NCBI RefSeq assembly: GCF_014930455.1
Contig: NZ_JAAIYO010000003.1
Location: 558,001 to 622,000, forward strand
Origin: Corallococcus soli
GTDB lineage: Bacteria > Myxococcota > Myxococcia > Myxococcales > Myxococcaceae
Length of the DNA: 64,000 nt
Direction of reading: 5' to 3'
Both the position numbers and the translations under genes were made by a program. Each line of letters begins with the position of its first letter. Position 1 is the first letter of the stretch. Below are positions 1 through 64,000 of the stretch, piece by piece. The notes beneath the pieces were generated by a model, which was given only the letters and a program-made list of their open reading frames with translations, did not search any database and was not told where the DNA came from.

Positions 1-1038
1 CCGGCCCAGCCGCTCCGACGGCGTGCTGCCATCCCCGTCCGCCGCCAGGGGCACACCCAGCGCCCGGCCCACCGCGTGGCAGAGGTCCCCCGCAGTCAGG
101 GCCTCCTCCAGGTCGCACCGCCAGACGCCGCCTTCCCAGCCGCCCGCGTCCGACTCCAGCGAGCCGAAGTGCGTGGCCAGCCGCGTCTTCCCCATGCCAC
201 CGGGTCCCAGGATGCTGATGAGCCGCGCGCCTTCGCGCACCCACTGGCGCAGCGTGTCCAGCTCCTCGCCACGACCCACCAGATCCTGCCGCGACGCGGG
301 CACGTTGCCGGGCCTTTCCCGGGGCGCTCGCAGCGCCCCGAAGCGTCGGTGCGCCAGGGACGCGGGCAGCACCTCCACCAAGGTGACGCTGTCACCCACA
401 CCGCGCAGGCGGAAGGCACCCAGCGTGCGCGACGCGGGCACGCCCATCGCGGCCAGCTCCGGCGCGACGCGAGCCCACGCCGCGCCGCTCAGCAGCACCT
501 GGCCGCCGTGGCCCGCGTCCGCCACGCGCGCCGCGATGTTCACCGGAGGCCCCAGGTAGTCCAGCCGGTGGGTGGACGGGTCCATGCGGTAGTCCGGTTC
601 GCCCACGTGCACCCCCATGCGCACGCGCAGCCCCCGGTGTGTCAGCCCTTCCGGTGCGTGCTCCTCCGCCGCGTCCGGCTCCGCCAGGAGGGCCGTGGGC
701 CAGCCCACGTGCAGGAGCGCCTCCTGCGCGCGCAGGCACCAGTGCACCGCCTCCACCGGGGACGCGAAGGCGACCATGAAGGCGTCGCCCTGCGACTTCA
801 CCTCGTAGCCGCCCGTGCCCAGCAGCAGCGCGCGCAGCACGCCGTCGTGCAGCTCCAGCGCGTCGCGCATGCTCGCGCCACAGCGCTCCCACAACCGCGT
901 GGACCCCTGGATGTCGGTGAAGACGAGCGCCACCGAGCCGGTGGGAGGGAGGTGTGCCCGGGGCGGTTCGTCACGGGCGAAAGGCGCTTCATCGGCCGTG
1001 GGCTCGACGACCGTGAATCTTCGGAAGGCCTCGCCCAT
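1..1038 (-). CDS. Class III nucleotidyl cyclase fused to a P-loop ATPase (3' end outside window)
   Basis: The first 346 residues are inside the window and the reading frame is still open at base 1. Residues about 35-225 are a class III adenylate/guanylate cyclase domain: VFTDIQGSTRLW places metal-binding Asp42, QGDAFM places Asp86, and VNIAARV carries the Asn/Arg transition-state pair near 168-171. After a linker, the Walker A motif GPGGMGKTR lies at 278-286, typical of NB-ARC/AAA-like ATPase modules in large bacterial cyclase regulators. Family knowledge suggests a cytosolic signalling protein, often with TPRs at the C-terminus, which cannot be seen here. The ATG at 1038 is chosen because cyclase homology begins soon after it. 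The next gene is divergent. Domain call is confident; ligand and output are unknown. Confidence 0.85.
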   Translation of the reverse strand, partial: MGEAFRRFTVVEPTADEAPFARDEPPRAHLPPTGSVALVFTDIQGSTRLWERCGASMRDALELHDGVLRALLLGTGGYEVKSQGDAFMVAFASPVEAVHWCLRAQEALLHVGWPTALLAEPDAAEEHAPEGLTHRGLRVRMGVHVGEPDYRMDPSTHRLDYLGPPVNIAARVADAGHGGQVLLSGAAWARVAPELAAMGVPASRTLGAFRLRGVGDSVTLVEVLPASLAHRRFGALRAPRERPGNVPASRQDLVGRGEELDTLRQWVREGARLISILGPGGMGKTRLATHFGSLESDAGGWEGGVWRCDLEEALTAGDLCHAVGRALGVPLAADGDGSTPSERLGR

Positions 1039-1420
1039 GCTGCCGCTCTCCCCGATGCCGGAAACCCCACCTGCTCCCACCCCGGTACCGCCTTGCTGCC
1101 CGCGAGGGTGACGCCCGTGACGCCAGCCCCGCATATGGAAAGCAGTACGAGGCGGAACGGCAACGTGCACCTGTCGGGCAGGTCGGTCCGCCGCTAGTGA
1201 GCACTTGTGATCGCGCGGCGCGCGCATCCATCAATGGACGACAGCCGTATGGTCCCGCGGGGCCTCTCGCCTTCGTCGTCCGGGCCCGGTCGCCTGCTGC
1301 ATTCCCGGGGTCCGCCGGGCCCCATTCCAAGGGGGACGGGGGGCCGTGTTAGGACTGCGGCTCGTCCCGGGTTCGCGATGTGACACCGCGCGGTCCGAGG
1401 CACACCCTCCGGAAGGACTC
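1039..1420. other. 382-base divergent intergenic region
   Basis: This gap separates the minus-strand cyclase gene from the plus-strand lipoprotein gene and must hold both promoters. Short open frames here have no recognisable product and overlap each other on both strands. A small inverted repeat (GGGG/CCCC arms) lies near 1304-1323. I see no convincing -35/-10 pair, RNA gene or operator. Confidence 0.5.
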
Positions 1421-2248
1421 ATGCGTTCGACTTCGGCACTGGCGTTGATGATGGCTTCCCTCGCGTTTGGCTCGCTGACGGCTTGCGGTGACGACAAGAA
1501 GGACGTCGACAACGTGGACGCGGGCACGAACGGGGGCTCGGATGCGGGCACGGGCAATGCGGCCAACGGCAAGTGCCCGGCCTCCGCCTACATCTGCGAG
1601 AACTTCGACAACGGGCTGAACGGCTGGAAGTACCCGGACGATGAGCACAACGCGACCATCACCATCGACGCGACGCGCACCCGCTCCGGCAGCGGCGCGC
1701 TGCACGTGGTGACGGAGGCGGGCCACGACGAGCGGACGGGCACGGAGGCCGATCCCCAGGCCATCGCGCACCTGCGCAAGGACATCCCCACCTTCGGAAC
1801 GAAGCTCTTCGCGCGCGCGTACGTGTACCTGAACCGGGCGTCCCCCAAGGACGTGATGGGGACGTACTTCATCCTCTTCTCGCCCAGCGAGAAGGCCTTC
1901 GGCGGCATCGAGCTGCAGCAGATGAACAGCGGCGGCTTCGCGCTGGATGATTGGAGCGGCATCCTGGGCACGGGCTGGAACCTCCAGGAGGATCTGACGG
2001 TGACGATGACGCCCAATCGCTGGGCCTGCATCGAGTGGGCCGTGCAGCGCGAGAATGAGACGGACACCACGGGCCGCGCGCAGGTCTACGTGGACGGGGC
2101 GCTGGCCTACGACTTCCCGAACGTGGGCATGCGGCCGTTCACCAACTTCGCGGTGGGCTACGGCTTCGTGCACCCGCACGGCGACTCCGCGTCGGAGACG
2201 TGGATCGACGACGTCGCGGTGGCCCCCGAGCGCATCGGCTGCGAGTGA
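1421..2248 (+). CDS. Lipoprotein with a concanavalin-like (LamG-type) beta-sandwich domain
   Basis: A 275-residue exported lipoprotein. The signal peptide ends in the lipobox LTAC with Cys22, followed by an Asp/Gly/Ala-rich linker (about 24-50) typical of myxobacterial surface lipoproteins. The rest (ENFDNGLNGWKY near 62, through WIDDVAVAPE near the end) has the pattern of a concanavalin A-like lectin/glucanase fold as found in polysaccharide-binding or lyase proteins. No catalytic residues can be assigned. The ATG at 1421 is preceded by GGAAGGA. It ends 4 bases before the PARG-like gene, so the two may be co-transcribed, though no functional link is evident. The fold assignment is an inference from pattern only. 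Confidence 0.7.
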   Translation: MRSTSALALMMASLAFGSLTACGDDKKDVDNVDAGTNGGSDAGTGNAANGKCPASAYICENFDNGLNGWKYPDDEHNATITIDATRTRSGSGALHVVTEAGHDERTGTEADPQAIAHLRKDIPTFGTKLFARAYVYLNRASPKDVMGTYFILFSPSEKAFGGIELQQMNSGGFALDDWSGILGTGWNLQEDLTVTMTPNRWACIEWAVQRENETDTTGRAQVYVDGALAYDFPNVGMRPFTNFAVGYGFVHPHGDSASETWIDDVAVAPERIGCE

Positions 2249-2252
2249 CGTC

Positions 2253-3065
2253 ATGTCCATGACGAAGGTCGCGGATGAGACCCTTCGCATCACCGAGGAG
2301 GGTGCCTACGTGGCGTTCTCCGGGCGCGAGGTGTCCATCCGCGACGCGGTCGCGCACGCGGTCCAGGGCACGGTGCTGGTGCGCCCCGGGGACTTCGAAG
2401 GGCTCACGCGCCCGTCTCCGGTGAGCAGCTACTCCACCGAAGTCACGGCGGAGAAGACGGGGGAGGCCGCGCGCCGGCTGGTGGAGCTGGAGGGCGAGCG
2501 CAGCGTGTTCGCGCTCAACTTCGCGTCGGCGGTGAACCCGGGCGGCGGCTTCCTCACGGGCGCGAAGGCGCAGGAGGAGGACCTGGCGCGCTGCTCGGCC
2601 CTGTACGCGTGCCTCCTGAAGTGGCCGGAGTTCTACGAGGTGAACCGCAAGGCGCTCTCACCGCTGTACACGGACCACTTCCTGTACTCGCCGGACGTGC
2701 CGTTCTTCCGCAGCGAGCGCTACGACCTGCTGGAGCGTCCCTTCCCGGTGTCGGTGCTCACCGCGCCCGCGCCCAACGCGAAGCAGTTGCCGGTGAAGGA
2801 TCCGCAGGTCGCGCAGCAGCTGCGGGAGGTGTTGTTCGACCGGGCCCTCAAGGTGCTCCAGGTGGCGGCGCACCACGGGCACCGCACGCTTATCCTGGGC
2901 GCGTGGGGCTGCGGCGCGTTCCGCAACAACCCGCACGACGTGGCGGAGGCGTTCGCGCGCGGCCTGTCCACGATGGCGGGCGCGTTCAGCCGCGTGGTGT
3001 TCGCGGTGTACGAACGAGACGGGCAGGGACCCAACCTGCGCACGTTCCGCGAGCGCTTCGGCTGA
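2253..3065 (+). CDS. Poly(ADP-ribose) glycohydrolase-like protein (TIGR02452 family)
   Basis: A 270-residue cytosolic protein. NPGGGFLTGAKAQEED places GGG at 97-99 and QEE at 107-109, which matches the GGG-X6-8-QEE signature of bacterial-type PARG enzymes; the second Glu of QEE is the usual catalytic acid. WGCGAFRNNPHDVAEAF further on is the phosphate-loop segment of the macrodomain fold. Length is normal for microbial PARG. Family knowledge: these enzymes hydrolyse ribose-ribose bonds of ADP-ribose polymers. The start is the ATG at 2253, 4 bases after the lipoprotein stop; a second ATG at 2262 is possible. A strong hairpin follows the stop. Confidence 0.85.
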   Translation: MSMTKVADETLRITEEGAYVAFSGREVSIRDAVAHAVQGTVLVRPGDFEGLTRPSPVSSYSTEVTAEKTGEAARRLVELEGERSVFALNFASAVNPGGGFLTGAKAQEEDLARCSALYACLLKWPEFYEVNRKALSPLYTDHFLYSPDVPFFRSERYDLLERPFPVSVLTAPAPNAKQLPVKDPQVAQQLREVLFDRALKVLQVAAHHGHRTLILGAWGCGAFRNNPHDVAEAFARGLSTMAGAFSRVVFAVYERDGQGPNLRTFRERFG

Positions 3066-3066
3066 C

Positions 3067-3099
3067 CGTTCCAGGCCCACGGGTCGTAGGCCTGGAACG
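3067..3099. terminator. Bidirectional hairpin between convergent genes
   Basis: A perfect 11-bp inverted repeat (CGTTCCAGGCC at 3067-3077 against GGCCTGGAACG at 3089-3099) with an 11-base loop. It lies between the PARG-like gene, ending at 3065, and the histidine kinase gene, ending at 3111 on the other strand. There is no T-run, as is common in very GC-rich genomes, so termination is inferred from position and stem strength. Confidence 0.65.
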
Positions 3100-3110
3100 C
3101 TGAAGCGCGG

Positions 3111-4700
3111 CTACGTCCGCTCGTCCACGGGCAACGTCACCACGAAGGCCGCGCCGCCGCCGGGGGCTTCCTCCACCCAGACGCGGCCGCCGTGCTCTTC
3201 CAGGATCTGCCGCACGATGTAGAGCCCCAGCCCCAGGCCGCCCGTGCGCGAGGAGCCCTGGGCCTGGGCGAAGCGCTGGAAGATGCGCTCGCGCTCGGAG
3301 GCGGGCACTCCCGGGCCGCCGTCGCGCACCGTCAGCCGCAGCGCTCCGTCCTGCTGGCGCAGCGAGACGTGGACCGGCGTGCCCCGGCCGTAGCGCAGGG
3401 CATTGGCGATGAGGTTGCTCACCACCTGCTCCATGCGCAGCCGATCAAACCTGCACGGGGCCGGCCCCTGAACGCGGGCCTCCAGATCCACCCCGGCCTG
3501 CTTCGCTTCCTCCGCGAAGCGCGCGGCCAGGTCCTCCACCACCGTCGCCAGGTCACCGGACGTCAGCTCGAAGTCCAGCTTGCCGGTGCGGATGCGGCTG
3601 ACGTCCAGCAGGTTGTCCAGCAGCGCGCCCAGCCGCTTCAGCTGCCGGTCCGAGGACTCCAGCCGCCCCGTCACCTTCGCGGACCCCAGGGGCTCGTTCG
3701 GGGACACCGCCGCCATCCGGCGGATGAGGTCCAACTGGAGGCGCAGCGACGTGAGCGGCGTGCGCAGCTCGTGGCTGGCCAGCGACAGGAAGTCGTCGCG
3801 CGTGCGCACCGCTTCCTGCAGCGCCTGCTCCGTCTCCTTGAGCGCGGTGATGTCCAGGATGGCGCCCCGTACGACCATCACCCGGCCGTTCGCGTCGCGG
3901 ATGACGCGCGCGCGGCTGATGAGCCAGTGCCACGAATCATCCGGCCAGTGCGTGCGGAACGTGGATGAATACGACAGCACGTCGTTGTGGAAGATGGACG
4001 ACACCTGCGCTTCCACCGTCGGCCGGTCGTCCGGGTGCAGCGACGCCAGGAACTGCTCGTGCGTCCACTCCGCCAGGGGCTGCGGATATCCGTACAGCCG
4101 ATCATGCCCCTCCGAGCGGAACACCTGCCCGGTGACGAGGTTCGTCTCCCAGACGGCCATCTGCGCGGACTCCAGGGCCACCTGGAAGCGCTCCCCCAAC
4201 TGCCGGAAGCGCTCGTCGGTGCGCGCGGCCTCATTCTCCGCGCGCTGCCGGCGCGTGATGTCCGTGGCCAGCACCCAGGTCTCCCCACCCACGGGGCGCA
4301 CCGACACCTCCAGCCACACCCCGGAGGGGAGCTCCGACAGGAACCGCGCCGGCTCCCGCGTGGTGAGCGCGTCCAGCAGCCGCTCGTGCAGGTGCGTCCC
4401 GGCCAGCGCCGGTTGCGCGGCCCACGGCGTCACCCCCTCGCAGTGACCGTACGGCAGCCCCAGCAGGGACGCGGCGCGGTGGTTCAACTCCTGGATGTTC
4501 CCCTGCGCGTCGAGCGCCAGGAACGCCTCGGCCATCATCTCCCGCAGCACCTGCAAGCGGGTCTGCGCGGACATGCTGGCCTCGTCGGCCGGGAGCGGAA
4601 GCTGGGTGGGATCCTTCAGGGTGTCCGTGCCCGGCGCGGACGGCGCGTCCGCGGAGGCTGGGCGGGCGGGTTCGAACGGACTGCCGGGCAGGGGACTCAT
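3111..4700 (-). CDS. Orphan PAS-PAS sensor histidine kinase
   Basis: A 529-residue hybrid-free histidine kinase without transmembrane segments, so probably cytosolic. PAS 1 spans about 45-150, PAS 2 with a PAC-type tail about 170-295 (HPDDR at 222-226, RGAILDITALKE near 278-289). The HisKA dimerisation domain follows, with phospho-acceptor His310 in SLASHELRTPLTS. The HATPase domain has an N-box (NLIANALRYG), a G1 box (DGGPGVP) and a G2 box (GLGLGL). No response regulator lies next to it, so its partner is elsewhere. ATG 4700 is preferred over an upstream GTG at 4712; neither has a strong ribosome binding site. The signal sensed is unknown. Confidence 0.9.
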   Translation of the reverse strand: MSPLPGSPFEPARPASADAPSAPGTDTLKDPTQLPLPADEASMSAQTRLQVLREMMAEAFLALDAQGNIQELNHRAASLLGLPYGHCEGVTPWAAQPALAGTHLHERLLDALTTREPARFLSELPSGVWLEVSVRPVGGETWVLATDITRRQRAENEAARTDERFRQLGERFQVALESAQMAVWETNLVTGQVFRSEGHDRLYGYPQPLAEWTHEQFLASLHPDDRPTVEAQVSSIFHNDVLSYSSTFRTHWPDDSWHWLISRARVIRDANGRVMVVRGAILDITALKETEQALQEAVRTRDDFLSLASHELRTPLTSLRLQLDLIRRMAAVSPNEPLGSAKVTGRLESSDRQLKRLGALLDNLLDVSRIRTGKLDFELTSGDLATVVEDLAARFAEEAKQAGVDLEARVQGPAPCRFDRLRMEQVVSNLIANALRYGRGTPVHVSLRQQDGALRLTVRDGGPGVPASERERIFQRFAQAQGSSRTGGLGLGLYIVRQILEEHGGRVWVEEAPGGGAAFVVTLPVDERT

Positions 4701-4769
4701 CAGGACGTACACGCTCCCGCACGCGCCCCGCGCCAGTCAAGCAAGCGAGGGCGGTTCCAGGGCCGGCTG

Positions 4770-6041
4770 TCAGCCCAGCGGATCAATCAGGGGTTCCGGC
4801 ATGACCCACAGTTCCGTGGGACGCAGATAGGCCGCGTCGAACGCGAAGAGGATGCCGTTCCAGCGATCCCAGAAGTCCGCCCAGCTGTACTCGGACGGAG
4901 GGGAGGTGAGCGGGTTGCCGTCCCGGTCCGGCTGGGCGTAGGCGTAGTCCGCGTACGTCCAGCGCACCGTGCCGAAGTCCGTCATCAGCAGCGGTGTCAG
5001 CGCCTGGAGGACCGCCGCGCGGGACACCTCGTCCGTGGGCGAGCCCGCGGGCGTGAAGACGGGCTGGGCCTGATCATGCTGCTCGCGCCAGGCGACGTAG
5101 TTGTTGCCCATGGCGATGAGCGCGTCGCGCCGCGCGGGCGTGGGCGCGAGCCGGGCCTCTTCGTAGAGGGCGAAGGCGGCCACCAGCAGGCTCTTCCACT
5201 GCATGCCCGGGAAGAGCAGGTCCATGCGCCGGGGGCGCGGGCTGTCCTCCGCATGCAGCAGGGCGTAGTCGTACGCCTGCTGCGCCTGCGTGTTGACGGC
5301 GCCCACCAGGGTGAACTCCGTGAGCACCCGCGCGGGCGTGATGGGGCCGGTGGCCGCGCCGCGCCAGTCCAGGTACAGGCGCGCCGAACCGCCGACGTCG
5401 TTGAAGATGGCGAGGTTGCCCTCGTGCAGCGTGCGCTCCAGCGTGACGACGATGGCCTCCGTCTTGTCGAGCGGCGACAGGCCCGGCGCGCTCGCGTACA
5501 GCGCCCCCAGGCGCGACGCGGTGGCGAGCAGGGTGCGCACGTCCCCGAGCGCGCCGACGTTGAGCGCGCTGGTCATCACGCTCAGCGCCGTGGCCGCGTC
5601 GACGGTGAGGCCCTGCGCGATGAGCTGGAGGGACAGATCCTGGAGCTGGAGCCGCAGCACGCCGCCGAGCCCCAGCCGGTCCAACGCGTTCGTCAGCGAC
5701 AGCGACGGCTGGAGCCGCGCCGCGGCGATGAAGTTCCGCGCGAGCGCCGCGCTGTACATCCCCTTGCCGCCGGCCTGGGAGGCGTGCGGCGCGAAGGTGA
5801 ACCAGTTCGGACGTGCGTTGCTGGTGCCACCGGGTTGCAGGGTGGGGTCGATGACGGCCCCCAGCTCGTACGCGATGTCGATGTAGCCCAGCGTGATGGT
5901 GCGGTTGTCCTCCAGGGGCGTGGGCGCGGGCTGCGCGCGGGCCGAAGCCGTGGTGAGGAGCAGGGCCGCGCCCAGGAGCGCGGGGAGCGCCCGGAGCGAA
6001 GGGGCAGCGGGACGAACGTCGTTGCGAGTGGGGATCGCCAC
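4770..6041 (-). CDS. Secreted or periplasmic protein of unknown function
   Basis: About 423 residues from a GTG start. The N-terminus is a signal peptide: basic start, hydrophobic LPALLGAALLLTT, then cleavage near ASARA|QPAP. I do not recognise a family. The mature part is rich in aromatic and acidic residues and contains helical stretches (for example LVAAFALYEEARLAPTPARRDAL) followed by an aspartate/tryptophan-rich C-terminus (WADFWDRWNGILFAFDAAY). The start could instead lie upstream, but only the GTG at 6041 places the signal peptide near the N-terminus. It is 69 bases downstream of the start of the histidine kinase gene, same strand, so the two may be co-transcribed, with this gene first. 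Confidence 0.65.
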   Translation of the reverse strand: MAIPTRNDVRPAAPSLRALPALLGAALLLTTASARAQPAPTPLEDNRTITLGYIDIAYELGAVIDPTLQPGGTSNARPNWFTFAPHASQAGGKGMYSAALARNFIAAARLQPSLSLTNALDRLGLGGVLRLQLQDLSLQLIAQGLTVDAATALSVMTSALNVGALGDVRTLLATASRLGALYASAPGLSPLDKTEAIVVTLERTLHEGNLAIFNDVGGSARLYLDWRGAATGPITPARVLTEFTLVGAVNTQAQQAYDYALLHAEDSPRPRRMDLLFPGMQWKSLLVAAFALYEEARLAPTPARRDALIAMGNNYVAWREQHDQAQPVFTPAGSPTDEVSRAAVLQALTPLLMTDFGTVRWTYADYAYAQPDRDGNPLTSPPSEYSWADFWDRWNGILFAFDAAYLRPTELWVMPEPLIDPLG

Positions 6042-6256
6042 GGAAGAGGTCCAGGGTGGGGGGTGGGGGTGGCCGCCCAAGCTAGGCATTCACGCGTTGA
6101 TTCCAACCCCCGGCCCCTGGCTTCGGGGCCATGCGGCGTTTGCTGGACGACGCTTCACTGCGGGCCCGTGTGGGCCACGCTCGCACTGATCTCCGGGCAG
6201 GGGGCAGGGAGGCAGCGGCGCGGACGTGACCCCGGTCGCCGTGCGGCTGGGGAGGC

Positions 6257-7060
6257 TCAGGTGCTCTTCGGCGGGGCGAAGTACGTGACGAAGCCCGTCA
6301 CGTCCCGGTAGCCCATGCGCCGGTAGATGGGGGCGCCGGCGGGGGTGGCATGCAGCACCGTGCGCTCCAGCCCCCACGCCCGCTTCGCCTCCGTGTGGGC
6401 ATGGCGCAGCACGGCTTCGGCGCAGCCCCGGCGGCGATGCTCGGCCAGCGTGGCCACGAGCGCGATGTAGATGACCCCGTCCACGCGCAGCGCCGCGGTG
6501 GTGGTGCCCGGTGCGCCGTCGTGGCAGCCGACGAAGGCACGGCACTCCGGTCCGTAGATGCCCGGTGCCGCCAGGGCCTCACGTCCGAGCACCTGCGGCA
6601 TGTCGTAGCAGGCGGCATTCACGTCGGCGACGACGTTGTAGCCCCATGCGTCCCGCACCGGCCGGACGTCGAGCGTCGGCGGAGGGCGCACCGGCGCGAG
6701 CAGGCGGTCCGCCACCATGCCCGTCATGAACATGCCGGGCTTGAGTCCACGGGAGGCGAGCACCGCGTCCGCCTGGGGGCGCAGCGCGGGAGAGAGCCAG
6801 TCGGCCGTCAGCGTGAAGGCCCACCCATGCGGCCCCTGCTCGAAGTACCGCGCCGCCAGGTCCACGGCGCGCTCCAGGTCCGCCTCCGTCTCCGCGGGCT
6901 TCGACAGGAACGCCATGTTCATCAGCGACCACGACACGTGCCCCGCGGTGATGAACACCTCCGCCCGCTCCACCACCGTTCCCCCGGGCAGGCCCAGCGC
7001 GAACAGCCTCCAGGCGCCTCGGAACTGCGCGTGCGATTCGTCGATCTCGGCTCGGGACAA
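6257..7060 (-). CDS. GNAT-family N-acetyltransferase
   Basis: A 267-residue protein. The C-terminal half has the acetyl-CoA binding core of GNAT enzymes: IYIALVATLAEHRRRGCAEA (the R/Q-x-x-G-x-G/A loop as RRRGCA) and a terminal ERTVLHATPAGAPIYRRMGY, the usual strand-helix where the substrate arm closes. The N-terminal half is less conserved and may bind the substrate, which is unknown. I choose the TTG at 7060 because GAGGTGG lies 8-14 bases upstream of it; the longer open frame to 7240 lacks such a site. It is divergent from the small Cys-rich gene at 7189. Confidence 0.85.
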   Translation of the reverse strand: MSRAEIDESHAQFRGAWRLFALGLPGGTVVERAEVFITAGHVSWSLMNMAFLSKPAETEADLERAVDLAARYFEQGPHGWAFTLTADWLSPALRPQADAVLASRGLKPGMFMTGMVADRLLAPVRPPPTLDVRPVRDAWGYNVVADVNAACYDMPQVLGREALAAPGIYGPECRAFVGCHDGAPGTTTAALRVDGVIYIALVATLAEHRRRGCAEAVLRHAHTEAKRAWGLERTVLHATPAGAPIYRRMGYRDVTGFVTYFAPPKST

Positions 7061-7188
7061 GGGCCACCTCGGGCGGGGGAAAGGGAAAAAGGATTCTCCG
7101 CATTCACAGCGCCTTGCGTCTACGTGCGTAGGGGCAGGGGCCTTGCTAAAGCGAAAGCGGCAACGGGGGCCGTGAGGAGCGTGACGCG

Positions 7189-7608
7189 ATGAATCCAATG
7201 GAAGGGCAGCCGTGGCAGACGACGTGTCGGGTCTGCGCAAGGCAGACGTGTCCCCGACCTGATGCGGTGGCCGCGTGGATGCGGACGATGTTGGATCGGG
7301 TGCACGGCACGCAGATGCGCGGCGCGGGCCGGCGGGGGCTGCGCGAGGCCCTGGCGATGGAGGGCGTGCTCATCACCACGCACCTGGAGGTATGGTCGCG
7401 GGCGCTGGAGGGCGTGTGTCCGGACTGCATCGCGGAGGTCGCGCCGGAGACGGACGCGAAGCTCCAGGACCCGGAGGCGATGCATGAGGCGTCGCTCGCG
7501 CGCTGGCGCATGTCCGCGCCGGAGCTGGTGAGCGACGCGGTGGAGTCCGCGGTGGACGACGTGCTCGAAGCCGCGCGCGAGGCCGCCGCACGCCAGCCAA
7601 AGCCCTGA
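7189..7608 (+). CDS. Small protein with two CxxC pairs, unknown function
   Basis: A 139-residue protein with CRVC near 13-16 plus TCP shortly after, and CPDC near 77-80. The two CxxC pairs could form one zinc site, which would suggest a small zinc-ribbon-like domain, but no family is recognised. The C-terminus is an Ala/Glu-rich helix (VESAVDDVLEAAREAAARQ). GAGGAG about 10 bases upstream supports the ATG at 7189; an ATG 3 codons later is possible. It stands alone between divergent and convergent neighbours. Confidence 0.65.
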   Translation: MNPMEGQPWQTTCRVCARQTCPRPDAVAAWMRTMLDRVHGTQMRGAGRRGLREALAMEGVLITTHLEVWSRALEGVCPDCIAEVAPETDAKLQDPEAMHEASLARWRMSAPELVSDAVESAVDDVLEAAREAAARQPKP

Positions 7609-7687
7609 GCACGGCGGGGCAGGGCGCGGCGTCACGCCTCGATGTCGGAGGGGCCGGCGTGACGCTCGTGGAGCAAGGCGTCGGTCC

Positions 7688-8467
7688 TTACCTGGGCGCG
7701 CGCAGCATGGGCGCCCCTGACGGCGCGCCATTGACGCCGCCATCCACGTAGAGGTCCTGCCCGTGCACGTACGACGCGTCGTCCGAGGCGAGGAACAGCA
7801 CCGTCTTCGCGATCTCCTCCGGCTCGCCCATGCGGCCCAGCGGAATGGTGGACGAGATCGCCTTGTCCAGCTTCGCGTACGCCTCCGGGTTGGGGGCGTG
7901 CGCATCCCAGAGGGGCGTGCGCGTCGCGCCCGGGGACACGACGTTGACCCGGATGCCCAGCGGCGCGAACTCCGACGCCCACACGCTCGCCATCGCCTTC
8001 AGCGCACCCTTGCTCGCCGCGTAGGCCGAGTACCCCGGCATGCCCAGCTCGCTGTGCACCGAGCTCGTGAGGATGACCGACGCGCCCGCCTTCAGGTGCG
8101 GGGCCGCCGCCTGCACCGTGAAGAAGACGCCGGTGACGTTGGTCCCGAGGATGGACGTGAACGCCTCGTGTGACGTCTTGCCCACGGGCGTCATCCCCGC
8201 GATGCCCGCGTTCGCGAACACGATGTCCAGGCCCCCGAAGCGCTCCACCGTCGCCGCCACCGCGCGCTCCAGCGCCGCCGGATCCGTGGCATCCGCCTGG
8301 ACGGCCAGCACGTTCGCGCCCAGCTCCTTCGCCACCGCGTCCAGCGTCTCCCGGTTGCGCCCGGTGATGGCCACGCGCGCCCCCTCCGCCACGAACAGCC
8401 GCGCCGTCGCCAACCCGATGCCGCTGTTGCCGCCCGTGATCAGCGCCGTCTTTCCCTTGAGCCTCAT
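7688..8467 (-). CDS. Short-chain dehydrogenase/reductase
   Basis: A classical 259-residue SDR. The NAD(P) motif TGGNSGIG is at 11-18, NAG at 86-88, catalytic Ser at 135-136 and YxxxK as Tyr149/Lys153, followed by the PGATRTPL cofactor-closing segment. Arg37 and Arg39 after the second strand (TGRNRE) suggest NADP(H) preference, an inference. It is divergent from an HxlR regulator, and two similar palindromes lie between them. SDR genes next to HxlR regulators are often induced by quinones, aldehydes or other electrophiles, so a role in detoxifying a reactive carbonyl is plausible but not shown. Confidence 0.92.
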   Translation of the reverse strand: MRLKGKTALITGGNSGIGLATARLFVAEGARVAITGRNRETLDAVAKELGANVLAVQADATDPAALERAVAATVERFGGLDIVFANAGIAGMTPVGKTSHEAFTSILGTNVTGVFFTVQAAAPHLKAGASVILTSSVHSELGMPGYSAYAASKGALKAMASVWASEFAPLGIRVNVVSPGATRTPLWDAHAPNPEAYAKLDKAISSTIPLGRMGEPEEIAKTVLFLASDDASYVHGQDLYVDGGVNGAPSGAPMLRAPR

Positions 8468-8488
8468 CCGCGTGCCTCCGGCTTGATT

Positions 8489-8505
8489 GGTTTCATGATG
8501 AAACC
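8489..8505. promoter_or_regulatory. Operator-like palindrome 1 (SDR/HxlR intergenic region)
   Basis: GGTTTCATGATGAAACC is a perfect palindrome around one central base. It lies 22 bases upstream of the SDR start codon and 41 bases (centre to centre) from a similar site at 8530. It is a good candidate binding site for the divergently encoded HxlR dimer. Confidence 0.65.
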
Positions 8506-8529
8506 GAGCGAGGGATGACTAAACGCGGT

Positions 8530-8546
8530 GGTTTCGTTATGCAACC
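8530..8546. promoter_or_regulatory. Operator-like palindrome 2 (SDR/HxlR intergenic region)
   Basis: GGTTTCGTTATGCAACC matches the site at 8489-8505 at 14 of 17 positions and keeps the GGTT/AACC ends. It is less symmetric and so perhaps weaker. The 41-base spacing is close to four helical turns, so both sites would face the same side of the DNA. Confidence 0.55.
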
Positions 8547-8608
8547 AGAAGCACGCTCCCCTCTGTCTGAGGGAGCGGGGCCGGGTGGAGACCCGGAAGG
8601 AGGCGAGG

Positions 8609-9064
8609 ATGAAGCGGACGAGCATGGAGGGGGTGGCCTGCCCCGTGGCCCGGTCGCTGGACGTCATTGGCGACTGGTGGTCGATGCTCATCGTTCGCGA
8701 TGCGCAGTTTGGGCTGCGCCGGTTCGGTGAGTTCCAGAAGAGCCTGGGCGTGGCGAAGAACATCCTGTCGCAGCGCCTTCGCCACCTGGTGGCGCACGGC
8801 ATCCTGGAGGTCCAGCCCGCGTCGGACGGCAGCGCCTGGCAGGAGTACGTGCTGACGGCGAAGGGCCAACGTCTCTTCCCCATCCTGGTCGCCCTGGGCG
8901 AGTGGGGCCGGGAGAACTGCTTCCAGCAGGGCGAGGCGCGCACGGAGCTGCGCGACAAGGTGCACGGCCTGCCGTTGAAGCCGCTGGAGGTGCGTGCGGC
9001 GGACGGACGGCTGCTGACCTCCCAGGACACGCGGGCGGAGCGGGTGCCGCCCGAAGAACGCTAG
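8609..9064 (+). CDS. HxlR-family winged-helix transcription regulator
   Basis: A 151-residue DNA-binding protein. CPVARSLDVIGDWWSMLIVRDA is the HxlR signature, followed by the winged-helix core (RRFGEFQKSLGVAKNILSQRL, then LVAHGILE). Cys11 sits where redox-sensing HxlR proteins such as YodB and QorR carry their reactive Cys, which suggests but does not prove thiol-based sensing. The ATG at 8609 follows GGAAGGAGG with good spacing; a longer frame from 8528 would run through the operator region and is not favoured. It is divergent from the SDR gene, its likely target. Confidence 0.92.
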   Translation: MKRTSMEGVACPVARSLDVIGDWWSMLIVRDAQFGLRRFGEFQKSLGVAKNILSQRLRHLVAHGILEVQPASDGSAWQEYVLTAKGQRLFPILVALGEWGRENCFQQGEARTELRDKVHGLPLKPLEVRAADGRLLTSQDTRAERVPPEER

Positions 9065-9099
9065 CGCCATGCAGGGCCCGGGCTGGTTAGGGTGTGCCC

Positions 9100-10746
9100 A
9101 TGACGCGCCCTGCATCGGAATCGTGGACGCTGCCCTGGATGGGGCTGGGACTGAGCAGCAACCTGAGCGCTTCGGACGTGCCGCATCCGTACCGGTTGCT
9201 GGACGCGGCCCCGGGGCTCTTCGACTTCGTGGAGTACAGCGCGCCCATCGCGTTGGAGGAGGCAAAGGCCCAAACCACGCTCTTCCCGGAGATGTGGCGC
9301 CGGCGCGCGGACGTGCCCGTGCTCTTCCACCCGGTGCACCTGAACCTCTACGGGCCGGATCTGGAGCCCGCGTCCGCGCTCGCGCACCTGGACGCGCACG
9401 CGAAGGCCGTGGGCAGTCCGTGGGTGGGCAACGACGTCGGCTGGTGGCACGCGGGCGGCCAGCCCTTTCCGGGCTACCTGTACGTGACGCCGCCGTTCAA
9501 CGAAGCGGGCGTGCGCGACTGCGCGGCGCACGCGCTCCACGTCCAGGCGGGCCTGAGCGTCCCGCTGGTGGTGGAGAACCCCGCGGTGCTCGCCACGCGA
9601 GGGGGGCTGCACGCGCTGGACTTCATGGCGAAGCTGCACGCGCGCACGGGCCTGCCGCTGCTCCTGGACCTGGGGCACCTCCTCAGCCACCAGCTCTCCG
9701 CGGGCCTGCCGCTGCGCGCGGGGCTGGACGGCTTCCCGCTGGAGCAGGTGGTGGAGATCCACATCGCGGGAGGCGTGGTGACGCGCCGGGGGACCCGGTC
9801 CTTCTACGTGGACGACCACACGCAGCCCGTGCGCGAGGAGCTGTTCGAGCTGCTGGCCGACGTGCTCCCGCGCTGCTCCCGCCTGCGCGCCGTCACCTTC
9901 GAGGGGGACGGACACCCCCCGGAGGTGGCGCTCGCCTCGCTGCGCCGCCTGCGCGCCCTGGTGCCGAAGGAGGCCCGCCCGCCCGTGGCGCTGCCCGCGT
10001 CGCGCGAGCCCGTGCCCGCGCTCACCGGGGAGAGCCGTCCGTGGGCGCTGTTCGACGTGGGCCACGGCGTCACGCCGGCCTCGGAGGACGAGGATCCGGA
10101 GGGCTCGCGCGCGGACCGGGACTTCCGGCTCGCGGTGGTGGCGGAGCAACTGGACAAGGACTGGCCCCTGACGCGCCTGCTGCTCGCGGCCACGCCGGAG
10201 GGGCTGGAGTCCTTCACCTGCTCGCGCGAATACCGGGCGTTGTTCGACGGGCTGGGCAGGTCGCTGTCGCATGCGTTCGCGTCCTGGGCCCGCAGGCGCG
10301 TGATGGCCTCCGCGTCGGATGGCGTGGCCGCCGCGCTGTCGCTGGAGATGATGCTGCCGCACGCCTTCCTCCAGGCGCCCCCGGCCCCGGCGCCCGGACA
10401 GGTGGCGCTGGCCGAGGACGTCCGCCTGGGCTCCTTCCCCGCCGACCTGACGGAGCTGGTGTTCGCCACACGCGCGTTGCGCCGGCACCTCACCGGCCGT
10501 GCGTGGGCTTGCGGGGCGCTGGAGGTGTCCGGCCTGGATGCCCTGACGCAGGTGGCGGCCCGGCCGGGTCCGGGACCGTGGCGCTTCGCCATCCGCCGCC
10601 GGGCGCAGGGCTTCGAGGTCGTGACGCTGCCGCCAGGGGTGGCGGACGGGCTGTGGGCGCTCGCGGACGGCCCGCTCCCGGTGGAAGCGCTGCCACCGGG
10701 GTTGCTGGCGGAGGGGCAGGGGCGGGGGCTCTTGCGGAGGGCATAA
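9100..10746 (+). CDS. DUF692 (MNIO-type) protein with a large C-terminal extension
   Basis: A 548-residue protein. Residues about 10-285 resemble the DUF692/MNIO TIM barrel (multinuclear non-haem iron oxidases such as MbnB and TglH). Segments match in order: MGLGLSSNL, FHPVHLNLYG, VVENPA, LLLDLGHLL, VVEIHIAGG, and YVDDHTQPV in place of the usual IDTHD. The barrel is divergent: family EN/DN motifs are altered. The remaining 260 residues, with a helical HAFASWARRRVMASAS segment, match nothing I recognise and could replace the usual partner protein. No short precursor-peptide gene lies on either side. The ATG at 9100 is used; a GTG lies 2 codons upstream. Confidence 0.75.
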   Translation: MTRPASESWTLPWMGLGLSSNLSASDVPHPYRLLDAAPGLFDFVEYSAPIALEEAKAQTTLFPEMWRRRADVPVLFHPVHLNLYGPDLEPASALAHLDAHAKAVGSPWVGNDVGWWHAGGQPFPGYLYVTPPFNEAGVRDCAAHALHVQAGLSVPLVVENPAVLATRGGLHALDFMAKLHARTGLPLLLDLGHLLSHQLSAGLPLRAGLDGFPLEQVVEIHIAGGVVTRRGTRSFYVDDHTQPVREELFELLADVLPRCSRLRAVTFEGDGHPPEVALASLRRLRALVPKEARPPVALPASREPVPALTGESRPWALFDVGHGVTPASEDEDPEGSRADRDFRLAVVAEQLDKDWPLTRLLLAATPEGLESFTCSREYRALFDGLGRSLSHAFASWARRRVMASASDGVAAALSLEMMLPHAFLQAPPAPAPGQVALAEDVRLGSFPADLTELVFATRALRRHLTGRAWACGALEVSGLDALTQVAARPGPGPWRFAIRRRAQGFEVVTLPPGVADGLWALADGPLPVEALPPGLLAEGQGRGLLRRA

Positions 10747-10783
10747 GGGGCGCGGGATGTCAGGGGGTCAACGGATCCTTGCG

Positions 10784-10800
10784 CCCACCTGTCCGGTGGG
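10784..10800 (+). other. Hairpin in the udk leader
   Basis: A perfect 6-bp stem (CCCACC/GGTGGG) with a 5-base loop, ending 14 bases before the udk start codon. It may terminate transcripts from the DUF692 gene or affect udk translation. The right arm is directly followed by GATACT, a possible -10 element. Confidence 0.4.
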
Positions 10801-10814
10801 ATACTGCCCGCCGC

Positions 10815-11450
10815 ATGTCGTCACCCCTCGTCGTTGGCATCGCGGGCGGCACCGCATCCGGTAAGACAACGGTGGCCCGCAAGGTGCGTGAGGCCCTCGC
10901 CGACTGCCGGGTCGCCTTCATTGATCAGGACTCGTACTACCGGGACCTGAAGGACATGTCCCTGGCGGACCGGCGGGAGGTGAACTTCGACCATCCCGAC
11001 GCGTTCGACATCGAGCTGCTGGTCGACCACCTGCGCGCGCTGAAGCAGGGACAGGCCATCCAGAAGCCCGTCTACGACTTCGTCACGTCCGGCCGCCAGC
11101 CGCACACCCACCGCGTGGACCCCGGGGACATCATCCTCATCGAGGGCATCCTCGTGCTGCACATGAAGGAGGTGCGCGACGAGATGGACGTGAAGATCTA
11201 CGTCGACGCGGACGACGACCTGCGCATCCTTCGCCGCCTCACGCGCGACATCAAGGACCGCGGCCGCGACTTCGACCATGTGGTGGGCCAGTACCTGCGC
11301 CACGTGCGCCCCATGCACATGGGCTTCGTGGAGCCGTCCAAGCACCACGCGGACATCATCATCCCGCACGGCGGCAACAACGACATCGCCATCGGGATGC
11401 TCGTGGGCGCGCTCCGGGCCCGGCTCGCCGCCCCCCACCTGACGCGTTAG
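10815..11450 (+). CDS. udk: Uridine kinase
   Basis: A 211-residue pyrimidine-salvage enzyme that phosphorylates uridine and cytidine to UMP and CMP. The P-loop GGTASGKTT is at 11-19. DQDSYYRDL supplies the catalytic Asp and nucleoside contact, FDHPDAFD the DHPxAFD family motif, and YDFVTSGRQPHT and EGILVL the remaining conserved segments. Length is normal. There is no clear Shine-Dalgarno sequence; GATACT lies 9 bases before the ATG. Its stop overlaps by 4 bases the stop of the convergent MetX-like gene. Confidence 0.96.
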   Translation: MSSPLVVGIAGGTASGKTTVARKVREALADCRVAFIDQDSYYRDLKDMSLADRREVNFDHPDAFDIELLVDHLRALKQGQAIQKPVYDFVTSGRQPHTHRVDPGDIILIEGILVLHMKEVRDEMDVKIYVDADDDLRILRRLTRDIKDRGRDFDHVVGQYLRHVRPMHMGFVEPSKHHADIIIPHGGNNDIAIGMLVGALRARLAAPHLTR

Positions 11451-12478
11451 CGCCAGCGCAGGAAGTCCTGCACCGGGCCACGCAGCCGGTGCGCGTCCGA
11501 CAGCAGGGTGCCGTGATCTCCCGGCCCCTGCAGCTCCACGAACCGCGCCTGCACGCCTGCCGCCGTCAGCAGGTGGTACGTGTCGCGCACGCGGCCCATG
11601 GGCGCCAGCGCGTCCGTCGAGCCCGTGAGCAGCAGCACCCGCGCGCGGATCTGCGAGAACGTGTCCGTCAGGTCGCAGCCCGCGTACGCCGAGCACAGCA
11701 GCGACCACGCCGTCGGGTCGAACGTGTCCGCGAACGACGCGGCCTCCGCCTCCAGCGCCGCCTGCGCCGCCGCGCTGTCCGGATATGCCGCGCCCAGGTG
11801 TTCGCGTCCGTACAGCAGCCGCTGGTAGTCCATCCGCAGCCGCGACAGCGTCTTGTTGGGCGCGCGCTCGCGAAGCGGAGGGGTGTCCTCGTTGTCGGGC
11901 GCCATGCGCAGCACCTGCGACGTGAGCCCCAGCTTCTCGCGCAGCCCCTCTGGCAGAGCCCGCGCCGCGCCCAGCACCACCACGCTGTCCACCAGCTCCG
12001 GGAACAGCGCCGCCAGCCGCAGCGCGACCAGCCCGCCCAGGCCCACGCCCACCAGCGCTCGCACGTGCGTCAGCTCCTGCGCCCGCAGCAGCGCGGACAC
12101 CCCCCGCGCCATGTCCAGCACGGTGAGCGGAGGCAGGGCCTTGCCCCAGACGCTGCCGGAGTTGGGCTCCACCGTGATGGGCGACGTGGAGCCGAACGGG
12201 CTGCCCAGCAGGTTGGGCACGAGCACTGGCGTCACCTCCGGATCCAACGCCTTGCCGGGGCCGATCAGCTCATGGCCCCAGCCGGAGGGCTGATACGGAG
12301 CGTCCGTGCGGGGCTCCAGCGCTTGGTGAGAATGAGACAGGTCGTGCAGCACCACCACCGCTTTGCCATCCGACGGTTTTCCGTAGGCCTGCCAGGCAAT
12401 CTGGGGGTTCCCCAGCAGCTCACCTTCCTCCAGGGGAAGGGGCACGGTGAACGATTGGATTCCCCCGGCGTGGAGCAC
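11447..12478 (-). CDS. MetX-like alpha/beta hydrolase lacking the nucleophile serine
   Basis: A 343-residue homologue of homoserine O-acetyltransferase/acyltransferase (MetX family): the N-terminus QIAWQAYGKP, HDLSHSHQA, PNLLGSPFGSTSP and LTVLDMARG all fit. At the nucleophile elbow MetX has GGSMGG; here the same place reads GVGLGG, so Ser is replaced by Gly. The rest of the triad looks present: STDALAP (Asp) and GPGDHGTLL (His). Either the protein is no longer an acyltransferase, or another residue serves. GTG 12478 is the only start in frame near the homology. Codon use is ordinary, so this looks like a maintained gene rather than decay. Confidence 0.85.
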   Translation of the reverse strand: MLHAGGIQSFTVPLPLEEGELLGNPQIAWQAYGKPSDGKAVVVLHDLSHSHQALEPRTDAPYQPSGWGHELIGPGKALDPEVTPVLVPNLLGSPFGSTSPITVEPNSGSVWGKALPPLTVLDMARGVSALLRAQELTHVRALVGVGLGGLVALRLAALFPELVDSVVVLGAARALPEGLREKLGLTSQVLRMAPDNEDTPPLRERAPNKTLSRLRMDYQRLLYGREHLGAAYPDSAAAQAALEAEAASFADTFDPTAWSLLCSAYAGCDLTDTFSQIRARVLLLTGSTDALAPMGRVRDTYHLLTAAGVQARFVELQGPGDHGTLLSDAHRLRGPVQDFLRWR

Positions 12479-12484
12479 GATGAT

Positions 12485-12506
12485 GCAGGCTCATATCATT
12501 GCCTGC
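12485..12506. promoter_or_regulatory. Palindrome in a 51-base divergent promoter region
   Basis: GCAGGC and GCCTGC arms flank an AT-rich centre (TCATATCATT) between the divergent MetX-like gene (start 12478) and the gene at 12530. The centre holds the only -10-like sequence in this short gap (TATCAT for the plus strand). It may be an operator over a shared promoter. Confidence 0.4.
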
Positions 12507-12529
12507 CCGAACGCACAGGAGCCTGACGC

Positions 12530-13459
12530 GTGAAGCGCTACTTCGGATTCATTGTTCTCATCGCCTTGGTGATCCTCGCCGCGGTGACGAGCTACCGTAC
12601 TTCCGCCGCACGGACGAAGGAGGCGGAGCGGGAGGCCGACTTCCGCCGCGTCCAGACCGTCTACCTGGAGCGCGTGGGCTGGATGCGCACCAACCCCGAT
12701 GAGGCCTCGTACCGGGACGAGCTGAAGCCCTTCTTCAAGACGTACTTCGAGGACGTCGACGCGCACCTGGCGCGCTTCGAGGGCAACACGAAGTTCGACA
12801 GCTATCTCCAGGAGCTGGAGAAGCGGGAGTCGTCCGCGGGGGAGAAGAAGGACGCGCGCGGGGGTGATCGCAAGGCGTTCTACGAGTACGCGCGCAAGCA
12901 GTTCGACAGCCTGCGCGAAGGCCGCTACCGCCCGGTGTGGACGGCCAGCGACAAGGGCATGCGCCTGGACATGGTGAGCTCCGACGTCGTGATGGTGATG
13001 GGCAAGCCGCAGGTGCGCCTGCAGATGGCGCTCTGGGGCGCGCAGCGCGTGGAGAAGGAGGAGGGCAAGGTGAAGAAGATGGTCACCAGCGCTTCGTTCG
13101 ACACCGTGTGGAAGCTCACCGACGCGAAGGGCAAGCTGCTGGGGGAGATGCGCGGCGCGGATCCGTCGATGAAGATCGACTACCCGGAGCGCCTCATCGC
13201 CGAGTTCCCCCCGCAGATGGTGCTGGGCCACTACGACCTGGACCTCATGCCCGCGGACGTGGCGAAGCTGGAGATGACCATCAACGTCGCGTCGCACGCG
13301 GCGTCCGGTGGCAACGCCAACGCCACCTACGTGTGGAAGCTGGACGTGCCGTCCGAGTGGAAGCTGGGCGCCAATGAGACGTGGGAAGGCGCCACGCAGG
13401 AGGAGCGGCCGGAGGAGGAGATCGACCCGGCCAAGGCCTCCGCCAAGAAGGGCGAGTAG
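12530..13459 (+). CDS. Membrane-anchored protein of unknown function
   Basis: A 309-residue protein with one N-terminal membrane anchor (YFGFIVLIALVILAAVTSY, about 4-22) and no lipobox or cleavage site; the remainder is probably periplasmic. Residues 28-130 are charged and helical. Residues 140-290 look like a beta-rich domain (RPVWTASDKGMRLDMVSSDV, KLDVPSEWKLGANETWEG). The C-terminus is Glu/Pro/Lys-rich. I recognise no family. The GTG start is preceded by AGGAG. Paired hairpins follow the stop. Confidence 0.65.
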   Translation: MKRYFGFIVLIALVILAAVTSYRTSAARTKEAEREADFRRVQTVYLERVGWMRTNPDEASYRDELKPFFKTYFEDVDAHLARFEGNTKFDSYLQELEKRESSAGEKKDARGGDRKAFYEYARKQFDSLREGRYRPVWTASDKGMRLDMVSSDVVMVMGKPQVRLQMALWGAQRVEKEEGKVKKMVTSASFDTVWKLTDAKGKLLGEMRGADPSMKIDYPERLIAEFPPQMVLGHYDLDLMPADVAKLEMTINVASHAASGGNANATYVWKLDVPSEWKLGANETWEGATQEERPEEEIDPAKASAKKGE

Positions 13460-13476
13460 CCCTTCGTCGTCCGATG

Positions 13477-13494
13477 TCGCCCGGTGTCGGGCGA
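13477..13494. terminator. Short hairpin after the membrane-anchored protein gene
   Basis: TCGCCCG and CGGGCGA arms (7 bp, 4-base loop) lie 17 bases after the stop at 13459, and just before the stronger hairpin at 13501-13530. The two together probably terminate the plus-strand transcript. Confidence 0.45.
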
Positions 13495-13500
13495 TGAGCC

Positions 13501-13530
13501 CTTCGCCGTCGTCACCCGACGACGGCGAAG
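13501..13530. terminator. Strong bidirectional hairpin overlapping a stop codon
   Basis: A perfect 13-bp stem (CTTCGCCGTCGTC/GACGACGGCGAAG) with a 4-base loop. It lies between convergent genes and includes the last codons and the TGA stop (13512-13514) of the propeller gene on the minus strand. There is no T-run. The sequence CCCTTCGTCGTC at 13460-13471 resembles the left arm and could pair alternatively. Confidence 0.65.
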
Positions 13531-15707
13531 TGGGACCCCAGCCGGTACGCGGACAGCGTGCCGGCGTCGTCCAGGAAGTAGAGGTTGAGGCGCACGTCGG
13601 CCTGGAGCGCGACCAGCCCCACCCCCGCGCGCACCTCCGCGAGCACCTGTCCGCCGCGAGGATCCACCGCGCGCACCACCTCGCCCGCCACCAGCGTCAC
13701 GTCCCGCGCGGTGCGCGCCGGCAGCGCCGCGATGAGCGGCTCCCCCGCGGCCCCCACGCGCCAGTCCACCTGTCCGGACACGGACACGCGGGCGGCGGCC
13801 CCGGACGCGCTCGTCACCACCACCGCGCGCGGCAGCGGCGCCAGCGCGTAGGGCCCCGGGCCCAGGTGCAGCGCGCGCTCCCACACCTTGCGCCCGCGCG
13901 AGTCCAGGCACACCAGCAGCCCGTCCTCGTCGCGCATGCCCGCGAGGAACACCCGCGCGCCCATGGGCAGCGGCGTGGAGGGCAGGGTGAGATCCGGCTC
14001 GTGCGTCCACAGCGCCTCGCCGGTGTGCGCGTCCGACAGCAGCATCGCCCAGTGCGAGCCGCGCCCCAGGATGGCCAGGAACCGCTTGCCCCACGCCACC
14101 GGAGGCCCGTGGAAGGGCATGGGCGAGCGCAGCCGGTAGCGCACCTGCCCGTCCTCCAGGTCCAGCCCGTAGAGGTAGCCCGAGTCCGTGGACAGCAGCG
14201 CCCGGTGGCCCTGCGTGGCCAGCCACCCGCGCTGCGTGCGGGGCGGGGCCAGGCGCCACACCTCGCGGCCCGTGGCCTCCGCGAAGGCCACCGCGGTGCG
14301 GTCCTCCGACAGCGTGAGCAGCAGCCCGTCCTGGCGCAGCAGCAGGGGCCCCAGCGGGATGCCGTCGTGGTCATGCAGCCAGCGCGCGCCCGCGCCCCGG
14401 CCGGTGAAGCCGAACACGCGCGCCCCATCCGCCGCCACCGCGTGGCCATCCGCGGACGCCGCCACGCCCAGCGACGCGGACCTGCGCCACAGCTCCGCGC
14501 CGTCCTTGCGCGAGAACGCGCACGCCAGCCCCGGCGCGCAGTACACCGGCCCGTGCCGGCCCACGAGCAGCCGCGCCTCCTCCGGCTCCTCCAGCCCGCG
14601 CTGCTCCCACTGCTTCTCGAAGCGCAGGCGCCGCAGCCGCCCCGGGACCTTCAGCGGCCGGGACTCTCCGCGCGCGGGCGGACTCTTGCGCTCGCGCGCC
14701 TCGCCCTCCGCTTCGGGCGGCTTCCGCGCGCCGCGCAGGTGCGACAGGCCCTCGCGGCAGCGCTCCGTCAGCTCCACCAGGTACGGGTTGGAGACCTGGA
14801 CCCGGTGGGCCTCCGCGAAGGCCAGCCCCAGCGCCTCGCCCAACTGGAAGAGCGCGGACAGGAGCGCGCCGGGCTCCAGGGGAAAATAGGTGCCGGTGGG
14901 ACCCAGCTTCGCCCGCTGCCCCTTGAGGTCCAGCGTCAGCGCGGGACGTACGCCGGCGGGCTCGAACTCGAAGCGCGCCTCGCCCAGCTCCACGGCCCGC
15001 GCCAGCTCCACCGCCTGTCGGGACAGCTCCAGCACGGTGAGGAACGGCGGCCCCTGGGCGCGCCACGCCTGCGGCCGCCCGGGCAGCGCGAGCCAGACCT
15101 CACCCGCGCCCAGCAACGGCGCCAGCGCCCCGGACGGGCCCTTCGCGGGGCCCTCGCGGGCGGCGGGGGACACGTCCTTGAGCTCGAAGCCGAAGCCCGG
15201 CACGGACACCGGGTCGATGCGCAGCGGGGTGGGGGGAAGCGGCGGGTCCTCCTGATGGGGGGCGGGCTTTCCCAGGCCCTTGAGCGCTTCGCCCAGCTTC
15301 CGGGCGACCTGGGGGGACAGGGCCTTGGGGGCCACCTTCGCCACGTCCTGGAGGAACCGCTGGCCGCTCTGGCGGGTCGCCTTCGTCAATTCCTCCGTGT
15401 CAACCTTAATAGGTGGGCGCAGCAGATGGGCCGGTCGGGCCAGGCTGGCGACAGAAAGTTCGACGTCCGGTCCGACGCGCCGGAGCACCAGCTCCAGGTG
15501 GGCCTCCGTCAACGAAACCTGGGCCATCCGGCGCGCGCCGACGTGCAGCGCCGCCACGGCCTCCACCAGAGCGGGAATGACCTCCGCCAGGGGCTCTTCC
15601 ACGGCCCCGGACAACAGGTTCACTCCGTCCAGTTCCAGCGCGATGGAATCGAGCGGGGAGGCTGACGGTTCGCGCTTCCAACGCTGTCCGATGCGTATCC
15701 GGGTCAT
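13512..15707 (-). CDS. PQQ-like beta-propeller protein
   Basis: A 731-residue protein without a signal peptide. Residues about 1-340 are a poorly characterised helical and sandwich region. From about 365 to the end there are repeated propeller blades with PQQ/WD-type patterns: FSRKDGAELWRR, FAEATGREVWRL, YGLDLEDGQVRYRL, SDAHTGEALWTHEP, CLDSRGRKVWERAL, VSVSGQVDWRV. Each is a G-x-x-x-W strand end. Propellers of this type usually act as binding scaffolds; no enzyme residues are visible. The ATG at 15707 faces away from the HARE-HTH gene, and the 97-base gap must carry both promoters. Partner and role unknown. Confidence 0.75.
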   Translation of the reverse strand: MTRIRIGQRWKREPSASPLDSIALELDGVNLLSGAVEEPLAEVIPALVEAVAALHVGARRMAQVSLTEAHLELVLRRVGPDVELSVASLARPAHLLRPPIKVDTEELTKATRQSGQRFLQDVAKVAPKALSPQVARKLGEALKGLGKPAPHQEDPPLPPTPLRIDPVSVPGFGFELKDVSPAAREGPAKGPSGALAPLLGAGEVWLALPGRPQAWRAQGPPFLTVLELSRQAVELARAVELGEARFEFEPAGVRPALTLDLKGQRAKLGPTGTYFPLEPGALLSALFQLGEALGLAFAEAHRVQVSNPYLVELTERCREGLSHLRGARKPPEAEGEARERKSPPARGESRPLKVPGRLRRLRFEKQWEQRGLEEPEEARLLVGRHGPVYCAPGLACAFSRKDGAELWRRSASLGVAASADGHAVAADGARVFGFTGRGAGARWLHDHDGIPLGPLLLRQDGLLLTLSEDRTAVAFAEATGREVWRLAPPRTQRGWLATQGHRALLSTDSGYLYGLDLEDGQVRYRLRSPMPFHGPPVAWGKRFLAILGRGSHWAMLLSDAHTGEALWTHEPDLTLPSTPLPMGARVFLAGMRDEDGLLVCLDSRGRKVWERALHLGPGPYALAPLPRAVVVTSASGAAARVSVSGQVDWRVGAAGEPLIAALPARTARDVTLVAGEVVRAVDPRGGQVLAEVRAGVGLVALQADVRLNLYFLDDAGTLSAYRLGSHFAVVG

Positions 15708-15716
15708 TTACGTTCG

Positions 15717-15746
15717 TTGACAAGCCAGTTTAGCGGTGGCTAGCAT
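15717..15746 (+). promoter_or_regulatory. Predicted sigma-70-type promoter for the HARE-HTH gene
   Basis: TTGACA (15717-15722), an 18-base spacer, and TAGCAT (15741-15746). Transcription would start near 15753, giving a leader of about 50 bases that contains ACATTTTTGTAACC, the most T-rich stretch in this area. The -35 is a perfect consensus, rare in such GC-rich DNA. Confidence 0.55.
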
Positions 15747-15804
15747 CCGCCGCCCATACGGACCTACATTTTTGTAACCGTTCGGAATTCTTGGGGATTA
15801 CTCG

Positions 15805-18039
15805 ATGACATTTTACGAGGCCGCGCTCCGAGTGCTGGAGAGCGAAGGTCGCCCCCTGCATTTCCTTGAGATCACGGAGAAGTCCATCCAGCAGAGCCTG
15901 CTGTCCCACATCGGCAAGACACCGGAAGTGACGATGCTGTCGCGCCTGGCTGCCATGGCGCGGCGGACGCGGGATCGCAAGGTGATTGTCACGGCGAAGG
16001 ATACCTTCGCACTGACGGACTGGTCACTCTCCGAGGATGCCGAGGCACTTGCACAGACGGGCGTGATGGAGCCGCATCCGGAGGAGGAGCTTCCTCCCCT
16101 GCGGCCGGTGGAGCGCCACCCGGAGCCGCGCACGGACAACGTGCGCGCGTCGGGGCGTGGCACGGAGCGCAAGCGCCGCCGCGACGAGGGCGACGAGGAG
16201 CGGGGCCGCAGGAAGCGCTTCCCGCCGCTGCCGGAGGTGGTGTTCGAGATCCTCAGCGAGGCGGACGTCGGCCTGCGCACGGATCAGCTCATCGAGCGCG
16301 CCCGGTCCAAGGAGCTGTGCGCCGAGGAGACGACGGTGGAGGCGGTGCTCACCGCCCTGCTGGAGGACAACCAGCGCCGCATCGACGCGGGCCGCCGGCC
16401 CCAGTACGCCTTCAACCAGGAGACCGGGGAGGTGTCGCTGGAGCGCGCGGGTGCGCCGAGCGAGGCGCCGCCCCTGGAGCTCCAGGCGGCGTTCGCGCAG
16501 GCCCTGGGCATCCCGCTGGAGGGTGGCCGCCCGGTGCTGGGCAAGCCCGCCGCGGGCGCCGAGCCCCTGGTGGACGAGGCCCTCATCACCACCGCGCGCA
16601 CGGCCCTCAAGGACGCGCGTCGGGCGGTGGCGCGCGGGCTGCGCAAGCGCCTGGGCGACGCGGACGTGGGCACCTTCGAGAAGTCCGTGGTGAAGATGAT
16701 GCACGGGCTGGGCTTCCGCGAGCTGAAGGTCGCGAAGCGCTCCAAGGAAGGCCCCCTGCTCACCGCGCGCAAGCGCGAGGGCAGCGTGGAGCTGCGCTAC
16801 GCGGTGCGCATGCTCAAGGGCACCCCGGGCGTGGACCGCAAGACGGTGCAGGAGCTGCGGCGCGACCTGGGCCACTACTCCGCGCAGGTCGGTCTGCTGG
16901 TGAGCGCGGGCGAGGTGCGCGGCGACGCGCGCTCCGAGGCGCAGGCCACCGGCTCGCTGGTGATGCTGTGGTGCGGTGACGCGCTGGGTGAGAAGTTCCT
17001 GGAGGCCAGGACGGCCGTCAACGTCACCCAGGTGGAGCTGTACGACATCGACGAGCGCTTCTTCGAGGCCGCGAAGCTGGACGCCGAGGAGGCCCAGCGC
17101 CGCCGCGAGGAGCGCAAGAGCGAGAAGCAGGCCCGCGAGGAGGGTGGCGAGGTGGAGGCCTCCGCTCCCGCCGCGGACCGTCCGGAGCGCGAGGAGCGTC
17201 CGGAGCGAGGCGACCGTCAGGAGCGCTCCGAGCGCCGCCGCGACCGCCAGCGCGCACGCAACGAAGCCCGCGACGCGGCCGCCGCCCAGGCCGGGACCGA
17301 AGCCGCGGAGCCCAAGGCCGCGCCGGTGGCCGCCGCGCCGCCGGCCGCCGCCGGGTTCACGCCCACGTCGTCGGAAGAGGATGACTCCGACGAGGGGGAT
17401 GACGACGGCGAGGACGACGACCTGGAGGCCGCCAGCGCCTTCGTGGGAGGAGCCAAGGAGGGCGCCGAGGGTGGCGCTTCCGCCGAGGCCTCCGCGTCCG
17501 AGCGCAAGCGTCGCCGCCGTCGCCGCCGGGGTCGTCGCGGCCGTGGCACGCGCGGAGCGGAGGGCGCGCTCCCGGGCGAGCCCGGCGCTCCCGCGACGGG
17601 TGATGCGGTCGCCGCCTCGGGTGAGATCGCCGCGCCTTCCGCGGGTGGAGCGGGCGAGGGCCTGGTCGCGCTCGCGGGCGAGTCCCTGCCCGCCGTCGCC
17701 GAAGCGGCCCCTGCCCCCCTCCATGGGGAAGCAGCCGTCACCACGCCGAGCGAAGGCAACGCATGGCACGCGGGCGAAGCCGTGACCGCACCGGCGGAGC
17801 CGACGCCCGAGTCCGCCGATGCCGCGCGGGCCCGTGCTGAAGCCGAGCAGGCCGCGTCCGACGCCGTGACGCCGGGCGCGAGCCCCGCGTTGTCGCCCGA
17901 GCAGGAGGCGTCCACGACGCCCACCGCCGAGCCAGCCGCGACCCCGAGCGAGCCCGTGGAGATCCGCGAGGCCCGCGAGGTGCACGAGGCGCCGGTCGCC
18001 TCCGAGCCGGAGACTCCGCCCGAGGGCAAGGAGGGCTGA
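15805..18039 (+). CDS. HARE-HTH protein with an apparently inactive Mrr-like nuclease domain
   Basis: A 744-residue protein. Residues 1-75 are a HARE-HTH domain (FYEAALRVLESEGRPLHFLE, then LSRLAAMARRTRDR). A second winged-helix-like unit spans about 138-210. Residues about 288-420 resemble the Mrr-type restriction endonuclease fold (FEKSVVKMMHGLGFRELKV, GLLVSAGEVRGDARSEA, VTQVELYDIDE), but the catalytic G-x-D and Q-x-K positions read GPLL and VRML, so cleavage is unlikely. The C-terminal 330 residues are low complexity, with a basic patch RKRRRRRRRGRRGRG near 566-580 suited to nucleic-acid binding. It heads a probable operon with lipoproteins, birA and coaX. Role: DNA or RNA binding, otherwise unknown. 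Confidence 0.75.
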   Translation: MTFYEAALRVLESEGRPLHFLEITEKSIQQSLLSHIGKTPEVTMLSRLAAMARRTRDRKVIVTAKDTFALTDWSLSEDAEALAQTGVMEPHPEEELPPLRPVERHPEPRTDNVRASGRGTERKRRRDEGDEERGRRKRFPPLPEVVFEILSEADVGLRTDQLIERARSKELCAEETTVEAVLTALLEDNQRRIDAGRRPQYAFNQETGEVSLERAGAPSEAPPLELQAAFAQALGIPLEGGRPVLGKPAAGAEPLVDEALITTARTALKDARRAVARGLRKRLGDADVGTFEKSVVKMMHGLGFRELKVAKRSKEGPLLTARKREGSVELRYAVRMLKGTPGVDRKTVQELRRDLGHYSAQVGLLVSAGEVRGDARSEAQATGSLVMLWCGDALGEKFLEARTAVNVTQVELYDIDERFFEAAKLDAEEAQRRREERKSEKQAREEGGEVEASAPAADRPEREERPERGDRQERSERRRDRQRARNEARDAAAAQAGTEAAEPKAAPVAAAPPAAAGFTPTSSEEDDSDEGDDDGEDDDLEAASAFVGGAKEGAEGGASAEASASERKRRRRRRRGRRGRGTRGAEGALPGEPGAPATGDAVAASGEIAAPSAGGAGEGLVALAGESLPAVAEAAPAPLHGEAAVTTPSEGNAWHAGEAVTAPAEPTPESADAARARAEAEQAASDAVTPGASPALSPEQEASTTPTAEPAATPSEPVEIREAREVHEAPVASEPETPPEGKEG

Positions 18040-18094
18040 AACGCCCTCACGGAATCGGGTGCGATGGACGCGGGAGTGTTAGCGTAAGGGGGCC

Positions 18095-19012
18095 ATGAAG
18101 CCGGCCCTGCTGCTCACCTCCTGCGTGCTGTTACTCGGGGCCTGCCGCTCGCAGGCCCCGCGCCATCCGGTGGCGCCGATGGAGCTGTCCGGGGAGACCG
18201 TGCGGGACAACGCCCTGCTGGGCTTCGGCCCGGACGGGGTGCGGGAGCTGCTCTCCGAGGCGCTGGAGTCCTCCGGCCGCTTCGAGCTGGTGTCGGAGGA
18301 GGGGCCCAAGAAGGCCCGCCCCTGGCGCATGTCGCTGGAGCTGCCCTTCACCCGCGAGGTGCTGAAGGACGGCAACCCCCACAGCTTCGCGGAGGTGGGC
18401 GCCAACCTGTCCCTGGAGCGCTTCGGCGGCCCCGTGCCCCAGCGCTACGAGGTGGTGGGCCTGGGTGAGGCGCCCGTGCAGGAGGACTCGGAGGAGGGCC
18501 GCCGGACCGCCATGCGCACCGCGCTGGAGAGCGTGCTGCGTCAGGTGACGGAGTCGGCGCTGTTGCAGCTCTCCGCGCTGGAGCGCACGGACGAAGCGCT
18601 GGTGACGGACCTGCGCGCCACCGACACGCGCATCCGCGAGTTCGCCCTGCGCACGCTGGCCGACCGCAAGCACCCGGCCGCCGCGCCCCTGCTGATTGAA
18701 CGCCTGAAGGACACCGGCGACGCGGCCGCGGTGCGCCGCACCATTGGCGCGCTGGCGGAGATGAAGGCGAAGAGCGCGGTGCCGGCCCTCATCGACCTGG
18801 CGCGCGGCCGCGACTCCGGCTTCCTCCAGGAGATCGTCTTCGCGGTGGGGGAGATTGGCGGCCCCGAAGCGGAGGCCTACCTGTACACGGTGGCCCAGGG
18901 CCACGACACGCCGTCGGTGCAGGCCGCCGCGAAGCAGGCGCTCGACACGCTCTACGCATCACGCAACCACGCAACGGTGGAGGCGCGTGGCCAGGGCCAC
19001 GCGGACCCTTGA
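18095..19012 (+). CDS. HEAT-repeat lipoprotein
   Basis: A 305-residue lipoprotein with lipobox LLGAC (Cys17). Residues about 25-165 form an unrecognised mixed domain. Residues about 175-285 carry HEAT/PBS-lyase-type repeats: DTRIREFALRTLADRKHPAAAPLLIERL, DAAAVRRTIGALAEMKAKSAVPALIDL and FLQEIVFAVGEIGGPEAEAYL are successive helical pairs, given here by their order. It probably serves as a protein-binding scaffold at the envelope. The stop is 2 bases before the next lipoprotein's start, so they are co-transcribed. AAGGGGG precedes the ATG. Confidence 0.8.
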   Translation: MKPALLLTSCVLLLGACRSQAPRHPVAPMELSGETVRDNALLGFGPDGVRELLSEALESSGRFELVSEEGPKKARPWRMSLELPFTREVLKDGNPHSFAEVGANLSLERFGGPVPQRYEVVGLGEAPVQEDSEEGRRTAMRTALESVLRQVTESALLQLSALERTDEALVTDLRATDTRIREFALRTLADRKHPAAAPLLIERLKDTGDAAAVRRTIGALAEMKAKSAVPALIDLARGRDSGFLQEIVFAVGEIGGPEAEAYLYTVAQGHDTPSVQAAAKQALDTLYASRNHATVEARGQGHADP

Positions 19013-19014
19013 GT

Positions 19015-19632
19015 ATGAGGCAATCGCTGTCGACGGTGGGGGGCATCGCCCTCCTGGTCACCACGCTCGTGGGCTCCGGATGCGCGAAGCGCGTCGAGTC
19101 GGACGCCCGCCCCGCACCCGAATCCATCGCCGAGTACTACCCGCTGGCGGTGGGCAACCAGTGGACGTACCGGCTGGACAAGCGGGACGACAAGCCCGTC
19201 ACCGTGGAGATCGTCAAGGAGCAGGATGGGTACTTCCTGGACAACCAGGGCGGCCAGCTGATGGTGGACGCCTTCGGCCTGCGCGACCCCAAGCGCTACC
19301 TGCTGCGAGGCCCGCTGGAGGCCGGGCGCGGGTGGAACAACGTGGTGTCCGTGTCGTCCACGGAGCGCTACCAGCTGGTGCAGGTGGGCTTCGCGTGCCA
19401 GGTCCCCGCGGGCTCGTTCCCCAACTGCGTCAGCGTGGAGGGCCGCAACCGGGTGGACGCGAAGACGACGCTCGTCAACACGATGACCTTCGCCGCGGGC
19501 GTGGGGCTCGTGCGCGTGGACGTGGCCACGGAGCAGGAGGGCAAGCGCGTGCCGCAGACGGAGCTGGAGCTGGTGTCCTTCAAGGTCGGAGCCGCCGGCG
19601 CCGCCGCGACCCCGCCGCCCGCCGCGAACTGA
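19015..19632 (+). CDS. Lipoprotein of unknown function
   Basis: A 205-residue lipoprotein; the lipobox is VGSGC (Cys23). The mature part opens with YYPLAVGNQWTYRLD, a motif shared by many delta-proteobacterial lipoproteins of unknown role that fold as a single beta-rich domain, and continues with CQVPAGSFPNCVSVEGRN, where two cysteines may form a disulfide. The C-terminus is an Ala/Pro tail. It follows the HEAT lipoprotein by 2 bases and precedes birA by 10. Confidence 0.75.
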   Translation: MRQSLSTVGGIALLVTTLVGSGCAKRVESDARPAPESIAEYYPLAVGNQWTYRLDKRDDKPVTVEIVKEQDGYFLDNQGGQLMVDAFGLRDPKRYLLRGPLEAGRGWNNVVSVSSTERYQLVQVGFACQVPAGSFPNCVSVEGRNRVDAKTTLVNTMTFAAGVGLVRVDVATEQEGKRVPQTELELVSFKVGAAGAAATPPPAAN

Positions 19633-19642
19633 AGCGCCCCGC

Positions 19643-20674
19643 ATGGCCGTGGAGACGACGAACGAGCTGTCGCAGGACGCGCGCATCCTGGGCTTCCTCG
19701 CCGAGGGCGGGGAGGGCTTCATCTCCGGGGAGGCCCTGTCGAACCGGCTGGGCCTGTCGCGCACCGCGGTGTGGAAGCACGTGGAGTCCCTGCGGCTGAA
19801 GGGCTACCGCATCGACGCGGTGCCCGCGAAGGGCTACCGGCTGGTGGGCCGGCCGGACCGGCTCTCCGCGCTGGAGCTCCACCCGCTGCTCGCCACCCGC
19901 GCCATGGGCCGCGTGCTGCACCACCACGACAGCATCGGCTCCACCAACGCGACGGCCTTCCGGCTGGCCCAGGACGGCGCGCCGCATGGCACCGTGGTGG
20001 TGGCCGAACAGCAGACGGCGGGCAAGGGGCGCCGGGGCCGCGCGTGGGTGTCCCCGCCCGGCCTCAACCTGTACTTCTCCGCCATCCTCCGCCCGGAGCT
20101 GTCCCCGCAGCGGGCGCCGGAGCTCACGCTGGTGGCCGCCGTGGCGCTGGCGGAGGCCCTGCGTGAGTCCGGCGCCGACGCGGCCATCAAGTGGCCCAAC
20201 GACGTCCAGTTGGGAGGCCTCAAGGTGGCGGGCATCCTCACGGAGCTGTCCGCCGAACCGGAGCGCGTGCACTTCGTCATCGTGGGCGTGGGCGTCAACC
20301 TCAACGCGGGCCCCGAGCACTTCCCGGAGGAGCTGCGGGACACCGCCACGTCGGTGGCCCAGGCCCTGGGGCGGCCGGTGGCCCGGGCGGCCTTCACGGC
20401 GGCCCTGTGGACGCGGCTGGAGGCCTGGCTGGACACGTACCTGGCCACCGGCTTCGACGCGGTGCGCACCCGCTGGAAGGCCCTGTCGAGCACCCTGGGG
20501 CAGCAGGTCCGGGTGCGCACGGACCGGGGGGACTGGGAGGGGTTCGCGGAGGACATCGACCCCACGGGCGCGCTGATGGTGCGCACGGCGGAGGGCCGCG
20601 TGGAGCGGGTGCTCGCGGGCGACGTCGAACAGGTGCGTCCCCGGGCCGCATCGCGCCCTCAAGGACGCGGCTGA
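19643..20674 (+). CDS. birA: Biotin--[acetyl-CoA carboxylase] ligase / biotin repressor
   Basis: A 343-residue two-domain BirA. The N-terminal winged helix (about 10-65: [36 protein letters not shown]) allows DNA binding, so it is the repressor-type class. The ligase core has [19 protein letters not shown] (the biotinyl-AMP loop, GRGRRGR in E. coli), KWPNDV and GVGVNLN. A C-terminal SH3-like domain ends near 325. It activates biotin as biotinyl-AMP and transfers it to carboxyl carrier proteins. Neighbouring coaX places two cofactor genes together, a common pairing. Confidence 0.95.
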
Positions 20675-20706
20675 CCGCCGGCCTTCGCGGTAGACTGGCG
20701 CGCGTG

Positions 20707-21473
<767 letters not shown>

Positions 21474-21477
<4 letters not shown>

Positions 21478-22619
21478 GCCTCGCTCCGGATCCCACCCTC
21501 CCGCCCCCGCCGCCGGGCTGCCCCTTCAACGCGGAGTTCCTTCCGCCCAACCTGCGCAAGCACGTGGACCCCAACGCGCCCGTGCCGCTGCGCATGATGG
21601 CCGCCAAGTCGCTCGTGCCCCTCAACCCGGCGGACATGCTGGGCGCGCTGTTCATGCTCACGTTCGACCCGGAAGCGACCGTGCGCGAGACGGCCGCCAA
21701 GACGTGCGCCACGCTGCCGGATCGCATCCTCGGCTCCGCGCTGCGCGACGAGGGCGTGCCGCCGCCCGTGCTGGGCTACTTCCTGGGCCTCTTGAAGGAC
21801 AAGGAAGCCTACGCGGAGATGCTCGTCCTCAACTCGGAGACGCCGGATGACGCCGTCGCCGGCGTGGCCTCATCCTGCAGCCCGAAGGTGGCGGAGATCA
21901 TCTCGCAGAACCAGCTGCGGCTGCTGCGCCACGAGGACATCGTCCGCAACCTGTGCCTCAACCCCGGCGCCCCGGCGTCGCTCGTGGACAGCATCTGTGA
22001 CTTCTCGGTGCGCAGCGGGCTCATCCTGGCGGACGTGCCGGCGATGCAGGCCGCCCGCGTGCGCATCTACGGCCCGCAGGCCGCCGCGGCGCCCCCGGAT
22101 CCGGGCCCCACGGCGGAAGAGGTGCTGCAGGAGCTGGGCTCCTCGGGGGAGAAGGACGACGAGACGCCGATGGAAGAGGGCAAGCGCCAGACGCTCGCCC
22201 AGCGCATCATGAAGATGTCCATCGCGGAGAAGATCAAGCTGGCGACGCTGGGCAACAAGGAAGCGCGCACGTCGCTCATCCGCGACACCAACAAGCTCGT
22301 CTGCGTGGCCGTCATCCGCAGCCCCCGCATCACCGACGGCGAGGTGCTCTCGTGCGCCGCCAACCGCGCCATCAACGAGGACGTGCTGCGCGTCATCTAC
22401 AACAACCGCGAGTGGACGAAGATGCAGAAGGTGAAGCTCGCGCTGGTGAAGAACCCCAAGGTGCCGCTCACCGTCACCATGAAGTTCCTCAACACGCTGC
22501 GCGACGCGGAGCTGAAGGACCTGGCGCGCGACAAGAACGTGCCCGCCGCCGTGCAGTCCTTCGCCAAGAAGCTGCATGAGAAGAAGACCGCCCCCAAGAA
22601 GGACGGCGGCGGTCACTGA
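21474..22619 (+). CDS. HEAT-like repeat protein of unknown function
   Basis: A 381-residue cytosolic protein coupled to coaX by an ATGA overlap. It opens with a Pro-rich segment, then helical repeats ([28 protein letters not shown]-type units near 48-75 and [20 protein letters not shown] further on), a linker at about 200-235 rich in Glu and Pro, and a second helical block ([39 protein letters not shown]) ending in a Lys-rich tail. The repeat spacing resembles DUF2336/HEAT-like alpha solenoids. Partner unknown. A hairpin follows the stop. Confidence 0.7.
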
Positions 22620-22633
22620 CGGCTGCGAGCAGG

Positions 22634-22654
22634 GGCCGGGCAGCAGGCCCGGCC
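22634..22654 (+). terminator. Hairpin at the end of the birA-coaX operon
   Basis: GGCCGGGC and GCCCGGCC arms (8 bp) with a 5-base loop, 15 bases after the stop of the HEAT-like gene and before the convergent frzS gene. No T-run follows. Termination is inferred from the position. Confidence 0.5.
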
Positions 22655-22746
22655 TCGCTCCAGCAACCGCGTCAGGCCCGCCGGAAAAGGGGAGGGCGGT
22701 CGTCCCGCGCCATCCCCCCCCACCCGCGGGGCCCGGATGCGGCGAA

Positions 22747-24513
22747 CTACGCCGCGGCTTCCTCGTCGGCCTCGTCGCCCACGGAGGTGCCCGGCTCGTC
22801 CAGGAGCTGCTGGGCGATGGCGAGCGCCTTCTTCGTCTTCTCGCGCAGCTTCTCGTCGCCCTTGATGCGCGCGTAGAGCTTCGTCACGCGCTCCTCGTTG
22901 CGCACCGCCGCCTGCTCCAGCTCGGTGATGCGGGCGCGCAGCCCGTCGGCGTCCGCGGCCGCCTGGGCCGTCTGGGCGGACAGGTCCGCCTGGGCCTGCT
23001 CCAGTTGCGAGCGCAGTCCGTCGGCCTCCTGCTGGGCGGCCTCCACCTGCGAGCGCAGTCCTTCGGCCTCCTCGCGCGCCGCCTGGAGATCCGCGTCCTG
23101 CTGGGCCGCCTGGGCGCGCAGGGCCTCCACTTCACCCTGGAGCGACTGCGCCTGGGCCTGGTGCTGATCCAGCTCCGCCTGGAGCGTGTCCAGCTTCGCG
23201 GTGGCGCCGCGCGCCTCTTCCTTGGCGGTGGCCAGCTGCTGATCCACGCGCTTGCGCTCGGTGGTGAGCTGCTCGGTGCGGCTGGTGAGCGTCTTGATCT
23301 GCGCGTCCCGGCGCGACAGCTCCTCGTCGGAGGTGCTGGCCTTCTGCTCCAGCTCCAGGTGCTGATCCTTCAGCTCGATGATCTCCTGGTCCTTCTGGTT
23401 CAGCTCCGACTTGAGGCGCAGGATCTCCTTGTCGCGCTTGTTGACGGTGTCGCGCAGCGCGAACGTGTCCTTGTCGTTCTTGCCGACGTTGGAGCGCGAC
23501 GTCTCCAGCTCCGTCGCCTTCGCCTGCAGCTCGGACTCCAGCGACTGCACGCGCTCCTCGGCCTGCGTCGCCTGTCCGCGCGAGTCCTCCAGCGCGCTCT
23601 GCAGCTCCGCCACCTTCGCGCGCAGGTTGCGCAGCTCCGCGGCGTCCGCCACGGACGTGGGGGGCAGGACGGCGCGGGGGACGGCGGCGGGCGGCGGGGC
23701 CACGGCGCGCAGCGGCGCGGGCGTGGGGACGGCGCGCACGGGCGCGGGGGGCGCCACGGCCGGCTCCGGCTCCACCGGCGGCATGAAGCCGATGACGGTC
23801 TTCTCCTCCGGCTCGTCGCCCAGGTCACTCAGCACGTCCAGCGAGTCGTCGTTGTCGGAGCCCAGCGAATCGAGCGCGGAGATCTCCTCCTCGGCGGACG
23901 GGGACTCCAGCTCCGGCGGCGCGACCACGGCCTCGTCCTCGGGCGTGCCGGTGACGGGCTCGGAGATGTCGCCGAAGGCCTCGTCGAGCATGTCCAGGTC
24001 TTCGCCCGGCACCGCGGGCTCCTCGCCCGTGTCCACGGCGATCTCCTCGCCGAAGTCCGGGGCGGGCTCCTCCTTGCCGAAGTCGTCCCCCAGCGAGTCC
24101 AGCGTGAGGCTGTCGTCCACCACCTCGTCGCTGGCGGGCAGCTCCGGGAAGCCGATGAGGCCGCCCACCCGGTCCACCAGCGTGTCGGTGTCCACGGGCT
24201 TGGCCACGTATTCGTCCGCGCGGGCCTTGAGCTTGCTGTGCGCCGCGAAGCCGTCCGGACTGCCGATGATGACGATGGGCAGCGCCTTGAGCTCGTCGTC
24301 CTTCTTCAGCTTGCCGCAGATGAGGTAGCCGTTCTGTCCGGCGGACAGGTCCACCGCGAGCACCACCAGCTCCGGGCGCTCGCGCCGGATCAGCTCCACG
24401 CTGCCCTTGCCGTCCCCCGTCGTCTGCGCCGAGAACCCCCGGGCTTCCAGGGCCTGCTGCAGGGTGGCGGAGAGGGTGGCGTCGCTTTCGACGATCAGGA
24501 TTCGCTTGGACAT
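22747..24513 (-). CDS. frzS: FrzS, polar social-motility protein
   Basis: A 588-residue protein. Residues 1-125 are an atypical receiver domain (MSKRILIVESD, LVVLAVDLSAGQNGYLICGK with Asp55, ADEYVAKP). The switch Thr/Ser position reads Gly (PIVIIGS), so normal phospho-signalling is unlikely, as reported for M. xanthus FrzS. Residues about 125-300 are an acidic, Pro-rich linker. From about 320 to 570 lies a long coiled coil with repeats such as EGLRSQVEAAQQEADGLRSQ. FrzS oscillates between poles and is needed for type IV pilus-dependent S-motility. The gene lies downstream of rpoE1 and its anti-sigma gene, and two hairpins plus a predicted promoter suggest separate transcription. Confidence 0.93.
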   Translation of the reverse strand: MSKRILIVESDATLSATLQQALEARGFSAQTTGDGKGSVELIRRERPELVVLAVDLSAGQNGYLICGKLKKDDELKALPIVIIGSPDGFAAHSKLKARADEYVAKPVDTDTLVDRVGGLIGFPELPASDEVVDDSLTLDSLGDDFGKEEPAPDFGEEIAVDTGEEPAVPGEDLDMLDEAFGDISEPVTGTPEDEAVVAPPELESPSAEEEISALDSLGSDNDDSLDVLSDLGDEPEEKTVIGFMPPVEPEPAVAPPAPVRAVPTPAPLRAVAPPPAAVPRAVLPPTSVADAAELRNLRAKVAELQSALEDSRGQATQAEERVQSLESELQAKATELETSRSNVGKNDKDTFALRDTVNKRDKEILRLKSELNQKDQEIIELKDQHLELEQKASTSDEELSRRDAQIKTLTSRTEQLTTERKRVDQQLATAKEEARGATAKLDTLQAELDQHQAQAQSLQGEVEALRAQAAQQDADLQAAREEAEGLRSQVEAAQQEADGLRSQLEQAQADLSAQTAQAAADADGLRARITELEQAAVRNEERVTKLYARIKGDEKLREKTKKALAIAQQLLDEPGTSVGDEADEEAAA

Positions 24514-24594
24514 GAAGGGACGGCCGTCCTGGGGTGCGGCGCGCGGTGAGACACCACGAACGAGCGGCGGCGCGCGAGAAGAGAGACGCGGTCG

Positions 24595-24623
24595 AGGCTA
24601 TCGGCCATGCCTGGGACCGTCAA
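24595..24623 (-). promoter_or_regulatory. Predicted frzS promoter
   Basis: On the minus strand, TTGACG (24618-24623), a 17-base spacer and TAGCCT (24595-24600). The start site would be near 24588, about 75 bases before the frzS ATG. It follows the hairpin at 24631-24649, which fits independent transcription of frzS. Confidence 0.4.
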
Positions 24624-24630
24624 TCTTCAC

Positions 24631-24649
24631 ACCGGGCGCAACGCCCGGT
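24631..24649 (-). terminator. Hairpin between the anti-sigma gene and frzS
   Basis: A perfect 8-bp stem (ACCGGGCG/CGCCCGGT) with a 3-base loop, downstream of the anti-sigma stop codon and upstream of the predicted frzS promoter. It probably ends the sigma/anti-sigma transcript. Confidence 0.55.
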
Positions 24650-24687
24650 ATTCAGTCGAGCAGGCGACCGCTCGGGCCCCGCGCCGT

Positions 24688-24706
24688 CAGCCCTGTTTCA
24701 GGGCTG
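24688..24706 (-). terminator. Hairpin over the anti-sigma stop codon
   Basis: CAGCCCT and AGGGCTG arms (7 bp, 5-base loop) centred on the TGA stop (24698-24700) of the anti-sigma gene. It is the first of two hairpins before frzS. Confidence 0.45.
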
Positions 24707-25564
24707 TAGCGACACGGGCTGGAGCGACACGTTCTGCACGCTCACCGACGGCTTCACCTGCGCGGGGCGCGGGAGGCCATTGGAGCGGTGCTCCTGATCC
24801 CGCAGCATCTGCAGGATGGCGGCGTCGTCCAGATCCGTCACCAGCTCGTACGTGATGTCGTGATCCCGCCACGTCACCACGTTGTAGGCCTGGCTCGAAT
24901 CCACGGCCACGTTCGCCACCGTGGGGGACTCCTCCACCGTCACCCGCCGGCCCGTGGCCGGATACACGAACACGCCGATGTTGCGCTTGGGCTCGTTCGT
25001 GCGCCGGGGCTGGGTCTCGTAGCTGACGTAGACGACTTCCTGGCCGTTGAGCGTGGAGAAGCGCGCGCCCACCGGCTGCGCCTGCTGGAGGCGGGGCAGG
25101 GTGATGCGGTGCTCCACCTTGTCGTTGAACCACGCTTCAATCTGCTCCGGCGTGCCCGCGACGAACTCCAGGGGCCGCTGGCGCGTGTGCCGCTGAACGG
25201 CCTCCAGGATGGAGGCGCGCTGCGCCTGCCCGGACTGGTACGTCATCCAGGCGCCACCCACGGTGACGGCCACCAGGGCCACCGCCCCGGCGCGGATCCA
25301 CTGGCTCACCTGGGCCCGGCGCTGCTCGCGGTGCAGGCCGGACTGGATGCCCGCGCGCAGCGACGCCGGTGCGCGCGAGCCCTGGGCGGACACGGAGTGC
25401 TTCGCCGCGCGCCGGAGCGTCTGGCGAAGCTGCATCTCTTCATCCACCCGGGCGATGCAGGCCGGGCAGTCTTCGAGGTGCGACTCCACGTCGTGGCGTT
25501 CCTCGGGCTGAAACTCGCCGTCGAGGTACGGGTACAGCAATCGCTCGAGTTCCTGGCAGGTCAT
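24698..25564 (-). CDS. Zinc-binding anti-sigma factor (membrane anchored)
   Basis: A 288-residue anti-sigma factor. The N-terminal cytosolic domain carries the ZAS motif H-x3-C-x2-C as His29, Cys33 and Cys36 (ESHLEDCPAC), with Cys3 as a possible fourth ligand. One transmembrane helix spans about 90-108 (IRAGAVALVAVTVGGAWMTY). Residues 110-288 would be periplasmic and may sense an envelope signal. It is the gene after the ECF sigma gene (26-base gap), the usual arrangement, so it most likely holds that sigma inactive. It corresponds in position to the anti-sigma-like gene near rpoE1 in M. xanthus. Confidence 0.88.
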   Translation of the reverse strand: MTCQELERLLYPYLDGEFQPEERHDVESHLEDCPACIARVDEEMQLRQTLRRAAKHSVSAQGSRAPASLRAGIQSGLHREQRRAQVSQWIRAGAVALVAVTVGGAWMTYQSGQAQRASILEAVQRHTRQRPLEFVAGTPEQIEAWFNDKVEHRITLPRLQQAQPVGARFSTLNGQEVVYVSYETQPRRTNEPKRNIGVFVYPATGRRVTVEESPTVANVAVDSSQAYNVVTWRDHDITYELVTDLDDAAILQMLRDQEHRSNGLPRPAQVKPSVSVQNVSLQPVSLQP

Positions 25565-25590
25565 GGGCGCTCGATGAATCCAACCACGGA

Positions 25591-26235
25591 CTAACCGGCC
25601 TTCTTCCGTCGCCGGTATTCTTCAAGGTCCGCGGGCGCCGGCACCGGATCTCCATCATGGCGGAAGACGCCCTGTCCCTGGGCGTATTCGCGCAGCGTTT
25701 TCTGGAGCAGCTTGCGACCGCGGAACAGCCGGCTCATCACCGTGCCCACGGGGCACTCGAGGATCTCCGCGATCTCCTTGTAGGAGAACTCCTGGAGGTC
25801 CGCGAGGATGACCACCAGCCGGAAGTCGATGGGCAGCGAGTCGATGGAGCGCAGCACGTCGTCCGACAGCAGCCGGTCGAAGAAGTACTGCTCGGGGTTG
25901 GCCGCGAAGTCCGTCGCGTCCCGGCTCACGAAGCGCTCATGCACCGCCTCGCGCTCCACGCCCTCCACCACCGTGCGCTCCTTCACCTTGCGCCGGTACC
26001 GGTTGATGAACGTGTTCGTGAGGATCTTGAAGAGCCAGGCCTTGATGTTGGTGCCACGCTCGAACTTGTCGAAGAAGCGGTAGGCCCGCATGCAGGTGTC
26101 CTGCACGAGGTCCTCGGCGTCTCGCTCGTTCTTGGTCAGCCGGAGCGCCGCCGAATAGAGCGGGTCCAGGTGCGCCAGCGCCAGCTCTTCGAATTCCTGC
26201 TTCGTCCGGTTGGGTTGCCTGAAGTCCAGCATCAT
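25591..26235 (-). CDS. rpoE1: ECF sigma factor, RpoE1-like
   Basis: A 214-residue ECF sigma. Region 2 runs about 20-90 ([20 protein letters not shown] for 2.1-2.2, RFDKFERG-like [19 protein letters not shown] for 2.3-2.4), and region 4 about 135-190 ([20 protein letters not shown], then [14 protein letters not shown], the -35-reading helix). The C-terminal 25 residues are a charged tail. Context (anti-sigma, then frzS, with the frz locus nearby) matches M. xanthus RpoE1, which has been linked to motility behaviour. The first of two adjacent ATGs (26235) has GGGAG 4 bases upstream; the second (26232) has better spacing. The symbol rests on synteny and recall of the M. xanthus protein. Confidence 0.85.
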
Positions 26236-26294
26236 GCGCTCCCGCCTTCCAGGGGCCCGAAATGATTGGGGAATGCGTCGCCTGCCTAACGGTC

Positions 26295-26322
26295 AATCTA
26301 TGCACCGGAACAGACGGGTCAA
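26295..26322 (-). promoter_or_regulatory. Predicted promoter of the sigma/anti-sigma operon
   Basis: On the minus strand, TTGACC (26317-26322), a 16-base spacer and TAGATT (26295-26300), about 60 bases before the sigma gene start. It resembles a housekeeping promoter; I do not see an obvious ECF-type AAC/CGT pair, so autoregulation is not evident. Confidence 0.45.
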
Positions 26323-26447
26323 CAACGCTTTCCCCTGGCGCGCCGTCCGCATGCCCGCTTCTAGGGTGCGAAGACGCCCGGCGGGATCATTTATTCCACA
26401 GGGTGGGAACCCGAGGGGTCACCCGGACGGAACTCCCCTGCGGCAAC

Positions 26448-26470
26448 CCGGCCAGAACGCGTCTGGCCGG
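26448..26470 (-). terminator. Hairpin downstream of ald
   Basis: A perfect 9-bp stem (CCGGCCAGA/TCTGGCCGG) with a 5-base loop, 16 bases beyond the ald stop codon on the minus strand. It separates ald from the sigma operon promoter. Confidence 0.65.
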
Positions 26471-26486
26471 CTGCCGGGCAGGCGGG

Positions 26487-27614
26487 TTACTTCTTGCCGC
26501 CGATGGCGTCCATCAGGGGCACGTAGTCGTAGCCCATGTCCTTGGCGACGGCCTCGTACGTGATGTGGCCATTGTAGGTGTTGATGGCGCGCTGGAGGGC
26601 GCGGTCGGACTTGATGGCCTCCACCAGGCCCAGGTCCGCGATCTTCCGCGAGTAGGGGCGGGTGGTGTTGGTGAGCGCGAACGTGGACGTCTGCGGCACC
26701 GCGCCGGGCATGTTGGCCACGCAGTAGTGGACGACGTCGCTCACGGTGAACGTGGGGTTGTCGTGCGTGGTGGGCTTGCACGTCTCGATGCAGCCGCCCT
26801 GGTCCACCGCCACGTCGACGACGACGGAGCCGGGCTCCATCTCCGCGATGAGCTCGCGCGAGACGAGCTTGGGCGCCTTGCCGCCGGGGATGAGCACGCC
26901 GCCGACCACGAGGTCCGACTCGCGCACGGTGCGCGCGATGGACTCCGTGTCCGACGCCAGCGTCTGCGCGCGGCCGAGGAACACGTCGTCCAGGTAGGTG
27001 AGGCGCTCCAGGTTCACGTCGATGATGGTCACTTCCGCGCCCATGCCCACCGCGACCTTGGCGGCGCACAGGCCCACCACGCCGCCGCCGATGATGGCCA
27101 CGCGGCCGCGGCGCACGCCGGGCACGCCGCCCAGCAGGATGCCCTTGCCGCCGTGCGCCTTCTCCAGGCACGCGGCGCCCACCTGGATGGCCATCTTGCC
27201 GGCCACCTCGCTCATGGGCTTGAGCAGCGGCAGGCTGCCGTCGTCCAACTGGAGCGTCTCGTAGGCGACCGCGGTGACCTTCTTCTTGATGAGCGTCTTG
27301 GTGAGCTCCGGATCCACGCCGGCCAGGTGGAAGTACGTGTAGACGATCTGCCCGGGCTGCATGCGCTCGTACTCGGGCGCGATGGGCTCCTTCACCTTCA
27401 CCACCATCTCCGCGCGCTTCCACACCTCATCCGCGGTGGAGATGATCTGCGCGCCGACGCGCTGGTACTCCGAATCAGGGATGCCGGAGCCGACGCCTGC
27501 GTTCGTCTCGACCAGCACCGTGTGCCCCGCGCTGGTGAGCGCGCGCACGCCCGCAGGCACCATGCCGACACGGTACTCGCGGGTTTTGATCTCCTTGGGA
27601 ACTCCGACGATCAC
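26487..27614 (-). CDS. ald: Alanine dehydrogenase
   Basis: A 375-residue NAD-dependent enzyme for reversible conversion of L-alanine to pyruvate and ammonia. The N-terminal [17 protein letters not shown] and MVVKVKEP are family signatures; YTYFHLAG provides catalytic His near 96; [17 protein letters not shown] is the Rossmann glycine motif; [12 protein letters not shown] holds the catalytic Asp. Length is normal. The start is GTG at 27614 with GGAGG 6 bases upstream. It is divergent from the radical SAM gene. In myxobacteria, which live on amino acids, it would feed alanine into central metabolism. Confidence 0.96.
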
Positions 27615-27790
27615 GACTGCCTCCGGATAGGGGACTGCGAAAACGTGGCGGACCCATAAACCAGGGCCCCAGCGCTTTCAAGGCGCGCTCCGGCAGGCGG
27701 GTGTGGGCTGGCGTGATGGGGCTCATTCGCCCGCACCCATGACGCGAGGCGTTGGACGCGTCACGGGCCGCTCGTGTTAGTTAGCGGAGC

Positions 27791-29101
27791 ATGACGCACG
27801 CGCCGAAATTGCTCTTCGCGGACTCCAAGGGCCGGGTGATGGAACATCCGTACCTCATCGCCACCCTGCGCAGCGGGGAGGAGCTCGTGCCGCCGCAGGA
27901 CAAGCCCATCGCCCTGCCAGCGGCGGGACGGCTGGTGCACCTGCCCGGACGGCTGCCGGTGGGACTCAACCCGGACTCCGGCGAGCTGGAGCTGGTGCGC
28001 GAGATGAAGGTCGGCGGCAAGACCTTCGTGCCCAACGCCGTGGGCGCGCTCCTGCCGCCCGGCTACACGCGCACGTTCCTCCCTGGCGAGGTGAAGGGGG
28101 ACGGGCCGGTGCTGCCGCAGTGGGCGTACACGGCGGCGGCGTGGGGGGAGAAGGGCCCGCTCGCGTGGGCCATCCACACCGACCGGCGCTCGCACTGGGA
28201 GCCGGAGGCGTACTCCACGCCGGAGCTCAAGGGGCTGGTTACCGCCCACATGGAGCGCTTCCCGGACAGCCGCGTGCTCAAGCAGTTGAAGACGTGCGCG
28301 CTGCTCTACCGCTGCTTCACGTCGCAGAACATCTTCTACGCGCGCGACGAGGGCGCCATCCCCGCGTCGGTGATGTGCAACGCGCGCTGCGTGGGCTGCA
28401 TCTCGGATCAGCCCGCGGACGGCCCGCCGGCCTCGCACGAGCGCATGGATGACGGCCCGTCCGCGGAGGAGATGGCGGCCATCGGCCTGTACCACCTGGA
28501 GCACGCGCCGGGCCGCACCATGGTGAGCTTCGGCCAGGGGTGCGAGGGCGAGCCGCTGACGCGCTGGAAGTACATCGCGGAGTCCATCCGCCTGATGCGC
28601 GCGAAGACGGACCGGGGCTCCATCAACATCAACACCAACGCCAGCCTCACGCATGGCCTGAGGGCGCTGCTGGACGCGGGGCTGGACGCCGTGCGCGTGT
28701 CGCTCAACGCCGCGTCCAAGGGCCTCTATGAGGCCTACTACAAGCCGGTGAAGTACGGCTGGGAGGACGTGGAGGCCTCCATCGCGCTGGCGCGGGAGCG
28801 CGGGGCGTACCTGGCGCTGAACCTCCTCTTGTTCCCCGGCGTCACCGACCGCGAGGGCGAGGTGCGGGCGCTGGAGGACCTGGTGCGCAAGTACCGCGTG
28901 GATCAGGTGCAGACGCGCTCGCTGTGCATCGACCCGCTCCAGTACCTGGAGGTGGCGCGAGGGCAGGGCGCGGGCGGCGAGCCGGTGGGCATCCGCACGC
29001 TGCTGAACCGGCTGAAGGCGGCGCGGCCGGGGCTCATCATCGGCAACTTCGCGCGCGGCCTGGAGGAGCGGGACAACGCCGCGAGCGCGCCTCGCACCTG
29101 A
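27791..29101 (+). CDS. Radical SAM protein
   Basis: A 436-residue radical SAM enzyme. The [4Fe-4S] motif C-x3-C-x2-C is Cys196, Cys200 and Cys203 (VMCNARCVGC), unusually far from the N-terminus: the first 190 residues are an extra domain. SFGQGCEGEP after it is the GGE-like SAM contact, and ININTNASLTHGL, AVRVSLNAASKGLYEAY and LALNLLLFPGVTD follow the family's barrel order. Substrate unknown; no peptide gene lies beside it. GGAGC precedes the ATG; TTGGAC-N17-TGTTAG lies just upstream. It is divergent from ald. Confidence 0.88.
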   Translation: MTHAPKLLFADSKGRVMEHPYLIATLRSGEELVPPQDKPIALPAAGRLVHLPGRLPVGLNPDSGELELVREMKVGGKTFVPNAVGALLPPGYTRTFLPGEVKGDGPVLPQWAYTAAAWGEKGPLAWAIHTDRRSHWEPEAYSTPELKGLVTAHMERFPDSRVLKQLKTCALLYRCFTSQNIFYARDEGAIPASVMCNARCVGCISDQPADGPPASHERMDDGPSAEEMAAIGLYHLEHAPGRTMVSFGQGCEGEPLTRWKYIAESIRLMRAKTDRGSININTNASLTHGLRALLDAGLDAVRVSLNAASKGLYEAYYKPVKYGWEDVEASIALARERGAYLALNLLLFPGVTDREGEVRALEDLVRKYRVDQVQTRSLCIDPLQYLEVARGQGAGGEPVGIRTLLNRLKAARPGLIIGNFARGLEERDNAASAPRT

Positions 29102-29120
29102 TGGACGCGGGGCCAGGGGT

Positions 29121-29149
29121 TTGACCCTCCGGGGGCGGACGGCTACAGA
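29121..29149 (+). promoter_or_regulatory. Predicted promoter abutting the TPR lipoprotein start codon
   Basis: TTGACC (29121-29126), a 17-base spacer and TACAGA (29144-29149). Only 7 bases separate it from the ATG at 29157 and there is no Shine-Dalgarno sequence, so the mRNA would be leaderless. The same arrangement recurs at frzA and the S58 peptidase gene. Confidence 0.5.
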
Positions 29150-29156
29150 GCCGGGC

Positions 29157-29855
29157 ATGTCCGTCTCCTCCCGCGCCCCGTCCCGTCTGGCCGTCCTCTG
29201 CCTCTTCCCCGGTGCCGTCGCCATGCTCGGCGCGTGCAGCAAGGCGCCCGAGGAGCCGGAGTTCGACCATGGCTTGAAGAAGCCCATCGTGCGCAAGCTG
29301 CGCGAGGAGCTGAAGGCGACGCCGTGTGACAAGGCGAAGGCGCAGGAGCACGCGCAGCTGCTGCTGACCACCGGCGACCTCAAGGGCGTGACGAAGGCGT
29401 CGGACGACTTCGCGGCCGCCGGCTGTGGCGCCAACGTCGTCCTGCTCCAGCTCTCGTACACGGCGAACGCGCGGCTGGAGAACAAGGAGGGCGCGCTGAA
29501 GGCCGCCACCGCGCTGGTGGAGGCGCAGCCCACCAACGCCAGCTACCGCGTGTGGCGGGGCCTGTCGCAGGACGCCCTGGGCCAGACGGAGGGGGCCGCG
29601 GCGGACTACCAGAAGGCCTTCGAGCTCCAGCCGGATCAGCGCCCCATCCTCAACGCGCTGCTGAAGGCCTACGAAACGCTCAACCGGCCCTGTGACGCGC
29701 TGGCCGCGTACGAGCGCTACGTGCAGGCGAAACCCACGGAGGCGAACAAGTCCGACGTGAAGGAGGCAATGCAGGTCCTGGCCAGCAAGACGACCTGCCC
29801 GGTGGACGCCGGCGCGACGGACGCCGGGGGCATTGAAGCCGCCACGACGCCCTGA
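29157..29855 (+). CDS. TPR lipoprotein
   Basis: A 232-residue lipoprotein with lipobox MLGAC (Cys27). Residues about 60-215 form TPR-like helical repeats: CDKAKAQEHAQLLLTTGDLK, LENKEGALKAATALVEAQPT, GQTEGAAADYQKAFELQPDQ and NRPCDALAAYERYVQAKPTE are successive units. Cys residues near 50, 87, 181 and 215 may form disulfides. It probably binds other envelope proteins. It sits next to frzZ, convergent with it, but nothing ties it to Frz signalling. Confidence 0.8.
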   Translation: MSVSSRAPSRLAVLCLFPGAVAMLGACSKAPEEPEFDHGLKKPIVRKLREELKATPCDKAKAQEHAQLLLTTGDLKGVTKASDDFAAAGCGANVVLLQLSYTANARLENKEGALKAATALVEAQPTNASYRVWRGLSQDALGQTEGAAADYQKAFELQPDQRPILNALLKAYETLNRPCDALAAYERYVQAKPTEANKSDVKEAMQVLASKTTCPVDAGATDAGGIEAATTP

Positions 29856-29877
29856 GGCCGCGCGGGGGGCTCGGGGA

Positions 29878-30750
29878 CTACTCGGCGCCGGGGGGCATCA
29901 GCTCCTTGGCGACGAGGTTGCCCATCACGGCGTCCTTCGGGATGTAGCCGTCAGCGCCGGCCTCGCGGCAGATGCGCTGGAGCTCTTCCACGTTCTCGCC
30001 GGAGCACAGCAGCACCTTGATTCCCTTGAAGAGGCTGTTGCTCTTGATGAAGCGGCAGAACTGCTCGCCGTTCACGTTGGGCATGCGCACGTCCAGGAGC
30101 ACCAGGTCCGGGCGCGTCTGCTTCTTCAGGATGATCTTCGTGGCCTTGTCCGCGGAGTCCGCGATGTGGACCTCGAAGCCCTTGGACACCAGGTCCGCTT
30201 CGATGATCCGCGCGGTCATCTCGCTGTCGTCCACGATGAGGATGCGCGGCTTGCGGGCCCCGGGGGCCAGCGTCTTCGGCGCGGAGAGCCCGGCGGGCGC
30301 GGGCGCGGCGGGCGCGGCCCCGGGGGCCGCGGCGCTCACGGCCGGGGTGGGGGTGGGCGCCGGGACGGCCGGGGGGATGTTCAGCGCCGGGGCGCCGATG
30401 AGGCCCATCACGCCCCCGAGCACGCCTTCCAGGCCGCCGCTCTTGAGGATGTAGCCGTCCGCGCCGGAGTTCTTCGTCTTCGCGTCCAGCTCCGTCTCGG
30501 AGATGTCGGAGTAGAGGACGAGCTTGGAGGTGACCTTCTTCACCTGCCGCAGGTATTCGACGACGTCGTCGCCGAACATCTCCGGCATGTTGACGTCCAT
30601 GAGGATGAGCGCGAAGGGCCCCTCGGCGAGCTTCTGGTCGAGCGTGGCCAGGTCGGGCGCGCCTACGGCCTCATAGCCAGCGGCCGTCAGGGCCCGGACC
30701 GTGAGCTCCAGCAGCATCGGGCTGTCATCAATGACCAGTACGCGGGACAT
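29878..30750 (-). CDS. frzZ: FrzZ, tandem-receiver output protein of the Frz pathway
   Basis: A 290-residue protein made of two receiver domains (1-120 and 168-290) joined by a Pro/Ala linker (about 121-165). Phospho-acceptors are Asp52 (LILMDVNMP) and Asp220 (LVLLDVRMP), at the same numbers as the M. xanthus phosphorylation sites. Both receivers keep the acidic pair (IDDS, VDDS) and the conserved Lys (GYILK, GYIPK), so both should be phosphorylated by FrzE. FrzZ promotes reversals. It is transcribed divergently from frzA, as in M. xanthus. GAGGAGG precedes the ATG at 30750. Confidence 0.95.
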   Translation of the reverse strand: MSRVLVIDDSPMLLELTVRALTAAGYEAVGAPDLATLDQKLAEGPFALILMDVNMPEMFGDDVVEYLRQVKKVTSKLVLYSDISETELDAKTKNSGADGYILKSGGLEGVLGGVMGLIGAPALNIPPAVPAPTPTPAVSAAAPGAAPAAPAPAGLSAPKTLAPGARKPRILIVDDSEMTARIIEADLVSKGFEVHIADSADKATKIILKKQTRPDLVLLDVRMPNVNGEQFCRFIKSNSLFKGIKVLLCSGENVEELQRICREAGADGYIPKDAVMGNLVAKELMPPGAE

Positions 30751-30845
30751 CTTCCTCCTCAGGGGCTCCCGGCCCACAACCCTACACCTTTGGTCCCCGC
30801 CGAACCATCGAAACGGCGAGCAGGCGGACAGTCTTGGATGGACCC

Positions 30846-30875
30846 TTGACCCGTTTTCGCCTCGTCCAGGATACT
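30846..30875 (+). promoter_or_regulatory. Predicted frz operon promoter
   Basis: TTGACC (30846-30851), an 18-base spacer and GATACT (30870-30875), ending 8 bases before the TTG start codon of frzA. There is no Shine-Dalgarno sequence in between, so the frz mRNA may be leaderless. Confidence 0.5.
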
Positions 30876-30883
30876 TCGGTGCC

Positions 30884-31405
30884 TTGACCCCGACCTCCAC
30901 TCCCCTGCAACGCGCGCTCCGGCAGGCGCCGGACCGCACGCTGGCCGCCCAGGCCCGACCCGAACTGGAGTTCTTCTGCTTCCGGGTGGGTGAGCTGCGC
31001 TTCGGCGTCCCCAGCGAGAACGTCACCGAGGTGCTGCGCGCCGGGCTGCTCACGCCCCTGCCGCGCACCCCCTCGTTCATCATGGGCGTCACCGGCCACA
31101 GAGGCCAGGTGCTGCCGGTGGTGGACCTGCTGCGCTTCCTGAGCAAGGGCGAGGCGCGCATCGGTCCGCGCACGCGCATCTTCGTGGGCGTCAGCGGCAG
31201 CTACGTCTCCGGCGTGGTGGCGGACACCGTGCTGGGCCTGCGCCGCGTGCCCGTGGCGGAGATCCTCCCGCCGCCCCTGGGCGGTGACGCGGCGGCGGAG
31301 CACCTGCTGGGCGTGGTGCACGGCAACACCCCGCACGACGGGCTGAACCTGCTCAACTTCTCCAAGCTGTTGCAGACGGCCCGTCAGCGCGCGGTGGTGC
31401 GATGA
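30884..31405 (+). CDS. frzA: FrzA, CheW-type coupling protein
   Basis: A 173-residue CheW homologue that couples receptor FrzCD to kinase FrzE. CheW features are present in order: ELEFFCFRVGELRFGVPSE, RTPSFIMGVTGHRGQVLPVV, VGVSGSYVSGVVADTVLGL and LLNFSKLL at the end. No ATG or GTG lies between the promoter and the CheW core, so TTG 30884 is the most likely start (the next in-frame GTG is inside the core). The stop overlaps the frzB start (ATGA). First gene of the frz operon. Confidence 0.92.
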   Translation: MTPTSTPLQRALRQAPDRTLAAQARPELEFFCFRVGELRFGVPSENVTEVLRAGLLTPLPRTPSFIMGVTGHRGQVLPVVDLLRFLSKGEARIGPRTRIFVGVSGSYVSGVVADTVLGLRRVPVAEILPPPLGGDAAAEHLLGVVHGNTPHDGLNLLNFSKLLQTARQRAVVR

Positions 31406-31806
31406 GGCACGGCACCGTCAACGGCGTCGCGGATGATCGCTCCGCGGAGGAGCTGGGAGAGGTGGACATCCTCTTCTTCCAGATCGGCGACTCCGAATAC
31501 GGCACCGACGCCTCGTCGGTGCTGCGCATCGACCGGGCGCTGCCGGACGACCTCACCGTGCGCGAACTGGGCCTGCCGCACCGCGGCCTGCGCGCGATCG
31601 TGTTCGACACCCCGGAGGGCGAGGGCCACCTGAAGGTGGACGCCGTCAACGGGGTGCGCTCCGTGGCGCTCGCCGTGCTACGCCGCATGCCCGCCGCGGT
31701 CGCGGCGGCTCCCTATGCCGTGGGCGTGTGCCTGGATGAAGAGTCCAGGCGGCCCGTGTTGCTCATTGATCTGGCGGAAACCTTGAAGACGCAAGGAAGG
31801 CACTGA
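31402..31806 (+). CDS. frzB: FrzB, short CheW-like protein
   Basis: A 134-residue CheW-like protein. It keeps the CheW N-terminal pattern (VDILFFQIGDSEYGTDASSV) and a truncated second half (HLKVDAVNGVRSVAL, RPVLLIDLAETL) and is shorter than normal CheW, as in M. xanthus. FrzB is thought to link FrzCD clusters without activating the kinase directly. It is translationally coupled to frzA by ATGA and ends 5 bases before frzCD. Confidence 0.9.
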   Translation: MRHGTVNGVADDRSAEELGEVDILFFQIGDSEYGTDASSVLRIDRALPDDLTVRELGLPHRGLRAIVFDTPEGEGHLKVDAVNGVRSVALAVLRRMPAAVAAAPYAVGVCLDEESRRPVLLIDLAETLKTQGRH

Positions 31807-31811
31807 CACAC

Positions 31812-33065
31812 ATGTCCCTGGAGAGCCCCAACGACAAGCCCGCGGCCAAGCCCCGCGGTGCGAAGAAGTCCCCAGGCGCGAAGGCCGGAGCCCCCGGGGC
31901 CAACGCGGTGGATCCGCTCAAGCCCTTCACCGACACGCTGATGTCGGTGCTGTCCGGCAACCTGAACGCGCGCGTTCCCCACGACCGCGTCCAGGCGGAT
32001 CCCACGGGCTTCGGCCACCTGCTCAACCAGGTGCTGGAGCAGTTCTCCTCCGCGGAGCACCGCAAGCAGGTGGCGGCGCAGGAGATCGATCAGGCGCTCG
32101 ACTCGCTCATCATCCTGGTGCGTGAAGGCGACCTGTCGCGCTGGAACACGTCCACGGAGGACCCCCAGCTGGGGCCCCTCCTGGAGGGCTTCGGCAAGGT
32201 CATCGAGACGCTGCGCATCTTCGTGCGGGAGATCAACGAGGCCGCGCTGCGGCTGTCGTCCTCCGCCAACCAGGTGCTCGCGGCGTCCACGCAGCACGAG
32301 ACGTCCTCCACCGAACAGGCCGCGGCCATCCATGAGACGACCGCGACCATGGAGGAGCTGAAGCACGCCTCCGCGCAGATCGCGGAGAACGCGGGCAGCG
32401 TGGCGCGCGTAGCGGAGGAGACGCTGGGCGCGGCCCGCGCGGGTCGCGGCGCCATCGGCGAGTTCATCCAGGCCATGCAGCAGATCCGCAGCGACGGCGT
32501 CGCGGTGGCGGACTCCATCTCCAAGCTGTCCAAGCGCGTGGAGCGCATCGGCACGGTGGTGGAGGTCATCGACGAGATCGCGGACCGCTCCGACCTGCTG
32601 GCCCTCAACGCGGCGCTGGAAGGCAGCCGCGCGGGCGAGGCGGGCAAGGGCTTCTCCATCGTCGCGGCGGAGATGCGCCGGCTGGCGGAGAACGTCCTGG
32701 AGTCCACCAAGGAGATCAAGAACCTCATCACGGAGATCCGCGAGGCCACGGCCGCGGCGGCGGGCGCGGCGGACGCGTCCAAGCACGCCACGGAGTCCGG
32801 CGAGAAGCTGGGCGCGGTGGCGGCGCAGGCCGTGGAGGGCATCCTCGCCGGCGTGCAGGAGACGAGCGACGCGGCCCGGGTCATCAACCTGGCCACGCAG
32901 CAGCAGCGCACGGCCACCGAGCAGGTGGTGGCGTCCATGGCGGAGATCGAGGACGTGACCCGTCAGACGACGCAGGCGTCGAAGCAGGCCACCGGGGCCG
33001 CCGCCGAGCTCACCCAGCTTGCGGGCCGGCTCGCCGAGCTCATCAAGCGCTTCAAGGCCGACTAG
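31812..33065 (+). CDS. frzCD: FrzCD, cytoplasmic chemoreceptor
   Basis: A 417-residue methyl-accepting protein with no transmembrane segment, the same length as in M. xanthus. The N-terminus (1-40) is Lys/Ala/Pro-rich. Residues about 120-417 are a long helical signalling domain; the hairpin tip reads EVIDEIADRSDLLALNAALE and SRAGEAGKGFSIVAAEMRRL. Glu/Gln pairs in the flanking helices (for example TEQAAAIHETTATMEEL) are likely methylation sites for FrzF. FrzCD clusters on the nucleoid and sets FrzE activity. AGGAAGG precedes the ATG. Confidence 0.97.
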   Translation: MSLESPNDKPAAKPRGAKKSPGAKAGAPGANAVDPLKPFTDTLMSVLSGNLNARVPHDRVQADPTGFGHLLNQVLEQFSSAEHRKQVAAQEIDQALDSLIILVREGDLSRWNTSTEDPQLGPLLEGFGKVIETLRIFVREINEAALRLSSSANQVLAASTQHETSSTEQAAAIHETTATMEELKHASAQIAENAGSVARVAEETLGAARAGRGAIGEFIQAMQQIRSDGVAVADSISKLSKRVERIGTVVEVIDEIADRSDLLALNAALEGSRAGEAGKGFSIVAAEMRRLAENVLESTKEIKNLITEIREATAAAAGAADASKHATESGEKLGAVAAQAVEGILAGVQETSDAARVINLATQQQRTATEQVVASMAEIEDVTRQTTQASKQATGAAAELTQLAGRLAELIKRFKAD

Positions 33066-33138
33066 GCGTTCTCCTGAAGGGGAGAGAGGGGCCCTGGGGA
33101 AGGCGTGAAGACGCGCCTCCCCGCCGGGCCTGCCACCC

Positions 33139-35433
33139 ATGGACACCGAGGCCCTCAAAAAGTCCCTCCTGAAGAAGTTCCAGGAGGTCACGGCCGACCG
33201 ACTCCAGAAGATCCAACTGGGAGTCATCGACCTGGAGAAGGAGACCGCGGATCAGGCCGCGGACGACGTCGCGCGCGAACTGCACACGATGAAGGGCGAG
33301 GCCCGCATGCTGGGCCTGGCCGCCATCGGTCAGCTCGCGCACGCCGCCGAGGACGTCCTGCGCGCCGAGCGCGAAGGCAAGACGGCCACCGAGACCGCCA
33401 CCGACGTCATGCTCCGCGCATGCGACGTGCTGTCGGACCTCATCGAGGATCTGGACGCGGCCCACACCGGCTCCACGGCCACCGAGGAGATGGTGAAGGC
33501 CCTGTCGGAGGTGTCCGGTCACCCGGTGCCCGCCCTGGGCCCGGTGCGCAAGCCCGCCGCCGCGCCCCCGCAGCCCCCGGCCGTCGCCGCGCCACCCAAG
33601 CCCGCCCAGGCCCCGCCCCCCGTGGCCGCGGCCCCGGCGGCCGTGGCCCCGCAGCGCGCCCCCGAAGCGCCCGTGGCGCCTCCGCCGCCCGCGCGGGAGG
33701 AGGAGGCCCCGAACACCGCGAAGGGCAACACCATCGCGGACCGCAGCATCCGCGTGAACGTGGAGGTGCTGGACTCGCTGGGCCTGCTCGCCGGCGACCT
33801 GCTGGTGGAGAGCGCCCGGGGCCGCCTGCGCAGCACGGAGACGGCGGCGCTCTTCGAGCGCTTCAGTCGCCTGGGGGATCGCTTCCTGCGCATGTCGGAG
33901 GAAGTGGACGTGCCGGACGCGATCCGCGCGGAGCTGGAGCGCGCGGAGGCCGACCTGCACATGCTGCGCGACGACGCGTTCCGCTTCGTGCGCCGCAACG
34001 GCGACGGCATCGAAACGCTGCACGGCAACCTGGCCCAGCTGGCGGACCACGTGGCCGAGGCGCGCCTGGTGCCGCTGGCCACCGTGTTCGACGCCTTCCC
34101 CCGCGCCGTCCGCGACATCGCGAGGACGCAGGAGAAGGACGTGGACCTGGTCATCGAGAACGCCGACATCGGCGTGGACCGGTCCATGCTGGCCGACGTG
34201 CGCGACGCGCTGGTGCACCTGCTGCGCAACGCGGTGGACCACGGCCTGGAGTCCCCGGACCTGCGCCAGCAGATGGGCAAGCCCGCCACGGGCCGCATCC
34301 GCATCCGGGTGCGCGTGGACGGCGACATGCTCCACATCGAGGTGGAGGACGACGGCCGGGGCATGGACACGGACCGGCTCAAGCAGGTGGCCGTCAACAA
34401 GCGCCTGCTGTCGGCGGTGCAGGCCGCCGCGCTGTCGGAGCGCGAGGCCATCGAGCTCATCTTCCGCCCCGGCTTCTCCACCCGCGAACAGGTCAGCGAA
34501 TTGTCCGGCCGCGGCGTGGGCATGGACGTGGTGAAGCGCAAGGTGGAGACGCTGGGCGGATCCGTGGGCGTCTCCAGCCGCCAGGGCCGGGGCACCACCA
34601 TCACGCTGCGCCTGCCGCAGTCGCTGGCCCTGATGAAGGTGCTGCTGGTGCGCCTGGGCGACGACGTCTACGGCATGCCCGCCGCGGACGTGGTGGCCGT
34701 CATGCGCATCAAGCCCGATGACCGCATGGAGGTGTTCGGCACGCTGGCGGTGCGGCACCGGGGCAAGCCCACGGCGCTCGTGGCGCTGGGGCCGCTGCTG
34801 GGACTCAACGGCGGCAACCGCTTCGACAAGCCTCCGGCCGTCGTCGTGCGCCACGGCGACGACTACGCCGCGCTGGTGGTGGACGGCTTCGTGGACGAGC
34901 GCGAGGTGGCGGTGAAGCCCTGCGGCGGCGAGTTCCTCAAGGGCGCCCCCTTCATCGCGGGCACGGCGGCGCTGGAGGACGGGCGCATCGCGGTGCTGCT
35001 GCATGTGCCGGACATCATGACCGAGGTGCGCCGCATGGCCCGCCCCGTCACCCAGGCGCCCGCCAGCCGACGGCTGCGGGTGCTGCTGGTGGACGACTCG
35101 CCCATCGCCCGGGCGACGGAGGGCGCGCTCGTCAAGGCGCTGGGCCACAACGTGGAGGAGGCACAGGACGGCGAGGAGGCGTACGCGAAGGTGCAGACGA
35201 ACACGTACGATCTCATCCTCACCGACGTGCAGATGCCCAAGCTGGACGGCTTCTCCCTCACGCGGCGGCTGAAGGCCACGCCGTCGGTGGCGCGCATCCC
35301 GGTCATCATCCTGTCGTCGCTCGCGTCGCCGGAGGACAAGCGGCGCGGCCTGGATGCGGGCGCGGATGCGTACCTGGTCAAGGGGGAGCTGGGCGTGGAG
35401 AGTCTGGCGCAGTCCATCGACAGGCTGACCTGA
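33139..35433 (+). CDS. frzE: FrzE, CheA-CheY hybrid kinase
   Basis: A 764-residue CheA homologue with its own receiver. Hpt domain 1-125 with phospho-acceptor His49 (ARELHTMKGEA), as in M. xanthus. A Pro/Ala linker spans about 135-200. Dimerisation and HATPase domains follow: HLLRNAVDHGLE is the N-box, VEDDGRGMD G1, SGRGVGMDVV G2, GRGTTITLRLPQ the ATP lid end. The CheW-like regulatory domain is about 490-625, and the receiver 633-764 with VDDS, Asp696 (LILTDVQMP) and Lys in AYLVKG. Counting from the C-terminus, Asp696 matches the M. xanthus acceptor. It phosphorylates FrzZ. Confidence 0.97.
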   Translation: MDTEALKKSLLKKFQEVTADRLQKIQLGVIDLEKETADQAADDVARELHTMKGEARMLGLAAIGQLAHAAEDVLRAEREGKTATETATDVMLRACDVLSDLIEDLDAAHTGSTATEEMVKALSEVSGHPVPALGPVRKPAAAPPQPPAVAAPPKPAQAPPPVAAAPAAVAPQRAPEAPVAPPPPAREEEAPNTAKGNTIADRSIRVNVEVLDSLGLLAGDLLVESARGRLRSTETAALFERFSRLGDRFLRMSEEVDVPDAIRAELERAEADLHMLRDDAFRFVRRNGDGIETLHGNLAQLADHVAEARLVPLATVFDAFPRAVRDIARTQEKDVDLVIENADIGVDRSMLADVRDALVHLLRNAVDHGLESPDLRQQMGKPATGRIRIRVRVDGDMLHIEVEDDGRGMDTDRLKQVAVNKRLLSAVQAAALSEREAIELIFRPGFSTREQVSELSGRGVGMDVVKRKVETLGGSVGVSSRQGRGTTITLRLPQSLALMKVLLVRLGDDVYGMPAADVVAVMRIKPDDRMEVFGTLAVRHRGKPTALVALGPLLGLNGGNRFDKPPAVVVRHGDDYAALVVDGFVDEREVAVKPCGGEFLKGAPFIAGTAALEDGRIAVLLHVPDIMTEVRRMARPVTQAPASRRLRVLLVDDSPIARATEGALVKALGHNVEEAQDGEEAYAKVQTNTYDLILTDVQMPKLDGFSLTRRLKATPSVARIPVIILSSLASPEDKRRGLDAGADAYLVKGELGVESLAQSIDRLT

Positions 35434-35443
35434 GGAGCCTCTG

Positions 35444-36463
35444 GTGGGCGGCGGCACGGCGGTGATGGGGATGGCGTTCCGGGTGCTCCTGGTGGGGCGG
35501 GGCCTGCGCTCGTTGGTGCGCGGCCTCTTCGACGGGGAGTCCCTGGTGGCCGTGGGCCCGCCCGAAGCGGACTTCGCGAACGCCGAGGACGTCGTCCGGC
35601 GCCACTTCCCGGACGTCGTCCTGATGGACCTGTCCTCGTCCCAGTCCCTGGGCGCCATCGAGCGCATCATGGCGGAGCGGCCGGTGCCCATCCTCGCGCT
35701 GCACCCGGGGGTGCTCACCGGACAGCAGGCGTTCCAGGCCCTGGCCCTGGGGGCGCTGGACGTGATGGACCGGCCCATGAGCCCCACCCAGGACTTCTGG
35801 GCCGCGGTGGGCCGCAAGCTGGTCATGCTGGCCCAGGTGAAGGGCGTGCGCTCGTCGCCTTCGGTGCGCAAGAAGCCCCAGGAGGGGCCGACGGCGCCGT
35901 TCCCCCTGGTGGCGCTGGCCGCGTCGCTGGGCGGCCCCAAGGCGGTGGCGCAGGTGCTGCGGATGATTCCGCGCGGTTTCTCGGCGCCCATCGCCTACTG
36001 TCAGCACATCAGCCAGGGCTTCACGGAGGGGCTGGCGCACTGGCTGTCCACGGAGACAGCGCTGCGCGTCGTCGAGGCGACGCATGATGCGGGGATGGAG
36101 CCGGGCACGGTGTACATCGCGCCATCGGGAGGGCATCTGCTGGTCAAGTCGGATGGCCGTCTGGAACTGGACTCGGGACCTGCCCTGCGGGGCTTCCGCC
36201 CATCGTGTGACATGCTGCTCACTTCGGCGGGGGAGGCTTTCGGTCGGCGCTGCATTGGCGTCATCCTGACGGGCATGGGCCGCGACGGCGCCAGGGGGCT
36301 GAAGGAGATTCGCGAGCGGGGCGGACGCACCATCGCGCAGGACGAGGCGTCGTGCGTCGTCTACGGCATGCCGCGCGAGGCGGTGCTGCTGGGCGCGGCG
36401 CAGAAGGTGCTGTCGCTGGAGCTCATCGGGCCAACGCTGGTGCAGTGGGTGGACGCGTGCTGA
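35444..36463 (+). CDS. frzG: FrzG, CheB-type methylesterase
   Basis: A 339-residue CheB homologue that removes methyl groups from FrzCD. The methylesterase domain (about 150-339) has the catalytic triad Ser161 (LAASLGGP), His188 (YCQHISQGF) and Asp281 (TGMGRDGA). The N-terminal 10-130 is a decayed receiver: it keeps Asp62 (VVLMDLSS), but the acidic pair is replaced by GR (VLLVGRG) and the Lys position reads Arg (VMDRP), so it should not be controlled by phosphorylation. The GTG start at 35444 has GAGGAG 6 bases upstream. The stop overlaps frzF. Confidence 0.94.
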
Positions 36464-38211
36464 GCGTGGGCAACAAGGTCCTCCAGCAGCTCGCCGCGCT
36501 CCTGCTGGAGCGCGCGGGGCTGAAGATCACCCTGGATGGCTACCACAGCCTGCGTCTGGCGCTGTCCACGCGCATGCCCGTGCTGGGGCTGAGCGACCCG
36601 GACAAGTACATGCAGCGGCTGATGAGCACCCACGGCGAGGAGGAGCTGCGGGCGCTGCTGCCGTTGGTGACGGTGGGGCACACGGAGTTCTTCCGCGACG
36701 CGAAGCAGTTCCGCGCGCTGGAGCACAGCGTGCTGCCGGAGCTGCTGGCGCGGGCGCGGCGCGAGATGCGCAAGGTGACCATCTGGTCCGCGGGCTGCGC
36801 CACGGGGGAAGAGCCCTACAGCCTGGCGCTGGTGATGGCGGAATTGGGGGCGCTCGCGGTGGAGGTGGACCTGTGGGCCACCGACCTGAACCTGGCCGCG
36901 GTGGAGGCCGCGCGGCAGGGGCGCTTCTCCAACCGGCGGGCGCTGGCCATGGGCCCGGAGCGCCTGTCGCGCTTCTTCAAGCCGGTGGAGGAGGGGTACG
37001 AGGCGTCGCCCGTGCTGCGCGAGTACATCCGCTTCGACGGACAGAACCTGGCCGCGCCGGTGTTCGACAAGGTGACGCCCGGGTCGTTGGATCTCATCCT
37101 GTGCCGCAACGTCATCATCTACTTCGACCTGCCCACCATCCGCGGGTTGATGGACCGCTTCCTCGCCGCGCTGCGCCCGGGTGGGCTCTTGTTCCTGGGG
37201 TACTCGGAGAGCCTGTTCAAGGTCTACGATCGCTTCGAGATGATCGAAGTGGACGGCGCGTTCGTGTACCGCCGGCCCCTGGGGGAGCATCCCCGGCCGC
37301 CGCCGCCCCGCGTGTCCAGCCCGTCGGATCCGCCGCTGCGCCCCGGCAGCCCGGAGTCCTTCGCGGTGGGCCTGCGCCAGCGGCTCCAGGCCACCGCGGA
37401 CACCGCCGCGAAGCTGCGTGCCTCCAGCGGCGCGGACACGCTCGCCTCCCGCGCGACGGAGCCCCCGCGCCGGCTCACCACGGAGCTGCCCGCCATGGGC
37501 AACCTGACCGGGCGGCGCACCGGCGAGTTCCCGGCCGTCCGGGCGGAGCCTCCGCGCACCGCGCCCGCTCCGTCGCGCGCCGTGGCGGATCGCCTCTCCG
37601 GCGCGTTCCCGGTGGTGCGCCTGGACTCCCCGTCGGCCCTCCCCTCGCCGGACGGCGCCCCCACGCGTCCGAGCGGCTCCTGGCCGCAGCTGCTGCCGCC
37701 CGCGGAGCGCCTCAACATGGCGGTGCGCAAGATGACGGCGGGGGACTTCCCCGGCGCCATCGCGGGCGTGGAGCGGCTGCTGGTGGACGAGCCCAGCGAC
37801 CTGGACGCGCTCCTGACGCTGGGCAACCTGTATTCGCTCACCGGCCGCAGCGCCAACGCGCGCGACACCTTCGCACAGGCGCTCCAGCGCGAGCCGCTCT
37901 GCGTGGAGGCGCGCATCTTCGGAGGCGTGGCGGCGATGCAGGCGGGGAGCCTGGCGGAGGCGCGCGCGGAGCTGGCCAAGGCGCTCTTCCTGGAGCCCAC
38001 GCTGGCCATCGGCCACTACCTGCTCGCGCAGGTGCAGGAGCGCACCCAGGACTTCGATGCGGCCCGGCGCAGCTACCGCAACGCCGTCGCGCAGCTCAAG
38101 CACCCGCAGCGCCCGCTGGCGGGGCACTACCCGGAGATGCTCGACTCTGCGGAGGCCATCTCCCGCGCGGCCCGCTATGCGCTGGCCGCGCGGGAGGAGC
38201 AGCCGGGCTGA
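36457..38211 (+). CDS. frzF: FrzF, CheR-type methyltransferase with TPRs
   Basis: A 584-residue protein. The CheR domain (about 1-275) methylates FrzCD glutamates using [33 protein letters not shown] (SAM loop), [12 protein letters not shown] and [13 protein letters not shown] Pro/Ser/Arg-rich linker spans about 275-425. TPR-like repeats follow at about 425-560 ([60 protein letters not shown]), which in M. xanthus restrict methylation activity. The start is GTG 36457, overlapping frzG by 7 bases; GTG 36466 is an alternative. Last gene of the operon. Confidence 0.94.
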
Positions 38212-38229
38212 GAGGCCCGGCCGCGGCGC

Positions 38230-38553
38230 TCAGTCCAGGTTGCCCTTGACCTGAGCCAGGCTCTTGGACGGATCCAGCACGGCGCCGAACTTCTTCTGCA
38301 GGTACGTCTTGGCCTGACCGCGCAGCAGCATGCCGGGGTCGGTGCCTTCGCCCGTCACCGTCTTGTCGGTGATGACGAAGCTGGCGTCCAGGTTGATGCC
38401 CATGACCTTGCCGGCGAGCTTCGCGCCCTCGTCGCCCGTCCAGTCGGACTTCACGCCGTACTTGGTGCCCCAGTAGCTGAGGAGCTGCTCCACGCGCTTC
38501 TTGACCTCGTCCTTGGGAAGGTTGTGGGGGACCTCGAATTTCAACATGCCCAT
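38230..38553 (-). CDS. Polyhydroxyalkanoic acid system family protein
   Basis: A 107-residue protein matching the small PHA-system family (TIGR02610/PHA_gran_rgn): KFEVPHNLPKDEVKKRVEQL, the central WTGDEGAKLAGKVMGI and a C-terminal LLRGQAKTYLQKKFGAVLD follow the family pattern and length. The name comes from proximity to PHA genes in other genomes; its molecular role is not established, and no PHA synthase is nearby here. The ATG at 38553 follows AGGAG; the longer frame to 38652 has no such site. Convergent with frzF. Confidence 0.78.
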   Translation of the reverse strand: MGMLKFEVPHNLPKDEVKKRVEQLLSYWGTKYGVKSDWTGDEGAKLAGKVMGINLDASFVITDKTVTGEGTDPGMLLRGQAKTYLQKKFGAVLDPSKSLAQVKGNLD

Positions 38554-38659
38554 GGCGGTGACTCCTGTTCGGAAGGTGGCTGGTCCAAGCGGTTTAGTGA
38601 CACCGGGCCAGAAAGGGAACCGCCGTGTTGTGTTTGCCGGCGGGATGTCCACCGCAGGC

Positions 38660-40132
38660 CTACCGGGCGGCCTTGCTCCGGGGGCGGCGCGGCTTCCCGG
38701 GGACCGGCTCAGGTTCCGGCGCCGGTTCGCCCCAGCGCGCCAGGTAGGGGCCCAGGTCGAACTTCTGCGCCGTGCGCGGCGAGCTCATGGGCCGCACCTT
38801 CCCAATCACCGCGCGCTCCTGGAAGGGCCGGTCGTGCAGGCCCAATATCCACATGAAGTTGGACACGCTCGCCGGGTCGCGGCCGTCCACCGCGTAGGTG
38901 TCATTGAGCCGGTGGATGCGGTCCAGGGCCTCCTGCGGCGTGGCGCTCCATTCGAGGATCTTCTTCCCCCAGAGCATGCGCAGGTAGTTGTGGATCCGGC
39001 CGCGCTCGCGCAGCTCCTTCTGGGACGCGTTCCAGAGCGCGTCCTGCGTGCGGCCCTGCTCCAGCTCCTCGTAGGAGTACAGGTGCGGGCGTGGGTCCTT
39101 CTCGTGGCGCGACAGCGTCTCGCGCGCCCAGGGGGGCAGGGAGGCCACGGTGAGCTGCCGGGGGCCGGGCGTGTGGAAGCAGTAGTTGAAGCCCAGCTCG
39201 CGGCGCACGAGCAGCTCCTCCAGGAACGACTGCACGGCCGGGTGGTCCTTGCCCTTCGCCGCGATGGTCGCCCGGGCCGCCTCGCCCGGGAAGAGGTTCC
39301 CCCAGTGCCAGTAGGGCGACAGGTTGGACTGCTGGCCCAGACCCGGATCATTGCGGCCCTCCTCGTAGCCATCCAGCCGCTCCTCCAGGAACGCGCGCAG
39401 GGCCTTGAGGCCCGCCTTGCGGCCCCCGCGCTCGTCCAGGGGCTTCACGGCGTGATCCACCGCGAACGTGTGCAGCGCGGCCCGGGCCTTCACCGCGTCC
39501 GCGACGGCGAAGTCCGGCTGGAGGTCCGCGCCCGGGGCCCGCACCTTGCGCCGGGGCAGGGTGCGCTCCAGGTACTCCGGCCACAGCTTGCGCAGCTTGG
39601 GGCGCAGCGCGTACGCGCCCACCTGGGGCGCGGGGATGCGCTGCATGGGCACCACGCAGGACGCGTCCACCGCGATGAGCGGCACCTGGAGCGCCTTCGC
39701 CGCGCCGCGCAGGTGGCCCGGGATGATGAACGTGGGGAACAGGTCCGACACGACGGCCGCCGCGCGCCGGCCCAGCTTCGCGAGCCGGGGCACGTGCTCC
39801 TTCGTCGTGCGCGGCAGCTCCAGCCAGTACGGCAGTCCGCGCGCCGCGCAGCCCTTCGCCATGTCCGCCATGCCCTCCAGCGCCCACGCGTGGAGCCGGT
39901 CCGACGCGTAGGGGTAGTCAGGGCGCAGGGCCTGATACACGACGACGGGCAGGCCCAGGTGGTTGCCCAGCGCGATGGCGACATCCAGCGCGTGGTTCTC
40001 CTCCCACCGGTGGTTCACCATGCACCAGTAGAGGACGAAGTCGCGCTGGCCGGAGGGGAAGGGGACTTCCTTCACGACCTGGATGCGCGCGGAGTCGACC
40101 GCGAGTTCGGACCACGAGATGCCTTCGGGCAT
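38660..40132 (-). CDS. phr: Class II CPD photolyase
   Basis: A 490-residue light-dependent DNA repair enzyme that splits cyclobutane pyrimidine dimers. The N-terminal Rossmann domain has the class II marker YWCMVNHRWEENHALDVAI; the FAD domain has QSNLSPYWHWGNLFPGEAA, LRMLWGKKILEWSATPQEAL and SNFMWILGLHDRPFQER, all class II signatures. The C-terminal tail (PEPEPVPGKPRRPRSKAAR) is an extra charged extension. Myxobacteria living on surfaces and making light-induced carotenoids would need it. It starts at ATG 40132, divergent from the next gene. Confidence 0.95.
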   Translation of the reverse strand: MPEGISWSELAVDSARIQVVKEVPFPSGQRDFVLYWCMVNHRWEENHALDVAIALGNHLGLPVVVYQALRPDYPYASDRLHAWALEGMADMAKGCAARGLPYWLELPRTTKEHVPRLAKLGRRAAAVVSDLFPTFIIPGHLRGAAKALQVPLIAVDASCVVPMQRIPAPQVGAYALRPKLRKLWPEYLERTLPRRKVRAPGADLQPDFAVADAVKARAALHTFAVDHAVKPLDERGGRKAGLKALRAFLEERLDGYEEGRNDPGLGQQSNLSPYWHWGNLFPGEAARATIAAKGKDHPAVQSFLEELLVRRELGFNYCFHTPGPRQLTVASLPPWARETLSRHEKDPRPHLYSYEELEQGRTQDALWNASQKELRERGRIHNYLRMLWGKKILEWSATPQEALDRIHRLNDTYAVDGRDPASVSNFMWILGLHDRPFQERAVIGKVRPMSSPRTAQKFDLGPYLARWGEPAPEPEPVPGKPRRPRSKAAR

Positions 40133-40230
40133 GGGCCGTGAAGATGCCGCATCCTCGCGTGCGTCGCGGTGGGAGTTTCACGGCGTTGTCCGGTGGACCT
40201 CACGTCCGCGCGAATGTTTCGGACGCGGCG

Positions 40231-40264
40231 GAAAACCAACACCCGCGCACGGGTTGTGGTTTTC
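40231..40264. promoter_or_regulatory. Long palindrome in the photolyase divergent region
   Basis: GAAAACCA pairs with TGGTTTTC (8 bp), then a 2-base internal mismatch, then ACCCG with CGGGT, and a 4-base loop. It lies 99 bases upstream of the photolyase start and 33 bases before the divergent gene's GTG. It could be an operator or a terminator with a T-run (TTTTC) for upstream transcription in the plus direction. Confidence 0.5.
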
Positions 40265-40296
40265 TGCCGGCCGGCCGGACCCAAGGAGCCCCCTGC

Positions 40297-41604
40297 GTGG
40301 CACACCGTCGAACCTGGAACCTCCCTGTCACCGTCCTCGCTGTCGCGCTGATGTTGCCGGGCCTCGCCCTGGCGCAGGCGGGCGGCACGTCGGTGTACCC
40401 GGCGCCCCAGCCGCCGCCCCCGCCCGCGCCGGGGATGTACGCGGCCCCGCCGCAGGAGACGCCTCCGTCCGGTGACGCGTATCCGCCGTCGCAGGCCGCC
40501 CCGTCGGACGGCTACGCGCAGCCGCAGTCCGCGCCTCCGTCCCAGTCCGCCCCGTCCAACGGGGGCTACGCGCAGCCGCAGTCCGCCTGGCCGGCGAACC
40601 CGGAGGACGCGAACCCTCCCCCGGACGACGCGCCGGTGCTCCCGCCGGAGCCGGACCGCCTGCGCACCGAGCCGCAGGCCCCGCTGACGGAGGGCCCTTC
40701 GGGCGTGCGCCAGGAGTCCACGTCGGACACCGCGAACGCGGCGTCCTACGTCCGTCCTCCGCCGGCGGACAACGGCGTGTGGCTGGATGGCCAGCGGCGC
40801 CGGGGCCCCTTCCTCTCCGGTCCTGGCAGCATGAAGTTCGTGGTGCACCACACGACGATGGGCGCGCTGGGCGGCTTCTTCACCCAGGCGTTCTCGAAGG
40901 ACTTCGGCTTCGACCGCAGCTCGCGCGAGGCGATGCTCGCGGGCACGCTCATCGGCGCGGGCCTGGGCTTCGGCGCGTCCGCGTGGTGGCAGTTCAACAA
41001 CTGGGTGGATGAGCCCATGGCGAACTTCAGCGTGGGCAACTCGCTGGTGGGCTCCATGTTCTTCGCGGGCTTCATGGACCTCATCACCCAGGATCCGGGC
41101 GTGCTGACGTGGTCCGCGTTCCTGGGCGCGGAGCTGGGCGCGTGGCTGACGGCGGGCATCGGCGGGGGACAGCTGCCCCTCAACGACGGCCTGCTGGTGG
41201 CCTCCGGCGCGGGCTGGGCGGCGGCGTACAGCGCGCTGCTGCTCGCCATCGTCCACTTCTCCGGCACGTCCATCTCCGGCAAGACGTGGAAGGACATGCT
41301 GCTCATCGCCCCGGGCGTGGGCGCGGGGGTGCTGGCGCTGGCGACCATGCGCTACAACCCGACGCCGTCTCAAATCCTGCGCGCGGACCTCTTCGGCGGC
41401 GGCGTGGGCGCGGCGGTGCTGCTCATCTCCGGGCTGGTGCTGGGCGGCTTCAACCAGTCCACTCCCTACGTGCTGTCCTTCCTGGGCTCCGCGGGCGCCA
41501 TCGCCACGGTGAGCCTGCTGTGGGAGGAGAGCGTGGACCGCTCCGCGACGGTGCGACGCGGGCATTCCTCCAAGGACCGGCCGTACAAGAACGTTTGGTG
41601 GTAG
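40297..41604 (+). CDS. Multi-pass membrane protein with a Pro/Gln/Ser-rich N-terminal region
   Basis: A 435-residue protein. GTG 40297 is chosen because AAGGAG lies 8 bases upstream and a signal peptide starts at once (WNLPVTVLAVALMLPGLALA, cleavage near LALA|QAGG). Residues about 28-155 are low complexity with repeated GYAQPQSA units. Residues about 175-420 contain several hydrophobic helices (GALGGFFTQAF, MLAGTLIGAGLGFGASAWW, GSMFFAGFMDLI, GVGAGVLALATM, AAVLLISGLVLGGF). Family unknown; it may be an inner-membrane protein with a periplasmic disordered arm. Expression may be linked to the palindrome upstream. Confidence 0.65.
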   Translation: MAHRRTWNLPVTVLAVALMLPGLALAQAGGTSVYPAPQPPPPPAPGMYAAPPQETPPSGDAYPPSQAAPSDGYAQPQSAPPSQSAPSNGGYAQPQSAWPANPEDANPPPDDAPVLPPEPDRLRTEPQAPLTEGPSGVRQESTSDTANAASYVRPPPADNGVWLDGQRRRGPFLSGPGSMKFVVHHTTMGALGGFFTQAFSKDFGFDRSSREAMLAGTLIGAGLGFGASAWWQFNNWVDEPMANFSVGNSLVGSMFFAGFMDLITQDPGVLTWSAFLGAELGAWLTAGIGGGQLPLNDGLLVASGAGWAAAYSALLLAIVHFSGTSISGKTWKDMLLIAPGVGAGVLALATMRYNPTPSQILRADLFGGGVGAAVLLISGLVLGGFNQSTPYVLSFLGSAGAIATVSLLWEESVDRSATVRRGHSSKDRPYKNVWW

Positions 41605-41673
41605 ACGGGCTGGAGGGCGGGCGGGCGGGCGTCATGGCACGGAGGGAAGGGCGGCATCACCTTCCCTCCATCT

Positions 41674-42819
41674 ATGGCGCGCGTCCTACCCTTCACGGCC
41701 CTCCTGGCTTCGCTGGATCGCTCCCTGGAGCCCGGCGACGGTTCTTCCCGCGGTAACGCGGCCCCGTGTCCGTCCCACGTGCGGCCCCTGCTGGAGGCGG
41801 CCAACCCCAGCGCGGAGCTGCGCCGCATGCGGGACGCGGGCACGCTGCTGAAGGACACCCGCCCCGCGCTCTATGTCGTGGAGCTGCACGGGCCCGCGGG
41901 CAAGTTCTCCGGACCGCCGCTGCGCTACCTGTTATGCGCGCTGACGCCGGACGCGGTGCCGCCGCTGGAGCATGACCCGTACCGTCCGCGCGCCTGGGAG
42001 GTGGAGCCCGCCGTCACGCTGGTGGCGGATGACCACGGCGCCCTGCGCGCCCTGCTGGCCGAGGCCGCCGAGCGCGGCATCTCCGTCTGGAAGGGCGAAT
42101 ACGACGGCGCGCCGGTGACGCTGCTGCGCATTGAACCGTCGCCGGTGTCCAAGCGCCTGCAGGCGGTGCTGGACGAAGCGCCCATGCGGCCCCTGGCGGC
42201 CCTGAGCGAGCAGCGTCAGACGCTGGCGGCGGTGGTGCCCCTGTCCGAGCCGGGCCTGGAGCTGTGCCCCATCCACCGGGCCCTCAAGGGCGTGACGACG
42301 TTCCAGGAGGACACCTTCCTCACGCTGGTGGCGGCCTATGCGCGCGTAACGGACCTGGACGCGCCCCTCACCACCGCGCAGGGCATGGCGACGGCGCGCG
42401 AGCGGCTGGCGACGCTGGTGCCCGGTCAGCACGCGGTGCTGCTGGTGCTGCCGGGAGGGCGGGGGAAGATCCTCCGCTTCCGGCAGGGGCTGGACCTGGC
42501 GCACCTGAAGGGCGCGCCGCGCAGCCCCACGCTGCGGAGCCTGGACCTGGCGCTGCTCAACGCGCTGGTGCTGCGCACGGTGCTGGGCATCCAGGAGCCG
42601 GAGGCCTCCGGGCATCCCCAGGTGTACCCGGTGCACGGCCTGGAGGCGCTGGTGCAGGGCGTGGAGTCCGGCATGTTCCAGGCGGGCTTCGCGCTCAACC
42701 CGCCGCCCGTGTGGGAGGTGCGCGCGGTGATGGAGGCCCAGGCCACGCTGCCGCCGCGCACCCTGCGCGTGGAGCCGCGCGTGCCCGCGGGCCTGCTCTT
42801 CCTGGATCCGGAAGCCTGA
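41674..42819 (+). CDS. DUF1015-like protein
   Basis: A 381-residue cytosolic protein. The C-terminal half follows DUF1015: CPIHRALKGVTTFQEDTFLT, DLALLNALVLRTVLGIQE and, near the end, LPPRTLRVEPRVPAGLLF in place of the usual MPPKSTYFYPKxPSGLVF. The N-terminal half is divergent from the family. DUF1015 proteins are suggested to be kinase-like, but activity is not settled, and the substitution of the conserved Lys/Ser/Tyr in the C-terminal motif may mean altered function. It lies 7 bases before the methyltransferase gene, so they form an operon. Confidence 0.7.
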   Translation: MARVLPFTALLASLDRSLEPGDGSSRGNAAPCPSHVRPLLEAANPSAELRRMRDAGTLLKDTRPALYVVELHGPAGKFSGPPLRYLLCALTPDAVPPLEHDPYRPRAWEVEPAVTLVADDHGALRALLAEAAERGISVWKGEYDGAPVTLLRIEPSPVSKRLQAVLDEAPMRPLAALSEQRQTLAAVVPLSEPGLELCPIHRALKGVTTFQEDTFLTLVAAYARVTDLDAPLTTAQGMATARERLATLVPGQHAVLLVLPGGRGKILRFRQGLDLAHLKGAPRSPTLRSLDLALLNALVLRTVLGIQEPEASGHPQVYPVHGLEALVQGVESGMFQAGFALNPPPVWEVRAVMEAQATLPPRTLRVEPRVPAGLLFLDPEA

Positions 42820-42826
42820 CGCTCCC

Positions 42827-43621
42827 GTGCGGGCGCTGACCGGAACCCCGCAGGACTGGCCCCGGCGCGTACGGCTGGAGTTGCAGGCGGGCCCCGGGGA
42901 GACGCTGGACGCCATCTGCGGGGGCGAGGTGCAGGTGCTCCAGCGCAGGGCGGGCTACCGCTTCACGTTGGACCCCGTGCTGCTGGCGCACTTCGCCGTC
43001 TTCGAGGCGGGCGCGCACCGGGGGAGGCTGGTGGACCTGGGCACCGGGTGCGGCATCATCCCGCTGGTGCTGGCGCGGCGGCTGGGGCGCACGGACATCA
43101 CCGCGCTGGAGCTGCAGCCGGGGCTGTTCTCCCTGGCCGAGCGCAACGTGTACCTCAACCGCAGCGAGGGCGCCGTGACGCTGGTGCAGGGCGACCTGCG
43201 GCGGGTGGAGGAGATGTTCCCCGCGAGCAGCTTCGGCCACGTGCTGTGCAATCCGCCGTACCGCGCGCGCACGACGGGCCAGCGCAACCTGTCGCTGGAG
43301 AAGGCGCTGGCGCGGCATGAGCTGGCCTGCGAGCTGCCGGACGTGGTGCGGGCGGCGGCCTACCTGCTGGTGCCCCGGGGCGGGCTGTGCATGGTGTATC
43401 CGGCGTCGCGCTTCGGGGAGCTCGTGTCGGTGCTGCGCACGGTGCAACTGGAGCCGCGCACGGTGCGCATGGTGCATCCGCGCGCGGACCGGCCCGCGAA
43501 GCTGGTGCTGCTGCACGCGGTGAAGGGCGGCAGGGCGGACCTCACGGTGCTGCCCTCGCTCGTCGTCCACTCCGAGGACGAACACGCCTTCACCGATGAA
43601 GTCAGCGCGATGGTGGGCTGA
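42827..43621 (+). CDS. TrmN6-like RNA/DNA methyltransferase
   Basis: A 264-residue class I SAM methyltransferase. RLVDLGTGCGIIPLVLARRL is the SAM-binding loop (motif I), TALELQPGLFSLAERNVYLN the acidic ribose contact, and HVLCNPPYRAR the NPPY motif of N6-adenine methyltransferases. The pattern resembles TrmN6 (tRNA1Val A37 methylation), and YRFTLDPVLLAHFA near 45-60 is the TrmN6-type start. The GTG at 42827 is 7 bases after the DUF1015-like stop. Substrate is an inference from the family. Confidence 0.85.
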   Translation: MRALTGTPQDWPRRVRLELQAGPGETLDAICGGEVQVLQRRAGYRFTLDPVLLAHFAVFEAGAHRGRLVDLGTGCGIIPLVLARRLGRTDITALELQPGLFSLAERNVYLNRSEGAVTLVQGDLRRVEEMFPASSFGHVLCNPPYRARTTGQRNLSLEKALARHELACELPDVVRAAAYLLVPRGGLCMVYPASRFGELVSVLRTVQLEPRTVRMVHPRADRPAKLVLLHAVKGGRADLTVLPSLVVHSEDEHAFTDEVSAMVG

Positions 43622-43784
43622 GCGGAAAATGACAGACATGGCTGAGCGACGCGGCCCGGAGTCGTGATGGCCGGAATGCGCTGTCCCTGGCGTGTTCCGC
43701 GCCTCTCGTCCTGACGGTTCCGAGGTAGAGTCCCGCCCCGGGCTTGGACCGGGAGCCCGGTGGCTCTTCCGAAAGCAGGCTGTG

Positions 43785-44729
43785 ATGCGCGTGGACATCC
43801 ACCGTTGGGTGACGCTTGCGCTGGTGCTCTTCGTCGCCCCGGCCCTGGCCCAGACGCAGGCGGACCGGCTCTATGTGGGGTACGGCGTCGCGGGGGGCGG
43901 CACGCTGGATGCCGGCCGGACCCGGGTGGACACGCGGCGGCAACTGGACCTGCGCGTTCCGCTGCCGCCCATCGTCCTGGGCCGCACGTACCTGTTGCCC
44001 TCGCTGGGCTACGAGCTGAAGTGGCTGGGCGCGCAGGTGCCGCCTCCGGGCCTCTCCGGGGAGGGCGACGACGAGCTGGGGCGGCGCTACCACCGCATCC
44101 AGTTGGGGCTGACGCTCGTCCGTCCCATCGTGCCTCGCTGGATGGTCATCGCCGGCGTGATGGGCAGCACCCGCACGGACTTCCGGTCCTCCTTCGACCT
44201 GGCCCTGGACACCTCGTGGGTGGCCTTCGCCATGGTCAACCATCAGCTGGGGGTGGAGCCCGGCTTCTCGGTGACGTTCGGCGTGGTGGCGCTGTGGCCC
44301 TTCGACCTGCTCCCCGTGCTGCCCATGGCCAGCGTGAACTACCGCCGGGGCCCCTGGATCCTGGAGGTGGGCCTGCCCAGGAGCACCCTGCTGCACAAGC
44401 TGGGTGACACCGTGGAGCTGGGGCTCGTGGCCGGCTTCGAGCAGCAGGTGCTCCGCACCCGCTTTGAGCCGGAGGCCCGGATTCCGGGCGCGTTCTACCT
44501 GCGCGAGACGCTCATCCGCGTCGCGCCCACCGTCAACGTCCACCTGGGCCAGGACGTGTGGCTGAGCACTGCGGTGGGCCTGACGCTGATCAACGACTTC
44601 GCGCTGCTGGACCGCCAGCGCGACAACCTGAACCTCCCCGGGCTTGGGGCAGGACCCGCCCCCTATGCCCGGGTGGTGCTCGGCTGGCGCCCCCCGCTCG
44701 GCCGTCCGAAGGCGCGCGCGACGCGCTGA
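43785..44729 (+). CDS. Outer-membrane beta-barrel protein
   Basis: A 314-residue protein with a signal peptide (RWVTLALVLFVAPALA|QTQA). The mature part has alternating hydrophobic strands with short turns throughout (RLYVGYGVAGGGTLDAG, YLLPSLGYELKWLGAQ, WMVIAGVMGSTRTDF, VWLSTAVGLTLINDFALL, APYARVVLGWRPPLG), the pattern of an outer-membrane barrel of the DUF6268-like type. No substrate can be named. ATG 43785 puts the signal peptide at the N-terminus; the longer frame from 43692 does not. Confidence 0.75.
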   Translation: MRVDIHRWVTLALVLFVAPALAQTQADRLYVGYGVAGGGTLDAGRTRVDTRRQLDLRVPLPPIVLGRTYLLPSLGYELKWLGAQVPPPGLSGEGDDELGRRYHRIQLGLTLVRPIVPRWMVIAGVMGSTRTDFRSSFDLALDTSWVAFAMVNHQLGVEPGFSVTFGVVALWPFDLLPVLPMASVNYRRGPWILEVGLPRSTLLHKLGDTVELGLVAGFEQQVLRTRFEPEARIPGAFYLRETLIRVAPTVNVHLGQDVWLSTAVGLTLINDFALLDRQRDNLNLPGLGAGPAPYARVVLGWRPPLGRPKARATR

Positions 44730-44748
44730 CGGCCGGCAGGGGACCGCG

Positions 44749-45870
44749 CTACGGCGTGGGCGACGGGGCCTCCGCCGTCTTGCGATCCTCGCGGCACCAG
44801 GCGAGCTGCTGCTGGATGGCCTCCAGCGGCACCGCCAGCTCCAGCTTGAAGGACGTGCCGTCCGGCCGCACCTTCGCGAAGTCCAGCATCTGCGCCAGGT
44901 CCGTCTTGCCCTCGGACTGGGCCTTCATCCGCGCCATGGACAGCGCGCCGCCCAGCGACTTGCCCAGGTCGGTCATCTTCTCCGCGTCCATGCCGCGCAC
45001 GTTGGCCACCATGGCCACGTCGCCGCTCGTGTCCAGGTGCAGCTCCACGTTCTGCGCCACGTCCACCAGCCGCTGCGCCAGCTCCTGCTGATCCGGCCCC
45101 AGCAGCTTCGCCAGCTGCTGCACCGCCAGCACCCCGTACATCTCCCCGTAGGTGCTGTTCTCGTCGATGAGCGGCGGCCCTTCCTCCGTCCCGCGCCCGT
45201 CCATGCGATCCAACACCGTCTTCACCTCGTCCGGTGAGCTGCCCACCACCAGCATCCGGTCGTTCCAGGTGCCCACCGCGTTGTCCATGCGCCCCCGCCG
45301 CGTGCCGCCGTCCGGCAGGGCCATGGCCATGTCGCCCGGCTCGTACACGCGCGCGCCCGGCCCGTGGTCCGACGACACGCGCTCGCCCAGCAGCTCCTGG
45401 TAGTGCGCCTTGCTGAAGTCGCCGGAGAGGATGAGCCCCTCGTCGGTGATGACCACCCGGTCCAGGTCCTGGAACGGATCCACGCCGCTCATCGCCTTGA
45501 ACTGCTCCAGGTTCTTGCCGCCGTCGCGCATCAGGCAGGCCATCAGCAGCTCCCCCAGCGGCGAGTGCCGCAGGGCGTTGGCCTCGAAGACCACCGCCGT
45601 GCGCCCCGGGCCACGCGGCAGCGCCGCGAGCAGCGGATCGCGCGGCTTCGCGGGTGCCTGCGCCACGCCCGCGTCCGGCGCGGGCATCACCCAGGTGCGG
45701 CGCTTCTCCGCGCGCGCGAAGTCCGTGCCGCTCATGCGCGAGGGGAACTTCACCTCCGGGGCAGGAGCGCTGAGCTCATCCCCCTGGCCCGTGAACATCA
45801 TCACCGCGGCCACCGCGAACAGCAGCAGGGCCCCGCCCAGCCACACCCACCTGCGCCTGCGCGAATCCAT
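44749..45870 (-). CDS. Membrane-anchored periplasmic protein co-encoded with an ABC exporter
   Basis: A 373-residue protein with one N-terminal transmembrane anchor (VWLGGALLLFAVAAVMMF, about 9-26). Residues 80-360 form a repeated alpha/beta arrangement (PGRTAVVFEANALRHSP, DRVVITDEGLILSGDF, DRMLVVGSSPDEVKTVLDRM, SGDVAMVANVRGMDAEKM) like lipoprotein-type proteins that monitor envelope state; no family is recognised. It starts 2 bases after the ABC permease stop, so the three genes form an operon (ATPase, permease, this). A partner role in export is likely but not shown. Confidence 0.65.
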   Translation of the reverse strand: MDSRRRRWVWLGGALLLFAVAAVMMFTGQGDELSAPAPEVKFPSRMSGTDFARAEKRRTWVMPAPDAGVAQAPAKPRDPLLAALPRGPGRTAVVFEANALRHSPLGELLMACLMRDGGKNLEQFKAMSGVDPFQDLDRVVITDEGLILSGDFSKAHYQELLGERVSSDHGPGARVYEPGDMAMALPDGGTRRGRMDNAVGTWNDRMLVVGSSPDEVKTVLDRMDGRGTEEGPPLIDENSTYGEMYGVLAVQQLAKLLGPDQQELAQRLVDVAQNVELHLDTSGDVAMVANVRGMDAEKMTDLGKSLGGALSMARMKAQSEGKTDLAQMLDFAKVRPDGTSFKLELAVPLEAIQQQLAWCREDRKTAEAPSPTP

Positions 45871-45872
45871 GC

Positions 45873-46709
45873 TCAGTAATCCTTTCCTTCGAAGTGCCAG
45901 AAGCCCACCGCGAGCGCTCCCAGGCCGAACACCATCACCCCGCCCAGCAACATCCCCAGCGAACCCTGCTGGAGCGGCGTGTTGCTCGCGAGGTCCGCCG
46001 CCCCCACGGCCAGCGCTGACAGTCGGGGCAGCACCAGCGTCACCGCGTCGAACGACGCGCGGCCCACCCCGGCCTCCAGGTAGCGCGACACGTCCGCGCG
46101 GAACCCCGCCAGGATGCCGCCCACCAGCAGCACGAAGCCCGCCGCGGAGCACAGGGCCGCGCTGCGCACAAGCGTCGCCGTGGTGAGCATCACCGCGTAC
46201 ACCGCCGCGAACCCCACGCACGCCAGGCCCCCGGCCACCAGCGGCCCCGTCGTCCAGTACCCCGTCTTCACCCCGAAGATGAGCGTGAGGCCTCCCGACG
46301 CGTACACCGTGCCGCCCACCGCCAGCGTCATCACGCCCAGGAAGGTGCCCGCCAGCAGGTGCCAGCGCTGGAGGGGGAGGGCGAGCAGGTGCTCGATGCG
46401 CCCGGGCGACAGCAGGCCCGGCGCGAAGTCCGAACACGCCACGATGCCGAAGAGGATGCCGCCGTAGAACACCAGGTAGGTCGCCGCGCGGAAGATGGGC
46501 CGCAGCGCCACGTCCACGGACATGATGTGGGAGCGCACCTCCGCGCCGAAGAGCCGCGACGCCGCGAGCGCCCCGTCCACCACCTCCAGCTTGAGGCTGA
46601 GCGCCACCGTGGCCAGCACCAGGGTGAGCCCCACCATGAACGCCATGATGAACTTGCGCGACGCCGCCTCGCGCAGCACGTACCCCGCGATGACGAAGAC
46701 CGGATTCAT
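45873..46709 (-). CDS. ABC transporter permease
   Basis: A 278-residue ABC-2-type permease with about six transmembrane helices (FIMAFMVGLTLVLATVALSL, AATYLVFYGGILFGIVACSD, LLAGTFLGVMTLAVGGTVYA, ACVGFAAVYAVMLTTATLVR, ALCSAAGFVLLVGGILAGF, MLLGGVMVFGLGALAVGF). The start codon overlaps the stop of the ATPase gene (ATGA), giving translational coupling. The substrate of this simple exporter is unknown. Confidence 0.85.
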   Translation of the reverse strand: MNPVFVIAGYVLREAASRKFIMAFMVGLTLVLATVALSLKLEVVDGALAASRLFGAEVRSHIMSVDVALRPIFRAATYLVFYGGILFGIVACSDFAPGLLSPGRIEHLLALPLQRWHLLAGTFLGVMTLAVGGTVYASGGLTLIFGVKTGYWTTGPLVAGGLACVGFAAVYAVMLTTATLVRSAALCSAAGFVLLVGGILAGFRADVSRYLEAGVGRASFDAVTLVLPRLSALAVGAADLASNTPLQQGSLGMLLGGVMVFGLGALAVGFWHFEGKDY

Positions 46710-47635
46710 GCCGCCACCCCCGGGCCGCCCACCGCGCCCAGCAACACCGCCTCCAGGTCCGCGCCCTCGCGCCGCAGCTCCATCAGCAGCGCCCCGGACG
46801 CGCGCGCCTTGTCCAACGCCGCGTTGAGCACCGTCACGTCCGCCGCGTCCACCACGTGCATCCCTTCCGTTGAAGGCGTGAAGCCCGCGGCCGTCAGCGC
46901 GGAGGCCTCCGCGCCGGGCGCGAAGCGCACGCGCCACCGCGCCCCGCCGCGCCCCAGGTCCTCCAGCCGGCCCTCGCGCAGCACGCGCCCGTCCGCGAGG
47001 ATGGCCACCCTGTCACACACCCGTTCGGTCTCCGCCAGCAGGTGCGAGTTGAGGAACAGCGTCACGCCCCGGCGCACCTCCTCCTGGAGGATGCGGCGCA
47101 CCTCCAGCCGGCCCATGGGATCGATGCCGTCCGTGGGCTCGTCCAGCACCAGCAGCGCCGGGTCCCCCAGGAGCGCCGCCGCCAGCCCCAGCCGCTGCCG
47201 CATGCCCTTGGAGTAGCCGCCAATGCGGCGGTCCACCGCGTCCGAAAGCCCCACGCGCTCCAGCAGCCGCAGCAGCGCCGCGGGCTCCGGCTTCAGCCCC
47301 TTGAGCCGGGCCACGGTGGCCAGGAACGCGGGGGACTTCCAGGTGCCCGGCAGGTGCAGCCGCTCCGGCAGGTAGCCGATGCGCGCGCGGATGGCGGGAT
47401 CCTCCGGGGAGCCGCCCAGCACGCGCACCGTGCCCGCGGTGGGCCGCACGATGCCGAGCACGCTCTTGATGAAGGTCGTCTTGCCCGCGCCGTTGGGCCC
47501 GATGAGCCCGAACGCGCTGCCCGCCGGGACGAGCAGGTCCATGCCCCTGAGGGCCTCATGGCCGCCCCGGCCGAACGCCCGGTGATAGGTTTTTCGCAGG
47601 CCCTGCACTTCAAGGGCGGGAGGAGGAGTTGTCAC
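46706..47635 (-). CDS. ABC transporter ATP-binding protein
   Basis: A 309-residue ATPase. Walker A GPNGAGKTT, Q-loop region IGYLPERLHL, signature YSKGMRQRL, Walker B LLVLDEPTDGIDP and H-loop NSHLLAE are all present. YSKGM in place of LSGGQ is typical of ABC-2 (drug or polysaccharide type) exporters. The C-terminal 80 residues (RWRVRFAPGAEASAL onward) are a regulatory extension. GTG 47635 is the first start near the homology. It works with the coupled permease. Confidence 0.92.
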   Translation of the reverse strand: MTTPPPALEVQGLRKTYHRAFGRGGHEALRGMDLLVPAGSAFGLIGPNGAGKTTFIKSVLGIVRPTAGTVRVLGGSPEDPAIRARIGYLPERLHLPGTWKSPAFLATVARLKGLKPEPAALLRLLERVGLSDAVDRRIGGYSKGMRQRLGLAAALLGDPALLVLDEPTDGIDPMGRLEVRRILQEEVRRGVTLFLNSHLLAETERVCDRVAILADGRVLREGRLEDLGRGGARWRVRFAPGAEASALTAAGFTPSTEGMHVVDAADVTVLNAALDKARASGALLMELRREGADLEAVLLGAVGGPGVAA

Positions 47636-47919
47636 GGTCGCGACTGTAGACGACCCACGCGGGCGACGATTGCCTCGACTCCGGAGCGGCACCGCACTTT
47701 GGAGAGGGGCGAGCGGGCCTGAAACTTTCCATCCCCCCGCGTTCCTGCATTCGCGCCATGGGAAGGGCTTTGCGCACCCTCGCGGGCCGTGGCGCGTCGC
47801 GACACCCCGTCGTTTCGGGGCATTGCGTTTCTGGGAGCTCCAACGGTGCCGCTGGTCCGGCCCCTGCAATGCCAGCAGGGACACGCGGTACTCACGCGAC
47901 ACAGGCAGGAGACACGGGC

Positions 47920-48129
47920 ATGACGTGGGCAAACGGGGCCGAGCAGCAGCTTCAGGACGCGCGTCGCGAACTGGAGGCGGCGGAGCGGGAGCTGGCGAGC
48001 GGGACCGAGGCGGCGCGGGTTCGCTATGCCCGGGCGCTCTATGAGGCGGACCTGGCCCACCGGCGGGCCGACCGCATGGCGCGCGACAGCCGCCGCCAGC
48101 AGCTGAGCTGGCGCCCCGTCGCCGGCTGA
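47920..48129 (+). CDS. Short coiled-coil protein
   Basis: A 69-residue protein that is almost entirely one charged helix (EQQLQDARRELEAAERELAS, then ADLAHRRADRMARDSRRQQL). GGAG lies 8 bases before the ATG. No family recognised. It lies upstream of hemB, same strand, 63 bases away, and may share its transcript. Confidence 0.55.
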   Translation: MTWANGAEQQLQDARRELEAAERELASGTEAARVRYARALYEADLAHRRADRMARDSRRQQLSWRPVAG

Positions 48130-48192
48130 GCAGGCAGGTGCGGCGCGCGGAAGGGGTGAAGCGCGGGGCCGGGCGGTTTATACCGGCGACCC

Positions 48193-49161
<969 letters not shown>

Positions 49162-49236
49162 GCAACACCCCGGGCGCGCCCGCGCGGCGGAGGGCTTGAT
49201 TGGCTCCGCCGCTTGCGCCCAAATGGTTCCCACACG

Positions 49237-49773
49237 ATGCCCACCCAGAAGAAGCGGCCCGGACGCAGAACCGCGAAGCCTCCGCCTCGACGCGCCCCCG
49301 CCACCCGCAAGGGTGCGCGCGCGGGCAAGCGCCCTGGCCGTGGCCGCGCCCCCGTGGTGCGTGAGCCCGGCCCGTTGCAGTACAAAGTGGTGGAGCTGTC
49401 CACGGTGGACGAGGGCGCGCTGGAGCGCACCTTGAACGAGTGGACCTCCAAGGGCTGGAACCTGGACGGCGTGCAGTTCGCGATGCGCGAATCCTCCAAG
49501 CGCCCGGCCATGGCGTTCGTCTTCTTCACCCGGGAAGGCGAGGCCGCGCAGCACGACGAGGCCGGCGCGCGCGAGCGGTTGCAGCGGTTGTCCGAAACGG
49601 GCAGCCCCACCGCGCGGCTCGCGGCCGAATACGGAAGCCACGCCGACGAGCAATCCCAGACGGTGGTGCCCTTCGTCCACCCGCTGTCCGCGCACGAGCG
49701 GCTGGCGCGGCTGGCGGGGCTGGACGAACCGGAAGCCCGCGAAGAGGGCCTCACGCTGGAGCCGGAAGAGTGA
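49237..49773 (+). CDS. DUF4177-type protein with a basic N-terminus
   Basis: A 178-residue protein. Residues 1-45 are very rich in Arg, Lys and Pro (PTQKKRPGRRTAKPPPRR and following), suited to nucleic-acid or membrane binding. Residues about 48-100 are the DUF4177 fold (QYKVVELSTVDEGALERTL, GWNLDGVQFAMRES, MAFVFFTRE). The tail is acidic. Its stop overlaps the RDD gene start (GTGA), the first of three tightly packed genes. Confidence 0.72.
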   Translation: MPTQKKRPGRRTAKPPPRRAPATRKGARAGKRPGRGRAPVVREPGPLQYKVVELSTVDEGALERTLNEWTSKGWNLDGVQFAMRESSKRPAMAFVFFTREGEAAQHDEAGARERLQRLSETGSPTARLAAEYGSHADEQSQTVVPFVHPLSAHERLARLAGLDEPEAREEGLTLEPEE

Positions 49774-50396
49774 GCGCCGCCCCTGAACGCAGCCTGATGG
49801 CCACGGACCGGGGTGGCGGGCGGGTGCTGCGGCTGGTGCAGGAGGACGCGGGGCCGGACTCGCCGTACCCGAAGGCGTCCCTGCTCCTGCGCCTGGGCGC
49901 GCGCGTGGTGGACTGCCTGACGGCCTGGGGGCTCTACGTCGTGTGCGGCGCGGCGGGCGCGGTGGTGGCGCTGCTGTTCCTGCTGCTCGCGGACGGGATG
50001 CTCCAGGGGCAGAGCGTGGGCAAGCGCATCTTCGGCGTGAAGGTGATGCACCTGCCCACGCGGTCCGCCGCGCGGCACCGGGACAGCACGCTGCGCAACG
50101 CGCCGCTCGCGCTGGTGGTGCTGCTGGGAATGATGCCCGCGCCGCACGGCCTGGTGGCCGCGGCGGCGGGCTTCGTGGTGATTGGCGGCGTGGAGGCGTG
50201 GCGGGTGCTGCGCGATCCCCTGGGCCTGCGGCTGGGAGACACCTGGGCGCAGACGCAGGTGGTGGACGGGAAGGTTGTGGCGGGCGCGACGGTTGCTGCC
50301 CGCACGCCGGTGGCGGCGGCACGCGCTCCGGGCCGTTTGATGTCCGCGGCGAAGGTGCGCCGCGCCAGGGGCGTTCAGGAAAGGGATACGGAGTAA
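49770..50396 (+). CDS. RDD-family membrane protein
   Basis: A 208-residue protein with the RDD pattern: LLRLGARVVDCLTAWGLYVV (Arg and Asp at the start of the first helix), then VVALLFLLLADGMLQGQSVGKRIFGVKVM with the family GQSxGKR motif, and two more hydrophobic segments. It starts at GTG 49770, overlapping the upstream stop, with GGAAGAG just before it. RDD proteins include Na+/H+ antiporters, but most are unassigned. It is followed after 3 bases by the tandem ATP-grasp gene. Confidence 0.8.
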   Translation: MSAAPERSLMATDRGGGRVLRLVQEDAGPDSPYPKASLLLRLGARVVDCLTAWGLYVVCGAAGAVVALLFLLLADGMLQGQSVGKRIFGVKVMHLPTRSAARHRDSTLRNAPLALVVLLGMMPAPHGLVAAAAGFVVIGGVEAWRVLRDPLGLRLGDTWAQTQVVDGKVVAGATVAARTPVAAARAPGRLMSAAKVRRARGVQERDTE

Positions 50397-50399
50397 GCC

Positions 50400-52643
50400 A
50401 TGCGCATCGCGCTGACGTACAACCTGCGGCTGTCGGACACGGAAGAAGAGGCGGAGTTCGACACGCAGGAGACGGTGAACACGCTGGCGGGGGCCATCGA
50501 GCGACTCGGGCACCGCCTGGAGCGCTTCGAGGTGAGCGGTCCCGCGTCGCGCACCGTGGCCCGCCTGGAGGCCTACAGCCCCGACCTCATCTTCAACACG
50601 GCCGAGGGCCGCCGGGGCCGCTTCCGCGAGGCGTTCTACCCCGCGCTCTTCGACGAGCTGGGGTTCGCGTACACGGGCTCGGACGCGTACGCGCTGGCGC
50701 TGACGCTGGACAAGCAGCTCACCAAGCTCATCCTCTCCAAGCACGGCATCCGCACGCCGGGCTGGCAGTACGTGGAGAAGCTCAGCGAGTTGGCGGCGGA
50801 GAGCCTGCACTTCCCCGTCATCGTGAAGCCCAACTTCGAAGGCTCCTCCAAGGGCATCACCCAGGACTCCGTCGCGGAGACGCTGGAGCAGGCGCGTGAG
50901 AAGGTGGCCAGGGCGCTGGAGAAGTACCCGGCGGGCGTGCTGGTGGAGGAGTACATCCGCGGGCGCGACCTCACGGTGCCGTTCCTGGCCGCGGTGGACA
51001 ACGACTACGACGGCGTGCTCGCGCCGGTGGAGTACGTCATCGACCCGGAGGTCTCCGCCGGGCGCAAGTACGCCATCTACGACTATGACTTGAAGACGCG
51101 GCGCGAGAAGGCCGTCAGCGTGCGCGCCCCGGCGGACATCCCCCCGAAGATGGCGGAGGACGTGCGCAAGATGGCGCAGAAGATCTTCCAGGTGCTGGAC
51201 TGCCGCGACCTGGGGCGCCTGGACTTCCGCCTCTCCGACGCGGGCGTGCCGTACTTCCTGGAGATCAACGCGCTGCCCAGCCTGGAGCCGGGCGCGGGCA
51301 TCTACTCCGCGGCGGAGCTGGAGGGCCTGCACCTGGACGGGGTCATCAACTCCATCATCCAGAGCGCGGCCAAGCGCTACAAGATCCGCGACTCCTCGCG
51401 GCGCCAGGGCAAGCCCGCGCGCAAGTCGGGGCCGCTGCGGGTGGGCTTCGCCTTCAACGTGAAGCGCGTGAAGCCCAGCGCCACGGCCACGGGGGAGGCG
51501 GTGGAGGACAGCGAGGCGGAGTACGACTCGCCCAACACGCTCCAGGCCATCCGGGAGGCCATCGCGTCGTGGGGCCATGAGGTCATCGACCTGGAGGCCA
51601 CGGCGGAGCTGCCCACGGTGCTCTCCAGCACGCCGTTGGACATCGTCTTCAACATCGCGGAGGGCTTCAAGGGACGCAATCGCGAGAGCCAGGTGCCCGC
51701 GATGCTGGAGCTGCTGGACATCCCGTACACCGGCTCCGACCCGGCGACGCTGTCGCTGGCGCTGGACAAGGCGCTGGCGAAGAAGATCGTCCGTCAGGCC
51801 GGCATCCTCACGCCCAACTTCCAGCTGATGGTCACGGGGAAGGAGCGGCTGAACAAGGAGTTCACCAGCTTCCCGCTCATCGTGAAGCCGGTGGCGGAGG
51901 GCAGCTCCAAGGGCGTCGTCACCAAGAGCGTCTGCTACTCCGAGACGGAGCTGCGCGACGTGGTGAAGGAGATCGCCGGCAAGTACCAGCAGCCCGCGCT
52001 GATTGAAGAGTACATCGGCGGCCGTGAGTTCACGGTGGGCCTGCTGGGCGAGCGCCGCCCGCGCGTGCTGCCGCCCATGGAGATCGTCTTCCTGGACAAG
52101 GCGGAGAAGAACCCCGTCTACAGCTTCCAGCACAAGCTGGATTGGACGGATCGCATCCGCTACGACGTGCCCGCGAAGCTGGAGCCGTCGCTCCTGGAGA
52201 AGCTGCGCACGGCGGCGCGCAACTCGTTCATGGCGCTGGGGTGCCGCGACGTGGCGCGCATCGACTTCCGCATGGATGACAAGGGGCGCATCTACTTCAT
52301 CGAGTGCAACCCGCTGCCCGGCCTCACGCCCGGCTGGAGCGACCTGGTGCTCATCGCGCAGGGCTCCGGCATGGACTACCGGACGCTGATTGGCGAGATC
52401 ATGGCGCCGGCCATCCGCCGCTACAAGGAGCGCGAGGCGCGCCGGGCCCAGACGGAGCACCCGCCCGGTCCCACGCCACCACTCAACAAGGTGGTCCAGC
52501 GCATCGAAGAGCAGACCGCGCAGGCCAACGCCGCCGCGGCGGCGACCGCTGCTGCTGCCGCCGCCGCCGCCCCCCAGCCGAGCGGCAATGGCGCCGCGGC
52601 GCCCGGCGAGCCGCAGCCCGGGCGCCCGGAGCTGAAGTCCTGA
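50400..52643 (+). CDS. Tandem D-alanine--D-alanine-ligase-like ATP-grasp protein
   Basis: A 747-residue protein with two complete ligase units. Unit 1 (1-335): DLIFNTAEGRRGRFREA, YTGSDAYALALTLDKQLTK, VIVKPNFEGSSKGI and FLEINALPSLEPG. Unit 2 (about 340-685): DIVFNIAEGFKGRNRESQVP, YTGSDPATLSLALDKALAKK, LIVKPVAEGSSKGV and FIECNPLPGLTPG. Both keep the ATP-grasp Lys and the Glu/Asn metal ligands, so both may be active. The tail is Ala/Gln/Pro-rich. Normal Ddl is one unit of about 310-360 residues. Context: DUF4177 and RDD genes in the same unit, not cell-wall genes. Product could be a dipeptide or an amide ligation product. Confidence 0.88.
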   Translation: MRIALTYNLRLSDTEEEAEFDTQETVNTLAGAIERLGHRLERFEVSGPASRTVARLEAYSPDLIFNTAEGRRGRFREAFYPALFDELGFAYTGSDAYALALTLDKQLTKLILSKHGIRTPGWQYVEKLSELAAESLHFPVIVKPNFEGSSKGITQDSVAETLEQAREKVARALEKYPAGVLVEEYIRGRDLTVPFLAAVDNDYDGVLAPVEYVIDPEVSAGRKYAIYDYDLKTRREKAVSVRAPADIPPKMAEDVRKMAQKIFQVLDCRDLGRLDFRLSDAGVPYFLEINALPSLEPGAGIYSAAELEGLHLDGVINSIIQSAAKRYKIRDSSRRQGKPARKSGPLRVGFAFNVKRVKPSATATGEAVEDSEAEYDSPNTLQAIREAIASWGHEVIDLEATAELPTVLSSTPLDIVFNIAEGFKGRNRESQVPAMLELLDIPYTGSDPATLSLALDKALAKKIVRQAGILTPNFQLMVTGKERLNKEFTSFPLIVKPVAEGSSKGVVTKSVCYSETELRDVVKEIAGKYQQPALIEEYIGGREFTVGLLGERRPRVLPPMEIVFLDKAEKNPVYSFQHKLDWTDRIRYDVPAKLEPSLLEKLRTAARNSFMALGCRDVARIDFRMDDKGRIYFIECNPLPGLTPGWSDLVLIAQGSGMDYRTLIGEIMAPAIRRYKEREARRAQTEHPPGPTPPLNKVVQRIEEQTAQANAAAAATAAAAAAAAPQPSGNGAAAPGEPQPGRPELKS

Positions 52644-52663
52644 GCCGCTGACGTGACGGCAAG

Positions 52664-52689
52664 GGCAGGGGGCTCAAGCTCCCCCTGCC
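52664..52689. terminator. Hairpin between convergent genes
   Basis: A perfect 9-bp stem (GGCAGGGGG/CCCCCTGCC) with an 8-base loop, extendable by a G-T and an A-T pair and followed by TTCC. It lies 20 bases after the ATP-grasp stop and before the convergent carotenoid oxygenase gene. Confidence 0.7.
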
Positions 52690-52770
52690 TTCCCCACGGC
52701 CTGGCTCAGCCGTCGTTGAGGGCCTGCGCACGCGCACCTCGCAGCCCGGCTTCGCGTGATGCGCAGCAGC

Positions 52771-54198
52771 TCACGCGGGCGCGAAGCCACCGTGGAAGGT
52801 GGGGGGCAGGGCGTGGTCGAAGTGGCACCGCGCCACGGGCCCGTCCTCCAGCCTCCGCGCGTCCAGCACCGCGACGTGGGACGCGTCCGCCTTCGCGTCG
52901 TAGACCTGCGTGAGCAGCCAGCCGTCGTCCTCCGCGCTGGCGCCGGGGCGGGCGACGAAGACAGGCTCGGAGGGGTACTGCCCCTCGCCCATCACGGCCT
53001 GGGTCATGCGGCCCGTCCCCACGTCGTAGCGCATCACCGAATCGAACAGCCCCCGCCGGGCCTCCTGGGTGGAGTGCCCGCCCAGATAGAGCGTCTGGTG
53101 CGCCCGGCCCACCACGCCGGGGGCCACGCGGGGGAACTCGCAGCTCACGTCCGAGAGGCGCTCGGTGCGGAAGGTGCCTGCCTTCACGTCCACCACGGCC
53201 CGGTGCAGCCTCCCCCGGGCCTCCAACTCGGTGCCGCCGCGCATCAGGTCCCCCAGCCACTGGTTCGTCGTGAAGTCGGGGTAGTGCACGTAGTCCACCA
53301 CCAGCGTGTCGCCCTGCTCGTGCGCGTTGGCGAAGTGCCAGAGGTAGAAGGCCTCCGCGGGGATGCGCACCGGGTGCGCCACGTCGTCGATGGGGACCAC
53401 CAGCACCTGCGTGCCCGCGTCCGGCTTCCACCGCAGGTTGTCCGAGTACGAGCCCAGCCGCAGCAGCATGCGGAAGATGTTGAGCCGCAGCGGCGCCAGG
53501 AAGAAGACGAGGTAGCGGTCCGTGGCGATGAAGTCGTGCACCATCGTCGCGCCCGGCAGCGTCACTGCGCCCATCCGCCGCGCCTTGCCCCCGTCCGGCA
53601 GCGCGTACAATTCCGCCGTCGTCTCCCGGCCGTACTGGATGCCGAAGTTGTAGGACGTCTTGCGCGACGGCACGCGGTGCGGGTGCGCGGAGAAGCTGCC
53701 CACCACCACGCCCTCCAGGTCCGACTCGCCCACGGTGGACAGGTCGTCCATGGACACCTCCACCGGCTTGTCCGCCTCGAAGAGCGCGTACAGCTTGCCG
53801 TTCCACGCCATCACCGACGTGTTGGCGGAGTTCTTCTGCGCATTGCGCAGCTTGTGCCACAGCGGCGTGGGCGTGCCGTAGGCGCCGTAGCGCGGGGCCT
53901 TCGCCGCGCGCTCGGCCACCATGCCGGGCGTGTCCAGCAGCCGCGCGGCGCCCGTCACGCCCTCCGGCCCGAAGCGCACGCCCAGCATCCCGCCGTCCCC
54001 GTCGAACCAGTGCTGGTAGGGCTGGCCGTGGACCTCGAACGTCCACGGCCCCACCCGGTACAGCGACCCCCGGAGCCCTTCGGGCACCTGACCCTCCACC
54101 CGCAGCGGCTCGTAGCCGTGCTGGCGGGGAAGCGTGCGGAAGGCCCGGTGCCAGCCCGGAGCCGGGGAGGACGTCGTCTGCTTCATCGCGGTCGTCAT
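52771..54198 (-). CDS. Carotenoid oxygenase (RPE65/CCD family)
   Basis: A 475-residue iron enzyme that cleaves carotenoid or stilbene double bonds. The seven-bladed propeller has four iron-binding His: SFSAHPHRVP, MVHDFIATDRY, WHFANAHEQGD (family H-x-x-NA) and the C-terminal TFHGGF. GLRGSLYRVGPWTFEV is the family start motif. The ATG at 54198 follows AGAGGGG. It is divergent from a TetR regulator, with two operator-like repeats between them, so a carotenoid or apocarotenoid may be the inducer. Myxobacteria make carotenoids, which fits. Confidence 0.92.
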   Translation of the reverse strand: MTTAMKQTTSSPAPGWHRAFRTLPRQHGYEPLRVEGQVPEGLRGSLYRVGPWTFEVHGQPYQHWFDGDGGMLGVRFGPEGVTGAARLLDTPGMVAERAAKAPRYGAYGTPTPLWHKLRNAQKNSANTSVMAWNGKLYALFEADKPVEVSMDDLSTVGESDLEGVVVGSFSAHPHRVPSRKTSYNFGIQYGRETTAELYALPDGGKARRMGAVTLPGATMVHDFIATDRYLVFFLAPLRLNIFRMLLRLGSYSDNLRWKPDAGTQVLVVPIDDVAHPVRIPAEAFYLWHFANAHEQGDTLVVDYVHYPDFTTNQWLGDLMRGGTELEARGRLHRAVVDVKAGTFRTERLSDVSCEFPRVAPGVVGRAHQTLYLGGHSTQEARRGLFDSVMRYDVGTGRMTQAVMGEGQYPSEPVFVARPGASAEDDGWLLTQVYDAKADASHVAVLDARRLEDGPVARCHFDHALPPTFHGGFAPA

Positions 54199-54285
54199 GG
54201 TGGAGCCCCTCTTCTTCTTGGTGCGTGCCCAAAGCTGGGGACACCCCCGTGCCCCTTCAGCATGTAGACAGGGTAAACATTGCAT

Positions 54286-54300
54286 GTTGTCGCTGTCAAC
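54286..54300. promoter_or_regulatory. TetR operator-like repeat 1
   Basis: GTTGTCGCTGTCAAC, with GTTG/CAAC ends, shares 13 of 15 bases with the site at 54307. Both lie between the divergent carotenoid oxygenase and TetR genes, 88 bases from the oxygenase start. The outer bases extend the symmetry (CATGTTG/CAACATG). Confidence 0.65.
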
Positions 54301-54306
54301 ATGGAT

Positions 54307-54321
54307 GTTGACGCTGGCAAC
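54307..54321. promoter_or_regulatory. TetR operator-like repeat 2
   Basis: GTTGACGCTGGCAAC, the second copy, exactly 21 bases (two helical turns) from the first and on the same DNA face. Consensus of the pair is GTTGnCGCTGnCAAC. This arrangement suits two TetR dimers binding side by side. Confidence 0.65.
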
Positions 54322-54376
54322 TTCGGGCCCTGGAGGGCTAGTTTCCGGACGGGGCGCGCGGCAGGAGGCACGGACG

Positions 54377-55051
54377 GTGGCGACGCGGAGCAAGCGGACC
54401 TTGAAGGCGACGCCGGCGGAGAAGCCCTACCACCACGGGGACCTGCGCCAGGCGCTGGTGGACGCGGCGGTGGTGCTCATCACCGAGGAGGGCTTCGGGG
54501 CGCTGTCGCTCCGGGAGGTGGCCCGGCGGGCGGGCGTCACGCACGCGGCGCCCTACCGGCACTTCGCGGACAAGGAGGCGCTGCTGGAGGCGGTGGCGCG
54601 CGAGGGCTTCCGCACCATGGGGCGGGAGATGCGCCAGCGCATGGACTCCGCGCCGGACGGCCCGCTGGAGCAGCTGTGCGCCGCGGGCGTGGCCTACGTG
54701 CTCTTCGCGGTGCGCCACCCGCCGCACTTCCGGGTGATGTTCGGGCCGCACTTCCAGCACCCCCTGAAGCCGGAGGCGGGCCCGGAGGCAGGGCCGAATG
54801 CGTTCACGTTGCTGGTGGACTGCATCGCTTCCGGCCAGGCGGCGGGCCTGCTGCGGGGCGGGGATGCGCGGGCCCTGACGCTCACCGCGTGGTCGCTGGT
54901 GCATGGGCTCGCGTCGCTGTTCGTGGACCGGCAGTTGGAGGAGGCCGTCCAGGGGCTGGAGGCCGCGGAGGCGCTCGCCGTCGTACAGACGCGCCTGCTG
55001 ATCACCGGCCTTGCGCGCACGGACGCGGACGGAAACAGCGACGGTCGGTAG
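54377..55051 (+). CDS. TetR-family regulator (WHG-type C-terminus)
   Basis: A 224-residue regulator. The TetR DNA-binding helix-turn-helix spans about 20-70 (LVDAAVVLITEEGFGALSLR, VARRAGVTHAAPYRHFADKE). The ligand domain ends in LTAWSLVHGLASLFVDRQLE, the WHG motif. The GTG start at 54377 is chosen because GGAGG lies 8 bases upstream and the homology starts soon after it. It is divergent from the carotenoid oxygenase gene and probably represses it and itself through the two repeats in between. Confidence 0.92.
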   Translation: MATRSKRTLKATPAEKPYHHGDLRQALVDAAVVLITEEGFGALSLREVARRAGVTHAAPYRHFADKEALLEAVAREGFRTMGREMRQRMDSAPDGPLEQLCAAGVAYVLFAVRHPPHFRVMFGPHFQHPLKPEAGPEAGPNAFTLLVDCIASGQAAGLLRGGDARALTLTAWSLVHGLASLFVDRQLEEAVQGLEAAEALAVVQTRLLITGLARTDADGNSDGR

Positions 55052-55061
55052 GGACGCGGGG

Positions 55062-55089
55062 TTGACCGTCGGGGATTGTCGGGTACGGT
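55062..55089 (+). promoter_or_regulatory. Predicted promoter abutting the S58 peptidase start codon
   Basis: TTGACC (55062-55067), a 16-base spacer and TACGGT (55084-55089), 7 bases before the ATG at 55097 with no Shine-Dalgarno sequence between. It is the third case in this window of the same -35 and near-identical spacing to the start codon. Confidence 0.5.
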
Positions 55090-55096
55090 CGGCGCC

Positions 55097-56491
55097 ATGG
55101 TGCGGATACCGGAAGAAACGGGGCCGAGGGTCCGGGCGCGGGAGCTGGGACTCCCGCTGGGGCGCTTCAAGCCGGGAAAGTTCAACGCGATCACCGACGT
55201 GGAGGGGGTGCTCGTGGGGCACTCCACCATCATCCAGGGCGAGGGCCCCCTGCGGCCCGGCCACGGCCCGGTGCGCACCGGCGTCACCGCCATCCTGCCC
55301 AACCTGGGCAACATCTTCATGGATCGCATGAGCGGGGGCGGCTTCGTGCTCAACGGCGCGGGCGAAGTCTCCGGCATGACGCAGCTCATGGAGTGGGGGC
55401 TCATCGAAACGCCCATCCTGCTCACCAACACCATGGCGGTGGGCGCGGTGTCCGACGGCGTGGCCCGCTACCTGGTGCAGCGCTACCCGGGCATCGGCGA
55501 CGAGCACGACGTCATCATCCCCGTGGTGGGCGAGTGCGACGATTCATGGCTCAACGACATCTCCGGGCGCCACGTGCGCCAGGAGCACGTCCTGGAGGCC
55601 ATCAACAACGCGGCCACCGGCCCGGTGCGCGAGGGCAACGTCGGCGGCGGCACCGGCATGGTGACGTGCGACTTCAAGGGCGGCATCGGCACGTCGTCGC
55701 GCAAGCTGCCGGAGGTGCTGGGCGGCTACACGCTGGGCGTGCTGGTGATGTCCAACTTCGGCAAGATGCACAACCTGCGCGTGGGCGGCCTGCCGGTGGG
55801 CGAGGTGCTGGCGGAGAAGTTCAAGAACACCCCCCACCGGGGCAAGTCCTACGGCTCCATCATCGCCGTGGTCGCCACCGACGCGCCCCTCCTGAGCCAC
55901 CAGATCAACCGCCTCTGCAAGCGCGTGGGCCTGGGCATCGGGCGGGTGGGCAGCTACGCGGCGCACGGCTCCGGGGAGATCGTGGTGGGCTTCTCCACCG
56001 CGAACATCATCCCGCGGCGCACGCAGAAGATGGTCTACAAGATGAAGATCCTCCTGGATCAGCGCCTGGACCCCCTCTACGAGGCGGTGATGGAGGCCAC
56101 CGAGGAGGCCATCCTCAACGCCATGTGCATGGCCACGCCGATGACGGGCGTGAACGACAACTACTCCCCTGCGCTGCCCCTGGACGAGGTCCGCCGCTTC
56201 GTGGACGCCTGCCGGCCCATCTTCGCCTCGGTGAAGAAGCGCCCCCACCAGACGAGCGCGCCGGCCTCCAAGGAGCGCCCCAGCGACGAGGACCGGGAGG
56301 GGGAGGTGACGGTGTCGTCCGCCCTGCCCACCAACGTGCGCGGCGCGGAGGGCATCCCATTCCCCACCCGGCCCGCCCCGAACGAACCCGGGCCGGAAGC
56401 CGACCGGGAAGGGCCTCTCATGCCGGATTCCCGGGGAAATGTCCCCCCGGGCCCCGACGACCCCGAGGGTTCCTCTTCCGGGAGCCCGTAG
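55097..56491 (+). CDS. P1/S58-family peptidase (DmpA/BapA-like)
   Basis: A 464-residue N-terminal-nucleophile hydrolase. Key segments are NAITDVEGVLVGHST, GPVRTGVTAILP, GNVGGGTGMVTCDFKGGIG and YGSIIAVVATDAPLLSHQI. By analogy with DmpA and BapA, the proenzyme is cut before Ser254 of YGSII, which becomes the beta-subunit N-terminal nucleophile. The C-terminal 85 residues are an extra low-complexity Pro/Glu/Ser tail. Known members are aminopeptidases for D-amino-acid or beta-amino peptides; specificity here is not known. No signal peptide is seen. Confidence 0.9.
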   Translation: MVRIPEETGPRVRARELGLPLGRFKPGKFNAITDVEGVLVGHSTIIQGEGPLRPGHGPVRTGVTAILPNLGNIFMDRMSGGGFVLNGAGEVSGMTQLMEWGLIETPILLTNTMAVGAVSDGVARYLVQRYPGIGDEHDVIIPVVGECDDSWLNDISGRHVRQEHVLEAINNAATGPVREGNVGGGTGMVTCDFKGGIGTSSRKLPEVLGGYTLGVLVMSNFGKMHNLRVGGLPVGEVLAEKFKNTPHRGKSYGSIIAVVATDAPLLSHQINRLCKRVGLGIGRVGSYAAHGSGEIVVGFSTANIIPRRTQKMVYKMKILLDQRLDPLYEAVMEATEEAILNAMCMATPMTGVNDNYSPALPLDEVRRFVDACRPIFASVKKRPHQTSAPASKERPSDEDREGEVTVSSALPTNVRGAEGIPFPTRPAPNEPGPEADREGPLMPDSRGNVPPGPDDPEGSSSGSP

Positions 56492-56547
56492 GCTTCTGAT
56501 AGGTAAGCCCCCCTTTACTCCATTCCGGAGCCCCAGGAGCCACCCAC

Positions 56548-56673
56548 ATGGCCAACAGCAAGAGCAAGCACCGCCGCGTGCAGATGAAGATCCGCCAGCA
56601 CTGGCGGAAGCGGATCAAGAAGCAGAAGGAAGCCGCCAAGGCCGCCGCCGCCACCGAAGGCAAGAAGAAGTAG
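56548..56673 (+). CDS. Small very basic protein (41 residues)
   Basis: A 41-residue gene. AGGAG lies 8 bases before the ATG and the strand, codon use and spacing fit a real gene. The protein is basic along its length (MANSKSKHRRVQMKIRQHWR, then KRIKKQKE and a final KKK), resembling small ribosome-associated proteins, though no family can be named with confidence. It stands alone with a hairpin 20 bases after the stop. Pairing of an AT-richer leader (TTCTGATAGGTAAG) upstream suggests its own promoter. Confidence 0.7.
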   Translation: MANSKSKHRRVQMKIRQHWRKRIKKQKEAAKAAAATEGKKK

Positions 56674-56693
56674 TCATCGCCCTGGGCGCCGCT

Positions 56694-56719
56694 CCCGGCG
56701 GCCCTGGCTCACCGCCGGG
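56694..56719 (+). terminator. Hairpin after the small basic protein gene
   Basis: An 8-bp stem (CCCGGCGG/CCGCCGGG) with a 10-base loop, 20 bases after the stop at 56673. No T-run. It separates this gene from the AI-2E permease gene. Confidence 0.5.
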
Positions 56720-56914
56720 TCGCCGTGAAGGGGCGCGTCAAGGGCGCGCTGTCGTCTCTCCGTGAGCGTCCGCCGTGGAAGCCCCCTGACGGGCTCCGGC
56801 GCGCAAACGTCCACTAGTCGGGGGTGGGAATCCCCGTGGGGGTGGAGCAGGCTTCCGGGCGGGAAATTCCGTTCCTAGGTTGCGTGCGGTGGCTCTGGGG
56901 GACGGGGTGGGGCG

Positions 56915-58060
56915 GTGACGGCGGGCGATACGAAGCGGTGGTCCAATTTCATCTTCGCGGGGCTCTTCGCCGTCGCGTTGATCCTGTTTTCGCGCATCTT
57001 GCTGCCGTTCATGATGCCGGTGCTGCTGGGCGGCTTCCTGGTCGTCCTGTTCATGCCCATCCAGGACGCCTTGAGTCACCGGCTCCCGGGGCGCAAGTCC
57101 CTGACGGCCGGCCTGTCCACGCTGGCGGTGTTCCTGCTCATCCTGGCGCCCCTGGCGCTCGTGGGCTGGATGGTGGCCCGCGAAATCCTCCAGTTCGTCG
57201 GCCAGGCGCAGGACCTGTTGGATCAGGTGGACCTGCGCCACCACCTGCTGGAGTCGCTGCCCCGGGGCCTGAGCCGCTACGTGCACTTCGACCCGGAGAG
57301 CTCGGAGACGGAGCGCCTGTTGATGACGGTGGTGTCCGGCAGCGCGGGCCTGCTCGCGGACGTGGTGGGCGCCGGCACGGAGCTGCTCGTCAACATGTTC
57401 CTGATGACGGTGGCCATGTACTACTTCTTCCTGGACGGCCGCCGGCTGGTGAACGAGGTGGCGAAGCTGCTGCCGCTGGAGCGCCGCTACTTCGACGCCT
57501 TCTCCCACGAGTTCACCGACGTCGCGTACGCCATCATCTACGGCAACACCATCACCGCGCTGGTGCAGGGCGCGGTGGGCTTCCTGGGCCTGCTCATCGC
57601 CGGGGTGCCGCACGCGGGCGTCTGGGGCGCGGCCATGGTGCTGGTGGCGCTGGTGCCGGTGGGCGGCACGGCGCTCGTCTGGGGCCCCATCGGCGTCATC
57701 CTCATCGCGGCGAACCGGGTGAGCGAAGGGGTGTTCCTGCTCGCCTGGGGCACCTTCCTGGTGGGCAGCATCGACAACGTCATCCGGCCCCGGCTGTGCG
57801 GCTCGCGCATGGCGCTGCACCCGCTGCTCGTCTTCCTGTCCATGTTCGGCGGGCTGGCGGTGTTCGGGATGATGGGCTTGCTGGTGGGCCCGCTCATCGC
57901 GTCCATCTTCATGGCCATGGTGCGCATCTACCGTCGTGACTTCCTGGGTCGGACGCAGGAGGCGCAGCCGGCGCGGCAGGAGGACTCCTCGCCGTCGCTG
58001 TCCCTGGAGCCCTCCCAGGTGCCCTCCGCGGCGAGCGTCGGTCATGCGATGAACGCCTGA
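56915..58060 (+). CDS. AI-2E-type transporter family protein
   Basis: A 381-residue membrane protein of the PerM/AI-2E exporter-like family with about eight transmembrane helices: FIFAGLFAVALILFSRILLP, MPVLLGGFLVVLFMPI, AVFLLILAPLALVGWMVARE, then after a soluble middle segment TELLVNMFLMTVAMYYFF, ALVQGAVGFLGLLIAGVPH, VWGAAMVLVALVPVGG and two more. The DxFLxG-like YYFFLDGRRL and IDNVIRPRL are family marks. Members transport AI-2, Na+/H+ or other solutes, so a specific substrate cannot be named. GTG start at 56915. The tail is Ser/Pro-rich. Confidence 0.88.
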   Translation: MTAGDTKRWSNFIFAGLFAVALILFSRILLPFMMPVLLGGFLVVLFMPIQDALSHRLPGRKSLTAGLSTLAVFLLILAPLALVGWMVAREILQFVGQAQDLLDQVDLRHHLLESLPRGLSRYVHFDPESSETERLLMTVVSGSAGLLADVVGAGTELLVNMFLMTVAMYYFFLDGRRLVNEVAKLLPLERRYFDAFSHEFTDVAYAIIYGNTITALVQGAVGFLGLLIAGVPHAGVWGAAMVLVALVPVGGTALVWGPIGVILIAANRVSEGVFLLAWGTFLVGSIDNVIRPRLCGSRMALHPLLVFLSMFGGLAVFGMMGLLVGPLIASIFMAMVRIYRRDFLGRTQEAQPARQEDSSPSLSLEPSQVPSAASVGHAMNA

Positions 58061-58107
58061 GCGCCACGCCTGGACTTCGCCCCCGGGCTGGGTGAACCTG
58101 CCCGGGC

Positions 58108-59136
58108 ATGACGACCACCGGAAGCGCGAGGGTCCCTTCGGGGCTGCTGTGGACCCTGGCCCTCGTCGGAGCCCTGACGGCCCCGACCGCGGCGGCCTCT
58201 GAATCGCGGGCGTTGACCTCCTTCCCGTCCGGCCCGGCCCGGGCCCCGGCGTCCCTGTCGCTGCGGCTGGACTCCGGGAACGGCAAGCGCATGGAGCCGG
58301 AGGTAGGCGCGCCCACCTGGCTGCGGCTGAACCTGGCGCTGACCGCGACGTGGCGGCGCTACTGCGCGCGGCCCGGTGTCGAGGGCTGCGGCGCGTTCGA
58401 GCGGCTCCCGGAGGACGAGCAGGTGGGCGACACGTCCGACTTCTCCTCGCCGCGGCCGTACCTGGGGCTGGCGCTGGAGCTGGAGGTCCTCCCCCTGGCG
58501 CGGAGCGATTCGTCGGCCCTGCGCGGCCTGGGCCTGCAACTGGGGGCGCAGCGGGGCTACTCATCGTCGGACGTGACGCTCACCGGGGACGGAGGCCAGA
58601 CGCCGGTGCGCGAGGTGTCCGCCACCGACACGGCCTTCACCGCGCAGGCGCTGTACCGCTTCTACTTCCGCTTCGGCACCACGCGGCCCCAGCAGGGCTA
58701 CGTGGGCGCGCGCGCGGGGCTCCAGACGCGCGCCTTCGACGTGGAGGAGGCGGTGGACAACCCGCTGACCGGCACGCACCGCGTGTTCCCGTCGGTGGCG
58801 GTGGACCTGTCGGTGCCGCTCTTCAGCTCCGTGCGCCTGGACGCGTCCGGTGGGTTGCTGCTGTCGCCGAAGCCGGGGCGCTCGCCGGAGGCGGACGGTG
58901 GGCGGCGGGCGCAGGAGATCAGCGACTTCGGCACGTCGGTGTCCAGCTTCGGCTGGAGCGCGGAGCTGGGCGCGTCAGGGGACGTCTGGGGCCCGTTCGG
59001 CTACGAGGTGGCCTTCCGCCTGGCGCACTTCCGCGACCGCTTCTCCGGTGCGGGCACGCGCACGGGGTGGACGCAGGGTGGAGTCGCCGAGGAGACGTAC
59101 TCCAGCCTGCACGTCGGCCTGACCGCGACCTACTGA
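58108..59136 (+). CDS. Outer-membrane beta-barrel protein
   Basis: A 342-residue protein with a signal peptide (LLWTLALVGALTAPTAAA, cleavage near TAAA|SESR). The mature part has repeating strand pairs (PTWLRLNLALTATWRRY, PYLGLALELEVLPLA, QGYVGARAGLQTRAFD, VAVDLSVPLFSSVRLDAS, FGYEVAFRLAHFRDRF) and ends in SSLHVGLTATY, a terminal aromatic residue as expected for outer-membrane barrels. Two Cys (about 87 and 93) may form a disulfide in a loop. Function unknown. It is 47 bases after the permease stop. Confidence 0.75.
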   Translation: MTTTGSARVPSGLLWTLALVGALTAPTAAASESRALTSFPSGPARAPASLSLRLDSGNGKRMEPEVGAPTWLRLNLALTATWRRYCARPGVEGCGAFERLPEDEQVGDTSDFSSPRPYLGLALELEVLPLARSDSSALRGLGLQLGAQRGYSSSDVTLTGDGGQTPVREVSATDTAFTAQALYRFYFRFGTTRPQQGYVGARAGLQTRAFDVEEAVDNPLTGTHRVFPSVAVDLSVPLFSSVRLDASGGLLLSPKPGRSPEADGGRRAQEISDFGTSVSSFGWSAELGASGDVWGPFGYEVAFRLAHFRDRFSGAGTRTGWTQGGVAEETYSSLHVGLTATY

Positions 59137-59254
59137 CATCCAGGCTGTCAGGCGTGGAACACCTCCCCGGTGGGCAGGTGTCTCGCGCCGCCGGGATGCC
59201 TACCCCTTGCCCCCACGGTCCAGTCCGGGCCGTACCCAAGGGGGGCTTGTCCCG

Positions 59255-61006
59255 GTGCGAGCAACGCGATGGCTGAAGCGCGGTCTTCTGGGTGTGGCCT
59301 GCCTGGGGCTGGTGGCGTGTGGCGGCGGTGACGCGCAACCGCTTCCGGACCCCCGACCCGACGAGAACCCCTCCGGGGCCGCCACCGACGGGGGCACCTT
59401 GCCCCAGGCCGACGCGGGCACGCAGCCGGGCTCGGACGCGGGCCTGCCGGATGCCGGGGCTGGCGCGCAGGATGCGGGCACGGGGGGGCCGGACGCCGGG
59501 CCCATCTCCCAGGTGTGCGGGCCCACGGCGGGCGACACGCGCTGGGTGTTGGAGGGGGAGGCCCTCACCGCACAGGTGCGGTGCGCGACGGCCCACACGT
59601 CGCCCGCGCTGCGCTTCGGGGTGAAGAACCTGCCGCCGGGCGCGACCTTCGACGAGGCCACCGCGACGCTGCGCTGGACGCCCGCGCTGGACCAGGGCGC
59701 GGTGTGGATGCTCACGCTGGAGGAGCGCACCACCGGCGAGACGGGCACGCTGAAGGTGGGCGTGGCCGACAACCACGCGGCGCCGGGCAGGGTCGAGATC
59801 CAAAAACCAGAGGCCTACACGGAGGAGTACGGCCTGCCGGTGGTGCACCTGTTCTTCAACAAGGACATCGGCCTCACCGCCGGCGAGTACCGGCCCGCGG
59901 AGGTCGTCTACCGGGGACACCGCTACACGATGGAGGCGAAGTACCGCGGGGCCACCTCCAGCGTATTCCCCAAGCGCAGCATGACGTTCAAGTTCGCGGA
60001 GGACGACCTGTTCTCGGAGCCCGTCTTCGGTGACGGCTTCAAGGATCGCAAGCGGGTGGTGTTGATCACCAACTTCAATGACAACTCCTACCTGCGCTCG
60101 CGGCTCGCGTTCGACCTGTGGAGCAGGTTGTCTCCGGGGGCCGTGCGCATCCGCACCTTCAGCGTGGTGGTGTACGCGAACAATGCCTACCGGGGCCTCT
60201 ACACGGCCGCGGACCATGTGGACAAGCGCCTGATGGGGTGGAACGGCATCGACAAGGACGCCGACCTCTTCAAGGCGGTGGACGCCAACGCCAACTTCTC
60301 CCGCGTCCGCCGCGACGGCCAGCCCAAGGCGCACCTGCACGAGGGGCTGGAGAAGGACGAGGGCACCCCCGAGGAGGGACAGGCCCACGCGTTCGACACG
60401 GTGGACGCCTTCGTCGCCTGGGTCGCGGACTCCAGTCCGGAGGCCTTCCGCCAGGAGTTCGGCACGAAGGTCCGCGCGCGCGACTACGAGGACTGGTGGA
60501 TCTTCAATACGCTCATCCTGGGCAATGACTCACAGGCGAAGAACTCCTACCACGCCTATGATCCGGTGGCGGGCGGCCCGTGGCGCTTCATCCCCTGGGA
60601 CCTGGACGCGAGCTTCGGGCAGAACTACGACACCACGCGCACCAGCGCCACGACGCGCAGCACCTACGCGTCCGACAACCTCCTCTTCAAGCGGATGCTC
60701 GCGGAGCCCGCGCTCGCCACGCCCCTGCGGGAGCGCTACGGCCAGGCGCTGAAGAACGAGGTGAGCGAGGCCGCGGTGCAGGCGCTCATCGACCAGTACG
60801 TGGCGGAGATGGGCCCCAACGCCCAGCGCAACGAGGCGCGCTGGGGCACCGAGTACCGGGAGTTCGGGAAGATGGGCACCATCGGCCACGGCAACTTCCC
60901 CCTGTGGCACATGCGCCAGGACTTCACGACGCACGCCCAGGAGGTGGAGTACCTGCGCCAGTGGGTCCACACGCGCTGGACGGCGTTCCAGACGCAGCTG
61001 CCCTGA
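59255..61006 (+). CDS. CotH-kinase-family lipoprotein
   Basis: A 583-residue lipoprotein; lipobox LVAC (Cys22). An Asp/Gly/Ala/Pro-rich linker follows (about 25-85). Residues about 90-185 look like a cadherin-like or Ig-type sandwich (LRFGVKNLPPGATFDEATAT, DQGAVWMLTLEERTTG). Residues about 200-583 are the CotH kinase fold: YRGATSSVFPKRSMTFKF, VLITNFNDNSYLRSRLAFDL, YRGLYTAADHVDKRLM, WWIFNTLILGNDSQAKN and WRFIPWDLDASFGQNY. CotH phosphorylates proteins in Bacillus spore coats; here a surface or spore-related role is an inference. GGGGG precedes GTG 59255. Confidence 0.87.
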   Translation: MRATRWLKRGLLGVACLGLVACGGGDAQPLPDPRPDENPSGAATDGGTLPQADAGTQPGSDAGLPDAGAGAQDAGTGGPDAGPISQVCGPTAGDTRWVLEGEALTAQVRCATAHTSPALRFGVKNLPPGATFDEATATLRWTPALDQGAVWMLTLEERTTGETGTLKVGVADNHAAPGRVEIQKPEAYTEEYGLPVVHLFFNKDIGLTAGEYRPAEVVYRGHRYTMEAKYRGATSSVFPKRSMTFKFAEDDLFSEPVFGDGFKDRKRVVLITNFNDNSYLRSRLAFDLWSRLSPGAVRIRTFSVVVYANNAYRGLYTAADHVDKRLMGWNGIDKDADLFKAVDANANFSRVRRDGQPKAHLHEGLEKDEGTPEEGQAHAFDTVDAFVAWVADSSPEAFRQEFGTKVRARDYEDWWIFNTLILGNDSQAKNSYHAYDPVAGGPWRFIPWDLDASFGQNYDTTRTSATTRSTYASDNLLFKRMLAEPALATPLRERYGQALKNEVSEAAVQALIDQYVAEMGPNAQRNEARWGTEYREFGKMGTIGHGNFPLWHMRQDFTTHAQEVEYLRQWVHTRWTAFQTQLP

Positions 61007-61007
61007 C

Positions 61008-61277
61008 TCAGCGGGCGTCGGCCCTCTTGAAGCGCAGCTTCTTGAGGGCCTCGAACTTCGCCCGGTCCCTGGGCGGTGTGGTGGCCACCAGCCCGTCGAG
61101 CATGCGCTTCGAGCTCTGGTAGATCTCCTCGACGGCGACGTCGAAGGCGTCTGTGTTCTGCTTGGACGGCTTGCGCGTGCCGGCGATCTTCCGGACGAAC
61201 TGGAGCGCCGCCGCGCGGATGTCATCGTCGGTGGCGGGGGGCGCGAAGTTGAACAGGGGCTTGATGTTCCGGCACAT
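61008..61277 (-). CDS. DUF2277 family protein
   Basis: An 89-residue protein with the DUF2277 pattern: MCRNIKPLFNFAPPATDDDI, ALQFVRKIAGTRKPSKQN, FDVAVEEIYQSSKRMLDGL. Length matches the family. Its function is unknown; it is a small cytosolic protein with Cys2. It is convergent with the CotH gene (1-base gap) and divergent from the mannosidase gene. Confidence 0.88.
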   Translation of the reverse strand: MCRNIKPLFNFAPPATDDDIRAAALQFVRKIAGTRKPSKQNTDAFDVAVEEIYQSSKRMLDGLVATTPPRDRAKFEALKKLRFKRADAR

Positions 61278-61464
61278 GCGCCAAGTCTAGACCGCCCGTG
61301 GCGCTTCCCGCCTGCGTCCGTGCCTGACGCGGCCGCTTGCTGGCATGACGCGCGGCCGGGGTGCCGCCTCCGGGCGTGAGCGGCCTTCCCGGGCGACCGT
61401 CTCCCGCGGGACACCCGGCCTCCACCTTGCACAAGGGGCCTCTCCTCTCCGGGAGGAACCCCCC

Positions 61465-64000
61465 ATGACCGCCGCGAAGCCCTTCACGCAGGGCATCCTC
61501 ATCTGCCCGACGACCCACATCGACTGGGATTGGATCTACACGTTCGACCAGTACTACGCCTCCAACAACCAGGCGCAGGGCTCCAGCAACGGTCGCGACA
61601 CGGTCCAGAACATCTTCAACGCCGCTGGCGCGCTCTTCGCGAAGAAGATCGGCTTCACGTTCTCCGTGACGGAGGTGGGCTACCTCCAGCGCTATGCGCG
61701 GGACAACCCGGCGGGCATCGCGGCCTTCGCCGCGGCAGGGGATGCCTTCTGCCTGATGGGCGGCGGCATCACCTCTCCGGACAACCTCGTCTGCAACGGC
61801 GAGCTCTTCATCCGCAACTATCTGGTGGGGCGGACGTGGGCGAAGGCGGTCGGGCTGTCAGGGAACCTGTATGACTCCGCGTGGCTGCCGGACGACTTCG
61901 GACATGATCCACAGCTCCCGGTGGTGCTGAACGCCATGGGCCTCACCACGGCCGGGCTCTCCCGGGTGCCAGGGTCTCCGCAGGGCTCCCCCTGTGCCGC
62001 GCCCATTGATCCGCCGGGCCCCTCCATCGCGGCGCAGCTCAACGCCAGCGGCCTCGTCTTCCAATGGCAGGCGGGAGATGGCTCGAACATCACCGCGCTC
62101 TACATGCCCGACACCTACGGCACGGTGGGCTACCTGAGCCTTTCAGGTGCCGCCAGCAATGCCCAGACGGTGAACAGCTTCGTGCAGACCTACAAGACGG
62201 GCTGGCCGAACAACCTCCGCTTCATCCCGGTGGGGGTCGACTTCGCCACGCCCTCCATCACGACCTTGTCGGGACAGCCGCTCAACTGGGTGGACGTGAC
62301 GAACAGCTACAACAGCACCTACGGCAACGACAACGGTGTCCCGGGGACGACGGGGACCTGGAAGACATACATGGAAGCCGTGCTCCAGGCGGGTGGCACG
62401 CTCCCCGTGAATGCGCCGCTCAACGCGCAGAACTACTGGACGGGCTACTTCGCCAGCCGCCCCGCGCTGAAGACGAACCAGTACGCGGCGGCGCGCGCGC
62501 TGATGTCCGCGGAGTTCATCAGCGCGCTCCTCCGCACGAGCGGCGCCTATGCGTCCTCCGCCCTGGATGCCCTCGACGCCTCCATCTGGAACGGCTGGGA
62601 GGTGCTCGCCCCCAGCTCGCATCACGACTTCGTGACGGGGACCTCCCCGGACTCCACCTACTACGGCGAACAGTTGCCGCTCAGCCAGCAGGGCAGGGCG
62701 GTGGCCACGGCCACCTTGAGCCAGGCGATGGAGCTGCTGGCGCAAGGGATTGCCGCGACCCAGGACGAGGGGTTCCCCGTCGTCGTCTGCAACACGCTCG
62801 GCTTCGAGCGGGTCCAGGGTCGGCTGGCGGAGGTGGCCTTCCCGGCGGGAGATGACCGCGCGAGCCTCGTGCGGAGCGCGAGGACGAGCCGGGGCACCGT
62901 GCCCATCCAGCGGTCCGCGGAAGGGAACATCCTGGTGATGACCGCCCCTCCGAGCGCGGGCTACGAGACGGTCTACCTCTCCACCCTGCCCATCCCCGGC
63001 CCCATCGTCCCCCCGCCCCAACCCATCGGGGACACGGTGACGCTCTCGAACGAGCTGATCAGCGCGACCCTCTCCCAGGCGAACGGGTGGGGCATCAGCC
63101 AGTTCTCATACAAGGTGGATGGTCAGACACACAGCCTGTTCCCGAACGGAGCCATTGGCAACCAGCTCCGGTTCTACGACGACACCGGCAACATCTATCA
63201 GTTTGGCAATGAGCCGATCAGTTGCTCGGGCACGCATCCCAACTATGGAGTGTTCAGCCAGAGTACCTCGGCGAACTTCGTGGGGGGCGAGGCCCGGTGG
63301 CTGGAGCAGGGGCCCCTGCGCTCCCGCTTGCAGGCGGTGGTGACGGAGCAGCACAGCGGCCACACCTTCACGCTCGAATACTCGCTGGTGGCGGGAGAGC
63401 GGTTCCTCCGGATGCGGCTGACGGGGGCCTCGCCCTCCAACATGTCGGTCGTGGTGGCGTTCCCCATGGTGAGCGCCAGCGGCGCCACACCCCAGGCGCT
63501 CAGCCATGGCACGCCCCATCTCCAGCAGGACGTCCTGCCGGTGCCGAACTGGCCGGGGACGACCTTCGTCGCCACCCATGACTATGTGATTCCCTGCCTC
63601 CAGCAGGCGAGCCAGCCGATGGGCGGCATCTACCACCACGGCATCCCGGCCTGGACGCTGGACAGCGAGGGCGTCCTGCTTGGCGTCGTGCTGCGCAACA
63701 CGCCCGCTGGTGGACGGGGCGCGTCGGGCAGCGACTCCGGCACCCATCTCCAGGAGTACGTGCTGGCGCCCCCGGTGTACGTCGGGGGCAGTCCCCAGAT
63801 CGTCACGCCCTTGAAGGACGCCCTGTCGGTCACGACACGGCTGGAGGCGCGGCTCATCACGGGAAGGGAGGCGCAGGGCGCCGCGTTGGCGGAGACGGCC
63901 TCGCTGGGCCGGGTGACGGCGACGAACGCCGGGACGCCCGTGGAACAGCAGGACGTGATGATCCGCGTGGCGCGGGTGCAGGCGCCGGGCGCCCAAGGGG
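61465..64000 (+). CDS. GH38 alpha-mannosidase (3' end outside window)
   Basis: 845 residues are visible and the frame is still open at base 64000. The catalytic domain has the metal site CPTTHIDWDWIYTF (His and Asp), the nucleophile motif AWLPDDFGHDPQLP, NYWTGYFASRPALK and SSHHDFVTGTSPDS, all GH38 features. The C-terminal region (from about 490) has the beta-sandwich segments (VVVCNTLGFERVQG, TVTLSNELISATLS, FTLEYSLVAGERFLRMRL). There is no signal peptide, so it may act in the cytosol or leave by another route. GGGAGGA lies 8 bases before the ATG. Substrate is probably alpha-mannosides. Confidence 0.92.
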   Translation, partial: MTAAKPFTQGILICPTTHIDWDWIYTFDQYYASNNQAQGSSNGRDTVQNIFNAAGALFAKKIGFTFSVTEVGYLQRYARDNPAGIAAFAAAGDAFCLMGGGITSPDNLVCNGELFIRNYLVGRTWAKAVGLSGNLYDSAWLPDDFGHDPQLPVVLNAMGLTTAGLSRVPGSPQGSPCAAPIDPPGPSIAAQLNASGLVFQWQAGDGSNITALYMPDTYGTVGYLSLSGAASNAQTVNSFVQTYKTGWPNNLRFIPVGVDFATPSITTLSGQPLNWVDVTNSYNSTYGNDNGVPGTTGTWKTYMEAVLQAGGTLPVNAPLNAQNYWTGYFASRPALKTNQYAAARALMSAEFISALLRTSGAYASSALDALDASIWNGWEVLAPSSHHDFVTGTSPDSTYYGEQLPLSQQGRAVATATLSQAMELLAQGIAATQDEGFPVVVCNTLGFERVQGRLAEVAFPAGDDRASLVRSARTSRGTVPIQRSAEGNILVMTAPPSAGYETVYLSTLPIPGPIVPPPQPIGDTVTLSNELISATLSQANGWGISQFSYKVDGQTHSLFPNGAIGNQLRFYDDTGNIYQFGNEPISCSGTHPNYGVFSQSTSANFVGGEARWLEQGPLRSRLQAVVTEQHSGHTFTLEYSLVAGERFLRMRLTGASPSNMSVVVAFPMVSASGATPQALSHGTPHLQQDVLPVPNWPGTTFVATHDYVIPCLQQASQPMGGIYHHGIPAWTLDSEGVLLGVVLRNTPAGGRGASGSDSGTHLQEYVLAPPVYVGGSPQIVTPLKDALSVTTRLEARLITGREAQGAALAETASLGRVTATNAGTPVEQQDVMIRVARVQAPGAQG

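Follow-up and report, generated by a model that had tools for sequence, protein, structure and literature searches.

What role is left to a HARE-Mrr protein once it has become unable to cut? The question is raised by one gene in the window, the whole stretch of 64,000 nucleotides of the Corallococcus soli genome analyzed here, and Myxococcus xanthus, whose orthologue we located in strain AM003 (locus L021), offers a simple target for pursuing it. Restriction folds that have lost their activity have been described from conflict systems and from the polymerase subunit Rpb5; a HARE-Mrr enzyme that had become fixed as a single-copy core gene throughout a bacterial order would be a clean example of a defence enzyme turned to housekeeping. 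Among the papers listed by our literature searches none describes a HARE-dead-Mrr family, which may be mentioned in the original HARE-HTH paper (Aravind and Iyer 2012).

Domain architecture

The gene extends from an ATG start over 15805..18039 of the forward strand and encodes 744 residues, exactly as the initial annotation had placed it; it is present in a single copy in the C. soli genome, and nine named Corallococcus records carry it at 96-99% identity. Its first 73 residues (15805..16023, +) form a HARE-HTH domain (Pfam PF05066, E 2.7e-15), which scores 56.9 bits against a cut-off of 25.9 and is the best conserved of the three domains in the orthologue alignment, with a mean column identity of 67% and invariant columns at M1, T2, E5, A6, L11, P17, H35, G37, and P40. 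It is followed by a linker, delimited by invariant alignment columns and AlphaFold confidence (residues 99-138; 16099..16218, +), in which R100, E103, R104, and P106 are conserved together with a basic stretch, and in which pLDDT falls below 50 at residues 112-134. The next block is a second winged helix (residues 142-212; 16228..16440, +), recognized from the AlphaFold model and from its likeness to HARE in a profile comparison (hhalign probability 86.5%, E 4.6e-6, 12% identity); it is modeled with helices at 142-153, 159-168, and 178-194 and strands at 201-204 and 209-212, at a pLDDT of 93-96 over residues 141-210, and its net charge in the window protein is -7. A long helix (258-285) then leads into an inactive Mrr-type PD-(D/E)xK domain (residues 287-424; 16663..17076, +), where Pfam detects Mrr_cat (PF04471) at residues 289-394 with an E-value of 5.5e-11 and 43 bits, against a cut-off of 21. 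The remainder, residues 427-744, is of low complexity.

Both HARE-HTH and Mrr_cat are matched at E <=0.01 in all 48 orthologues of a set picked for diversity out of 95 distinct sequences and used for the alignments. With these 48 as input, AlphaFold models residues 1-426 as three well-defined folded units, namely HARE, second winged helix, and alpha/beta PD-(D/E)xK core, at a mean pLDDT of 86.5 and a pTM of 0.43, the latter being, in our reading, due to the linkers. Pfam and the model thus bear out the succession of HARE-HTH, second winged helix, and Mrr-like fold that had been read from the sequence.

The top Foldseek match of the Mrr domain is MspJI (E 1.2e-4); after realignment, the top matches are AF1548 (Z 11.9 over 108 residues, 2.4 A) and AspBHI (Z 11.3), which supports the Mrr-like fold that had been proposed for residues 265-420. 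Many entries of Rpb5 also match this domain, at Z 7.5-9.1 over 96-110 residues and with 10-14% identity, ranking below the Mrr-type nucleases. The HARE model matches the delta subunit RpoE (9a6y) at Z 8.0 over 71 residues with 20% identity, and further matches the globular domain of histone H1 (Z 9.1), Zalpha (Z 8.3), and Fur-type winged helices; the matches to H1, Zalpha, and the Fur-type proteins we take as the common winged-helix arrangement, as far as the models go, and the search tool itself warns that Z below 8 may reflect only such a common arrangement. The PDB sequence searches gave no relevant match: delta was not found by the HARE profile, nor Rpb5 by the Mrr-domain profile.

Loss of the nuclease site

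In an alignment of 95 rows, with five intact Mrr relatives from the same phylum (L119-L123) as reference, the sequence GPLL (residues 316-319; 16750..16761, +) stands where the metal-binding G-x-D loop is expected, and VRML (residues 334-337; 16804..16815, +) stands at the Q-x-K motif, which in the intact relatives aligns with R335-M336-L337. The initial annotation had picked out these two motifs as the altered catalytic positions, and had asked whether the loss is conserved in all myxobacterial copies; it is found in every one of the 95 distinct orthologues, these being the loci fetched rather than all 136 matching genomes, less two with an in-frame stop codon (L039, L057) and sequences with identical first 440 residues. 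The column of the catalytic Asp is empty in 95/95, with the next column over holding L (57 rows), Y (18), F (9), M (6), I (3), V (1), or C (1). At the Gln column the residue is Arg in 85 rows, Lys in 8, and Gln in 1, with one gap, and the Lys column contains Lys in none of the 95. An active site rebuilt from other nearby residues, which would have spoken against inactivation, was considered and rejected: none of the rows shows a D or E up to 4 columns away from the lost Asp. Of the old site, the Glu in the helix is retained (E in 91 rows, D in 4), and it may thus have a metal or partner role.

The charge of the domain differs as well. Over residues 258-424 the net charge of the 48 orthologues ranges from +1 to +10, with a mean of +5.7, whereas the same domain carries -6, -3, -7, -5, and -8 in the intact relatives, a comparison that covers these five proteins and hand-cut segments. 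In the 48 rows R312, G326, and R331 are invariant and R322, R345, and R352 nearly so. From these sequences we infer a possible change from metal-dependent cutting to the metal-free holding of a polyanion. One orthologue (L089 in G030) is shorter by about 40 residues inside the Mrr domain with the frame kept, reflecting either a deletion or an assembly fault.

Distribution, selection, and origin

By profile search, 136 of the 145 genomes of the window's order have a match, a count that includes a weak one in G037 (E 6e-9, maybe another Mrr protein) as well as fragments from G025 and G072. Among genomes with a completeness of at least 90% and a contamination of no more than 5%, the proportion is 114/115, the one good-quality genome without a match being G085; within the window's genus, 14 of the 15 other genomes have the gene. 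Additional matches, among the matches listed, span the Mrr part only, the exceptions being G020, G030, and G157, where pieces of the gene are split or duplicated. The HARE-HTH domain occurs once in the window's own genome and is present in 136/195 genomes of the phylum, with only five further HARE-HTH loci within the order (G061, G115, G134, G143, and G158); a HARE-HTH protein is also encoded in three of 14 control genomes (B. subtilis, Thermus composti, and L. lactis). At the level of the class, the outgroups G163 and G164 have inactive forms too. Outside the class, 6/48 genomes match, and two of these, G010 and G018, encode HARE together with an intact Mrr domain and match type IV restriction models.

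Patchy distribution and mobile carriage, the marks of an anti-phage defence system, are neither of them seen: at E 1e-3 there is no match among 72,556 plasmid and 50,697 phage records, and PADLOC returns the window protein weakly, at E 1.7e-10 as compared with 1.7e-139 for an intact relative. A mobile or defence locus was rejected on the grounds of the order-wide matches and of the empty plasmid and phage searches. The domains are under purifying selection. Across seven pairs chosen by hand, dN/dS ranges over 0.00-0.08 for HARE and 0.11-0.23 for the Mrr domain, as compared with 0.34-0.52 for the tail; the values for the second winged helix are 0.21-0.32 and, in one case, 0.85, at low dS.

The derivation from an Mrr-type restriction enzyme that had been suggested for this protein is supported by its Mrr fold and by the intact HARE-Mrr relatives; the simplest history that the sequences allow would involve a single capture and a single loss, no later than the base of the class. 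Several single records deserve mention in their own right. In G077 (L039) and G061 (L057) the gene has one in-frame TAG each, at different sites, attributable to sequencing error, decay, or readthrough; from these stops and the lack of a match in G085 it follows that the gene may be non-essential. Among the essentiality data listed there is no M. xanthus set. Locus L118 (G014, outside the class; reverse strand, with the frame open from 1333 of the reverse complement) encodes a HARE-HTH protein of a distant family that has stretches rich in Arg and Asp and whose later part aligns, in a single alignment, as a degenerate Mrr domain; it is possibly a second, independent pseudo-enzyme. Locus L016 (BNCN01000004.1), titled Comamonas sp. 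KCTC 72670, has the gene at 88% identity amid the usual myxobacterial neighbors and is probably a mislabelled Myxococcus.

The C-terminal tail

The low-complexity tail contains an acidic patch, EEDDSDEGDDDGEDDD (residues 524-539; 17374..17421, +), and further on an Arg run, RKRRRRRRRGRRGRG (residues 567-581; 17503..17547, +), of which KRRRRRRRGRRGRG makes up residues 568-581. The codons of the run are a mixture of CGT, CGC, and CGG; it is thus no simple codon repeat. After incomplete and identical sequences are dropped, 87 proteins can be compared: a run of at least 7 R/K occurs in 64 of them, and 63 of these 64 also have a 15-residue window with at least 9 D/E. The 23 proteins lacking the run are all 20 outside the families f1 and f3, two of genus g23 within f1, and one (L102) within f3; a strong acidic patch is likewise absent from several families. 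The low-complexity tail with its polyarginine run, to which the initial annotation had drawn attention, is thus real as to the run, but confined to two families; it is therefore not at the core of the function, which it may modify in these two families and does not define.

Promoter, leader, and neighboring genes

The near-consensus promoter noted at the outset is confirmed. A scan places a sigma-70-type promoter, TTGACA-18-TAGCAT, at 15717..15746 (+), with 10 of 12 matches where shuffled sequences lead one to expect 0.1, and in related genera the aligned upstream regions have both hexamers at the corresponding position. The 5' leader that this promoter would produce (15747..15804, +), with its start predicted from the promoter and its extent seen in the alignment, is almost identical across Corallococcus, Myxococcus, Pyxidicoccus, Archangium, and Hyalangium. 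It contains a candidate hairpin, CGG..TACA-TTTT-TGTA..CCG, and arms that remain complementary while differing in sequence are found at the same aligned place elsewhere (GGCTTCC/GGAAGCC in L071, GACTTCC/GGAAGTC in L111). In 18 hand-picked loci, 4-bp arms are found in 7, 7, and 6 rows at columns 39, 40, and 35, against 3 rows or fewer at the other columns of 23-58, and 5-bp arms in 5 of the 18 rows at column 39, against 2 or fewer elsewhere. Over 53 loci, also hand-picked, the z-scores of the fold energy are modest (mean -0.76); RNAalifold reports no consensus structure or pair for nine rows, and the motif has no other occurrence in its own genome at up to 3 mismatches. Judging by these alignments, the element may be either an RNA hairpin or a DNA dyad.

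The most widely kept neighbor found is the divergent gene upstream (13512..15707, -), which encodes a BamB-like beta-propeller protein (Pfam PQQ_2, 4.7e-18; structural model with BamB matches). It is present in 69 of the 78 loci with at least 1500 nt, many of which are near relatives, and stands beside the gene as far back as the class level (L109). A signal peptide is not evident in its sequence; the fold matches listed are taken up by its propeller rather than by its N-terminal part (approximately residues 1-325). Downstream and on the same strand, the window has a HEAT-repeat putative lipoprotein (18095..19012, +; Pfam HEAT_2, 1.1e-15), a second small putative lipoprotein without a Pfam match (19009..19632, +), the biotin ligase gene birA (19643..20674, +; Pfam), and coaX, a type III pantothenate kinase gene (20707..21477, +; Pfam Pan_kinase, 2.1e-80). 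Counting loci with enough downstream DNA (f1: L002-L026, L056-L074, L076, and L110-L112; elsewhere: L075, L077-L109, and L113-L115), the HEAT lipoprotein follows in 44/44 loci of family f1 and 20/29 elsewhere, the second lipoprotein in 42/44 and 17/28, birA on the same strand in 25/25 and 0/16, and coaX on the same strand in 14/15 and 0/9. The operon with birA and coaX that had been proposed does exist in the window, but its co-direction is confined to f1; it is therefore a local arrangement. As a clue to function it was rejected on these counts and because in L077 (G155, f7) a lipoprotein-birA-coaX-HEAT cluster lies directly downstream in inverted orientation.

In three loci of genus g44 (L082, L090, and L093; family f8) the orthologue overlaps the called start of a MutS-like ORF by 4 nt, which suggests that the two may be translationally coupled; the gene calls there come from a simple GC-based caller, and the identity and start of the MutS-like ORF are our reading.

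What the protein may do

We consider the protein to be a domesticated pseudo-restriction enzyme that would grip nucleic acid without cleaving it, and put the probability of this reading at roughly 70%. What the sequences show is how the domains are arranged, that the nuclease site is dead and the Mrr domain basic, that the gene is distributed like a core gene, and that the domains are under purifying selection. The capture of a modification-dependent (type IV-like) endonuclease composed of HARE-HTH and Mrr probably dates from the base of the window's class or earlier; the enzyme would then have lost the metal-binding Asp and the catalytic Lys, with the Gln position becoming mostly Arg or Lys, and the inactivated gene would have stayed on the chromosome in single copy. 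Together, the basic Mrr fold and the winged helices would provide the grip, the flexible acidic/Arg tail of the two families could tune affinity or recruit partners, and the daily role would be upkeep of the chromosome or of transcription rather than defence. The acidic second winged helix ill fits DNA binding by that part of the protein, as far as its charge of -7 can be taken as a guide.

A different answer, which we regard as doubtful, is suggested by the fold search, in which delta and Rpb5 came up unasked: the protein could be an accessory factor of RNA polymerase, with HARE docking as in RpoE delta at the beta' shelf/jaw, the dead Mrr domain placed on downstream DNA in the manner of the N-terminal domain of Rpb5, and the acidic tail competing with nucleic acid. 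The Z-scores of the HARE model against delta and of the Mrr domain against Rpb5 are consistent with this, the distribution of a core gene fits it, and the Rpb5 domain is itself described as a dead restriction fold and postulated nucleic-acid binder (PMC551604). However, AF1548, AspBHI, and MspJI are better matches than Rpb5, the HARE model resembles H1 and Zalpha no less than delta at scores close to those of a common arrangement, the HARE profile missed delta, several families do without a strong acidic patch, and likeness of fold is no proof of function; among the papers listed on partners of the M. xanthus polymerase, none was relevant. In its full form, by which a captured restriction enzyme would have become a polymerase factor specific to the lineage of the window's order, HARE docking like delta and Mrr gripping like Rpb5, this analogy seems to us improbable; were it true, a dead restriction fold would have been brought to the polymerase jaw a second time and independently, in bacteria.

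The tail and the leader together prompt another possibility, of a post-transcriptional RNA-binding protein whose Arg-rich tail and basic fold bind RNA, with the leader hairpin as autoregulatory site. The sole NCBIfam match is a weak one that points this way, to the RNA helicase RhlE2 over the low-complexity Arg run (E 0.0058, far under the cut-off), and related genera share an almost unchanged leader in which complementary arms are overrepresented at one position of the alignment. This stands against an Arg run that is missing from more than a quarter of the proteins, including all those outside f1 and f3, and against a leader without consensus pairs, with modest fold z-scores and without a second copy in the genome, which leaves such a role with a small chance. 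That the protein still serves in defence, as a nuclease-dead sensor or subunit that recognizes modified DNA and recruits an active partner, appears most improbable. Its relatives are restriction enzymes, and HARE-HTH has been proposed as a reader of modified bases (PMC10853773, PMC11037411), but the order-wide distribution, the mostly fixed neighbor, and the weak PADLOC match argue otherwise, and none of six neighboring window genes scanned with Pfam reaches a nuclease family cut-off.

Comparison with known systems

Proteins with the same two domains in the same order, HARE-HTH and Mrr, occur intact in G018 (L119) and G010 (L121). These keep G-[VI]-D and Q-x-K, whereas in the family studied here neither motif is retained, the protein is basic, and the gene is a core one; with Asp and Lys in 0/95 rows, the protein is therefore not classed as a restriction enzyme, despite its Mrr-branch fold and sequence. 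An inactive restriction fold is also what it has in common with NA-iREase1 (PF22722), the NACHT-associated inactive restriction endonuclease, which is matched at E <=0.01 in 26 of the 48 orthologues; the window protein itself scores 18.1 bits, under the cut-off of 27, and Pfam finds no NACHT domain in the six neighboring genes scanned.

The myxobacterial regulators of the CarD/HMGA type have an acidic stretch followed by a basic tail, and it is in this succession that the window protein resembles them; the RGRP core of AT-hooks is absent from it by eye, and Pfam finds no CarD domain. RpoE delta of the Bacillus RNA polymerase combines an N-terminal HARE-type domain with a disordered acidic tail and is the instance by which a HARE-type domain may bind protein rather than nucleic acid (PMC7749165); the HARE-HTH of ASXL, on the other hand, is termed a putative DNA-binding domain (PMC7660087). 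At approximately 173 residues, delta is without an Mrr domain and without a second winged helix, both of which are present here; the window protein has an acidic patch, a strong one being absent from several families.

The N-terminal domain of RPB5 resembles the Mrr domain in being a restriction-enzyme fold without catalytic residues, at the Z-scores of 7.5-9.1 given above. RPB5 is not known to have a HARE domain and belongs to eukaryotic RNA polymerases, whereas the protein studied here is bacterial. By inference from such cases, the HARE-dead-Mrr protein would work as other inactive restriction folds do.
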